From positions 836,482 to 900,481 of the forward strand of contig VXAI01000049.1 in NCBI GenBank assembly GCA_013399305.1: 64,000 nt of DNA, read 5' to 3'. Source of the DNA: Rostratula benghalensis (taxonomy: Eukaryota > Chordata > Aves > Charadriiformes > Rostratulidae). Below are positions 1 to 64,000 of the stretch, piece by piece (positions within the stretch are counted from its first letter, which is position 1; each line of letters begins with the position of its first letter). Under the pieces are notes generated by a model. It searched no databases and had not been told where the DNA came from. It saw only the letters and a program-made list of their open reading frames with translations. The position numbers and the translations under genes were made by a program.

Positions 1-2280
1 TGAGGATGTGAAGATGGGCAAAAGTGTAAGTTAATAGTAAATGATGGAGCAAATTGAAGAGCTGAGAGTGGTGTTGATTGTAAAGATGATTGAATACTGA
101 ATTGCTGTATATTGAAGCAGTTAGAAACATTGATTACTGTGGATTTTAAACACTAGAGGGGTGATATCCACTATGTGCTTCTAGTGAGCGTGCTTGAGAA
201 ATTGAAATGTGTGGGTCTGACCCTGAAAAGCCCTATAGACTCAGAACCATTCCCAAAACACACCTTTTGCTTCTCTAAGCTAATAGAAAAGACAGAATTC
301 TCCCTCCTCCTTGGGCAAAATGGGTCCCAAACCCATTCATATCCAGGTAACCCAGCCTGAAGAACGAAATATTCCTGAAAAGAAAGGGGGTAGGCTCTCT
401 GCAGCCCAGATAGGTGCTGGGGCTGCTGCTCTTGCAGGCACATCCAAGCTGGCTTCAAATTCGGTTGCCCGGCTGGTGATGGAGCCACAGCAGCACAGAG
501 CCAGCGTAGGGCAAGCTGTTTACCCGGTTTTTCAGCCACGGAACAACATTCACATCAGTGAATGCAGTGGAGACATACCCAGAATAAGAATGTGATTTAT
601 TCTTTCAATGTGAGAAGCAGCTATATGTTCAACAAAGGCTTGCCTTAGACTAATGGCCAAAGTAGGCCCCAGTGCAGCTCCTCTATAGAGCGAGAAGAAA
701 GGATTGTTTGTTGAGGCCCAACTGTCCCCAAACCCCAGTCTGCTGAGTGGATTCCGTCATGTAGGAGTTCTCTGCTCCCTTCATTGTCACGGGTGTTTCC
801 GCAGGCCTGCCACGCTCAGCCTAACTGGGGAATTTACTGCCACAGTTGCTGATAGAGCAGATAATTCAAAGTCCTGTCACATCTTGAAAAGAACAGAGGA
901 CGACTATAAACCCGTTTAATAAATGTAAGCTATTGTTTACCGATGGGATACAGGACAATGTGATGTAGCCACAGAACCTCTCATTCTCAAGGAATGGTAA
1001 AGCTCTTAGTGAAGGGATGGGTTAGAGTTGTGGTTGCTGAGGCTGGAGCATGGCTGGTTCCAAAGCAAACTCATGACATGCTCAGCAGTAGCTCACGGAG
1101 CCATAGCCAGTAAGGGCTGTCGTGCTGAGACAGGGGACACTGGCAATGACACTCTTTTCCTCCTGAACTGTTTGTGGTATTGCTTACCCTCTCTCTGGAT
1201 GGGAACCAGAGAAGAAAGAAGGAAAGTTTTGTTAATTCTTAGCATTTCCCCACTGCGAGTGACAATAACTTTGACCATGGGGCACCTAAAATAGTGATTT
1301 GCAAGGTCTCAGGGTGGGTGAGCCCTACTTTGTGTGTAGGAAATCTGCTCTCTGCAACTGGTTTCTTGGTCAGCGTGTGCCTTGCGTAGTCTTGTGAAAC
1401 ACCTAAGTGCTGTCCTGTTCCGGTGTGTGGGTACCTACCCTCCCTCAATAGGTGAAGCAGCCGAGGAGTAAAGATTCAACATTTGCTTTCCAGAGCGACT
1501 TGACTTCAGCTGACCTTGAAAGCCATTTATGCATCTAATTCATGTAAACTAACGCTCCTGAAAAATGCTGCTTTTTAAAAAACCTCGTTTATAAGAGCGC
1601 TCATTTTGGATGCTACTCATTTTCCAGCCTTTTTGGAATACGGTCTTGATTTGTGTATCCCTAGCACTGATTTTGGATGTTAACACTGCTGCATTCTTTG
1701 CCTTTCTTAGCATTCTGCTCAGGTTGTCAGTCCCGAAAAGCAAAACCACTCTTCCCAGCAATGAGGTGTGTCTCACACATGTAATGCCAGGACACTCAAG
1801 CACGGGCTGCAGGTGTTTGAACTGCACCTTAGCGTGGTTTTGGTGCTTGCACAATTGGCGGTAAACTTGGTTGGAAGTGTAGGATTGCTCTAAAATAATG
1901 GTGATGAGCAGTGTAAGTCTGGGAAGCTTGCAGAAGAAGGGGGGGTGGGGAGGGGGAAATGCACGTTTTCATTTGCCTTTGGGGAAGGTTTGTTATAAAC
2001 CACATGCTAGAGCAGAGAGCAGCCTGAAAGGGGCAAGAACTGCTGAGCCAGAAGGTCACACCACTCACCTGACATAGAGAATGATTTTGCTCTGGTCTGC
2101 AGCCTGCCTTCTCTAAATAGCCCTTGCAAATTGTCTGTTAGCAGGGGAAATTTTGGTTGGACAAATTCTTCTTGTATCTAAAGAAAACCAAGGTGGCACT
2201 GAAATTAGTGTCTGTTTGGCCTAACAACAAGGGAAATCCTGTTTTTTTTTTCCTGTGTTGTGGTCATCAGGGGGGCTGAA
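1..2280. other. Upstream flank, no gene seen
   Basis: This is unique-looking AT-rich DNA. The longest open frames are about 120 codons or less and resemble no family I know. A G-rich run at 1939-1956 (see findings) is the only notable feature. Confidence 0.7.
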
Positions 2281-2797
2281 ATCATAGAGTCACAGAATCA
2301 CAGGGATTGGAAGGGACCTTGAAAGCTCATCCAGTCCAATCCCCCTGCCAGAGCAGGAACACCCAGAGCAGGTCCCACAGGAACGTGTCCAGGAGGGGTT
2401 GGAATGTCTCCAGAGAAGGAGACTCCACCACCTCTCTGGGCAGCCCCTGCCAGTGCTCCCTCACCCTCACGAAGTTTTTCCTCATATTTCAGTGGAACCT
2501 CCTGTGTTCCAGCTTGCACCCATTGCCCCTTGTCCTGTCATTGCCTGTCACTGAGAAGAGCCTGGCTCCATGCTCCTGACACTCACCTTTTCCATATTTA
2601 TAAATATTCAGGAGGTCACCCCTCAGTCTCCTCTTCTCTAAGCTCAAGAGACCCAGCTCCCTCAGCCTTTCCTCCTCTGGGAGATGCTCCACTCCCTTCA
2701 GCATCTTTGTAGCCCTGCCCTGGACTCTCTCCAGCAGTTCCCTGTCCCTCTGGAGCTGAGGGGCCCAGAACTGGACACACTATTCCAGATGGGGTGT
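2281..2797 (-). mobile_element. CR1 LINE, 5'-truncated
   Basis: The 3' end is on the left, with octamer-like repeats (ATCATAGAGTCACAGAATCA) followed by GGATTGGAAGGGACCTTG. On the minus strand it encodes the C-terminal part of CR1 ORF2, including a [18 protein letters not shown] block. The element stops at about 2797, so only the 3' half-kilobase remains. It belongs to the same CR1 group as the copies at 13128 and 59811 (shared CTGCTCTGG... GGGG 3' region). Confidence 0.93.
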
Positions 2798-4751
2798 AAT
2801 GGCTCTCCTTAGCCTGCAGCAGGCAGGATGGTTTGTAGAACGCTCTGGGAAGCTGAACTGTGGTGCAGGTTAAACAAAGCCCACCGAAGCTCGCTGAGCA
2901 GATGCACAGCTTTGGATGTTGCAGGCAGCGTGGCTCCTCTCGGAATGGTGAGTGCATCCGGAGTTTAGCTCCGTGGCAAATGAGGCAGAACTCCAGAGGC
3001 GGCTGTGTGGTCCCCTGTATGGGCACTTTGGCTCTACAGAGGAGCACGCAGTGGGTGGGTAAATGCTGGTGGAGGTGGCTGGAGGCAGAGTTTCATTCCA
3101 GAATGCTTTGCAGTTCCTCGGCGTGCAGCTCTGATGCCCAGCCTTTATGAGATTCCCATCGTTTCAGTCAGGTGCGTGATGGTTGTGCTGTGCAGGCACT
3201 GGCAACGTGCAGCTGGCAGGACACAAAGATGCCATGGAACCGTGGGCAGAAGTGGCTGGAATATGATGGCAAAATGCAGAATAAAAAACCCCCCCAAAAC
3301 AAAGAAACATACAAACAAACAAAAACTCAACCCAAAACTAGAAAGAGCTGAAGGGGAGTATTCCTCAAGGGACAGGAAAGAGTTTATGGAAGTCACTGGC
3401 TACCTGCAGTAACTGATTGGAGCTGCCAGGGTCTGAGTGCATTATTAGTGAGGGCCACTGAGTGCCCTTCTTCAGTGTCAGTTTTCCAATAATTATTTAA
3501 ATGCAGATTAAAAAAAAAAAAAAAAAGTAAAATTGTCCATTTCAATATTTCTACTATTTCCACTCACTGGTTGTTCATACAGCTCACAGGTGTCTGGGAA
3601 ATTTGTCTTGAATGACATGTAGCAATAGGATATTTGCAGTACTATTTTCCCCATTTAAGACACTGTATATTGAGGTTGTAAAATGATGTGAATGTGGGGG
3701 AGCCAATAGACTTTTCCTGTGAGCCCTGAATTTGCTCTTCCTGGAAGGATAACGGGTTTTGATCTGAATTACCACAAACCCTTCAATGAGTGAGTTTCAG
3801 ACAAATATTAAACACGTGAATTTTAAATTACTGGTTGGAGAATATTCATCTAGAATTTATTCCAAATTGTTAAAAAAGAGATTTTGCAGAAGACGATCTA
3901 TTATTTCTGCTTATCCCTCATAAAGAAGAGGAACTATACATGCAGACTCCTGAAGCCAGTAAAAGTCAACAAAAGAAACCCAGTCTAGGCATTTCACAAT
4001 AGAGATTCACATAAATATTCACAATTTATAGGCCACCAAGGTCTCATGCTTGGAGCATGAGACACATTAATGGATCTCCAGCTTTGCTGTCCCTGTTCCA
4101 GTCCTTGCACATCATGAAATGGTGGCTCAGCCCATAGCCACAGCCCCTCTCCAGCCCAGACGCTTGCTGGCCCACACATGGTGTGTGAAACCCCAGAGCA
4201 GGGCACAGAGATCTTGACTTTATTCTCCACAACAGCAGAACTTCTTCTGGTTGGGCTCAGCTCTCAGAAGGCTGTTCCTTGTGCAGGTCTTCCTCAAGTG
4301 TGTCTTGTCCTAGTGAGCCCCACAGATCAGAACTTCGAAACCTGAGTGGTCTGGTTTCAGTCTGTGTGAACAAATGCAGACAAGACTCTTAAAGGTTCTG
4401 ATTCAAGCAAACTCTAAAGTATACCCCCACCTTCTGCTACGTGGGCTATTTCATTTTTAATGGTACATACCTTTGGAAAAAATAAGCTATTTGTGAGACT
4501 TCACGAACAGAAAGGGAGCTTGTGTTCATCAATTTTTTCTTCTGCGAGAAATTACTCATTCAGGTCACCCTTTTACTGCAAAAGTATGGGAGCAGAAGCG
4601 AGTCATGCTGAGTCCTTAAGGGGTGGAGTTGCTCTGTCACATACAGAACGTGCTAGGATGGGTGAGAGGGTGGGGAGGGAAAGAGCTGCTGCCCCTTCAT
4701 GCTCCTGATCCACAAGGCACTGAATTGGTCACAGGTCCTTCATGGACCTCC
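2798..4751. other. Flank between two CR1 copies, no gene seen
   Basis: Unique sequence with a 17-base A tract (3510-3526) and an A/C-only stretch around 3286-3336 (AAACAAAC-like units). No coding evidence. Confidence 0.7.
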
Positions 4752-5165
4752 ACAGACTTGGAGAACAAGTCTAGTGAGGAGGGGCTGAGGGAACTGGGGT
4801 TGTTCAGCCTGGAGGAGGCTGAGGGGAGACCTTCTCACTCTTTACAACCCACTGAAAGGAGGGTGTAGCCAGGGGGGTCACTCTCTTCTCCCAAGTCACA
4901 GGCCATGGGACAAGAGGAAATGGCCTCCAGTTGTGTCTGGGGAGGTTCAGATTGGGTATCAGGAACAATTTCTTCCCTGAAAGAGTTCTCAAGCCTTGGA
5001 ACGGGCTGCCCAGGGAAGGGGTTGAGGGACCATCCCTGGCAGTATTCAAAAGATGGGTTCACACAGTGATCAGTGTTGTGGTTTAGTGATGGCTTTTATC
5101 AGAGTTGGGTTGATGGTTGGACTGATGATCTCAGTGTTCCCTTCCAACCCAGGAACCTTTGGTGT
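4752..5165 (+). mobile_element. CR1 LINE, 5'-truncated
   Basis: It begins in the GGAGAACAAG...GAGGGGCTGAGGGAACTGGGG part of CR1 and runs through GGGAGGTTCAGATTGGGTATC to the 3' end TTGATGGTTGGACTG...CTTCCAACCCAGG. The terminal ATTCTATG octamers are lost or degraded. The reading frame is broken by small indels. It is of the same group as the copies at 45188 and 50017. Confidence 0.9.
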
Positions 5166-8100
5166 GACCTGTGGTGTGTCACAGGCTCTGCACGCACATG
5201 TTCCTCTTGCTGGCCCAGCCCTAGTGTCTCCCGTGCAAGAGACTGACTTCACAGGATCTCTCCATGACTGTTTTGCCTGCCTTCCCTCCACTGCCCCATG
5301 GCTTTGGTGGCTCTCGGTGTCACAGGGGAGGTGCTCTCCACCCTGCGGGCGCCACAAGTAGAGCTGCACCCACGCACCCACCATCTCCTGGGGCCATCGA
5401 TTCACCCTGTGCCCAGGAGAAACCCACGGGTGTGAAGGGCCTTGCAGTTACCACAGCAGCAGGACCAATGTCATTGAAAGGGAGAGAAGGGGAAGGGAAA
5501 AACCAAACCCACCTCAAATCCAAGTTCAGTTTTGGAGAAGTCCTTGTTGAATAATACCTGTTGTAGGAGCTGCTTTCAGCGAGGCACGAACGCGTTACCC
5601 TTTCCTTTCTGACGTGGTTCCGAGCTGCTTCATTACCAGCAGACTTCTTTGGGAGAGTGACAGGGTGGGAACCGGCGCTGTAATTACACACCCCGCTCTT
5701 TCTGTGAGATCTGCTGTAAAAACAGCTGGGGGTTCTCATTACCTCCCAAGACAAGCAGCGAAACAAATTTCTCACACCTTGCCCTCCGTTCCAGCCGGAC
5801 ACCGTTCCAGAATGAGGCGAATCATTCAGCAGTGAAAATGTAACCCATAGAAATGCTATTGAGTAGAATTCATTCAAAAGAAGGCATTTCTGCTTGCCTA
5901 ATTAAAGGATAAGGAAAAAAAAATCACGTATATTTTTGGTGGTGGTTTTGGGAGTTTGTTGCTTTTTTTTTGTTGTCCCAAAAGTCAGATCTTCATAGCA
6001 CAATTTACAAAAGGAAAATGTTTCCTTTTCCTGCAGTAGGGTAATTAAAAAACTTTCTCCCTCATCAATTCACCAAACATGGAAGGAGACATTCTATGGC
6101 ATTTTAGTACCTGGAATTCCCTATATTTTTTTTTCAGTTGAAAAATTGTAGTGTAGTGAACTAACACACCCGGCTTACCTGTGCTCTTTCAGTAGAGCCA
6201 TGATAATCTTTATCGTTGCTCTCTTGACTTTGTTTCAACATGCTTTTTAATGCAAATTTCCTAATCTAACTTGTAAAACATTTAATATTTAGAATATACT
6301 CCTTTAAGATGCATCAAAAGAGGCAGAGCTGCATAACAATGCCTGGTGCTGGAGCATTGTGAGCCTGCTACAAAGGAATGAGGTGATTCCTTCTTTCAGG
6401 TCAGAAGGTCAGGCTTCACTGCATTAATTTTGCTGAGTCTCTTTGTTATTTATAACAAACAAGGTCATTTATTTTCATTTCCTTGTTTCTAATTGCATGC
6501 ATCTCCTTTGGAGTATGAACTCAGTAAACAGGTGGCTGAAATGCTGGGGGAAAATGCTTGAAGCTGTTCCAGAAAAAGGGCACGTCCCGCACTGGTAAAG
6601 CAATTTGATGAGTTAGAGATTTAGTCATAGCAGGATGTGCACCTTCTTGAAAGCAAACATGCTTCTCTTTGGCACACACAGATACATGCAAATTCAAAGA
6701 GATTATTTCACTCTGAATGCTGGGTTGATACTTGATCAAATCTAACATTGTATATTTTAAATAAGCCTCGGTGTATATTAGTGAAATACAATCTCTCTTC
6801 CGCTGCTTTTGATTGATTTTTTTTTTTCTCCTGCACTTCTCTGATGAGTATTACAAACAAATGGTATTTCTTCACTAGCTGAGCCTACAAAAAGAGTGCA
6901 TCTCTGGAGGAGAACTTTATCAGAGGATCTTTATGATGAGAACTACCTCCGTGTACTGAAAAAAAAAAGGCCTAATGAAAAGCTAGAATGTTTGACTGAC
7001 AAGAAATAAAACAGATCTTAAATTTTTAATTCTTAAACAAATTCCCACAAATTAAAGGGCATTCATTGGAGTGATTGTGATATGTCTTTTTAAGCCAGTA
7101 AGACCATGTTTCCAGTCAGCCCAAACGGAACTCTGAAATACATTCATGGACAGCTTTTGCATAGGTAGTTATTCAATTTGCATTTGAAAATGCAGGCACT
7201 ATATGGCTCCATCTGTGGCTGCTTTGTTCTCAAAGATTGAGATACTTTGTGGACTACCTGGATTTTAGGGGCAGTTCAGAATATAGCAGGGAGCAGTCGT
7301 TGTCTGGCAGGACTTGAGTTTTTGTTGTGAGTTGGGGACGGGTCCAGGGCTGAATCCATGCGGGGAAAGAGAGGGAGGTTTTCTGACAAGATCCTCTATA
7401 TCCCCAAAGAATGAGAGGCACCATCCCCTGTGCCCACAGGCTCCGTGGAGAGCTTAAGAAACTCTCTGAGCAAGGGGAAAATGTGGGAGGAAGGCTGCAG
7501 AGATGGACATGCCATTCCAAGGGACAATTGTTGTGTCCATTTTCTAAGATTGGGGGTATGGGGGCCGGGGGGAGGTGGTGTTTGGAGGAGGCTCTGCAAG
7601 GTCACGAATCCCCCTGCTCCCCCTGTCATTTGTCTGCAGATTATTTCCTAAGAGTGGGGCAGGGAAGGCAATTTGGTTGTAAGGATTATGCTACAGCTTT
7701 CATTGTTTAGGATGCATACTGTAGCCTTTCTATGAGAAGATTACTGTCCTGGGCTTCTCTTTCCATGCATATGAAAACACACTTTGTAATTTCAGGGAGA
7801 AAATAACTTTAAATGGTACGTTGGAGGAAAGAAAATATTTTGTATCTCTGAAACGATAAAAATCCAAAACCTTTCTGTAGGAAAAATATTTGTTTCTTGA
7901 ATGTAATTATAAATGTCATTGTACATTCTTCCTGACTTCAGTGCTTATCTTGAAGAGTTCAGTGGAAATAAATTGTTTTCATGAAAGCAGAGAAGCCATT
8001 TGATAAACACACTGTCTCAGAAAATTGTTCCTGAAGCAGAGGTCGTTCTCTCACTTTAAAAGAAAGAGAATATGTTTTAGAAAACAAGCCAGGCAGCAGA

Positions 8101-11100
8101 AATAAGCATTTTTTGTTTCAGTCAATTCATTTTAAAAAGCAATGTGTAAATCACATGGAAAATTCTGCATTGATTATTTTGACTGCTGTAGAACCCTGGA
8201 ATAAATGGAGTTGAAATGGACTTATATCAAAGAACATTGCATTTAGGTGGCAAGTCAGAGTGTTATTTTAGTACTGATTTTTTAGATTTGCTTTTGTGAT
8301 CAGATGTTTTATTAAATATTAGCCATTCATGGAAATGAGGGCTGATTCTTTAAGAACAGCTTGGCACATACTGCTTAGGAGCTTGGGGAAATATTCTAGA
8401 GAACTGGATGAAATCTGTCTTCAGCCCTTCAATGCTGAAAACCCAGCCTGTGGAAGCATAAAAAAAAAAAAAAAAAAATAGAGTTCAGCTCTATAAACTG
8501 AACGTAATCTCTGGAATGAAAGTGTAGCAGTTCGTTTTGGAGGTGTCCCTAGATCACACTTCTAGAAATCTGTTTGTTAATTTTTCATCTGGTGAATTCA
8601 TGTACGTGTCTGTTACTGACTCTTAAACTCTGTTGTACAAGTAGTTACAAAAAAGTGTGTGGTGGGGGTGTTGGGTTTTTTTTAGTTCTCAGCTAGAATT
8701 ATGCTGCTATTAATACTGGAGTTATTAATATTCTAATGGAAGACTACATCATTAATTAGGAGACCTAAAGGAAAACTAATGAGTCCTTTGGAAGGCTACT
8801 TCCAGTTATTGTACGGACCTGATCTATCCAAATAAAGATGTATGGCTACAGTTATAGCAAATGTGGATATTTTTTTTATATCTTTGCATATTCTCTAGCA
8901 CTGGTCACTAATTATTTTGTTACAACCTGTGCTGGTACAAAGGTGACAGTTAATATCACAATAAGGCTCTGTACCGTTTGAAAGAGACATGAGAACAGCA
9001 GCATTCTTAGATAAAGATTCTTATTTTTAAGGCATGACTCTCATACTGTACGTGGTTTTCTCACCTTAAATCTTGGCAGTGTCTCATCAAGCGCTTCAGA
9101 GGTTTCCAAGCGATGACCAAAAGCCCATCTCTCCCATAGCCACCCACAAAAGATGTGTACTGTGGTTGTGAAGAGCATCTACGACCACTTCCATGGCTTC
9201 CAGGGACAGCCAGGGCACTGCTGCTCCTGTGTATCTCCCCAGGGTTCTACGCAGGCTCTCAAGGGTAAGTGTGCCCTCTCTCTGGGGACATACAGTATTT
9301 TACTGCATTGAACCCACAAAATCACAGAAAGATATTTTCTTGATCACTCCAGGAACATCGCCACATCCTTATTTAGATGCCTTACCATGAAATGTGTGCA
9401 CCTGAAATACATCAGAGGTCATATGGCTGTGTGCTGTATATTTCAAATAATTACCTTGGAGAACACGGGATGAAATTAAAACTGAAGAACATGTATGAGT
9501 GAATCTGGTGTAGATAAAAGGATTAAATGTAACCTTTCTCACCTGGAAATACTCTTTACCATATCTCACTAAGACGTTTCAGATACGTTTCATTACAATA
9601 ATTCTTTCAGTAATTAGATTGGATTCTACAGTAAAATAAAGTTTCTGCCTGACATTCCTCTGGCCTAATACAGAAATTTAAAGAATTTGGATTGCTTATG
9701 GCGAGCGTGTTTTTCTTCTGTAGACATTGTCCTTGTAAATTCCCTTTGAAAAGCAGGTGCCAGCAGCTTCTCCCCCTCCCCTCTTTTAACTTTAAATTCA
9801 AAAAATGTATGAATGTGGAGAGGACCAGAGGGGAAAAACAAACAATCAAACAGAAACATACCGCACAACTTCCAGGGCTTTTTATCAACAGAGGATGGGA
9901 ATATTAGATAAATAAATATATATGGTTTTATATATACACACAGATCCCTTTCTAACCAAGTTTTCCTGCCTTGTTTTAGAATGGCACCCCTGGAAGAAAG
10001 GAATAGATTGCAGTAGTTTCTTAGTTTCAGTTAAAGCTTTTAATTCTTTAATGCTAATCTAGAAATGACACTGTTCCAGTCATTGTTCTGTTAAAGAAAT
10101 TAATTTTTATATTACTGGACAGTTCCTTTTCTGCTTTTGGTGCTGCAATCAGTTTGTTTTTCAAGGTGGTCTTTATCTCACAATAACTGTATACTGGTAT
10201 GTCAGGATACTGTAACACTGCAGTCAATAGCAGCAGGATACGGGCTCGCCAAAAAGTAACCCTATATTGTCCATTACACACAGGTTATTTTGGAGGCTTG
10301 TGGAATACTTTCTTTAAAGTGGCAGAAACCTTTTTTTTTTTTTTTTTTCATGCCATAAGACAGTTCCACAGCATTAGCTGTTGTCTCTGCTCTGTAGACA
10401 GCCCAAATACTTGTTGTTTCTGCTCAAATGTGGTTAGAATTGTCATAGGCGAGTTGAGGTGATAAAATACTTCGGGTAAGACAAGAGACTTCAGCCATTC
10501 ACAGAAACATCAAAGCAGGCACATGTAAGTGTTTGAAAAATTTTAATAATTTTCTTTTTCCCACTTTCACAAAGTGATGCATTTCCTGACTTGGGTCTGT
10601 AAGAAATAGAATTTTCACAAGCCAAGAACTTTCAGTTGTGTGTTGTTTGTTGGTTTGGTTTTTTTTTTCCCTGCAACACTCCATACTTGTATTTTGAAAT
10701 AGAGTTGTACTTCTAGGGAATGACTATTAAAAATACTTAAAAAAAAAAATCCTTTGATCTGTAGTTTTCTAGATGAAGCAGCTGAGACAAAGAGAAGGTA
10801 AAAGATCATCTGGCAGACAAGCACTAGACTCCAGCTCCCCCGATTATTTGGCTGCTCCCATCTGCTGGCTGACATTCCCTCCTTTCTGCAGGAAACATGG
10901 TCAGTGACTAATAAGTCTTTATTGATCTCTGCTTGAGACACTTGCTGAGAAATGTAGATATCAATGAATATTTGATCTGAATTAATGCTCAGAACAAAAG
11001 TTTTTTTTACTTTACTGCCTCATTTCTATAGCATATTCATGCCTACATGATCATTTACAAATGCCAGCTGACTAGGAGGGGACTTGAGTGAGATAAATTC

Positions 11101-13127
11101 TAATGAATTAATACGCTGTTAATTGTGCTTTTTCTTAGTCAAAAGTTACCAGTGTAGTTGTTGCTTTGAGAGAGGTAAGTCAAAATATTATCGATTCTCA
11201 GCAGCTGTACTTGATAAGTAGAATATAGGCCTAATTCAAAGCCCATTGCAATCAATTAAAGGGACTTCCTATTGATTCGAGGAGGCTTTAGATTATTTTC
11301 TAAACCAGACCTGGTTGGCACTCTGTCTTCTTTTTCTGCTCCTGTATCCCATCCTTTTTCTTTTGTGCCCTTTTATCTTCCACTGCGGGGTAGGGCTAAG
11401 ACACTGTCCCTTATCAGGTGACATTGGGGGTGCTGTGTTCTCCCATTCCCTCTTTTTCCTCCCAGTTCTTACAGGAGCCGATAGACATGGACCCTGCACT
11501 GGGAAATGATTGCACCGGGTCTGTTTTAACCATGACTCTGCACTGTGGAACCAGAGCAAAGAGTTTCCGTCCAGCCGTTCTCATTCCACCCCTTCTTTTC
11601 CTTAATCCTCATCTTTCCTGGCCTCTCTCGGTTTGGTGGTTTTCTGCCTGTGAAGAGGCGGGGGGACACTGTGGTGCCAGAGCCAGGGGAGGGTCGAGTT
11701 GTGGTACCTGTGGGAGGGCTTGGCTGTGCGAGGTGGCGGGTCTGTGGGCCGCAGGGAGAATCCCTGCACGCGGCCCTTTCCAGCTCCTGAACGGCTTGAT
11801 TCACTCCAGTGCCATTTCTGCTCTTACATCAGAAAAGCACTCTGAGTGTTCTGTAATGGCTTTTAAAATTGAATTGTGATGATGAGTCAGAAGAAAGTAG
11901 AGCTGAAGATGGAACTCAGTCACAGTGTGTGTGTTACTGCCTGAATCATAATCGTTGGCACCGGTAGGCACGCATTCAAATCTTTATGGAACAGTGCTTT
12001 TCAAAAAGTTTCTTCGACATCCAAGGCTACCCAGGACTGGGTAAGCTACCAGAGTACTCCACTTACTGCCGGTAGATGCTTTATTAAATCAGCAAAAAAG
12101 AAGGGAATACTGAAAATTGCAAACGCTTCATACTTCTAACTGCTCTGAAAGGGAAAAAAATAACAAAATTATTCCAAAGCCATAGTTTTATAGAAGGACC
12201 TTAAAGAGAATAGCTTTACAAAAGAATCTTTGGATTCCTTTCAAGTGATAAGTACAGAGAGATATAAATACTTTGGCTCATATTCCATCTTTAATGTGCT
12301 CCTGAAATAAAACACGTTGTTACTAACAAACAGATTTGACGTCATGTACATGGATTTAAAGTGTAGCAGAGATTACTCAAGTTTACTTATTTAATAAACT
12401 ACATTGCAGAGCCATCGTGAAAGGAAAGCACACACTTGCCTAGTGTTCCAGCTTGTACAATTCTCTCTGGCAAAATATCACATAAAACCTAGTATTTTGT
12501 TTAAAAAGAAAAAAGAAATTAGCATATATATCCCACTTGCTCTTCTGTTTTTCTTTAAATGACTCATTAATTTCACTGCAGTCTTACTAGTTCTGCAAAA
12601 GACTTAATTTGGGCAGTTGGTAGAGGTGCCAAACTGGATTATAGTCAGGAACTGGAAATTTTTTGGTTGGAAACATCACCAAACGTCTATGTTCTAATTT
12701 CATAATTGTATAAATAGTATTTAAAAATTTTAACTAAATAACATTTCAGGGAAGCTGGAATTTTTTTTTTTTTGCCTAGATGGAAATTTTTTCAATATTT
12801 TCTTTCTTTAATTCTTACTTATTCTATTTAACTTGGTGTTGGTTGCCTGCCCACTACAGCACCTTGTGTTCTTCCTGCCTGCCATCTCCTGCTCCACAGG
12901 CTTGTGTCCCTGGCTGTGGAGCAGAGCCTGTTGCCAAGCTGGTGGGAACATCCTGAATAGGTCTGTGGTCTTTCAGAGGCTCCTTTCAATATGACAGTGG
13001 GACCAAATCCTTCACTTAGAATCACTTGCCTTTTCCCTCTGAATTCAATGGGAATGTGCTTTCAGGTGTCATTAGAAGTGCAGAGAACCAGAGCCAGGCA
13101 GTCTGAAAATATCCATATTTCCCAGAC
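5166..13127. other. Upstream flank, no gene seen
   Basis: About 8 kb of mostly AT-rich unique DNA. It contains a mildly GC-rich patch at 5160-5480, G-rich runs at 7552-7576, homopolymers at 8460-8478 (A) and 10331-10348 (T), and an ancient palindromic relic at 11238-11289. No open frame here resembles a known protein. Confidence 0.65.
11238..11289. repeat. Ancient palindromic relic
   Basis: The left arm AAAGCCCATTGCAATCAAT (11238-11256) pairs imperfectly with the right arm ATTGATTCGAGGAGGCTTT (11271-11289). This resembles a short palindrome, built on a GAAGTCAATGGG-type arm, that I recognise as recurring in bird, crocodile and turtle DNA. The family name is not certain. Two similar sites occur at 19211-19250 and 36164-36198. 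Confidence 0.5.
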
Positions 13128-13790
13128 CCTTGGTGCCCTGGTGCACAACAGGGTGACCATGAGCCAGCAATATGCCCTTGTGGCCAAGAAGGCTGATGAT
13201 ATCATGCATCAGGAAGAGTGTGACCTGCAGGCCAAGGGAGGTCCTCCTCCCCCTCTGCTCTGCCCTGCTCTGCTGTGCCCTGGTGAGGCCCCATCTGGAG
13301 CAGCACTGTCTCCCCAGTTCCAGAAGGACAGGGAACTGCTGGAGAGGGGACAGCAGAGGGACACGGAGATGATCAGGGTCCTAGAACATCTCTCTGATAA
13401 GCAAAGGCTGAGGGACTTGGGTCTTTTTAGTTTGGAGAAGACTAAGGGGGGACCTGATCAACGCCTATAAATACTTCAAGGGTGAGTGTCAGGAGGATGG
13501 GGCCAGTCTTTTTTCAGAGGGTGCCCAGAGATAGGACAAAAGGAAACGAGCACAAACTTGAATATAAGAAGTTCCATCTAAATATGAGGAGGAACTTCTT
13601 TGCTGTGAGGGTGGCAGAGCCCTGGCAGAGGCTGCCCAGAGAGGTGGTGGAGTCTCCTTCTCTGGAGACATTCAAACCCCACCTGGACATGTTCCTGTGG
13701 GACCTGCTCTGGGTGGCCCTGCTCTGGCAGGGGCTTGGACTGGATGATCTCCAGAGGTCCCTTCCAACCCCATAGCATCCTGTGATTCCG
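13128..13790 (+). mobile_element. CR1 LINE, 5'-truncated
   Basis: The copy starts near CCTTGGTGCCCTGGTGCACAACA, continues through ACCATGAGCCAGCAATATGC and the GGCTGAGGGACTTGGG block, and ends with GGTCCCTTCCAACCCCATAG and a decayed octamer (TGTGATTCC). Two long open pieces of the ORF2 C-terminus remain (about 159 and 97 codons, in different frames), so the element has few frame-breaking changes. Confidence 0.93.
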
Positions 13791-15559
13791 TATTTATATA
13801 GCAGAGCACCTCAGGACTTGGCATTGATGATCTGAGAAGCTGCTTAGTCTAACTTTTACACTTGGGTTTACACAAGTATTTGTTACCTGGTGAATAAAAC
13901 GATGCAGGTATTGCTTTCTTACCCTCAGCTGAAATGAGGTTGCTGTGACTATGCCCTACCACGTTTCTGTCACTGCTTTGGAGCTCTGCTGTGACACAGG
14001 GTTGTGTTCTGAAGCAGACTCACCGTCCTCTTATTTCTGAACAATTTGTTTCTCTCGGGAGCATAAATAATTTTTTGCCATAGGTATGGGGTGTGCTTGT
14101 GCCAACACTCCGCGCTGTGTGTTCCTCAACCATTTCCTTTCAAGCAACAGAGCAGATTTTGCAGTTTTTTGTTCCCTTTGGGTAAAAATGGTTGACACAA
14201 TGGATATGAAATTGGATTAAGTATTTGACAGAATACGCCTGTTCTGTGAGCTACCAAGGCAGTTACATTTTTTTCTAGAAAATTAAATTCTAAATACTCT
14301 ATATAAATACCAGTGTATATCTGTGCTAGGTTTAATTCTGCTCTTTGTGCAAAACATCACTTTTTTTTCCCTTTGTTTCAAATTGTGACGCTTAAGGATC
14401 AAGCCCCTGAATAAGGGTGGTCTGGTTTCTCTGCGCTAGCGGGAGCTGCTTGTTCCAGCGTAACACTGAAAATAAGATTTCTAGGAACACGGTTGGGAAG
14501 ACGTTCCCTTTCTACGTGTTGGAGCTGTTGGTTGGTTTACGCTTTGCTCCCGATCTTGAAGTGTGAGGTGTTAAAGCCCTCGAGGTGCACCTTGGGGCAG
14601 AACTGGTGCTGCGGCCCAGGCCCGGGCTGCCTCTCCTCAGCAGCCACCACAGCGATGCACACCCCTTTCCAGGAGGTCCTGATGGTGGTGTACAGCCAAA
14701 CCTTGTGGAGTTCCATTGTCACTGCTGTTCTGCAGCCAAAGGGAGTAAATTTAACATGGTTTGGGGTGTATTTCCAGTTGCGTTAGAACTTGCACAGGAC
14801 TCGGCCCTGCACCTGAAGGGCAAGTCTCCCTCCCTCTTGAGGATCAACCACCTTCTTCCCCACACAGGGCACAAGTCAAGAGGTTCAATGGCCATTGTAG
14901 CGCTTTAGGTTTTCTTCCAACAGTTGTGGAGCAAGGTATTTTTGGGTGGGGAAAGCCCCGTGCAGCGTGGGTGATTGGTTCAGCCAATCTGGATTATTAG
15001 TGGATTGCTTTGATGCAGCAGCACATGTGTTAAGAGTAGGTTAGGTGAAGGGTATGTTATGGCACACAACAGGGGTATCATCCTAACAGGCCACAGCTTT
15101 AACTTTTAAACAGATGCTTTATATATTCTTACAGGATTAGTGTCCCTTTAAACACTGTTGGAGTTAAATTGAGTACAGTTTTGTTTCTTCTCTTTGTCTC
15201 ACGTTTGTTGACTTTCTGCTCTCCATACTACTCTCGAAAACAGTTTGATGCTATAAATAAGAGCATGGATTGAATACATTCTTTGTGACAAGCAGTGTGC
15301 AGTGTAGTCACTGCTTCCTTCTTGAAGATATATTATCTTTTTTTATTATTTTAAATCTGCACTCTACCATTATTCTGAAGATCAGCAGATGCAAAGGTGA
15401 GACCCAGTTATGAAAAAAGTATGTGCCTGTCTGTGTACATACATATATACATATGCATATACATGTATATATTCTGCTTGTGACAGATAGATGCTTGCAC
15501 CTGAAAATACCCACAGTCATACAAACTACAACATTAAGGAAGTTTCAGACTCTGTGTTG
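13791..15559. other. Flank 5' of the promoter gap, no gene seen
   Basis: AT-rich unique DNA with a GC-richer segment at 14490-14900 that contains a mostly open minus-strand frame (see findings). A TA/CA-rich simple repeat lies at 15434-15472. Confidence 0.6.
15434..15472. repeat. TA/CA-rich simple repeat
   Basis: Interrupted units of CATA and TATA (TACATACATATATACATATG and onwards) form a low-complexity tract. Confidence 0.7.
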
Positions 15560-16488
15560 NNNNNNNNNNNNNNNNNNNNNNNNNNNNNNNNNNNNNNNNN
15601 NNNNNNNNNNNNNNNNNNNNNNNNNNNNNNNNNNNNNNNNNNNNNNNNNNNNNNNNNNNNNNNNNNNNNNNNNNNNNNNNNNNNNNNNNNNNNNNNNNNN
15701 NNNNNNNNNNNNNNNNNNNNNNNNNNNNNNNNNNNNNNNNNNNNNNNNNNNNNNNNNNNNNNNNNNNNNNNNNNNNNNNNNNNNNNNNNNNNNNNNNNNN
15801 NNNNNNNNNNNNNNNNNNNNNNNNNNNNNNNNNNNNNNNNNNNNNNNNNNNNNNNNNNNNNNNNNNNNNNNNNNNNNNNNNNNNNNNNNNNNNNNNNNNN
15901 NNNNNNNNNNNNNNNNNNNNNNNNNNNNNNNNNNNNNNNNNNNNNNNNNNNNNNNNNNNNNNNNNNNNNNNNNNNNNNNNNNNNNNNNNNNNNNNNNNNN
16001 NNNNNNNNNNNNNNNNNNNNNNNNNNNNNNNNNNNNNNNNNNNNNNNNNNNNNNNNNNNNNNNNNNNNNNNNNNNNNNNNNNNNNNNNNNNNNNNNNNNN
16101 NNNNNNNNNNNNNNNNNNNNNNNNNNNNNNNNNNNNNNNNNNNNNNNNNNNNNNNNNNNNNNNNNNNNNNNNNNNNNNNNNNNNNNNNNNNNNNNNNNNN
16201 NNNNNNNNNNNNNNNNNNNNNNNNNNNNNNNNNNNNNNNNNNNNNNNNNNNNNNNNNNNNNNNNNNNNNNNNNNNNNNNNNNNNNNNNNNNNNNNNNNNN
16301 NNNNNNNNNNNNNNNNNNNNNNNNNNNNNNNNNNNNNNNNNNNNNNNNNNNNNNNNNNNNNNNNNNNNNNNNNNNNNNNNNNNNNNNNNNNNNNNNNNNN
16401 NNNNNNNNNNNNNNNNNNNNNNNNNNNNNNNNNNNNNNNNNNNNNNNNNNNNNNNNNNNNNNNNNNNNNNNNNNNNNNNNNNNNNNNN
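15560..16488. other. Assembly gap (929 N)
   Basis: A run of N stops directly at the GC-rich DNA upstream of TOX3 exon 1. GC-rich promoters are often missing from bird assemblies, so the core promoter and transcription start are probably in here. Long reading frames that cross the gap are artefacts. Confidence 0.99.
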
Positions 16489-16685
16489 CCCCTTTCCCCC
16501 GCTGCCCCCCGCCGCCTCCCGGCCCTCCATCCTCCCTGTTCCTCGGGAGGGAAGGCTCAGCTCCCCGCAGCTCCGGTCCCTCGGCGGTTTGCCCGCGCCC
16601 CAGCCCCGGGGAAGGCACCTGAAGGTGGATCTATTAAATCTCCCGGCGGTTTCTCCAAGTGCACTTCTTGGACCAAAGCACCGGC
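16489..16685 (+). other. TOX3: Probable 5' UTR of TOX3 (partial)
   Basis: This GC-rich stretch lies between the assembly gap and the TOX3 start codon. It contains no ATG, so nothing competes with the main start. The first part is C-rich and pyrimidine-biased (16489-16535). Where the transcript begins cannot be seen and may be inside the gap. Confidence 0.6.
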
Positions 16686-16787
16686 ATGGATGTAAGATTT
16701 TACCCGGCTGCGGCGGGCAGCTCGCTTCCCGGAGACCCCTCCAACCTGGACTTTGCCCAGTGTTTGGGTTACTACAACTACAACAAG
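16686..16787 (+). CDS. TOX3: TOX3 first coding exon (5' end of the gene)
   Basis: The exon encodes 34 residues starting [11 protein letters not shown] and containing [10 protein letters not shown], then YNYNK. This matches the N-terminus of TOX3, an HMG-box nuclear transcription cofactor; the related TOX shares MDVRFYP but lacks the [10 protein letters not shown] stretch. The start has G at -3 and G at +4, a strong initiation context, and no upstream ATG lies between the gap edge (16489) and the start. The exon ends in AAG followed directly by GTGATT, a usable splice donor, in phase 0. That is the same place where the mammalian protein passes from exon 1 to the next exon. Compared with the human N-terminus as I remember it, there are about five extra residues (around SSLPG) after PAAAG. 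The HMG box and glutamine-rich tail are encoded by later exons outside the window. The call is firm from protein similarity; only the exact transcript start is unknown. Confidence 0.93.
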
Positions 16788-17959
16788 GTGATTATTCCCG
16801 CGTGTTTTAATTCCTCGTGCTGCTGCCGGGGCCGGTTCCCAGACAGCCGGAGCTGGGGCTCGGTCGGGGCGGGGGGAGATGCTCGAAAGCCGCGGGGTCC
16901 GCCCGCCGGTTTCTGCCGGGCTGTGGGACGGCCGGCCCCGGGAAGTTGGTGGCGGCGAGTGACGGTGGGGCCGGGAGAGCCGGGCCGGCTCCCTCCTTCC
17001 TCCTCCTCCTCTTTCTCCGGCAGCGGGGCTGGCCCCGGGGACAGCCGCCCGCCAGGCCGCAGCCACCCCGGCCCTGGGGCGCTCCGGTGCCAAGCCCAGA
17101 CCCGCCGGTAACTTCAGGTTGCGGGTCCGGGGAACAAAAGACGGCTCTCCCCGGGCGTGCAGCTCCGGTCGGGACTTGCTGAACTTTCTCCCCGGGCTGG
17201 AGCCGCTGCGAGGGTCGGGCAGAACCCCGGTGGAGCCCGGGCATCCCTGCCAGGCAGAGGAGGGGAAGGGACGGGACGTCTCCCTCTGCTCTGCCCTGCT
17301 CTCTCGGGTGATCCGGGCTCCGTTATGGCCAGTCTCTAACTCGGTGGTTATAACGAAGGGGCTTATTTAAAAGTACATCAGCTGCTCGCACGGGAGGGTA
17401 ACAAACGCTTTGCCTGGAGGAGGGTTGTCAGAGAAGTTGCGGTACCGCTGCGGTCTGTTCACCCCGTCGCTGCCGCGTGTGTAGTTCACGGAGGAAACCT
17501 GCCAGTCAGGAGCAATAGTCGTTTCCCGGAGGCTACCTCCATTTACAAAAACACGTTTTAATCAATAACGCGGGGATGATTTGTTTCGCAAATTACCCAA
17601 ATGTGGGGAAGGCGAAGTTAAGAATGACACCCTGAGTCATGCTATTTTGAAAAAGACTTGGCTGTTTGCACTGAGATGTGTCAATAGCACATTGAGCTAT
17701 TAGCACTGGGCCCTCACACATGCACATAAAGATCCCTTTCACGCCGTGTTTTTCCCGGTGCTATGTTTGTCCAACCTCTGGGGCCTTTTGTGAGGCACTG
17801 CCTGAGATGCTGGGGGAAAGCAGGGTGCTGCCCAAAGCCTGAGCGTAACGCCAAGCCCCCTGGTTTTCAGACCCCTGTCCAAAGGAGTAGATAAAAGTTT
17901 GATGAATTGCGGAGATAACAGAGGGCAGAGATAACCTGGGCTCAAATAAAGAGGTTCCG

Positions 17960-18260
17960 TCGCCGCAGGAAACTTTCTCCTGGGGAAATCTCGCCAGCGG
18001 GCTTTGACGATCGGCTCCATCTCTGCCCGCTGCGGGTTTCCCGGGGGTGGCCGGGTGTTTTCCCCGCCTTGGTGGAAGGGCAGGGAGGTACTTGGGGCCG
18101 GGGGTGCGGGGCAGCGCTGGGGGAGCCCGCACAGCCCCTGCCCCCGCGCATGCGCCCTGCGCCCGGCCGGTGAGCCTTGCCGCTTTGTTAGCCGTTCAGA
18201 CAGACAGGCGGAGGAGCGCGAATTGGGGATGAAACGTCAGCCTGGGCTTTGGGTGCTGCC
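17960..18260. promoter_or_regulatory. Second GC-rich, CpG-rich block; possible alternative promoter
   Basis: A separate CpG-rich block lies about 1.3 kb into intron 1. At 18146-18155 it carries GCGCATGCGC, an exact match to the palindromic NRF1 site typical of CpG-island promoters. A good splice-donor-like sequence, GGTGAGC, follows at 18169-18175. Together these could mark an alternative first exon of TOX3 (human TOX3 has an annotated isoform with a different N-terminus), but no transcript evidence is available here. It may equally be the outer part of the main island. Confidence 0.45.
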
Positions 18261-18788
18261 GAGGACTTCGAGAGCTCTAAAGTGCACGCGGGATGCTCGC
18301 TGGTGTCTGACACGCCAACTAATTTTGGAAACTTGCGGTGCTTGCTGACAGGCAGCGTGCTGACCACACATTGAACTTATTCAGTAACTTCATTGTGCTA
18401 TGCATGCTGTACTTCTTTTTTAAGGCTCTGTTACAGGTGTATGTGTTCTTTTTAAATTTTTTAAATTATTTTTGCAAAATCTTGAACGGCTTCTGAAAAC
18501 CAGTAGTTTATTGTGACCGTGAAGTTGCTGCAAATGCCCAGTTCTATGTAACCTCTTGACTGTCTCTCCCTTCCTCGTACAATGAGAACAGAGCACGCAT
18601 TCAGAAAAAGTCACAAGTAACTAACTTCTGACCTACTCAAAATCACATTTCGGTGGCTGTGCTCCTGAATGTCATTTTGGCAAGTGTCTCGGAGGCCAGG
18701 CTTCCAATCTGCAGGCAGCAGAAAATATTTTAATTAACGGAGTATGGCTCTTGATGCATGTGTCTTATAATAGCTATCTTTGTATGCA

Positions 18789-18840
18789 AAAGGCCTGACG
18801 CGGAGCGGGCGGGCGCGGAGCTGTTGTTGCTGCGAGCTCC
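18789..18840. promoter_or_regulatory. Small CpG cluster downstream of the island
   Basis: A short GC-rich patch with several CpGs (GACGCGGAGCGGGCGGGCGC) includes a GGGCGGG-type SP1 motif. It lies in AT-rich DNA about 2 kb after exon 1. It is probably the last outpost of the promoter-associated island; function is unknown. Confidence 0.35.
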
Positions 18841-19210
18841 TCCTTGGCTCAGCTGGGAAAGCAGTGGTGTGGTGGTTGTACAGGTGTTTCAAGGACAGGA
18901 GGGGAATTTGTGAATGAGTTCCCAGAGAGGAGGATCTTAAGTGTGTTAATCTAATCTCCTTTTTCTGCGTTGTTGTTTATCATCTGTAACTGCAGGAATC
19001 GTTGTAAGGTTTTGTTTGGGTTTGGGTTTGTTTTTTTTTAAATTGTCCTGGGAAAAGAGTGTGTTTATTTTGAAATCTTTCCTCCCTGTCTAGTTTTCTG
19101 TCTGTTCTGTCCTTTTCTCTGTGTTCCTAAGGAAAACAAACGATTACTGTGTTAGGCACTGAGATAACCAGAAGGCATAAGGGGGTGGGGGGGAAAGTTG
19201 AAATATTTAC

Positions 19211-19250
19211 TCTGCTGAAGTAAATGGGAGAACTGTTATTGATTTCACTG
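19211..19250. repeat. Ancient palindromic relic
   Basis: TGAAGTAAATGGGA is followed a few bases later by its imperfect reverse complement within TTATTGATTTCACTGGGG. It has the same architecture as the sites at 11238 and 36164. Confidence 0.5.
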
Positions 19251-19899
19251 GGGACAGTATTTCACCTCAAGTCTTTCTGAAACTCATTTGAGTACCCTGC
19301 CCACTCATCCGTGCCTGCCTCATTGTTAGGAGCTGAATCCATATTCTCCTTGTGACAGTGACATTGCCTGTGACAACTGCCGGGAAGCAGGAGGTGTGAT
19401 GGCAAGAGTAAACACGTTGCCTGGGTGTACAGGCGTGCAAAAGCAGAGTTCTTTACCTGAAAATATTCTCAGGCTAGTTCAGACCTAGAGTTGATGGTAC
19501 AGGGCCTACCGGTGGAAAACTGTGTCCTGTACCACCCAATCTGAAAATACTGAATGCAAAGCCTTTTAGTGCAAACACATCCTACCCTGTGAGGTGATGC
19601 TGTCTCCCACAACATGCTTTAAGCAGGTTCTCCCAGGACTGTAGAGGGTTTTTTTTTTTCATTTTGGTGGGTAGGGCACTGGCTGGCTGACCCCTCAGCA
19701 GGGCTTGGGGTCTCCTTGCCCTGGGACTACCATTGGGAGGGGAACTGCAGCACCAGTCCTGGGCTTGTAACCCCATGTGCTTGGGGACTGTCCTGGCCCA
19801 GACCTGCGGGTACCCTTCAGTTGGTGACCTTCTCCACAGTTGCTTTTTTAGAGCAACGCCGTGCTTTTGAAATCGGTTGGCGATACTGGATAAAAGTAG

Positions 19900-20283
19900 A
19901 GCTAAGGGTAAGGGAGAAGAGAAGGCTTCAGGGAGATGTTACAGCAGCTTTCCAGTGTCTGAAGGGAGCCTGTGAGGAAGATGGAGAGGGACTTTTGACG
20001 AGGGCATGCGGTGATAGGATGAGGGGTAATGGCTTCAAACTGAAAGAGGGGGGATTTGGATTAGGTCTCAGGAAGAAGTTTTTCACTATGGGGGTGGTGA
20101 GACCCTGGCCCAGGTTGCCCAGAGAAGCTGTGGCTGCCCCATCCCTGGAGGGGTTCAAGGCCAGGCTGGATGGGGCTTGGAGCAACCTGGGCTGGTGGGA
20201 GGTGTCCCTGCCCAGGGCAGGGGGGTTGGAACTCCATGATCTTTAAGGTCCCTTCCAATCCAAACCATTCTAGGATCTGTGAT
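19900..20283 (+). mobile_element. CR1 LINE, 5'-truncated
   Basis: A CR1 3' fragment with an open frame of about 176 codons that overlaps the ORF2 C-terminus (RRLQGDVTAAFQCLKGACEE and VVRPWPRLPREA). It ends with GGTCCCTTCCAATCCAAACC and ATTCTAGGATCTGTGA. The intact frame suggests a relatively young or lightly decayed copy. It is of a different subgroup from its neighbours at 13128 and 22079. Confidence 0.92.
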
Positions 20284-20460
20284 GTCAACTTGGGTTTTTT
20301 TTAGGAGTGAGCATTAGTTTTGAGTATGTGACAGGTATTTGAAAAGGGACTGAAGTACGTAAGCATCCCTACCATTCCATGTAGTAAAGCAGCTTCTAGA
20401 AGATTGCAGGTTGGGATCACTTCTGTTGAGAACAGAGTACAACATGGTAGATGCATGTAA

Positions 20461-20575
20461 AGGGCAAAAGCGGAAATGAAGACACAGAAATACAGTGATT
20501 TGTCCAAGGTTACGCAGTCACTGACAGAATCAGGGCCAGAACCAAGGTATTCTGAGATGCAGTGCAGTGGTTTAT
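20461..20575 (-). repeat. MIR-type SINE relic
   Basis: The sequence GATTTGTCCAAGGTTACGCA followed by CTGACAGAATCAGGGCCAGAA matches the reverse complement of the MIR core (CTTGCCCAAGGTCACACAGC, then AGAGCCGGGATT). It is strongly diverged, as expected for this old amniote SINE in birds. Confidence 0.7.
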
Positions 20576-22078
20576 GCTGAATCTCATTTACTCTAATAGG
20601 ATTACTTACGTGTTTAAAGTAAAGCATGTGCTTAAGTGCTTTGTTGGAACAGGGCCATATTTGATAAGTTTTCCGTGCTGGTGTGAGAGTACATAACTTT
20701 GACCCTGCATGGGTCTGGCTGGTGGTGGTTTGGGATAAGAGAGATCCACCTCTGGCTTCATGGAATTGCATGAGTGAAATCATGGTCTGCCTGTTTTCTT
20801 CTAGAAGAGTCCTGCTGCGATGTACTACCAAAAAAAAAAAAAAAATCACCACAAAATAGCTATAAAAATTACAGAAAGTTGAAAGAGACCAGCTGTTGTA
20901 AAACATTCTGCTTCTGTTTTGAGCCTTTTATGGTTCTGCAGATGGAGAATGATTTTGGACATTTGCTAGAGTTGAGTAGCTTTTTTCTAAACAAACTTTT
21001 TCACTTATTGAAATTACATGTCTTGTACTAAAAATATTTAGGGAACTACTATTCATCATAGCAAATACATTTTTTTAATTTTTTTTTTTTTTTAATTAAA
21101 GGAACTATAATTCTTATAAGGCAATTTGGAAAGGGGAAAAAAAAACTCCAAAACCTAAACACATACAGCTCAGTGCTTGAGTTATCGTTACATTAAATTC
21201 CAGAATCCTTACATCATTATTTAGCTGTCTACATTTTATAATGTTTATCTCTTCTACACAGATTGTCCTTGAAGAGTACAAATTTCAAACGTACATACCT
21301 TAATTTAGGCACTGGCATACATATGTGGATGTCAGAGCTTGATGCTTTTGGCTGAAATATTCTGCATTTTACAAAGGAAGCTCGGGAAGGTTATCTTGTT
21401 CTTCCAGAGGTAAAGTGAAGACGGCAGTAGTTTAGTGGTGTGTGAAACTGGGGCTATAAGTCATTCCTATTAGTGCGTGTAGTTAGGAAAAAATGGATTA
21501 CAGTTATGCAAACGATTGAAAATCACTCTTCTCACACATTTAGTGTGGCTCTCTGCATAGGTTTTTCTTTCCTCTCTAGCAGATGGTGAGAGACAATGGG
21601 CGCGTGTGTGCTGAGGCTCCGTGCTCACTCATCATCTGCCCTGCCCCTACGCTCACTTACATCTGGGCTCTGCCCTGGTGCAGAAAGAGTAAGTCTCTGG
21701 TGACTGGAAGCTGATGTGTGCTCTGGTCATTACACCCACCTACAGCCTGACCACGGCAGAGGTGGCCCCAGGTGGTGGGAGAGGGCCAGAGAGCACCAAG
21801 GAGCTCCCACAAAGCAGAGAGGAGAGATGCATAAGCAGGGACACAGATATGGGTCTTGCTGCTTCCCTCCCACAGCAGCCCACCCCTGCCACCGGTATCT
21901 CAAAACCTCAGAACTATGTAGGCAGCTACTGCTGGGGAGCAAAAAAGAGGTTCCCAAAATATTTGGCTGTCCAGTCTGGCACTAAAAATGGTGGCTGTGA
22001 TTCCCAGTGCTTGCCAGAGGAAGTGCAGTGATCAGTGTTGTGAGCATGTCCCCAGGAATACAAATTCGGATTTGTACC

Positions 22079-22620
22079 ATCATAGAATCCTAGAATGGTC
22101 CAGACCAGAAGGGATCTCTAGGGTCATCCAGTCCAACTCCCTGCAGTCAGCAGGGACACCCCCAACCACACCAGGTTGTCCAGGGCCTCCTTGAGCCTCC
22201 TCTTGAGTATCTCCAGAGAAAGGGCCTCAACCACCTCCCTGGGCAACCTCTTCCAGTCTTCCAACACCCTCAGAGTAAAGAACCTCTTCCTAATATCCAA
22301 TCTAAATCTGCTCTTCTCCAGCTTGAAGCCATTGCCCCTCGTCCTGTCTCTGCAGACCTTTGTAAATAGACCCTCCCCAGCCTTCCTGTAGCCCCTTCAG
22401 GTACTGGAAGGCTGCTTTGAGGTCTCCTCAGAGCCTCCTCTTCTCCAGGCTGAACAACCCCAGCTCCCTCAGCCTGTCCTCGGAGCCAAGGTGCTCCAAC
22501 CCCCTGATCATCCTCACAGCCCTCCTCTGGAACCGCTCCATCAGGTCCATGTCCTTCCTCTACTGAGGGCTCCAGACCTGCTCACAGGACTCCAGGAGAG
22601 GTCTCACCAGAGCAGAGCAA
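22079..22620 (-). mobile_element. CR1 LINE, 5'-truncated
   Basis: The 3' end on the left reads CATAGAATCCTAGAATGGTC, then AGGGATCTCTAGGGTCATCC. The body includes the reversed GGCTGAACAACCCCAGCTCC block and ends around CCAGGAGAGGTCTCACCAGA. It resembles the copies at 40525 and 42562. Confidence 0.93.
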
Positions 22621-22967
22621 AGTGGCTTGTGTGATGCTGTTTTACAGGAGCAACCTTCCTGCAGGTTTCATGATGTACTTGAGGAGCTGGCTGTGATGGG
22701 AAACCCCCAGACACCAAAGGTGGGAACTCTGCAGGACATGTGTAGCTCAGAATGAGCGTGTGTGATGTTGATACTAATTGGATTGTGCCATGTAGAATTT
22801 TCCTGCTGCTCAAATAATGCTGCTCCTGTAGTGAATGTACCATTTGGGTTGGTTGTATACCTAGTAGGAGTTGATTTTTTTAAAGTGTTTTTAGAGGTTT
22901 TCATTTCATTGGGTTACAATTGCATTAGAAGATACTTGAAATAATGCCCAGTAACATATGAGGCATT

Positions 22968-23330
22968 GTAGAATCATTCAGGTTGGAAGTGTCCCTTGAG
23001 ATCATTGAGTCCAACCATCAGCCCCACTCTGCAAAGTTCTCCCCTACACCAGATCCCCCAACACCACATCTCAACCACTCTGAAACACTCAGGGATGGGG
23101 ACTCAACCCTCTCCATGGGCAGCCCATTCCAGGCTCTGACCACTCTTGCTGGGAAGAATTCTTTCCTCATGTTCAGCCTAAACCTACCCTGGTGCAGCTT
23201 GAAGCCATTCCCTCTCCTTCTATGGCTAATTCCCTGGGTGACGAGACCAGCACCAACCTCTCTACAATGTCCTTTCAAGTCTCCCCTTGAGGTCTCCTCT
23301 CAGCCTCCTCTTCCTCAAACTAAAGAGTTT
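22968..23330 (-). mobile_element. CR1 LINE, 5'-truncated
   Basis: The left end GAATCATTCAGGTTGGAAGT is a diverged CR1 3' terminus. It is followed by CCAACCATCAGCCC and the reversed ORF2 C-terminus, which remains open for about 86 codons on the minus strand. It stops at about 23330. It lies 350 bases from the previous CR1, in the same orientation, but is of another subgroup, so the two are separate insertions. Confidence 0.9.
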
Positions 23331-25868
23331 GAGTTTAACACTTAGAGGTCATCTGGAGTACTTACAGTGTGTGTTGGAGATGCCTAGTGGGTGTGTTTTT
23401 GAATAATGGTGGTTGGTTGTGAGCTCAGCTCAGATGGGTGCGTGCCACGGGCATGGACCCCCTCTGGCAGGCCTGGTTCTAGATGGAGGACACACCAGGA
23501 TGGCAAAGAGCCCTGTTCCCGTAGCACAGCCCGCATCGCAGGTTGTGCTGCACACAGGGGGGCCCTCCACAGCCGAACCCCGTAATGAATTATCATGGAT
23601 TTCTAATAAAACCTGAAATAGAAACACAGCAAATTGTGGCTTACATTCTTTGGCAGATACTTGAGAGGAGGATGGCTTGGGTCAGCTGTAAGTTGCGTGA
23701 CTCATCTGTGCAGTGTTTGGCAGAGCTGGGCCAATCCAACCGTGACCTTTGGGTTCTGCTGCAAGGCTTTTGGTACATTTACAATTAATACCTAAATTTA
23801 TAAATATATTTGTTGAATTCTGACACTCCCTACAAAACCCTAACTAACGCTATCGAACGATGATAATCTAATTTAAGAGGAGAAGACTTTGTACAGCGCT
23901 AATCCTACCTTTTTATCTGTAATCACATTGCTGCTGCTGTAAAATTGAGTACTGCTACACAGACCTAATAGCAGGGTTGAATTTTCAAATGCTTCAAACT
24001 CTTATCTGATAGCCGTCTCCTATACTGCTGCCTGTCTGTGTGATGTATTTATAGAGTGCCAGTCACCATAGTATCTTTGCGATGATTGCTACCAAAATTG
24101 AGAACTCTGAGGTGAAAATCTAATCAGGACTTTAGATAACAATGTCACACAAGAGCCTTCTGGTCTTTGCCACCGTGCTCCCTTCAGATGAAGACTTTGA
24201 TGAGATCACGCTTGCTGGCGCTTTATTCATTATTTATTTTTTGTAATAAGATTTCTATTTCATATCTTTTCCCTCTCCACGTTAGCACCTGTCAGAGCAA
24301 TCTGAAATTCTGTTTTGAATGTGTTCTCTCTGTTTGTACCTGAAAGAGTATGTTGAAAAACACGGGCGTTACAGGGCTGCTGAACTAGCAAAACCCAAAG
24401 GGGAGACTGTCGTTACACAACTGCCACAGGTACCTGGCATAGCTGAACAGATGTTCTAATGAACTTTTTCAGACCTGGAAATACCACATTCATCACATCA
24501 AAAATAACTGAGTTGTATGATGGAGAGCTGGAGATGAGACTGACCGGCGCTGTGGACTCAGTTCTGTTGGAAAAGGTGTGCCACTAAGACTAGACAACAT
24601 TAGCTTAGTACTGAAAATGAAAAATGTTTTAAACAGGCAGTTCATGTAGTTTTCAGTTTGGTTGTATAGTTCACGTGCCAGCTACTGGCATCAGTGCTTT
24701 CTCTGTTTACTCCAGTGTGGCCAGTTTGCCCAGCAGCCCACGATATAGCCTTGTGTAAGTATCAGAGGGAAGAGGAAAGCAGCCCATTCTCTAAAACTGC
24801 CAGTTGAAAGAACTTCGTATTATCCCTTGAAGCTTGATTAGAAATAAAAATAAATCATGGATAGAAATATCCTTCTTCTGTCACTTACTTATATGGGCAT
24901 TAGATCAGGCCTGCCCTTGGCATTTCATGGGAGAAATTGTTGTCAATTCTGAGTTTTATTTTTGCTGTTGTAAAGTTACAGCCCTTCTTACTGTCTGGGT
25001 CACTAGGACCATATATCATCAGTCCTGGCCAAAGACTGGTGAGAGCTCAGGCTAAATCTTATGGAAAAGAGTAGGTTGTGACATAGTGAAGTTAAAAATG
25101 AAGGGTACGCTTGGGATGAAATGCCAGAATTTGGACTGGCAGCCTGTCAAGCAAGGGATCTCTTTGTCTTCTGCTTTTTTCTTTTTTTAAAAATTTTTTT
25201 TTGTTTGTTATTGTTGGCCTGACCTTATCTGCTGCTGTCTGAGGTGAGACTCGCAGAAGCAATACCACGGGTATCTCCTCACTTTCCTCATCTGCTTCAA
25301 GAAGTACATAATTGGTGATGATGTAAAATCATTATGGTAAAGAAGAATTTTGCTTGCACAGCCACATTTACATTTAGATTTTCTGTTCTCTGTATTTAAT
25401 ATTCTGAAGAATTTTGATCAACTGGGTAACCTAACGGAAGGCTGCAAATATGTAAAGTTTCTGGTGTGGTAGGATTTGTGGAAAATGGAGTCTACGTGGA
25501 GATGGTTTTGGTCACTTGAGGCAAGTTGTCTTCATCTCTCTCTGGTTTTCTTAAGAAAAATTTTCAAGAGAAACTATGCTGTGTTTCACACCCAAAGCAG
25601 ATATGATTTACACTGTAATTTTATAAACAGTTAAGATGAGAGAAATTACATAAGGATCAAAAAACGAAAGTTTCAGATACACAAATTTTTTTTGTGTGTT
25701 TTTGTTGTTTGGTTGGTTTTTTGGTTTGGTTTTTTTTTTTTGGTGTTGGTTGATGTTTTGTTTGGGCTTTTTTGCCAGGAACCCCATCCCTGGAAACAAC
25801 CTGAGCCTTATGAATCATCCTTTCCCAAAGGGAAAAGTCCTGGATTTAAAGTCACTGAATTATATAAA
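23331..25868. other. Intronic stretch, no gene seen
   Basis: AT-rich unique sequence. A short GC-richer patch at 23420-23590 and a G/T-only tract at 25685-25768 are the only departures. No coding signal. Confidence 0.65.
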
Positions 25869-25940
25869 GGTTTGTAGGTTCAGGACATATTTAAACACCT
25901 CCATATTGATTAACTGTCTAATTTTGATATGAAAAATTGT
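25869..25940 (+). repeat. Left arm of a perfect 72-base inverted repeat
   Basis: From GGTTTGTAGGTTCAGGACAT to ATGAAAAATTGT, this sequence is present again in reverse complement at 26738-26809 with no mismatch that I can find. It belongs to no repeat family I recognise. Confidence 0.95.
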
Positions 25941-26737
25941 GTTAAAACCATGCAAAAATCAATTGCTCCGTGGTGGAGTAGCTTATTTTCACAGCAGATC
26001 ATATTTATCTGCTGTCCTTTTTGTGCTATTCTGTAGTCATATGGCTTATACAAATAGTTGCATTTTGAATGGTTTGGGTACTGTATTTCAGTATTACCCT
26101 GTTATTAATAAAAGCGCTGTTGTTGAACTGTGCTTTTATCAGTAAACTGTTTTACTGATAGAGGATTAACAACTCTCTGGTTTTAGGGTTTTTTTTAAGC
26201 AATTTGCTTTCTTAAATAAGTAGGAATATGATTAGGCATGTGACAATAGTGGTTGTGTTTGCTTTAGTAGGTTAATGCTGTTACTTTTGTGGGTTCTTGG
26301 TAAGCACGTGGATGGAATGACAATAATAGGTGGCCACATAAATATGGGGATAGTTGTGGTTTCCTACCACAACCCAGCATGTTTCCTTTTTCTACTATTG
26401 TTTTGCTTGATATAGTCTGAAATACATTAAGCTTACTTTTAAAGTAAATTAATAAAAAAAAGCACCTAATGTATACCAATGGCAAAATAAACAGAATTTT
26501 ACAGTGCATTGTCTGTTCTTTTCCACAGCAGAACTGTAAGTAAATACAAGACTGATCTCAAGACTGTACACAATGCAAATGTAAATACATCGTGAGGTGC
26601 AAATGTGAGAGCTTAATTTAGATTTGCGCTGTAAAGTAATCATTAAAGTAAATAATGTGTTTATACCTATGTGACTTCCTCTTTGTGGTTTTCTGAGAGT
26701 GTCCAGAAAAAAAAAAGTTTGAAAAAATGGCTTCAAA

Positions 26738-26809
26738 ACAATTTTTCATATCAAAATTAGACAGTTAATCAATATGGAGGTGTTTAAATATGTCCTGAAC
26801 CTACAAACC
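26738..26809 (-). repeat. Right arm of a perfect 72-base inverted repeat
   Basis: It begins ACAATTTTTCATATCAAAAT and ends CCTGAACCTACAAACC, the exact reverse complement of 25869-25940. The 797 bases between the arms have no recognisable gene or repeat. Directly inside the arms a further 11 bases match at 7 positions; outside the arms there is no similarity. Confidence 0.95.
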
Positions 26810-29800
26810 AAATCAAATGAGAAAATGAAGTAATTTGTATTAATTTATTTTGTCCTGCCAAATACCTTAAGTCCAAGATACTGTTAATTAGAGGGACTTA
26901 ACAGATGCTTCTGCTGCCCTGTTTCTTCTGATGTTTTTAAAACCTGCTTAACGTTCTCCTTCTCCTCCTGCTCCGGAGCAGCAGAGACCCCAGGAGCTCA
27001 CACCGGGGGGCTAAACCAGACATAGGTTATGTCATCCCCAGGGGGGGCAGCCCTAAATGGTGGCTTCTGTGTCATCTCTTCCACGGGAGAGACCTACCTC
27101 TGGTCTGTGACATCGCAGAGGTGCTGGTGAGGAAAGCCACCTCTGTTACCTGCTCACACCTTCATCGAAGGAAATTATTTATTGATTTATTTATTAACGG
27201 CGATAGCTTCGTGCTGGCATCTTGGATGCTTTTTGTAGGGTGCACAGGGTATTTATTGCCCGGCTTCTTGCAAATGTGTAGTGGTTGTCTCCAGGATCTG
27301 ACAAGCCCTGTGTTAGGTGCCTTCTCACTTCTGATGGTTCTCTTGCCTTGTTTTTTTTAGTGGGAACTGCGTGGTGTGCACTTCTGGCTTTGGTGAAAGG
27401 TTGCTGTCAGGCTCTCCCAGCTGGGGGTGATGACTTGCTTCTGGGGTTTAGCCTTTGTGGTGCCAGCTTTGGTGGGTGCCTTTCCTGTGCGAGGACCCTT
27501 GGAGCATGCTCTGCGTTGGCACGTTCCTCAGGAGGCTTTCTCGTGTCCTCGAGAGCACGCAGCAAAAACCTGGAGTTCCTGCAGCCACCCACAACCAGGA
27601 CAGAACTTCCATCCATGTGCAGCTCTGACTTGAACAAGGGGAAAGGCAGGCTGTGTATTCAGTGCTTAAATATAACTCAGGGGGATTAATCAAAGATCAT
27701 GTGAAAGGAAAACTTAGTGGTTCTGTGCATTGAATGTAAACTCGAGTCAGCAAACCAATACTAGCACTTCAGTATACACAGATTTGTGGTGCATCCAGGG
27801 CACAGCTTGGAGATCAGTCCTGCTCTTCTGCCTGTAACTCTTCTCAAAAAAGCAGCTGTGAGGTTGTGCAGTGAGCTCCAATGTCTGTTTTGCCTCAGTC
27901 TGCAGCTCCAGCTTGCAAACTGTTTTTCTGGATTTATTGGGCGAACAACTTGCGATTAGGATAGCAGCCTTTTGCTGCCTTCGCTGGTGGAAAGTGTTTG
28001 AGTAAGGATGGCAAAGATGGGCTTTGACTTCTTTCAGCACAAATACATTGCTGGTGATAGTGTATCATACCAGTGTGCTGCCTAGTCTTCTGAATTCTGG
28101 TCTCTAGTAAATAGCAGTTTTTCAAGGAAAATCTCAGAATTTGCCCTTTTGTTAATAGTCTGGTGGAGAGTTTACATAACAGAAAAGAATCCTGATTCTT
28201 CCCTTGATAACATATTAAGGAGTAGGCGTTTTTTTGTTGGTGTTCTTTTTTTCTTTTGAGCTTTGTGTTGGTTTTTGGTTTTTGGGTTTTTTTTTGTAAA
28301 GAAAATTGGTGACTATTACTTGTAATACACGGAACTAATGGAAGTTGAATCGAAAACGTGACTCGTGTGCGGTCGCGCGTTTTCAAAGCGCGGGCAGTGC
28401 GTGTTGGTCTGCATCAGCTGTGACAACTTGCACTGCTTGGAAATGTGGGGAGGGGCTGTTTGCTGCTGTACAGGGTACATCCATCAGGATACACACGTAT
28501 CCTTTGGAGACCATGGGGCTCCTCATTGTTGCCAGTAATTTCTGGGTTGCTAATTAACTGAGTTCCACTGTGTACACTCTCTGTATCCTGTTCCATGGTG
28601 TTTGTGCGTTTATGCGGAATTATTTCTATATAAAATCTTTTAAGGTTATTCCATCATAAGGCATAAGTGAAAGAGAGGGATGATAAAGAGCTTGATTCAT
28701 ATCATGACTAACTGCAGGTGAACATTATGTTGTTATGCCTCATTCTTAGTGTTTCTGTGATTCAAAAATGATAATAAACTCCATTAAAATACCATGACAT
28801 CAATAGAGTGAGCATTTAAAATGCATATGGAAGGATAAAGGGTAGAAACCATATGAATATAATAGTTATCCCCTATAATTTTAGGCTATATAAAGTATTT
28901 GTAGATCTTCTGAGTTTCATTCATTCTCTGCATGGGTGAGAGCTGATTTCAAGCATTACACCTTCCATGCTGTCCTCCAGATGTAACCTTTTTCCTTATA
29001 AAATAAATGTGAAAGTGAAAAAAGAAGGAACGTTTTCTCTTGGAGGAAAATCAATTCTGGTCCTTCAGAATCATGAACTGGGATGGATACTTTGCAGCTG
29101 CAGTGGGTCCAAGCAACGCACTGCAAACCCGGCACAGAATTTTGATCAGAGAGAAAGTCTTTGATTTCCATTTTCTCTTTTTAACTACAGGTGGTTTGGT
29201 TTGGTTTTTGGGTTTTTTTTCCATTTCTTCTTACTTTGTTGAGTCTGAACCATGCTACTTCATCTTCCACGCTGCTGGGATAGGAAGTGGTCATCAGCTT
29301 CTCTGTTGCCAAAGGAAATGGCCATTTGTTGATTTAGAAAAGGAATTGGGAAGGGGCAGTGAAACACGTTAATGGAGAGGAGGCAGTGGTGGGTCAGAAA
29401 CACCTCTGGATAGTTACAATTTGAAGATGAAGTGTTTTCAGCCTGCCCAAGTTGCCAATCTTCTTGCAATTCTGGGTGATTAGTTGGTTTTTGTCATGGG
29501 TTTTTGAAGGGAGTGGGGGCTTGAGGGTGAAAAATGCACATTAAATTTAAAGAGTTCCTATTCAATTTGGAGAACTGATCTTTGGTTCTCGTTTGATCGA
29601 AGGAGATTGGGTTCATCTTTGCTTCTCCCTTCTATTGGTTTATGGCACCCTAGCAAAGGAGAACCTACCTGCAGCCTTTTTCCAAAACTGTAGTTGCCAG
29701 GGATCTTTGAAGGTAGGAATAAGAAATAACAAGGTTTTAGACGATGAGTCTCAGTATGTATGCTAGAGCAAGGCTGGGTGCTTTATTGATCCCAGCTACT

Positions 29801-32800
29801 GAAGTTTTTCCTGTGAAGATGATTTATGTTTATCTTAAAAAAAAAAACAAAAAAAACCCCAAACAAACCAACCCAAACAATCAATGAGACAAACAAACTG
29901 AACTTCATGTAAGAACTGATTAAAAATGTGCTCAACTCTTTCTTTCTTGTCCTTATTTTCTAAAATCTTCCATGGATTCAAAAGAAGCGGGTGCAATCCT
30001 GCTCTTGCACATAGGCATATACCCCCTTTGAAGAAGAGAGATGTTTCTGCTTTTAAATTGGGCTTCATAAAACTTACTGGTAAAAAAAGCAGCTTGGAGG
30101 ATGTATTTTGAAGTAGTGGTTTCTTGGGCACTGAACTGTTCATTTCCTAAAAGGATAAAGCCACTTCTTTGTACCTGCTGACAAGACCAAGGACTGGGTA
30201 CCGATGATACGTTGTGCGGGGACGGGCTGTAAATGTTGGGGAGGATTCCTTGGGCTGTGGAACAGCACCAGTTCCTCACCTCTTGTCCTTACCAGAACCC
30301 TCACTGGAAACGATAAAAATGGTCTCCGCTTGGTTTTGCCTGCACTTTCACTAAAGAAATGAATCATTATTATGTTTTCTCCAGCTTAGATAACTAAACA
30401 AAAATGAAGCAGAATGCTATATTCAGCTGCTTCAACTTGGAAAGGTCTAGATCATCTTCATCTCTGAAGTGTGAAAGAACTGACACATAAAATTGCAGGT
30501 CCAGCAGCAAAGATTTTTTTATTTTTTTTTTAAATAAGTACCTTACAGTTGGAGAATTTATTTTTCTTAAGAAAAGAAGACATAAGAGACTGAAGTATCT
30601 GTGCTTTAACAGCAATACTGGAAACAGCAGGGTGAGAGAGAAGACAGTGTTGTTACACGCGTGGCTGTGTAAACACCAGTTATGAGCTTAGAGGGAATGA
30701 GAAAATAGCCTTTGTCTTGCGGAGGGGTAAGGTGCTGAGGCTGCCTTCCCAGGGTAGTGGGGGCAAAGGAGCAGTAGGCACTTCTAAGGCACAGAGTTGA
30801 TGCTAAGTATCATATACTGTGACTGGCTGAAACAGGGACCGTGGGGCTGATTGTACTTTTAATCTTGTTTAACGTGATTCTTTTATGCTTCGTGTTTGCA
30901 TTCTGAAACACGTGGTATCGAGGGTGTGTTACACACTCTGTGATCACACGCAGGTCTCAGGTTTGGTCAAGGCAACCATAGATGCGATGGTTGCATATCC
31001 AACAATTTTAGAGTTATGCCCCACAGCTAGTAAAGAAAAATCATCTCTGAAGTCTAATTGTATAGTGGAAAAGTATTCTAAATGAGATACATGGATGCTG
31101 GGGAGTTACCCATGGAGAGATTACTTGGTTCTTCCTCCAGAAATGGTGTGCTTTTCCTTGGTGGTGGTGGTGGGGAAAGGAAGAGGTGACAGAAAACTCC
31201 ACATCTCAAACTTTGACAGTCTGTCAAAGCACAGGATGAAATTATTAGTTGGTTTGTCTTGGTGTGGGTGTTTTGAGAGCCCACATCAGATAGTCATCTG
31301 CTTCCTTGTCTCCACGCTCTGCTACCTGGTAACTGCCTCGGCTCCAAGTTTCTGGGAGTATTCTGGTCTCGCAGACCTGAATGAGAACTTCATTTTCAGA
31401 AAGCGTTTGGAGAGTGGAACTGAGCCAGCCCTTCACAGAGGTATATGAAACACTTGCAAAAATTTGCAGCCTGTCTTAGTGTCCATTTGTGTTCTTGAGC
31501 AATGCAAGTCTGTTGCTCTTCTCTAGAGGTCATAAAAATGGAAAGTGATGGCAGTGGATACCTTGATTTTGCCTTTAATCCATGAAGACAGGATGTAGTC
31601 TGGTTTGGGTCAAAAGTTCCATCTGCTGGTGCCGTTGTCGATATTTGAGCCTGGGAAGGGGCAGCTACTACAACTACCTGGTTCTTTGCAGGTACACTCC
31701 TCTGCCCTGAGTTTGGAAACTTTAAAAAGTTAAGCAGAACTGTGGACAGTACCAATTGTTATTATGTACATGATAAAAGTGGAATTAGAGTAGAGTAAAT
31801 TAAAGATTAGAGTTAAATTATGGATTACTAGTTAATATCAAAGGTAAATAAGGTACAGCATAATTCCATTCTTTCAATCTTTCCTTGAAAAGTCCAGTTT
31901 ATAATCCTAATTGGGTAGCAAACTTGAATTTTATACAACCCCTTGTATCATTTTATAGAGTGTTTCTCCTTGCAGATGTAGTGATGAAATACATATGTTT
32001 GGCTAGAGCTGCAGGGATGCTTCTCTCTTATCTTTACTAAATCAGTAGATTAATGTAAAAGAAATTCAGTTCCAAAAGAGCTGCTGTATTGATTTTCTGA
32101 AAGCAAATTACAAGTTTTTAAGAATGCAGCATTCCCATGAAATAGTTTTGTACTTTATCCTGTGATTTTCATTTGTATCAGTTTTTACTCCAGTGTACAA
32201 AAATAAGAGCTTAATTTTTTACCTGCTCGTACAGGGAATTTTCACTGTCCTCTGTGATGATGGTGATGATTATCTCTAATTGCTCTTATGATTTTTTTTT
32301 CCTGCTAAATTTCCTTTTAGCAACCTGTTATATGACAGAAAAATCTAAGTGGCATGTTTGTTCATTTTAAGCAAAGATTATCTGGAGACTTCCTGAGGTG
32401 GTCCTCTGGTTGGAGTATATAAAATTGAAACTTCTTGCAATTAATTTTCTTTGAGAAGTTGCATTAAAATAAGGGTACAACTAAGCAGAAATTGTATGGT
32501 AATAAACAGCATCTCTAAAATTCTTCAGCTGGGGTGTAATGGGTTTAGTTACTGTTTATGAAAGAGGTGGCCCAAATGTGTGGTGCAATAGTCAAAGACC
32601 TGGCAAATCAGAGATCTTTTGAGAGCCCCTCATTTGTAGGGGCTGATGGTTTTGGAAGCCATCCTTCGGTTGGACTGGGTTTGAGTCTCAGACTAAAGAA
32701 ATGTGTAGATTAATTTTGCAAGTCAAGAAGAATTTAAAAAGTAGCAAACATCAGCTACTTGGGAGGTTTGCAGAATTGGATGGTTCTACCTGGACACCTG

Positions 32801-33394
32801 TACCTTCATTTTAGAGGTCTTGCTTATTTGTATTAGTGGCATGATTTCCTGAGAGTTGCTGAACTCTGAAATGTACTGTGAAGATGTGCTGCTTGGTTAT
32901 AAGGCAGATGGAGAGCAAAAATCCTATTCTCAAGTTCCATTGCTGCTGTTTCCTAATGTGTCCTAAGACAGGTGAATAATTTTGTGCAACTGAAGTGCAG
33001 ATAAAACCCAGTATATATAGCTTTGCCTTTCTGTGTAGCATGGGTACATTTGTTGTTGGAGTTAAACTTTGAAGCAGGTGGCTTTAGGTGCAGTGAAAGT
33101 TTTCTTCAAAGCTTGTTTTCCAAAGTATTCTTCTATTCTTCCCACTTCAGCTGCTTAATACTCACAGTAGGATTTTATTTTTCTGTGCTTGTGCATCAAA
33201 TGGGTAATTAAGTGTTTTGTCTGGATGAAAAAAAAAAAAAAAAGGAAAAATAAAACATTTCTTTTTCTTGTAAAGTGAACTTTAAAAAAGGATCTGGGAG
33301 ATCTGTGAGGCTCCTTTAGCATCACAGAACCCCGAGGCTCAGTGTCGCTGTGTTTACCCTTGGCCTAACGTATCAAAACCTTGTAATGGTGCAC
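26810..33394. other. Intronic stretch, no gene seen
   Basis: Unique sequence, GC-richer at 26950-27640 and AT-rich elsewhere. It contains a CpG-dense patch at 28351-28401, G/T-only tracts at 28228-28297 and 29194-29221, an A/C-only tract at 29837-29898, and a 16-base A tract at 33228-33243. The open frames here (up to 150 codons) show no known protein. Confidence 0.6.
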
Positions 33395-33627
33395 TGGTTT
33401 GAGAGGTGTGGGATGGGGTCTGACTGGCTGGGAAGTGCATCTGTTGAAAAGGACTGGTGGGTCCTGGTGGGTAATAACATAAATCAACATCCAAGAGCAA
33501 CTTCATGGAGGGCCAGGAAGATGGTCAGCCCCCAGTGCTCTTGCCCTGCAAGCTTGAGGGAGGGGGGCTTGTCCAGCCTGGAGAAGGAAGGACTTCAGGG
33601 GGCTTGGCAGTTGCCCCAGTACCTGTG
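33395..33627 (+). mobile_element. CR1 LINE fragment with internal deletions
   Basis: Pieces such as GGCTGGGAAGTGCATCTGTTG with GGTCCTGGTGGGTAA, GAGCAACTTCATGGAGGGCC, and CTTGTCCAGCCTGGAGAAGG follow the order of the CR1 ORF2 3' region on the + strand, but intervening parts are missing. It abuts an oppositely oriented CR1 fragment. Confidence 0.65.
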
Positions 33628-33639
33628 AGGAGATGGAGC

Positions 33640-33757
33640 CACAGAATCCTTATGGTTGGAAAGGACCTCTGAGAGCACCAAGTCCAACCATACACAAAAC
33701 CACTCCCTACAGTCTCGGCCACTACAGCACGCCCTGAAGTGCCACATCTACACGTTT
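33640..33757 (-). mobile_element. CR1 LINE 3' fragment
   Basis: The left end CACAGAATCCTTATGGTTGG, then AAAGGACCTCTGAGAGCACC and AAGTCCAACC, is the reversed 3' end of a CR1 subgroup. It continues to GAAGTGCCACATCTACACG and stops there, so only about 120 bases are left. Confidence 0.85.
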
Positions 33758-34770
33758 CTCTTGACTCTTCAGAAGAATTCATCCAGAGGAAGGTAGCTCG
33801 AGCACCAGAATTTTCTAGAAACCCTGTTACTTTTGACACATAGGAAACCAAATCACAGTAATTTAGCATGAACTCAGAGGTGTAAAGTAGTTATCCTAAA
33901 AAATAAAACTTTGCTGTGCGCAGCATTCATGGACAAATGTTTCTTGATGGACACTTAACTTAGGTAGGCATTAATTAATGCATTCTTCAGTTCCTTTTTT
34001 TCCTCTAGTTAGATGGCAGTTTCTCATTGTATGGAGGCTGAAGTGCCCATGTGTGAGAGGAATGGGGAGTATGGGGAACTTTAAAATCATAGAGTGAATA
34101 ATTTACTACTTTTTAAAGTCCTAGTTCCTATCTAAATCTTTGTGACATGTAACGGTACCCAAAATGTTTGTGTGCGGTAAGGTATTTCGGAGTCTACATT
34201 TGAGACACTAGAAAAAGTATCTCATTTTCAGAGGATGAATATTCTAGTTATGAAAATGAAGCCCTTTAAAGTGTCCAAACCCCTCCTGCTAATCACCATC
34301 TGTATTGTAATAAATTAAGCATTGACTGTTTAGTGCAATCTGAGAATAGGAAGTGTGAGAATCATCACGGTAGTGATTCACATCAGTACTATGAGAGAGC
34401 AGCCTAATCAATTTGCTTTGTTTTGGGGGGGGGATGACGGGGGGGACAGGACCCAAACACTAAAAATGAAAAGAACTTGCCATTGTCTTCCAGAACCAAA
34501 GACTTCACTGTCAGTGAGATCTACCCCAGACATTGAAAGGGACAAATAGATTGAAAAGAAAGTAACACCACTTTTATGTCTCGGTGCATTTCAAAGCAGC
34601 TGTATTCTTACCAAAGTATTTTATAACTGCATCAATTCGTTAATCAGAAATAATTAGCTTTTCTGGGTTTAGAGATACCAGTCACAGAATCTCTAGAAAA
34701 TATGGACCAGGATTTCTTACATCTGGTAAAAACATGGTTCTACCTCTCTGGAAATGGACCTTTCCCTCTA

Positions 34771-34790
34771 TTTTTTTTTTTTTTTTTTTT
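34771..34790. repeat. 20-base T homopolymer
   Basis: The longest homopolymer in the window. Similar A or T runs are at 3510-3526, 8460-8478, 10331-10348, 20830-20845, 33228-33243 and 47571-47585. Confidence 0.95.
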
Positions 34791-36163
34791 GTTGCATTAG
34801 TTAATAGAAACCCTCCTTGAAGAAGGATACTCATCAAAGAATGTTTTATGAAACAGAAAAACAGTACTTATAAACCCTGTTGGATTCCAAGAGTTATTAC
34901 ATTTTACATCATATACAGTTTATTTTTCCAGATGCCACAGTTCAAAATAATGTATTTTTAATACTACTTGTAGGATTCTACAGATTCATAACAGCACGTG
35001 ACATGTTAATATCCTCTGTGACATCCTACTGGTCATATCCAACTGTGATAAACAGTTGTAGATGCTATTAAAGTGACATCTATTATAAAAATAAGGATAA
35101 TGCAAAAGGATACAAACAATCCTTTAAATTTGTGAAGACTGTTACAAATCTTGGATGTTAATTTGAAGGAAAAAGTACATGCTAATGCTAAGTTTATGCC
35201 TTCAGTTAATAGTCCTTTATTCCTTCAGGAAAAAAAATCAACCATCTATACTTTAAATGAATTTAATGAACTGCAAAGACTGACATTTTCACTATAAAAG
35301 TCACACTTCATTTAATGAAGTAGTTAAATATTGATGCTATATTAAAATACAGGCTGAATAAAAATGGCAATATGGTTTTCAAAATAGGAATTTGAGCTGT
35401 TTTTTTCTTGTTATATTGAAAATTTCATGAACTGAGAAAAGGGAAATACAGCAGAATATCTCCATAATAAACACAAAGCACTTTGTTGAAATAACATTAA
35501 AGTTGAAAGAGACAAACCCGTAAAAGCAAGGAAATGAAGTCACTGTACCCCTAACTCAGCCTCTTTGTGTAAAGCTCGGCATCGCTTAAACAAATGGATC
35601 CAACGCTATCAGCATTCCACGTGCAATATTTTCTCAAATTCTTGAAAACCAAGACAGATTGTAACCCTGTGCTGCAGGTGGCACATAAAAAGACCTAGCC
35701 ATGTGTTTACCCAGGATGAATAGTTATATCATGATATTGTTTGATCTTAATTCAAAGTCGTTGTGGTTTAAGAGCTATGATTTCAACGGCTATATTCCGG
35801 CAAAGCTATGTTGCTTGTGCTGTGGCTTCCACGCGTTTCCAGTGATAAAATTTGAATTTTCAACTTCATTTTTATATCAGCACTTTCACCATAACAACAT
35901 AATATTGGCAGTGGATAACTGGAATATTGTCGACAAACATGGCTGAGGTTTTTCCCAGCTCTAATATCTATATGATGGTAAAGGGAAACGAAAATAGGAA
36001 TGAACCTTACCATAGGTGTGAGAGGGAGCAATGGCTGAGTGGTGATATGATTGGCATCCCTTTGATGGATTGAATTATGCTGTACTGTACTTCATAAAGC
36101 TGCACTAATTCTGACATCAGGCTTCTGTGTACAGTAAAATACTGAGAATGACATTTTTGGCCC

Positions 36164-36198
36164 GTTGAAGTCAGTGGCAAAACTCCTATTAATTTCAG
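36164..36198. repeat. Ancient palindromic relic
   Basis: GTTGAAGTCAGTGGCAAAAC pairs imperfectly with the following TCCTATTAATTTCAGCC. It has the same GAAGTCAATGG-type arm as the sites at 11238 and 19211. Confidence 0.5.
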
Positions 36199-38425
36199 CC
36201 CTCTGTGATTTCATTCTTGGTGGCTGACTTGTAAAACAATGGCAAATTGATTTAGGTGGTTTTTTTTCCCCCTTGGGAAAGATCTCTGCTCCATGTAAAA
36301 TGATTTGTCTTTTGACTTTCCTGCTCTTACTGTGAAAACATCAATTTTACTTCAGGATAAATATAGTCTAATTTCTTTCCCCTAACTATTATCATGTAAA
36401 CATCAAAGATGATGGAAGAAGGTGGAGGTATTTTGAAGGTGGTAGGTTGTGTACACAGTTATATATGCAATTGCTAATAGAAACCAATGAATGATAAAGA
36501 ATGCAGCTTTTCTGTGGAATGCAAACAAGCAATTTCTGTAACTAGAAGCTCTCAGATGTGGTCTTTACACATGTTGGTGGAAATGTGGTTTGGGTGTTTA
36601 GCTTTTTTCCCCTTATACGCAATCAGTTTTTCTTTAAGACAGCAGCAACAAAAAACCCCCCAAAACATTGGAATCTGAAGAACTAATTATATAAATGTAT
36701 TTCCATTTGGAAGATCTGCAGTATTTGTGTTTATGGTGAGGATCCTTGAAATTCTTCCTGAGATGCTAGATCAGATCTATTTGCATAGTTAGGTCTCCTG
36801 GTTTTTTGCCACAGCAAGCACTGAAATGATCCTTAACAGAACATAACATTTTGTAGGGTATTATGTAAAATCACCAAAATTTACCCAGAATCAATGGAGC
36901 GTTGCAGATCTTCTTCCTCTTCTAGACATCTCTCCAGAGCAAGGAAGGAAATGGATGTCGAGTAACTCCATGCTGTCCGTGGCCCTGAACCAGTGCAGGT
37001 TCTGCAGCGGCTCTCCCTCGCGGCTCTGCTCTCTGCCCAAGGCAGTGGCACCACTGAACAGAAAAAGATAAGGCATAACCCAAAGAGAAGAGCTTGCTGG
37101 CGTGTTTTGCAATCTCTTTCCTTACCTGGGTAAAGCTTTAAAGAAAGACTTGCAAATGTACCTGAAGAGGTGTTTCTGTACCGCAGATATTCAGTAGTTA
37201 CGTATCAGAGTGCCAACATTAAACCCGTAGCAGTGCTGCTGTCTTTAACAGTAGTATAGGGAAAAATGTTTTATTAAACACTAATTTCACTAGTTATTTA
37301 AGAAGTAGCTGGCTTTGCACACATTAATCTCTTTTTCTTTTTAATTCAGGGTTGATGGTCTAGGCCTTACACATTGTATTTGTGAATAGGGCACTCAATA
37401 ACTATGCAAAATATCTATTTCTCCCATGGGAATCTGTGCTTTGATATATTCTGATCCTTATTAAATTTAAACAGGATCAAATTTATACAGCTTTGGCAGA
37501 GATTTATTAAAATACACCGAGTGGACAGCTTGTGGGAGTGCAGTGTGCTGTAATAACATATGCCTCTTACCAGAGAATAGTAATTATTGAGAATCAAATA
37601 AATCTGTAGGAGGTTAAGTATATATGGAAAAGATATCAATTGTAGTTTCCTACAACCAGACAGAAGTACCGTCTGAAGATTTGTTACTGTATAAAGAAAT
37701 GAAACACCCCTATAAACCCCTAAATATTCAAAATGTCATTTACCAACAAAGCTAATATTCATCCAGTCTTCAAAAAATGTTAATGGCATTTGCTCAGTAG
37801 CATTAATTTAGTTGTTTAGTGCTCTTTGTCTGCATAAGCAGCTATTCACATTTATACCAAAGATTTATTAAACCTAATGGAAAACTATTTTTGTTACAAA
37901 GTTTTGCAAGTTTCTTAATCAGGATCATTGCATCCTTGGGAAGGAAAATACAAACTAGTGCTTGCACAGTAACCAGAGGATTTTTTCTTTTAAAGTGAAA
38001 TATATATTATATAAGGTACATCAATCATCCAATATTCAAGAATAGTCTGTTTAAGATTTGATATTTTAACATTTTTAATTATTGTATGTGGTACCTTCAT
38101 TAGCACAAGAATTGTAAAATTGATAGGTGGGCCAGGGAAAGTAGTAACTTCTGGTGTAGGTGGTTTGGATGAAGCTTCTGTATCTTCTGTTACAATTCTT
38201 TGGAATTTTGAAGCTTGAGACATGTCAGTATGGTAAGTTTGTCAGTAAACGTGGGAATAAAAAAAGACAAATAAACCATCAGTGAGTTGGTGGGAAGGCA
38301 GTGAGGTATATCCCTGTCTTCTGCGCTCCTGGCAAAAAGATCCATGGTTCCATGCTAAAAGAGAGGAGGGTTTGGAGCAATATATCCTCCAAGTTCATCA
38401 ATTTGGGCAGGTTGTGCTGTGCTCT

Positions 38426-38512
38426 CAGGGAACGTGCCAGAGACAGTTGGGTGGTTCTGGATCTTTTGTGGTTTCAGGGAACATGGCAGAGACGGTTGGG
38501 TGGTTCTGGATC
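38426..38512 (+). repeat. 49-base tandem duplication, about 1.8 copies
   Basis: CAGGGAACGTGCCAGAGACA (38426) recurs as CAGGGAACATGGCAGAGACG (38475), each followed by GTTGGGTGGTTCTGGATC. The period is 49 bases with only a few substitutions in the first 38 bases, so the duplication is fairly recent or has been homogenised. Confidence 0.9.
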
Positions 38513-39379
38513 ATTCCTATTTTGGATCTTCCAAAAAATTTTCTTTGGAAAGTCAAAAAAAGAGGTCTCTTCACACACCACACTGGTTCCTTCAGCTATG
38601 TATGGAGTTCTCCATCAGTCTTCTCTACCGATCACTTCAATCTGAAATAGAGTTGGTTTGGAAGCAGTAGTTAAAAATCTGTAAATTTTGTGCAGTAATT
38701 TGTAATTAGCCATTACTGTGATTTTATTTTTTTTTATATTTTTTTATGGGTTCAGGATGTGTGAAAGTTAGCAGTACCCCATAGACTGTCTGTCGTGTAC
38801 GTGCACCACCCAGCACTAACATCACCTTCGGCTTTGCTGGAGAAGGTTGCAGCGAGTAGGACTTCATTGGGGCCACTCCGCCTGCGGTTCTCCCTGTGGC
38901 ACGACTGGAGTAATTTCAGCAGGAAATATATTTCTCAGGGCTTATGGTAGTGAGAAGGTGACTTTTTAAAGTAAATGCGTTTAGACAGAGCTTGTATTTG
39001 GTTTAAAACTAGGGCCATCAGAACACCTCTGCATTTTGTAGTGAGTATCTACTGAAAGCTGTCTAGTTTCTCGGTGAGAAAAGATACTAATTGTGGTAAG
39101 AGTCTTTATGGTTAAACTGTTGTACCCTTTTTAAAGATGTCATGTGAATGTGATACAAATTTACTTCACTCCTTATCAAATTGGTAGCAATTCTTTTATG
39201 AGTTTTTTTGTCTTAGCAGTCTTTGTTCCTCTTATGGCTCCAAATAGTTCAAGGTTTTTCTGCGTAAACTAATGAAACCTGATCATTTCAAGCTGGCAAG
39301 TGGATTCTCTTAAAATAATGTATGTTCTGTTTCTGTCCTTTATTATAAGAGAAGAAACACTGTGTATTTGTTAAGATAA

Positions 39380-39515
39380 AAGTCAGGGCATTTGGGTTCC
39401 AATCCCATTTCAGTTATTACATTGCTGTATGACCTTGGGCAAGCCGTTTATTGTGCCTGTCCCTCCCCGACTTTTTCTATATAAATAGAGATGATAATAT
39501 ATAGGGACCTCCTGG
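39380..39515 (+). repeat. MIR-type SINE relic
   Basis: TTTGGGTTCCAATCCCATTT, then GCTGTATGACCTTGGGCAAG, then GTGCCTGTCCCT and a GATGATAATA segment follow the order of the MIR consensus (AATCCCGGCTCTGCC, GTGTGACCTTGGGCAAG, TGCCTCAGTTTCC, GGATAATAATA). Confidence 0.75.
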
Positions 39516-40524
39516 TAGTGCTTAATTCATTGCTATCTGTGGAGGGCTCTGGGAGACCTGCCTAGGCACTACTCCAGATGTTACAGACACTCACACACAT
39601 TATGACTGGGCAGAATATCTGTTGTATATTAAGCATATACATGTATATAATGTGTATCAGCATGATTGACTACCGTCCTGTACAATTACAGTTTATATTA
39701 ATGAGTCCTCTTGTGACAATTCTGACGTTTTTGTTCTCAGTTATGATTATAGTGCAATAAAGATGTAAGATGTAGAAGCAAATTCTTTCCTCTTAAGTCC
39801 ATAGATGTTTGGACTCAGAATGTCTATTTCTGTGATAGTCAGGATTATTATTTTTTTTAAAGTAGGTACACTGTAACAATATACACAAGGATATGAATAT
39901 ATAGGGGGTTACTAGAAACTGATAAATGCTGCTAAAAAGAGGAATTGCAAAGACAAATCACTAGAATAGCAATCTGCTTACATCTTTATGTAGATATCAA
40001 TACTCTATGGTAGATAGCTGCCCAATTGTCCTAAATTTTGATATTTAAGGCTGAATGGAATCCACTAAATGTGAAACAAAATCGGGAATCTCATGTGCTG
40101 CAGCTCTAAGAACACCTTCATCTCACCTGTTAAATATTTCTAGGTCACGCTTTTCATTTTTTAAGGCAATTAAAGAAAACTTGATGTTTTGCAACTGATT
40201 CCTGTTATGTTTTCTTGGGAATATACTGATTTCCTTTGGTGCACGGTAGATTAAGGAGTCCTTTATTTATAGACAGACATAAGACAGTTTCAAGTTTAAG
40301 CACAAGAAATTTTCTTGTTAAAAAAAAGCTTTATTTGTTGATGGAGACTAGCCACATTGTGCTGGTTTGTGTTTACTTTTATTAAATCTGATCTGTGGTA
40401 CAAAAGTTGTAACTCTTTGGGGGCTTTAAAGTCTTTTTTAAGGGCAATAATCTCATGAAATTATTTCCTCTTTTAATGTCTCAAATCAAACGTATTGTGA
40501 CAGGCTATTGAGCTGTAAATTTAT

Positions 40525-41107
40525 TCATAGAATCTTAAAGACCATCGAGTTCCAGCGCCGCTGCCATGGGCAGGGTCACCTCTCGCTAGACCAGGTTGCT
40601 CAATCCTGGCCTTGAACCTCTAAGGATGGGGCACTTACAGCTTGTCTGGGCAACCTGAGCTGTTGTCTTGCCACCATCACAGTAAAGAATTTCTTCCTAC
40701 TTCCTAATATCTAATCTAAATCTCCCCTGTTACAGTTTAAAACCATTACCAGTCGTTCAATTGCTACACTCCCTGGTAAAAGAGTCCTTCCCCAGCTTTC
40801 CTGTAGCTCCTTTAGGTACTGGAAAGGGCTGTGAGGTCTCCCCAGAGTCTTCTCCAGGCTGAACAACCCCAGCTCTCTCAGCCTGTCTTCACAGGAGAGT
40901 GCTCCAACAGGTCCACATCCTTCTTATGTTGGGGGGCCCCAGAGCTGGATGCAGGACTCCAGGTGGGGTCTCACCAGAGTGGAGCAGAGGGGCAGAGTCA
41001 CCTCCCTTGACCTGCTGGTCACACAGCTTTCGATGCTGCCATTGCTGGGTCCTGTTGCCCTTTTCATCAACCAACACCCCCAAGTCTGTCTGTCTCGTTC
41101 ATCACAG
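40525..41107 (-). mobile_element. CR1 LINE, 5'-truncated
   Basis: The left end TTCATAGAATCTTAAAGACC is the 3' terminus. The body contains reversed CR1 blocks (GGCTGAACAACCCCAGCTCT, CCAGGTGGGGTCTCACCAGA) and reaches further 5', into the part encoding LMDEK...R (41070-41107). It is more diverged than the other copies. Confidence 0.9.
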
Positions 41108-42561
41108 TAAATCAAGGTGGCACAGAGGCTTATAAAAGATCATCAGTTGTATTGGTGTTGTCACTTGCTTCTGACTTTGAATTGGTGCTACTGTCTGTGT
41201 GCTTTACTATAGTCCCTGATAGAGAGGAAGATTATTTACTGTATTGAGGGGTTTATTAAGGATTTTAAAAAATTTGCTTTTTTGTACTAAAATTTCCCCT
41301 TGACTTGCAATATTTGGATGTTTTACATAATGCAACAATAAAATTTGTTTGCAGATGTAAAACAAGAGGTAATATTTACGTAATTTATCTTATTTATGCT
41401 TTTTATAAAAAGCAGCATAAGCTAAAGGTAGCCTTGTAGTATTTGAAGACAGGTAAATAATTGTTCTAAAATGTCAGTGGCTGTGGCATTCCAAAAACAC
41501 TGACTTTGTCTTGAATGACGTCTGTTTCCTCCTAGAGTCACGTTGATTAATTAATAACATTCAGGTAGGAAAAGTTTTAATTTGAAGATAAAGTCTGAGG
41601 TACAAGGTATTTATTGCACCAAAGATAACATGCTAATTAAGAGGTTCACACAGAGTTGTCTTAAGGTTAACAGCGTGCATGGGAATACTTGGGATAAAAC
41701 CCGAAGTGCAATCTAGGATCTGAATGCTGTATTTTTGCGAAGGTAGCATCTTTCCTGCTTTGTGACTTTGTTTTTCTGGGGAAGAACTCCTTGTGCAATG
41801 TTTCTTTGGCAGTAAATGTAGTTCGATAAGAAAACAGACATTGTCAGGCAAAGATTTGGAAGAGGATAAATAGTTCTGCATTCAGTATTAGTTCCAAATG
41901 CAGTTGCAAAGATCGTGTCAAAACAAATGTCTTCAAAGTCACAGTTCAGAAGAGGAAGCAAAACGCATACCTCTCTCATCTTTTAAAACAAGGAGGTTGT
42001 TTCCACTTGCTAGGTGCTTCGTTTTTCAAGAGCGGAATGGGGCACAGTGTAAGCAAGGGCATTGATAAAAGCCTTAAATACCAGTGCCCACAGTTTATGT
42101 GATGATCTGGAGTCTGTCTCCTGGGCCAGATTCCATCCCTTCTCTTAGCAAAAATGGAAAGGAGAAAAATGCAACTCCTGTGATTTATTCTATTGCAGTG
42201 CAATTTTCCAGCACAGCGGTTTCTACTTCCTGAGTCCTCAGCAACCTTTCTGGAGCTTCACTGCCCCCTTACCTAGCTCACAGGAGTGAAGCAAAAGCTG
42301 CTGGCTCTGGAGAGCGTTGGCATTCATCTCCAGGGGGGCTGCACATCAGCACTGGCTTCAGGCTTGGTGAGATCGGTCTGCCACTTGGGCCATGAGCAAT
42401 ATAAATAAATAGCATATATAATGCAAATGTCATAGTTTAAGATACAAAGATTACCTCACATTGAATGTTCATGACATTTTATGCATTCTCCATGCAGGGC
42501 TATGCAGTGGAATATACTTCCTAGACAAAATGAAACCAAGAACTTCACACCAGAATAGCAC
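41108..42561. other. Intronic stretch, no gene seen
   Basis: AT-rich unique DNA with no recognisable feature. Confidence 0.6.
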
Positions 42562-43296
42562 CTGGTTAAATGGTCCAGATGGAGAGCAGTGACAAGTGGT
42601 GTTCCCTCAAGGGCCCATACTGTTTACCATTGTTATCAATGATATAGACAGAGGGATTGAGTGCACCATCAGCAGGTTTGCAGATGACAACAAGCTGTGT
42701 GGTGTTGTCGTTACACCAGAGGGATGGGATGTCATCTAGAGGGACCTGAACAGGCTGGAAAGGTGGGCCCAGGTGAACCTCGTGAGGTTCAACAAGAGCA
42801 AGTGTAAGGTTCTGCACCTGGGCCAGAACAATCCTCACTCTCCATACAGACTGGGGGATGAGGTGTTAGAAAGCAGCCCTGAGGAAAGGGACTTGGGGGT
42901 GCTGATGGATGAGAAGCTGAACAGGAGCAGGCAGGGTGCACGTGCAGCCCAGAAGGCCAATCCCATCCTGGGCTGCATCAAAAAATGTGTTGCCAGCAGA
43001 TCCAGAGAGGTGATTCTGGCACTTTGCTGTGATGAGACCTCTCCTGGAGTCCTGTGGGCAGGTCTGGAGCCCTCAGTAGAGGAAGGACATGGAACATGGA
43101 CCTGATGGAGCGGTTCCAGAGGAGGGCCACAAAAATGATCAAGGGGTTAGAGCACCTTGGCTCCGAGGACAGGCTGAGGGAGCTGGGGTTGTTCAGCCTG
43201 GAGCAGAGGAGGCTCTGGGGAGACCTCAGAGCAGCCTTCCAGTACCTGAAGGGGCTACAGGAAGGCTGGGGAGGGTCAGTTGACAAAGGCCTGCAG
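42562..43296 (+). mobile_element. CR1 LINE with part of its reverse transcriptase frame, cut by a gap
   Basis: This is the most 5'-extended CR1 in the window. It starts in the reverse transcriptase domain: around 42600-42720 a FADDNKL sequence corresponds to the catalytic F/Y-x-D-D motif, preceded by FTIVINDIDRGI-like residues. Downstream come VRFNKSKCKVLHLG and the EERDLGVLMDEKLN block. One in-frame stop (after GWDVI) and later frame shifts show that it is dead. The 3' end lies in the assembly gap that begins at 43297. Confidence 0.93.
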
Positions 43297-44010
43297 NNNN
43301 NNNNNNNNNNNNNNNNNNNNNNNNNNNNNNNNNNNNNNNNNNNNNNNNNNNNNNNNNNNNNNNNNNNNNNNNNNNNNNNNNNNNNNNNNNNNNNNNNNNN
43401 NNNNNNNNNNNNNNNNNNNNNNNNNNNNNNNNNNNNNNNNNNNNNNNNNNNNNNNNNNNNNNNNNNNNNNNNNNNNNNNNNNNNNNNNNNNNNNNNNNNN
43501 NNNNNNNNNNNNNNNNNNNNNNNNNNNNNNNNNNNNNNNNNNNNNNNNNNNNNNNNNNNNNNNNNNNNNNNNNNNNNNNNNNNNNNNNNNNNNNNNNNNN
43601 NNNNNNNNNNNNNNNNNNNNNNNNNNNNNNNNNNNNNNNNNNNNNNNNNNNNNNNNNNNNNNNNNNNNNNNNNNNNNNNNNNNNNNNNNNNNNNNNNNNN
43701 NNNNNNNNNNNNNNNNNNNNNNNNNNNNNNNNNNNNNNNNNNNNNNNNNNNNNNNNNNNNNNNNNNNNNNNNNNNNNNNNNNNNNNNNNNNNNNNNNNNN
43801 NNNNNNNNNNNNNNNNNNNNNNNNNNNNNNNNNNNNNNNNNNNNNNNNNNNNNNNNNNNNNNNNNNNNNNNNNNNNNNNNNNNNNNNNNNNNNNNNNNNN
43901 NNNNNNNNNNNNNNNNNNNNNNNNNNNNNNNNNNNNNNNNNNNNNNNNNNNNNNNNNNNNNNNNNNNNNNNNNNNNNNNNNNNNNNNNNNNNNNNNNNNN
44001 NNNNNNNNNN
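43297..44010. other. Assembly gap (714 N)
   Basis: The gap interrupts a CR1 element on its left and is followed by a 12-base A tract. The missing sequence probably includes the CR1 3' end. Reading frames that span it are artefacts. Confidence 0.99.
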
Positions 44011-44022
44011 AAAAAAAAAAAA

Positions 44023-44905
44023 GTCTTAAATTGACTCAGGCAGATGACTTACCAGAATAAAAACCATCAGTCACCCGTTATGAGTGGTTGTTTCATTCTG
44101 CTGTGCCAAGAACTAATTCACCAAATAATATTTCTGTCACTTAAAAGCCTAAGAAGTTTACAGTCTAGCGTGTAGGGCTGAGGTCTAGACAGAAAGTGTT
44201 TGAATCCAAAAGTACCAGCTTTAGAAATTTCTGCTTTGTTGTTCTTTTCCTTAAAGCCTGCAGGATCCTGGGGTTTTTCTCAGGTACATTTATACCTAGA
44301 AAAAGCTCCCGTGTTTCTGCGGGTGGCCAGCAAATGCCACCGTTTTGCAGAAAGCCTGGTACAGAGAAGGCTGTGGCTTGGTAAGATCTGGCTCAAGAAG
44401 AAACTCCGTGGTGGGGAATCCTGCTCTCGTTCGGGGCTGTCGTGGAACCCTGGTGCCCATGACTTAACGTGCAGGCAAGAATCGAAGGACAGTGCTTTGG
44501 GGAGCTGTCCCCGAGCCAACAGAAGGGGACTTTGTGTTTTAAGTGCGGTGCTGCTGCACTGAAGGAGCAGGGAAAGGCCAGGCTGTCTCCAAGGAAAGAC
44601 TACCACATCTTCAGGCAGTCCCTACCTGTGTGGTGCTCTGTTGTGGGTTTTGGTTGTCTAACAGATGTTACGTATCAGAAGCAGAAATATAAAGAATTAG
44701 TTTCTAATCAGCAATTTTCTGTAAATAGAGGCTGTATAAATATTACCTGGTTTTTGGCTTCCTTAATTTCTTACACAGCTGGATATCAACATGTGACCTA
44801 GTGATTAAATTTGGGAGACGGATTTATCCTTTATCCTCATAGACTTTAGTGCTTTTGACTCTTTACCTTCAGAAGAACAGTCCTTTAAGTTTTCCTACAT
44901 ACTAT
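44023..44905. other. Intronic stretch, no gene seen
   Basis: Unique sequence, modestly GC-rich at 44280-44640. Short open frames show no similarity that I recognise. Confidence 0.6.
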
Positions 44906-45170
44906 TAGAATCATAGAAGCACAAAGCTGGAAAAGACCTGCAAGATCATCTAGTCCAACCATCCTCCTATTACAAATGCTACCCACTGAGCTACTAAATC
45001 ATGTCTTGTAGCACCTCAAACAGACACTTCTTGAACACCACCAGGGACAGTGACTCCTCCACCTCCCTGGGGCAGGCCATTCCAGTGCCTGAACACTCTT
45101 TGGGAGAATAAGTTTTTCCTGATATCTAGTCTAAATCTCCCCTGGCACAACTTGTGGCTGCTCCTAAAAT
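44906..45170 (-). mobile_element. CR1 LINE 3' fragment (left arm of a head-to-head pair)
   Basis: The left end TAGAATCATAGAAGCACAAA is the 3' terminus, followed by TCTAGTCCAACC and the reversed body up to CTCCCCTGGCACAACTTGTG. It meets an oppositely oriented CR1 after about 20 bases. Confidence 0.9.
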
Positions 45171-45187
45171 CTGTACCCTGTGATCTT

Positions 45188-45449
45188 AGAAGTAGAGGAA
45201 ATAACCTCAAGTTGTGGCAGGGGAGGTTCAAATTGGATATCAGGAACAATTTTTACACAAAGGGTTATGAACCCTTGGAATGGGCTGCCTGGAAGGGGTT
45301 GAGGCGCCGTCCCTGGAGGCACTCAGAAGCCAGGTTGACACAGTGCTCAGTGACAGGGTTTAGTGATGGTTTTTATCAGAGTCAGGTTGATGGTTGGACT
45401 GGATGATCTCAAAGGTCCCTTCCAACCTAGGCAATTCTATGATTCTGTA
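45188..45449 (+). mobile_element. CR1 LINE 3' fragment (right arm of a head-to-head pair)
   Basis: It starts with GAAATAACCTCAAGTTGTGG, continues with GGGGAGGTTCAAATTGGATA, and ends with an intact terminus: TTCCAACCTAGGCAATTCTA followed by TGATTCTGTA. It is of the same group as 4752 and 50017. Confidence 0.93.
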
Positions 45450-45480
45450 AGTTTTGTTATTTCCATTGCACACTCAGGGC

Positions 45481-45560
45481 CAAGAGTTACAGAGAAGTTA
45501 AGCACCTTGAAAAGGTCATGCAGATTCAGGTGGCAGAGTTAGGAGTTGTACAGATCTTTC
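45481..45560 (-). repeat. MIR-type SINE relic
   Basis: CAGAGAAGTTAAGCACCTTG, then AAAAGGTCATGCAGATTCAG and GTGGCAGAGTTAGGA match the reversed MIR core (CAGAGAGGTTAAGTGACTTG, CCCAAGGTCACACAGC, GTGGCAGAGCCGGGA). Confidence 0.7.
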
Positions 45561-48500
45561 TTTGCTGTAATTCTATCCATTCCTACTGAGTGTTTCCTGG
45601 TAAAATTCAGAAACCCATGGGTAACTCCCTTGAGCCTGTTATGTGCATATCAGTGGCTTCCAGGGAAGGAATTTAAAAGCTGCATTGGAGTGTAACCAGT
45701 AAAAGTCCCCGTGCTGGTTACAGTTCCCTGGGCTGAGGAGATGGCACTGTAGCATTAAACCTATTTCCTCTGCCCCTTGGCACAGGTTGGGTTTTCCTCG
45801 GTTACCCCATGTGTGTGTCTGAGGCCTCTCTAGCTCTTCAGGGATTCATGTTCAAGAAATAAATAAAAGAATCTGTCTTCCAAGAGTAGTGATTCCAAAT
45901 CAGCCCTAACAGATGTGACAATAACTTCTTGTGCCAGGAAAATAAAAAATTCACAGGAATATGTTCCTGTTGGTTATTGCTCGGGGATAGAGACACTTTC
46001 AGATTTGATTCTAACTGAAATGACACATACCATTGTTTAAAAAAAAACACCTTAAAATGGGGATATATAGACATACAGATTCAAGTTAGAAAAGTTACAT
46101 GGAGTTTTTCATAGAGTATTTATCTTTTCAGTAAAGTGCTTTTACTTGGACCAGGCATTGTTTAGGTCCTCTTAATTTTCTTTTTCTCTTTTAATAACGG
46201 ACCTTAGCATGCAATAAGGTGCAAATGGTTTTCCTCCCAAATAAAAGGTACCTGAAGTACCAGCTATTCGCTTAAGCAGTAAAACACAAAGACATTACCC
46301 TTCGCAAATCAATTCTTCTGCTTATGTTTTTTTGTTTGTTTGTTTCTTATATAGACTTCAAAATACAGTAAGCCTCACAGAAAAAGTAGAATTTATGATT
46401 GGTTACCTGAAAAGTACTTAAGTATGTCTTCTGCATCTCATTGTCTGGAATTCTTTTCTTGGCATTCAAAATACTGCTTTTTTTTAAAGGCAGCTTATTT
46501 GTAACATCTGGATTTTTTTTAATATGAAGAATCTGTCTTTTCATAGTCAGTAACATCTCAGGCCTTTTCAGGCTCTGGATGTCTGGGTGACCAAAACTTG
46601 GTATGGTTGGTGCTTCAGGTCAGCGAAATCCGTGATTCTCCATTACTCATGATTTATTGGGGGTTTTTTAACATAGTGTGATTCCATGTAAAAAAATTGC
46701 TCTTCTGTAGGCAGTAGTTACCATCTTCACTACAGAAACGAGTTTGATGTTCTTCAGAGCAGAACCCTGAAGGAGCTTCTTTGAGTGGAATGGGCTGAAT
46801 TGTCCTATCACATTGACCAAGTGACAGTTCTTGCCCAGTGGTGTCTCCACTTTCAGGCTTTGCAAATACAGCCTTTAGGGCGGTTACCGAAAAGCTCGGT
46901 CTGTCAGTGTTTCACAGAGGTTCTTATTTTGGAGTCATTATTATTTTCATCCCAGAGACCATGATTTCACAGTAACAGGAGTTCACATCAGAAAATCTGG
47001 AAGATGGTGCTTCAAGGAGTTACTGTCTAGGCAAGTCATAAACAGATGTTTGGGCTCAAAGCTGGTGAGTGTGCTGTGCAGAGACACCAGTGGGGTTCCA
47101 CATCAACAGAATATTCAAGGGACAAAGGACTTTTTCTAGCACCTTTTGATCAGCTCCCCCTAAATAGAAGTGCTGTTAACGAGTATTACTGAAAACAAAA
47201 CGCCAGTGGCACAATCCTGGAAATGATCATTGTCAACTCCTTGCTCAGCACATTCTGTCAGAGGTACTGTAGCCAGCCTAATAGGTGTTAGGTAGAAAAA
47301 AAAAAATACCTATCCAAGCACAGTTTACACAAGCTGTAACAAGAACTAAGGCAGATTAAGCTGCTGCAGTAAACGAGGAAGAGATGCTCGATGAGATTAT
47401 GTCCTGAGGACAACATGTGTCAGATGCAAATACATTACTGCCTCTGAAGGAAAGCAGTGTGGGTTGTTTGGTTTTTTGGTTTTTTTTGTCTTAAAATTTG
47501 TTTAAGGGCAATAAACAGTTAGTATAACTGACTGGGCTGATGATTCAGGGCTGATTACCAGGGAGGGGAAAAAAAAAAAAAAAAAGAGGGAAAGGAAAGT
47601 GGATGTTCAAATATCATAGTATGAAGAAGTCAGCTGTGTATGTGGACATACACAGTCGTTGCTGCTCTTGGGGAGCACAGCAATGCCTGCCAGCAAGCAC
47701 TTGAAGTGGTGGACAAGCAATTGTCTAGATCTGGGCTTCTCTAAGCCATAGCTGTGAATGAGCCTGGTGCAGACTGTCTGAAATCCCTCTTCCCTACAGC
47801 CCCAGTTGTTTCAAGCACACTGAACTTAACCTGGAAAGAATGCTGGAAACACACTAGGTAAAGCTCTCATGAAAGTCAATGACTTTCAAGGCACGATGCA
47901 AGAAGTGCTTAAATTGTGAACCTGTGCGCTGAAGTCTTTCCTTGCCAGCTCTCTTTATTGATGCACGTTTCATAAGTGAATGGGTTCAGTTACAATGCAG
48001 TATCACTGTATTTGTTAAAGGAATCAGTGTGTAAAAGTCTGATTTTGAACGAGGGAAGGCTGTAGCTCCGCATACGTAATGATTGGAAAGTCCAAGCCTG
48101 CGCCGTGCGTGCAGTCCTCTCCGACAGCAAGCCTTATCGTTCACTAGGTGATCGGTTGGCCTTCTACCCTGAATGTCCTACTCATTCTTTTTAATGTTAT
48201 AGCTGCTATTAAATGCACTCCTAATCACTATTTCTGATGCCCTGCGAGTATAGCAAGCAGTTCTGTAGTCCACTTAAAATATAAATGAGTTTTCTGTGTT
48301 CTTTCTCCTTGATGTCAGCTTGTGTATCATCATAGAAAAGAGAAAGAGAAAAATCACGACAGCTTAAGTTCTCTACTGGTTTGTCCTTGATAGTGTTTAA
48401 AAAGTTTTACAGAATGGACAAGAAAACTTGCCAAGCCTTTATGAAAACATATTCCTTTCTTTTTGGTTGATTTTTCTACTGAAATAGCTGTATCCAGAGA

Positions 48501-50016
48501 GGAATTCAAGGGTCTTAATTTTTAATGTCTTTTCTCTAACAGTAAGAATGTATCTCTGAATCTTATGGAATTACTTTAATAACTTCATACCTTGTTTAAA
48601 ATTTCAGATTTTTGCCATTGTTATAACCTCTGCTAATGAAAATGTCCATTAAAGTGCCACAAATACTTGAAATATATTCATGCTGTGTGTGAAATCCTGC
48701 ACATCACTTTCTAAACTAAGCCATTAGCATTGATAGATAACTGTTATTTTGCGAATCTTCACTTGGGCAGTTTGTACATGTCAAATTTAACCGCTGCACA
48801 ATACCTATATCGAGTAATAAAACCATCTGAGTTCAGTGTTGTCTGTAGTCACAGCTCTCACTATCTCTTTTGACAGTTGATAACAATCCTGCTGCTAGAT
48901 ATGGGGAGGGTTTTTTTCCACTGTATAATGCAGAACACAGGTCACTATTGGTAAACCTGCTCTAATCATGGCTTCTCGGAACACAAATCCATTAACCTGC
49001 AGCGATAACCCCGCTGCGGAGACGCGACACAAACAATGCCGCGCTATAAATGATGGAGTTCATGCCTGAACTGCATTTGAAAGGGCATTCTGAATAAAGT
49101 TAAGGAAGTAACGTGGAAGAAAATTTAATGAAATTTAAGATGAATTGCCTGCTGTCAAGGTACAACTGCGTACTGAAGTTTCTACTCGGAGAAGGCTAAT
49201 TCCAACTGGAATATTGCAGGGATGTACACATAGTCTTACTCAAGCAATGTGTAGAATACTTTCCCTTCTTTTTTTTTCTGAAGGTGTTTAGCAAATACTT
49301 TTACAGGTTGCTTCGGTGTCACTCAGTCTTGAAGAATTGAAGAGCCACTTCATCATCAAGAGCCGTGGAATAATTCTGGCGTGACAAATGATGGTGGTGG
49401 TAAAGCTGACATTATCATAACACGTCGTTTGATGAAACGTTCCACAGCAAACTTCAGCCAGCTGAGGTGAAAATCTGCTTCACTGCTTGTTCAACTCCAC
49501 TTCTTGGAATAGCTGTTGTTCACTTTGGGTTTTTTTCCCCCCTCGTAGCATATAGTGATTGTCCCTATATATGTGTGTGCCTTGGAAGCAGATGAAATCA
49601 TTGCTTTCTTTGCCTTAATCAGGTCTTCTGAGACCTAAGGGTAGTTTCTCTGACACTCCTTCTCAGATTTTCGTGTCATGTTACCTCTCCTGCTATAAGT
49701 AGGATCAACTTTGGGGCTGTGCTGAGATCTGTCTCTCACTTTTGTTTGGTGGTGTGGTTTTTTTTTTCAACAAGTTCCTGGAGAACCACCTGAGGCCTCT
49801 CTTTTTCATTGTTTAGTGTTTGGACTTTTCTAGTTCCCATCCATGGCAAAACAATTGTTTTAATCTTGTTGGAATCAGGCTTCGTTCAGGAACTGAATTC
49901 AGTGAAGTACTGAAAAGTCATTGTCATCCTGTAACCAGAGACTCGGTTTGTTTTGTTATTAACTTGATATTAAGCTTTTGAAAGAAGTCATCTCAGCCAG
50001 AGAGAACTGGTAGATA
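45561..50016. other. Intronic stretch, no gene seen
   Basis: AT-rich unique DNA with homopolymers (A 47571-47585) and a G/T tract (47461-47487). A compact CpG cluster lies at 49002-49044. No coding frame is recognised. Confidence 0.6.
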
Positions 50017-50477
50017 ATCATAGAATGGTCTAGGTTGGAAGGGACCTTTAAGACTATCTGGTCCAACCATCACCCTAACTCTGATAAAACCCATCACTAA
50101 CCCATGTCACTGAGCACTGTGTCAACCTGGCTTCTGAGTGCCTCCATGGATGGTGCCTCAACCCCTTCCCTGGGCAGTCCATTTCAAGGCTGAAGAACCC
50201 TTTCCTTGTAAAAAGCATTCTTAATATCCAATCTGAACCCTCCCTGGTGCAACTTGAGGCCATTTCCTCTTGTCCTATCATCTGCAGCTTGGGAGAAGAG
50301 ACCGACTCCCCAGCTACCCCCTCCTTTCAGGGAGTTGGAGAGAGCGAGAAGGTCTCTCCTCAGCCTCCTTCTCTCCAAGGTGAACACCCCCAGCTCCCTC
50401 AGCCTCTCCTCATAAAACTTATTCTCCAGACCCCTCACCAGCATTGTTGCCCTTTCCTGGACCCACTCTAGCACCTC
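50017..50477 (-). mobile_element. CR1 LINE, 5'-truncated
   Basis: The left end AATCATAGAATGGTCTAGGT is a well-preserved 3' terminus, followed by TGGAAGGGACCTTTAAGA. The reversed ORF2 C-terminus is open on the minus strand and includes [20 protein letters not shown]. The element ends at about 50477 within GGACCCACTCTAGCACCTC. Confidence 0.94.
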
Positions 50478-53400
50478 GTGTGGACATAATGGACATGTGG
50501 CTGATTGTGGGAATGACTGGATTAACAAGCTGATCTTCCCAAGTTGCTTTATGTTGAGAATCAGTGTCTGCAGCAGCTGCAGATTGAACCACATGAGGAA
50601 ACCACTTGGGAGGTTTTTTAATCTCTCTGTCGTCACAAAGACATTTGTCCATTCTTGAGAAGAATCTGGTGATAGAAACAGAATGGCCGAGGCTGATGTC
50701 CTCAGCGAAGGAAACGCCACAGACTTGGAACTTGCAGTCAGTGCAGAGGGCTCAAACTCTTCTGCGTCTTGGACATTCAAGGAAGAGAGAACCCATTTTT
50801 TTCCTTCCAGAGAGGGGGTCAGTGTGGGTCATTAACGGTGTTTGCAGTCACAGATGCTAACACAGATAGAGATATTAATGCAGCCAATACTAATGCAGCT
50901 CAGCTGGAACCTAATGCCACCAATGGCTTTCTTGTGACTTGTCCACTGTCCTGTAAAAGCCTGAGGAAAATGTCATTGTTGTGTGGTTCCTCTAATGCTG
51001 ATGTAAGAATGTGTCATTACGATTAAAAAGAAGCTCAGATCAGCATTCCAGCTCATGGACCAGCATCCCTTGTGCTGTGCAGGGAATTGCACCGCCTTAT
51101 CAGCAATTAGTTACTACCTGTGATGCGTTCTGTAGTCAAGAAATTAATGTGCCTACCATAAATACACCTATGGTAGGTCTTGATTTCAAATGTTGCACAT
51201 CTGTTAATATTTTTTCTTGTCTACACTTTTGGAAATGTTTTCGGTATTTCGGCGTGGTTTCTGATACTTGCAGTACCCTGTAAAATAACCACAGAAAACA
51301 AGACATTCTGTATTTTCCCTTGGAGTCAGGTACAGTTTTAAAAAAGAAAAGTAATAATTTCAGTGCTATAAATCCAACTCAGCGTGACTGAAGTATCTGT
51401 TTGTGAAAGGACTCTATTTGTTTTGCATAAATGAAGTCTCTGGTCATTTTCTGGTGATCACAGTGCAAACCCATCATCCCTCAGTATCGTAGGTTCGGAT
51501 TTGCTGTTTGCCTCTGCAGTCCTGGATGGCAATCGGCAATGTTTTCCTGGATGAGTAAGTCCCTGGTGTGCTTAGCAGCTGTATGAAACCACTCATGTAA
51601 GACCTGATCAACATGAAAAAGGATTGGAGAACTTGCTGCCTAAAAGACATCTATGTGGGTGTATTTTAATTGCTACATTACCATGACAGTCTACAATATT
51701 TATAATTCTAAAGGCTGCCTTGAAAAAAGAAAGATAAGCGGCTTGCGTGCGATAGAAAAGCAGAGCCAATACATCAGATGTTTGTCAGATAAACATCACA
51801 GATCTGCCCCAACGCAGGTATTGCAATGTCTGAGAGAGTTTTAATGTCAAAAGCTTAACGCCTTCTGGTGCCTTTAGCCTTTCTGATTTCCCTAAGTGGT
51901 CATAAAGTTATAAACAGTCTTTCTAGGAAATCTCTAAGAATCCTGTTAGGAGCTTTTTATTATACTGGCAAATTCATATTGAATTGGTATTCATTTTCCC
52001 TATTCCAGAATAATCAAATCAGTGCTGTTATTATTATACTGTTGAAAAAGAAAATAGTGGGGATGTAATGTAAGACTGCTAATGTGATGAAGCGCTCTTG
52101 TTACGTTAGGTTAAGAACGCTGTGGCTGCCTGTTCCAGCGGCGGTTGAGGGAGGAGATGGAGGGCGTTTTGTTTGTGGCAGAAGGTTACCCACCTTCTCA
52201 TTTGAATGCATAATTTTCGTTTGATGGCCGAAAGGGTGATTGCTGGGTTGCTGGTTCAGGACTGTAAGAACTCTCCCCTTCCTGCTCTCACCCATCGGGG
52301 CTGCCATCTCCGTGTTTTTTAAGCGTGGCTCCCGTCTGGTGGGGCTCTCTCCAGAAGAAATGACTCGTATCTTCTTTTATGTTCATCTGAGCTTTTTGCT
52401 TTTTGCTTTTTTTTTTTTTTCCAGACGGGAATAGAGCTTTTAGAGTACATCGTTAGAAAGTACAACAAGCCCCCTGAAGGTTCAAATTTGACAGGGATGT
52501 TAGGAGGCAGGTCAAGTGACTGCCTAATGAAGATGAATGGAGAAAATTGCTGGTACAAGGCTCACGTGGTGGGCGCTTAGCCCAGGTTGCAGAAAGTGTG
52601 ATGGAATCTCACGGCTTCATTTATCAGTGTCATATTTGGACTAAAAGTGAGCAGTATTGTTCTCATTTCTTCCAGATGGATAGGTCAACTTTAATATTTA
52701 TTGCTCTTGTAGAACATTTGTTTGATGTATTTCCATTAGCTAGGCAATAATAGAAAAGCAGTGGAGAGAAACATAAAACAGCTCCCTTCCTCTTCAGCTG
52801 AAATATGGCATACACTAATGTGTAAATATTTCTAAGACTGCCACTGATTTTTTTTTTAAATTTTTTTTTAATTGATGACATGATCATATATATTAAGGAG
52901 TTTTATAAGAATAATGGAAAAACCATCTCAAGAAAATAGAATATCTTTGACTTTTGGTGTGTGATTGTTAAGCTTTTAACTTTGCCTGAGCTTATAGTGC
53001 CTTTCAAGAGTGGTGTTTGCTTAAGGATGTCAACTTTATATATATATGCAAGACACAATAACACTGTATTTGAATGACTTGAAGTATTTTAGCAAAATTA
53101 GCTCACAATTTTGGATTTCTTAAATGAAGTATAAAGATGTTCGTTCCTTCATTCCCGTCATCTTTTTTTTTCCTCCAGTTCTGTCATCGCTAATTACTTT
53201 TTCTATGATGGGAACAGACCACTTCATCTGGGTTGATGTGAAAATTTAAATAAATCAGGGTTCTAACCATTACAAAATGGTGGCTTGTAGCTAATCGTGG
53301 TAACCACTGGTTACTGCTTATTAACTGCTTTCCCCCCGATTTATAGGAATCAGGTTCAAGGTGTTTGACGTGCATTATTTTATACTGTGGAAGGAAACTT

Positions 53401-56400
53401 AGCTGTTTGTGAAGCAGGTGTTGTGTTAAGTGCAGTGCAAACATCCTAGCCATATGTTTCCATAATTTAAATTAATTTGGTACAGTCATACTGTTAATCT
53501 TTAGTGACTTGTTGATTGGCATTTTGCAGACATATTTCTGGAAGGCACCCAATACCATTTTCTGTAGCCTTTCTGGCAGTAGCAGAGAGTAACATTTCCA
53601 CAAATTGGAATCTTGTACAGCTCTGGGAAGGGAGCCAAGATTTAAATTAGACAATAACCTCTGCTCTGTATATAGCTTCTATTCTTCAGCTGTAGGGAAA
53701 GTGATTTGTTTAATGCAGTCAGCTCTGTAGCATATAATAGACTGATATATGAGTCACTCCTTGGCAATGTGTGTTTCTTAAATTTATATAGATGGAACAA
53801 CTAGTTGGTAATGTACTTAGTTACAGTTGTGCAAACAATAACTATTAGCAGAGCTGAGCAGACCTAGAAAAAAAATTACATTTGGTTGGCGTTCGCTAAG
53901 GGTTCTGCAGAAGGGTTGGGTTGTAAAGCAGTCCTTCTCTTCGGGTGCGGAGGAAACAATTTCATAAACACGATTAGGAAATCAATAATAAAGCTTTTAT
54001 ATCGTACTTTAGTGTTTCTTACATTTTGGATGTGAGCACGTGTACAGAATGTTCCTTAAAAATTAAACTTTGCACCGGTCTATGTTGTAGATACATAATT
54101 AGGTTGCAGCTCTTTTTGTTTTGCCTTTGTATGTTTCCCCCCCCCCTTTTCTTGTTAAAATCTGCTGCTGTCAGTTGATATCTGTGAATGCAAAGAATTC
54201 TTTTCTTTCCAAACAGCAAGGATCTTTTCTTAAGAGGAGAGCTCTTTAAACCATTCGGTTCATGTTTATTTAAAAGCCTAAAATCATTAGACCAAATCTC
54301 ACTTTTTGTCCAACAGAAAATTGATTTTGCTAACAAAAATGGTGCGGGCCTGAAAGAGAATATTCAGAAATATGCAAATTAGCAGAGATAGAAATCTGTT
54401 TGAGCAGCTGAACAAAGCAATCAAATTTTTCCCATTGAAAGTTTATTTAGCTTCACTGTGAGCATTTTTGAACAAAACTCTGAACTTCTGTTAGTGAAAT
54501 ACTTCTTTTAATAGGGAAAAGGGGATTCTTTTCAAGCAGAACTATTTTTAATACTCTACATTTTTTCTGCCAGGTCTTGTATTTACCAAATAAAGCACAT
54601 TGTAAATATTGAACAATGCACAGATACATTTCTTAACAGTTTATAGTATGCTGCCTATTCTGGGTGGGTTCCAAGCAGTAGTTAGTATAAATGATATGCC
54701 AATCAAAATTATTTTTACAACTATAACCTGTTATAATGCAGTCTCTTATCTGAAGCGTCAACTTGATATAAGCCAGATCTCTTTTCTTATACTTTAACTC
54801 TTACATGTATAATTTCCCTTGTCCTGAACTAATCCTGCTTCTGTCCCATAAGCTTCTCGGCAGTGGATGATAGGAAAACATAATTTATCTGCTGGTTATA
54901 TAAACCTTAATCACCACTGCTTCCATTAGGTCACGTGCATTTTATTTCTTGGTCAGAATTGGATTGTGTGCAGAATATCTGATGTCCTTCAGTAAGGGAG
55001 TAAGAGTTGTAAATGTCCGACATGCCCCTACCAGGCCAGTTTCCTAATAATTCAACTTCTGCCTAAAAGTGGACTTTTTCCAAAAAGTCCTCTGTAGCCA
55101 GAAGACAACTGACCTTTTCTATTGGTAAATAAATGTGTGGGTTCATGATGTGCCTGGTTTGTCATCATAACTAGCTCTAAGAAGTTCCTTCCTCAGCTCT
55201 TCACCCCTGCCCCAGGTGAGAAAAAAACTTCAGCTGCTTTTACCTCTCCAAATCCTAACGAGCTCATTGTTTCTTTTTTTTCGTTTGTTTTAGTGGTAGG
55301 ACCTCAAAACCAGTTGAGCCAGTCCAAGCAAAGGGATACCATGTTATAGAGTGAATAAAACAAGCAAGTGGCTGGAGGTTTGAAGCGTGGGGCGTGATGA
55401 GGTCTTCTCTGGAGCCTGAGGTCACTGAATGCTGTGGCTGCAGGTGCCAGTGCTGATGTCAGTGGTGACTTCAGGTCTCGGGAATGTCCTTTAATTTGGT
55501 ACCCGGTGCTGCTGGTCACTGGAATTGAATCCTGCGTGCGACAGAAGCTGGAGATGCTGTAAACCTCCTTCATTGTTGCTGATGCTCGTTCTACATGTTG
55601 ATGAGAGTGTTGAGATGACCTGGGAACTTCTGGTGTGAGGGGAGTGTGTGAAATTGCCATTTTTAGATTTTGATAATAATAATTTAAAAAAAAATATAAG
55701 AACTGTGCTGTTCACAAGCTGAACACCATTGAAGCAGACAGAGATTACTGAGGAAGCAGCATGGGCTGTGCTTTAGAGGGGATGAAGAGGCCAGAAAGGG
55801 GCCTGACTTCATCCAAATTTATGTTTATGGAGCAAAACATAGGAGAAGCCAACACAGTAGAAAGAGAATTTGTATCTGAGAATGGAGAAGGATTTATAGA
55901 GGAAATGTAGGACTTGCCATATTTAGGAGACTGGGTATTCTCTCAATGTGATATTCTTTTTAGGAGGCATTAGGTGCATACTGCTGTGTAAGGAATCTAA
56001 GCAACACATGCACCCTCACTCTCTCCTTACCCAATTTTCACACACGCGTGGTTAAATATTACAGCATGACAGAAACTTCTCTCTTATCTCAGAAGATGAT
56101 ATATTTATATATTGACATGAAAATTGATAGCCCTTTTATATTTTTTTTTATATATAGATAGTTTAGCCACAAATGATATTCCAGTTAGTGGAATATAGCA
56201 CACCACCACCTGAATTGGATGGTACAGCCTGATTTATGTTGGCAAATAACTCTTCACCGTTTTTCTTCTTGGTGAGTACCATTGCAGGTTTCTGGTTTGC
56301 CTGGATGACTCTTAAATGAATTATTGTTTGCATTTTGATTTTCTGAGAGATGCAGGAGTTTGCCTTTTGGTGTACACACACACATATATATAGGTATATG

Positions 56401-59005
56401 TAGAAATGGAGGGGGGTTTGTATATGGTTGGATGAAGATGAGATTATGGCCCTGTGTCGTGTGTAATCTAGGGTTGTTGGTTTCCGCGGTGCTAAGGAAG
56501 GTCCTGCACAGAGGAGTGTGAAGGATCACCATGGGCATGTTCTGCAAAGTTTCTGTGGACGTATTTGAGCATGGACATGGACTACTTTCTATGCTGTTGG
56601 GAAGGCAGAACCATAAGATTGCGTGGCAGACAATGGAAAAAGACCTTTTTTCTCTAAAGCTATTAGCTGTTGTCTGGAGTGATGAGATCAACCTAAATTT
56701 TATATTCACTGTTAGAAGACATCCCTTTTATCAAAATATGAAAAAATGTCATTCATATGAAAGTGTATGTAAATATATATTTAATTCCTTCTAGATGGTG
56801 TCAAAACCATGCTTTACAAGAATACCTCTCCTTTGCATTAATCCTTCCTTAAAGTTTATTTTCATCCCTTTTCTGTTACTGATTTTCAGTTTATCTTTTC
56901 CTTACCAATCTGATCAGCTAGTTTTTGTTATCCTGCTCTGATAATCATTGTCTTACTGTGCCATTCTGTGGGCTTTTCTTCCACTCTTTCTCTGTCTGCT
57001 ACTACCCAGCCCTTGTAGATCATTTTATTGCCCTTGTATATAATTTTATTCCTCTCAAAACCAGACTACGGATATCATACTTGGCAACCCATTAGAATAC
57101 TTTTTTTTTAATATATATTGTGCTTAACCAGTTAGGAAAAACCATTGAGCAACCTTGTTTTGATTAGAAAAGGAAATCTTTTTCACTGAAGAACTGTTGT
57201 AATAATTCCAGGACAGACCAGACAGACAATTACAGGCACTTTTTTTTGGACTTTTTTGAGTCTAAAAATCACTAGACAATAAAGCATTAATGGAAATTAG
57301 TCTAGATGCTTATACCAAGGAAGAGAGAGTCATGATTTAGAAGTACCATTTAGCTTTTACCATGACCAATTGGTTCTTTCCCCACCCTTGCTTGGTGTTT
57401 TCCTCTACTGGTGGCAAGAGAACCTCCAGGACACCATGTTCTCCTCTGGTCCTTCCCCCTTCCTTGTGCTCACGCTAACAGTGTGCAGTCTCGCCCAATT
57501 CAGGCAGAAAAAACAACTGACAAAATTTCATGGTCGAGCACAACCTGCCCCGTTTCACAGGCAATGAAGCAACCAGCCTTGTGGATTTCCTGTGATTTGT
57601 TCTTACTGGGAAGGTCTGAAGCAGTTTTCGTGTTTTGGGTGCCCTTGTGTGGTGTTGCATCCTTTCACTCTCTCTAGGACTGGACGAGGGATTAGTAGTT
57701 CCCAAGTCTTATGCAAATTTGGTATCACAGAAAGATAATCTGTGTCCTAAAGCTCGGTTAAAGTTTTTATGTGATCCAAACTATGACACAGTAATGAGAC
57801 AGCTTTAGCCCTGGGTATTTGGAAAAAGAAAACAAAACCTGAATATATAGGATTTTCTGAGAGCTCAGAGTCCAGGTCTCTTTGCAAAGATTTCTGATCT
57901 CTGGGAAATTTTCACTTTCTGAAAGTGGGATGGAATGAAAAGGTTCAAGACATGAAATAAAAATGAGAGAACTCCCAGTAGTTTGCACCTATGGTTATGG
58001 TATGAAGTATTATTTGGTTTGATAGGAATGGTTTCTGTTTCAAAAATATTGTCTCAGAGGCACGTAAGGAAACATTTCTGTAGAGCTCAGATCTCCATCA
58101 TGGCATCAGTTGATCAGGAAAACTTGAAAGTTCTACATGAATATAAGCTTGCAACTTCTCCCATTTGAACTCCAGCTATTAACCTGGATTTATTAACCTG
58201 GTTAATACATATATATAGGCATGTTATATCTCATACAACTTTATTAATACCAGTTATTAACAGGTGTTCCTAGGAATATCTTGAATTTCTGAACGTTCAG
58301 GCAAAGGAAGTTCATGAAGAGATTACAGCTGATTCCTACGCCTAGTTTGAATTCATACTAAAGCTAAATCTGATTATTTCAAATTCAACTAGGAAGTACT
58401 GAACTTCTTCCTCATCTTTGGTGTGAATGGTGTAAGACACCGTCTTGTCTCAGTCCACTCGTTTAGGAGAGTATTCTCAGCGTGTGAGTTGTGAGCTGTG
58501 GAACAGCTTGGTGGCAGAAATGCCACTGGCAGGTGACGTCTCTTGTACTTCAATAAAAGCAACTCAAGAATTTGTGTGCATCAAAGCTCAGGCTTGCTCA
58601 CATCAAGACATGAAGTGTTGTACTTGACTAGTCAAGATATCTTTTATTACTGTTTTTAGGCGTGTATTAAAAGAACCTAAACCATTGCATTTTTTCCTAT
58701 GGCATCTGAAAATGACGAGGCGATGATACATTACTGAAATGCCTGGTGTGCTTTTTAATATGCACTTAATTCTAACGCTAATTAGTCGTTAGTATTTTCA
58801 ACCACCAGTGCCGAAGGCCACTTGAAGACTTGAGAGGCCTGGCTTTCATATAGTGCTAGGCATTTCCAGCCCTGCATTTGGGAGGCTGTTTTTCAGGTTG
58901 CATTTGAAATGAGATTTTTTTTCTTAACTGGCATTTATTTACTTAATTTAAGTTTTCAATATTTTTCCATTAGGGTTTTCATGTTTGGGTTTGGGGGTTT
59001 TTTTA
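50478..59005. other. Intronic stretch, no gene seen
   Basis: AT-rich unique sequence. It includes an unidentified, possibly once-coding segment (50478-50751), a 9-base-stem hairpin (51152-51177), a 10-base C run (54137-54146), TA/CA simple repeats near 56375-56400, and a homeodomain-type palindrome (58773-58791). No gene is recognised. Confidence 0.55.
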
Positions 59006-59015
59006 NNNNNNNNNN
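59006..59015. other. Assembly gap (10 N)
   Basis: Ten N after a GGGGTTTTTTTTA tract. Short fixed-length N runs usually mark a gap of unknown size. Confidence 0.98.
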
Positions 59016-59810
59016 TGGGAGTTAAAGTTTTGATTGAAACTTCATTCATTTCACTCCTCATCAATGGAATTTGCTGTGTACCCTTTGTGTGCCCTCAACT
59101 CTCGGCAGAACCTCAGGGGCTGCAATCAATATCAGAAGTAATTTCTCTGCCCACTTACAAGAAGAAATACACTGACCCAATTAAGTGAAGAAAATGCTAG
59201 ACTGTAGTAATGGATGAAAATGCAATTAAAGTAGGTTACTCACCTACAAAATAAAGTTTCTGCTGCCCAAAACGTTGCCTTTAGGTTGGAATGAAACAGT
59301 GGGAAACTAAAGATAGATAAATTAAGCCTGATTGGTCTCAGCGGCATAAATTAGGGATACAAGCTAGCATGAGGGATTATTCCACTCTTAAATTTAATTC
59401 TCTTCTACTGTTATTGTAGAGCATTGCATCCAATTCAGTCTTGCATGTTTAAATAAAGTTAGTTGCTTCTGAAGACTCTCCGGAGACTTCCCTGCCGTGG
59501 GATTTGTAATCCAGGCCCAGCTAAAACTAGTGGAGAAATCCTCCAGGTGCAAGTTGATATAAGATGAAGAAACAGGAGGAAGCCATGTGTTATGTGCCCT
59601 TTTCCAACCTGCATCTCTAAACTATACTGTATTGTCACACATAATTTTTCCAAATTGGAAAACATCTTCAGCTGAGCAAAATTCCCAAATCTTGTGCCTG
59701 TCAGTCAGAGTCTTGCACTGCCGCTGTTGTGAGGAGGTTAGTGTGTGACATCCTGGAGCCTCATCAGGGCTTTCCTGTTCTTCCCACACAGAAGGGCATC
59801 TCTTTAGTGG

Positions 59811-60340
59811 AATCAGGGAATTGTTAGAGTTGGAAGGGACCTCTAGAGCTCACCCAGTCCCACTCCCCTGCTAAAGCAGGGTTGCCCAGAGCACATCACT
59901 CAGGGCTGCACCCAGGAGGGGCTTGAAGGTCTCCAGAGAAGGGGACTCCACACCCTCCCTGGGCAGCCTCTGCCAGGGCTCTGACACCCTCACCACAAAG
60001 AAGTTTCTCCTCATCTTTGAATGGAACTCCCTGTGTTCCAGTTTGTGCCCGTTGCCCCTCATCATCCTGTCACTGAGAACCACTGAGAAGAGTCCGGCTC
60101 CATCCCCCTTCAACCCACCCTTCAGACACTTGTGAGCATTGACAAGGTCTCCCCTCAGCCTTCTCTTCTCCAGGAACAAGAGTCCCAGCTCTCTCAGCCT
60201 TTCCTCATCAGGGAGATGCTCCAACCCCTCCAGCATCTTTGTTGCCCTATGCTGGACTCTCCCCAGTAGTTCCTGTCTCTCTTGAGCTGGGGAGCCCAGC
60301 ATTGGAGGCAGGATTCCAGTTGTGGCCTCCCCAGTGCTGA
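59811..60340 (-). mobile_element. CR1 LINE, 5'-truncated
   Basis: The left end is a degraded 3' terminus, AATCAGGGAATTGTTAGAGT, then TGGAAGGGACCTCTAGAGCT. The minus strand keeps a 143-codon open frame over the ORF2 C-terminus ([20 protein letters not shown] and EPWQRLPREG), so the copy is lightly decayed. It is of the same group as 2281 and 13128. Confidence 0.94.
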
Positions 60341-63300
60341 GGTGGCTGTCCTCTGTTTCTTATCCGAGGATGTGTGTAATAAGAGCAGATTACATCCTAC
60401 AGACTGCCTTTGCAATGGATGGTTGACTTTTTACAGCCTTGCATGTAATGAAGTAGAGTTAATATCGACTTATAAAAAATGCTATTTCTCTATTTGATTA
60501 TGATTAGTGTTTCTAAAGTGGAAAGTATTTAATTTTGCAGGAAAAAAAATAATCACAGGAGCCCACGGTATCAACGTGACTGAGAGCTGAGACATTTAAG
60601 ATTTCATGCATGTACTGATTTTAGCCTGAAAGTGTCTTGACTAATCCTCCATTATGATTATTATAAAACGTCTACATCTGCTTCACCCTTTCTCTATCAA
60701 TTTTATATTTAAAACTTGATATAATTTGCTAGTGTAGTAGAGCTGAATCACAGTCTAGAATGGAATTTACGATTTTCGCTGGAGTGAGTGAAATTTGATA
60801 TAAGATTCTAAGAAAAGCTACTTACAGCCCAATTGCAGTATAATCACATCACTTTAAATTTGTGTGAGAAAATGTTACAGTAATCTTGAATATAGTGATA
60901 TAAAACTATTTCTTGGTATTCTAAGAATAAAATGCTGTCATTATGTTAAGAAACGCTTAGATTCAATGCTTAGACAGCTTATATAAAATAAATATGGAGG
61001 GGGGAGACATGATTAACACCTTGGGGGTATGAGCTTAATGCCTCGAAGAGGAAGGTGAAGGAGAAATTTTCATGTGGCAAAACCAGTTCTCTATGTGTCT
61101 TTTTCCCCTCATTTATCCTATTAAAATAACTGTTAAAGCAGGTAAAACCAAACTGCTGGGGACAGAAGGATGCTCAGATGGAGGTGTGGGATTAGATGTT
61201 TTATAGCCCTACTGAGGGGAGTTAAAGAAGGGCCCTTAATGCTGACCTTGGTGTGTTAGAGCAGGAAGGGACACGGTGCTGCTCTCCCTCTGGACCTCGC
61301 TGGCTTTTAGGTCCCACGTGTGCCAGAGGATGCGCCTGTCCCCAGCGGGGCAGGAGCCTCCAGTGATGGCCCCCAGTGCTGGTGTGGGAGCTCCTGTCCC
61401 ACCTGGAGGTGCCTGGGAAGGCAGGCTGGAGGGGCAGCCCCAGAATTGGGTCTGCAGATTGGGTTGGGGTCCTGTGATGTCACCAGAAATAAGATATTAT
61501 GTGTAACGTGAGCTACTTAATAATAAATTCACTGTATAAATATAACTCATAAAATGCACACGTTGAACGGATGCTGTGAAACTGCGTATTTGCAAATGCC
61601 TTGCTCATGTGGAATCTAAATTGCTACAAAGTTGTAGAAAAAAATCTATATAAACAGGAGGCCTAGCCATGTAAGTTCTTTTGCATTTTAGCAATGTATT
61701 TCTTCCATGACAATTTATGTCTAGTTTATTTCAGCAACAAGTACGTGCTTGTGAGAGTGATCCCCAAAATAGTTTCATAGCTCATGATCACAAACAACTC
61801 TAGGTTAAAAAGCAAAGAAAGACAACATACTGTCACAGTATTTCTATATTTTTAAACAAATGCTAAAACTGCAGTGGCCTTCCCTTGGCTTTGTTACTTT
61901 AGTATGTTTATCTTAGCAGTTGGTCTCTCCCCCTATTTTAAGCTTCAGGGAATAACAGGGTGTGATGATAGCAAACGTACTTCAGAACTCTTTGAAGTAA
62001 CATCTGTAGATCTTGTGGAGTCTTTTTTATGTGAAACTTAGTGGGTTGGTCTAAGTTTGATATTTGTAGTAACCTTCCACAGAGGGAAAACTAGTCTCAG
62101 TATATGGAGGTGGAGGCAGAGATATACTCACAATCTACATTCGAGTCTCCGTGTTACTACCTTTGAAGCCAAGGTGGGCAGAATGGAAACATCCATTTTT
62201 GCCTACAAAGAGCCCAAATGGTAAATTCAAGCTCTTTTGACCATGTGACAGCAAAACATTTGGCATGTTTGCCTTGGAGAAAACTTTCAAGATTCGGACT
62301 AATTTGTAACACCGTAAGCTTCTGTAAATATTAGGACTGGGGCTGCACTTTGGACCATCTTTTAATATTTATGCATTTAAATAAGGAATATGTAGCATTA
62401 AAAATCTGGCATATATTGAATTGCCTCGACTGTCAGTCAACAGAATAATAATAGTGTGCATATTCATACAAAGTTACTTCTTGCATATAAAAACTTTTAT
62501 AGACTGTATCCTCCTTAAGGGATCTGAAAATGTCTAACACGAGACCATTAAATATTCCTTTCATTACTGTTCCTAAGACTCGCACAGTATCACACTTGGC
62601 AAAATATCATTCAGTTACTGCTTTTGGCCGTGGAATTCACTGAAGGAGTTCGTATTAAAGAGTTTGGCTGGAATTAGGGAGATTAAGTCAGTGCTTTTTA
62701 TTGTTATTGTCAATTTTTTTATTTGCTGGCTGGAAGCTTTTAAAGTAACTTCAAATATTTTCATTCTAATTGCTTTCCTAAAACTTGAAAATCTGTACTA
62801 TCTGCAAACAGTGCGTCTGATGGAGATTTGAGGATATATGAATAAAATATAAATGTCTATTTTCCTTTAGGATCTTGCCTAAGTATTTTATCCCACGGAG
62901 GTTTTTTTTGACTCTAAGCAAAGAGTAGAGAATATGTGCGTGTGCACATATATGCATGCATAGACACACGTAAATACATATATACACATATATGTAGAGA
63001 GAGAACTATTACCGTGGAAGATGTTTAAGACTCAGAAACTGGAATCTGAATGGTCCCCTTGAATTAAAAGCTTTTAAGATTTTAAATATCAAAAGCCTGT
63101 CAAATGTATGATTGTGCAGACACTTATGTGCAGATTGAATAATTAATGAACCACTGATGAGATTATTCAATTGCCTAAAAATCAGCATTAGGGATACAAC
63201 TGCAAAACTGGGTGCTTAAATGTATTTATTTTAACATTCTGTGCTCCTGTCTGCTGTTGGGTCTGCTCATCAGCAATGTCCTCTTAAGCAAATGAATCTT

Positions 63301-64000
63301 TCTGGTGTGAAATTCCCTGCAGGGAAGTCCTTTTGTTGTCACCGGGGCTCGCATCTCCTCCTGGCGCTTGCAGGGTCCTGATGCGGCGCGGTAGAGAATC
63401 CTGATGTGGAAGGAAGCGGAGAGAAATGACTGGAGTGTAGTAGGTTCTGGTGGCAGAAGTCACTAAGGCTAACAGTTCCCACGTAGGTTTTCACACGTAC
63501 GCGAGGATCTTTCCTAGAGCATTTGTGGGCAGAACCTAGCAGGAAACAAACCTGCTTCCAGATGGTGTGATCCACTGAAAATAAGAATAATACCGTAATC
63601 TGTCTCAGAAAGCTGATTTCTATTGTACTAACCTATAATAATCATCAGTTCGCTAACTGTAAATTTGCTGTAAGACTATGAATGGAGAGGCTCAGATATA
63701 ACACTTGGCCTATCTAATACGTGTCAACTAGCGGTCCAACACTGGGTGAAATTCTTCAAAAAAATGCATCTTTGCTGCCAAAAGCGTTCTCTCTCTCCAT
63801 GTACGCACACCCTGGTCCCAACTCTCCGTGGCCTCTTACCCTCAGCGACTCAGTCCTCCGCCTCCAGTGCCTGCGCGTCGTCTGTGCTGGAGAATCACTT
63901 ACTGGGTCCAGAGGGGTGCAGAAATTTCTGTGGGGAGCTGTGTAGTGGCAAAATGGGTCAAGGGATACACTTTTGTGTTCATTCTGAGATAAAATTACTT
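60341..64000. other. Intronic stretch, no gene seen
   Basis: AT-rich unique DNA. There is a GC-richer patch at 61255-61490, a TA/CA simple repeat at 62936-62998, and a CpG-containing patch at 63340-63420. No exon of TOX3 or of another gene is recognised. Confidence 0.6.
62936..62998. repeat. CA/TA-rich simple repeat
   Basis: An interrupted alternating purine/pyrimidine tract (GTGCGTGTGCACATATATGC, ACATATATACACATATATGT) followed by GAGAGA. Confidence 0.75.

Follow-up and report, generated by a model that had tools for sequence, protein, structure and literature searches.

The described systems closest to the inverted repeat analysed here are template-switch mutations, templated insertions, microinversions and, among mobile elements, bird MITEs; the figures given for them come from excerpts of the papers cited. 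In great apes, template-switch fragments are inverted, with a median length of 12 and a maximum of 128 nt, and poly(dA:dT) is enriched near the switch points (excerpt of PMC7954356). Two people carried 103 and 99 germline templated insertions measuring 25 bp or more, and MMBIR is described as priming at microhomeology that may lack a match even at its last base (excerpt of PMC8421209). Yeast MMBIR insertions, as cited in the same excerpt, came from no more than 100 bp away. The inverted repeats that flank reported microinversions measure 3 to 75 nt, and the inverted segments 17-33 nt (excerpt of PMC8755829). The bird MITE galluhop is dispersed, with TA duplications, at 4 to 10,158 copies per genome in the table of the excerpted source and 5 to 10,158 in its abstract (PMC5556988).

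The locus resembles short-range template-switch mutations, as laid out in the four-point model, in being a nearby reverse-complement copy, tens of bases long, in AT-rich surroundings. Its length of 72 nt fits the great-ape fragments (maximum 128). However, the arms are separated by 797 bases, whereas the survey covers tens to hundreds of nucleotides, and the event here is a probable one, proposed from one genome sequence (excerpt of PMC7954356). With MMBIR-associated templated insertions (MMB-TI) it shares a copy of at least 25 bp from a nearby template and a possible priming site at microhomeology whose last base is mismatched. Unlike MMB-TI, the outer junction is without visible extra homology and the template lies ~0.8 kb away, beyond the 100 bp seen in yeast (excerpt of PMC8421209). 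As at microinversion loci, flanking inverted repeats provide a setting for inversion, but the segment between them is a 797-base spacer known in one orientation (excerpt of PMC8755829). Finally, inverted repeats several hundred bases apart recall MITEs such as galluhop, whereas one copy was found here and no TA duplication (excerpt of PMC5556988). A literature search found no title on this locus.

Geometry and setting of the repeat

The window, that is, the whole 64,000-nucleotide stretch that was analysed (contig coordinates C722:836482-900481), contains the inverted repeat at C722:862350-863290. Its two arms are exact reverse complements at 72 of 72 bases. Recomputation from the window bore out the preliminary description in the coordinates of the arms, their exact complementarity and the 797-base spacer. 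The features are as follows, in window positions.

16686-16787, forward strand: coding part of TOX3 exon 1 (tblastn match)
25869-25940, forward strand: left arm, 72 nt, exact reverse complement of the right arm
25941-25951, forward strand: inner-edge extension of the left arm, 8/11 complementary to 26727-26737; possible priming-junction microhomeology
25941-26737, no strand assigned: spacer, 797 bases, G+C 33.5%, no second copy reported by the genome search
26264-26557, reverse strand: open frame of 97 residues within the spacer, with a sub-threshold DUF4817 match
26707-26716, forward strand: A10 run, 21 nt inside the inner edge of the right arm
26727-26737, reverse strand: inner-edge extension of the right arm, partner of 25941-25951
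26738-26809, reverse strand: right arm, 72 nt

The repeat sits in intron 1 of a gene identified by tblastn as TOX3. It lies ~9 kb downstream of exon 1, in an intron of ~55 kb that takes up the remainder of the window past that exon. Exon 1 matched at 73.5% identity (34 columns, with a 5-residue gap). Further pieces were found on the same strand at about C722:908149, 912175, 928248, 929861, 930002 and 931465; exon 2 is marked by a 16-residue match (87.5% identity, E 0.003), and the other five pieces show 82-100% identity. Two weaker tblastn matches (E 1.1 and 4.4) were taken as chance. The exon-1 frame matched no Pfam family, and a search against the PDB returned only two weak and unhelpful matches (E 0.94 and 1.8). 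A gap of Ns at 15560-16488 lies just upstream of the exon. TOX3, the CR1-like repeats and the size of the genome are all in keeping with a bird.

If mismatches are allowed, each arm grows inward to 83 nt, with 96% complementarity. All three mismatches of these longer arms fall in the innermost 11 positions (P = 0.0018 under random placement, a value that is partly post hoc as the alignment itself fixed the 83-nt limit). In this inner extension the base adjoining the 72-base tract is mismatched, and 8 of the 11 bases match (chance probability 0.0021, or 0.0018 by prefix score), whereas beyond the outer edges only 2 of 11 do. The preliminary description had counted 7 matches of 11 just inside the arms, which is corrected here to 8.

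No other exact inverted repeat in the window is as long as the 72-base pair. The next longest (54, 48, 44 and 42 nt) have partners ~5 to 21 kb apart which, judging from their reading frames, we take to be CR1 LINEs. Interspersed repeats form inverted pairs, matching exactly over up to 54 nt, at 22369-22606 and 43033-43277, at 45314-45430 and 50030-50146, and at 2360-2445 and 13630-13715; these resemble the 3′ ends of CR1 LINEs. A perfect 18-base palindrome, TGCTTTTTATAAAAAGCA, is found at 41397-41414. We also surveyed two stretches of the contig (100,000 and 163,519 bases, the second including the window, with 13,134 bases of N) for exact inverted repeats of at least 20 nt with spacers of up to 5 kb. 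Six were found in these 263.5 kb, namely the 72-nt pair, three CR1-like pairs (42, 24 and 20 nt) and two palindromes (24 and 20 nt), so that the 72-nt pair is the sole entry that is neither a palindrome nor CR1-like. A match of 72 bases cannot credibly be put down to chance. The inverted repeat is real, or at least really assembled, and is an ordinary feature.

Mobile element, assembly artefact or older repeat

The preliminary description had proposed searching the arm against the same genome, with presence only at this locus pointing to a local event. In the 1.087 Gb searched (1298 contigs), the full arm as a DNA query was found in two places, both at this locus; this search skips very common words and scores the best candidates only, and absolute uniqueness is not claimed. 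A search with the outer 25 bases, in which three mismatches were allowed, gave one forward and one reverse match genome-wide, both again at this locus (0 and 0 for a reversed-pattern control), and a 1081-bp region comprising spacer, arms and flanks found only itself and its own arms at E values up to 10. Together, these searches argue against a mobile-element family; one with preserved terminal inverted repeats (TIRs) should have appeared in the search with the outer 25 bases. Four reading frames of the spacer were compared with Pfam and none reached the cut-off; a transposase or its remnant would be expected of autonomous elements only. Vector, phage or plasmid contamination was also considered and rejected, as the 941-bp stretch had no match in phage or plasmid collections and a 23-base word of the arm had none in viral contigs.

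An unrecognised TIR element, one of three options raised in the preliminary description, fares poorly, since the searches of the genome itself, with no copy reported beyond this locus, stand strongly against a dispersed element. Terminal inverted repeats are present (72 nt, exact), and the repeat could in principle be the single surviving copy of a small TIR transposon of 941 bp with a 72-bp TIR and an AAA target duplication. The sharp outer and fuzzy inner ends are TIR-like, and AAA flanks both sides, although this 3-bp match is the only one resembling a target duplication at the outer ends and means little because the DNA is A-rich, where such matches are common. One hint in favour of an element comes from a spacer frame in which 19 residues match DUF4817, a helix-turn-helix domain, below threshold (12.6 bits where the cut-off is 22.6; E 0.11), but this is at chance level for four queries and was taken as chance. 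Moreover, inspection by eye of the open reading frames listed for the window revealed no transposase, and neither the full arm, the outer 25 bases nor the whole region reported a second copy of the kind expected of a TIR DNA transposon or MITE. Given one locus in the genome searches and no Pfam family above cut-off in the four spacer frames, we judge a mobile element unlikely, and a lone surviving transposon very improbable.

Two further explanations were considered. Gap filling or scaffolding may have inserted a fragment of a read, reverse-complemented, at one of the two arm sites. Exact identity of the arms is what such an artefact would yield, a 72-base arm is shorter than an ordinary short read, and Ns are frequent, with gaps of 929, 714 and 10 bases in the window and 13 more in the 200 kb surrounding it. 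The nearest remaining gaps are, however, more than 9 kb away (gaps already filled being invisible), both clean junctions would need to be false, and the 8/11 similarity at the inner edges is not expected of an artefact; overall we regard this explanation as unlikely. Somewhat less likely again is an inverted repeat that is older and was at first imperfect. Quasi-palindrome correction, or gene conversion between its arms, would have made the outer 72 bases identical and left three mismatches in the innermost 11. The confinement of all three mismatches to that segment would suit such a history, with the same partly post hoc P of 0.0018, and template switching that turns near-perfect into perfect inverted repeats has been described (excerpt of PMC7954356). 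Against it, the outside similarity of 2/11 leaves no trace of an older, longer repeat on that side.

Template switching as the probable origin

A single local inverted duplication through template switching, MMBIR-like or by fold-back, is the best explanation of the locus and probably the correct one; it is also the best supported of the three options offered in the preliminary description. From what is observed (two copies of the arm in the genome as searched, their 72-base identity, the sharp outer edges and the imperfect similarity at the inner edges) we infer the following strand switches. The 3′ end of the new strand would have left its template at an inner edge, either in replication or in break-induced repair. 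It would have annealed imperfectly to the inner-edge sequence facing it at the other arm site, with 8 of 11 bases paired and a mismatch directly beside the copied tract. Copying would then have run outward from the inner edge for 72 bases before the strand went back to its own template. In this way a piece of single-copy intron, 72 bases long or up to 83, may have been copied, reverse-complemented, to a site ~0.8 kb away. The model is symmetrical, and either arm could be the new one.

The evidence for template switching is of several kinds. One arm reads as a reverse-complemented duplicate of sequence close by that is otherwise single-copy in the genome as searched, which is what template switching gives. 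Homology at the junctions is uneven (8/11 at the inner edge, P ~0.002, and 2/11 at the outer), with any homology within the arm being invisible; this is the pattern that priming at imperfect microhomology would be expected to leave, and we regard it as a hint. Poly(dA:dT) is likewise present in the form of the A10 run, but its proximity is weak evidence because the region is AT-rich. Several points count against template switching. The 11-base inner-edge match is short and alone gives no stable DNA hairpin, folding at -1.3 kcal/mol, with 94 of 200 shuffles folding at least as well (calculated with an artificial linker). The outer junction, moreover, appears from the sequence to carry no extra homology, and the template is more distant than in the yeast insertions. 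Direct repeats were also sought at the junctions and only TCAAA was found, flanking the right arm at 26733-26737 and 26813-26817. Were the right arm the insert, this might be a small duplication, but we judge it to be within chance in AT-rich DNA and probably fortuitous.

Age, folding and possible significance

The 72 arm positions show no differences, which places the 95% upper limit of arm divergence at 4.1%. At bird rates of 1.9 to 2.3 x 10^-3 per site, where per million years is our reading of the unit (excerpt of PMC5556988), this limit puts the event at less than ~9-11 million years ago if the arms evolve independently. Conversion from arm to arm would make the event seem younger than it is.

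As RNA, a 981-nt segment covering the locus folds into one long stem (z of -13 against 20 shuffles). This strong fold arises from the arms themselves and is not a separate sign of function. Rfam returned nothing at gathering score across the whole window, and three miRNA matches close to the locus, all sub-threshold (E of at least 2), were taken as chance. Within the spacer, at 26529-26535, a splice-like arrangement consists of a pyrimidine-rich tract with CAG, 7 bases and GTAAGT; if used, this would be a 7-nt micro-exon, but it is probably a chance arrangement. It is conceivable that selection has kept a 72-83 bp double-stranded RNA in TOX3 intron 1 and that this RNA governs pre-mRNA processing, by way of ADAR editing, for example, or of a cryptic 7-nt exon in the loop, but we consider this extremely unlikely. 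The repeat is probably a neutral scar in the intron, without effect.

Taken together, the locus most likely records a known kind of event, an ordinary mutation scar and not a mobile element. As a single example it matters little. If real, it would be a template-switch scar several times the great-ape median in length (72 against 12 nt, excerpt of PMC7954356). The arms could pair as a long RNA hairpin in the TOX3 pre-mRNA, and the locus could be liable to inversion of its spacer. Should the repeat prove variable among individuals, it would be convenient as a marker and as a site at which to test for such inversion.
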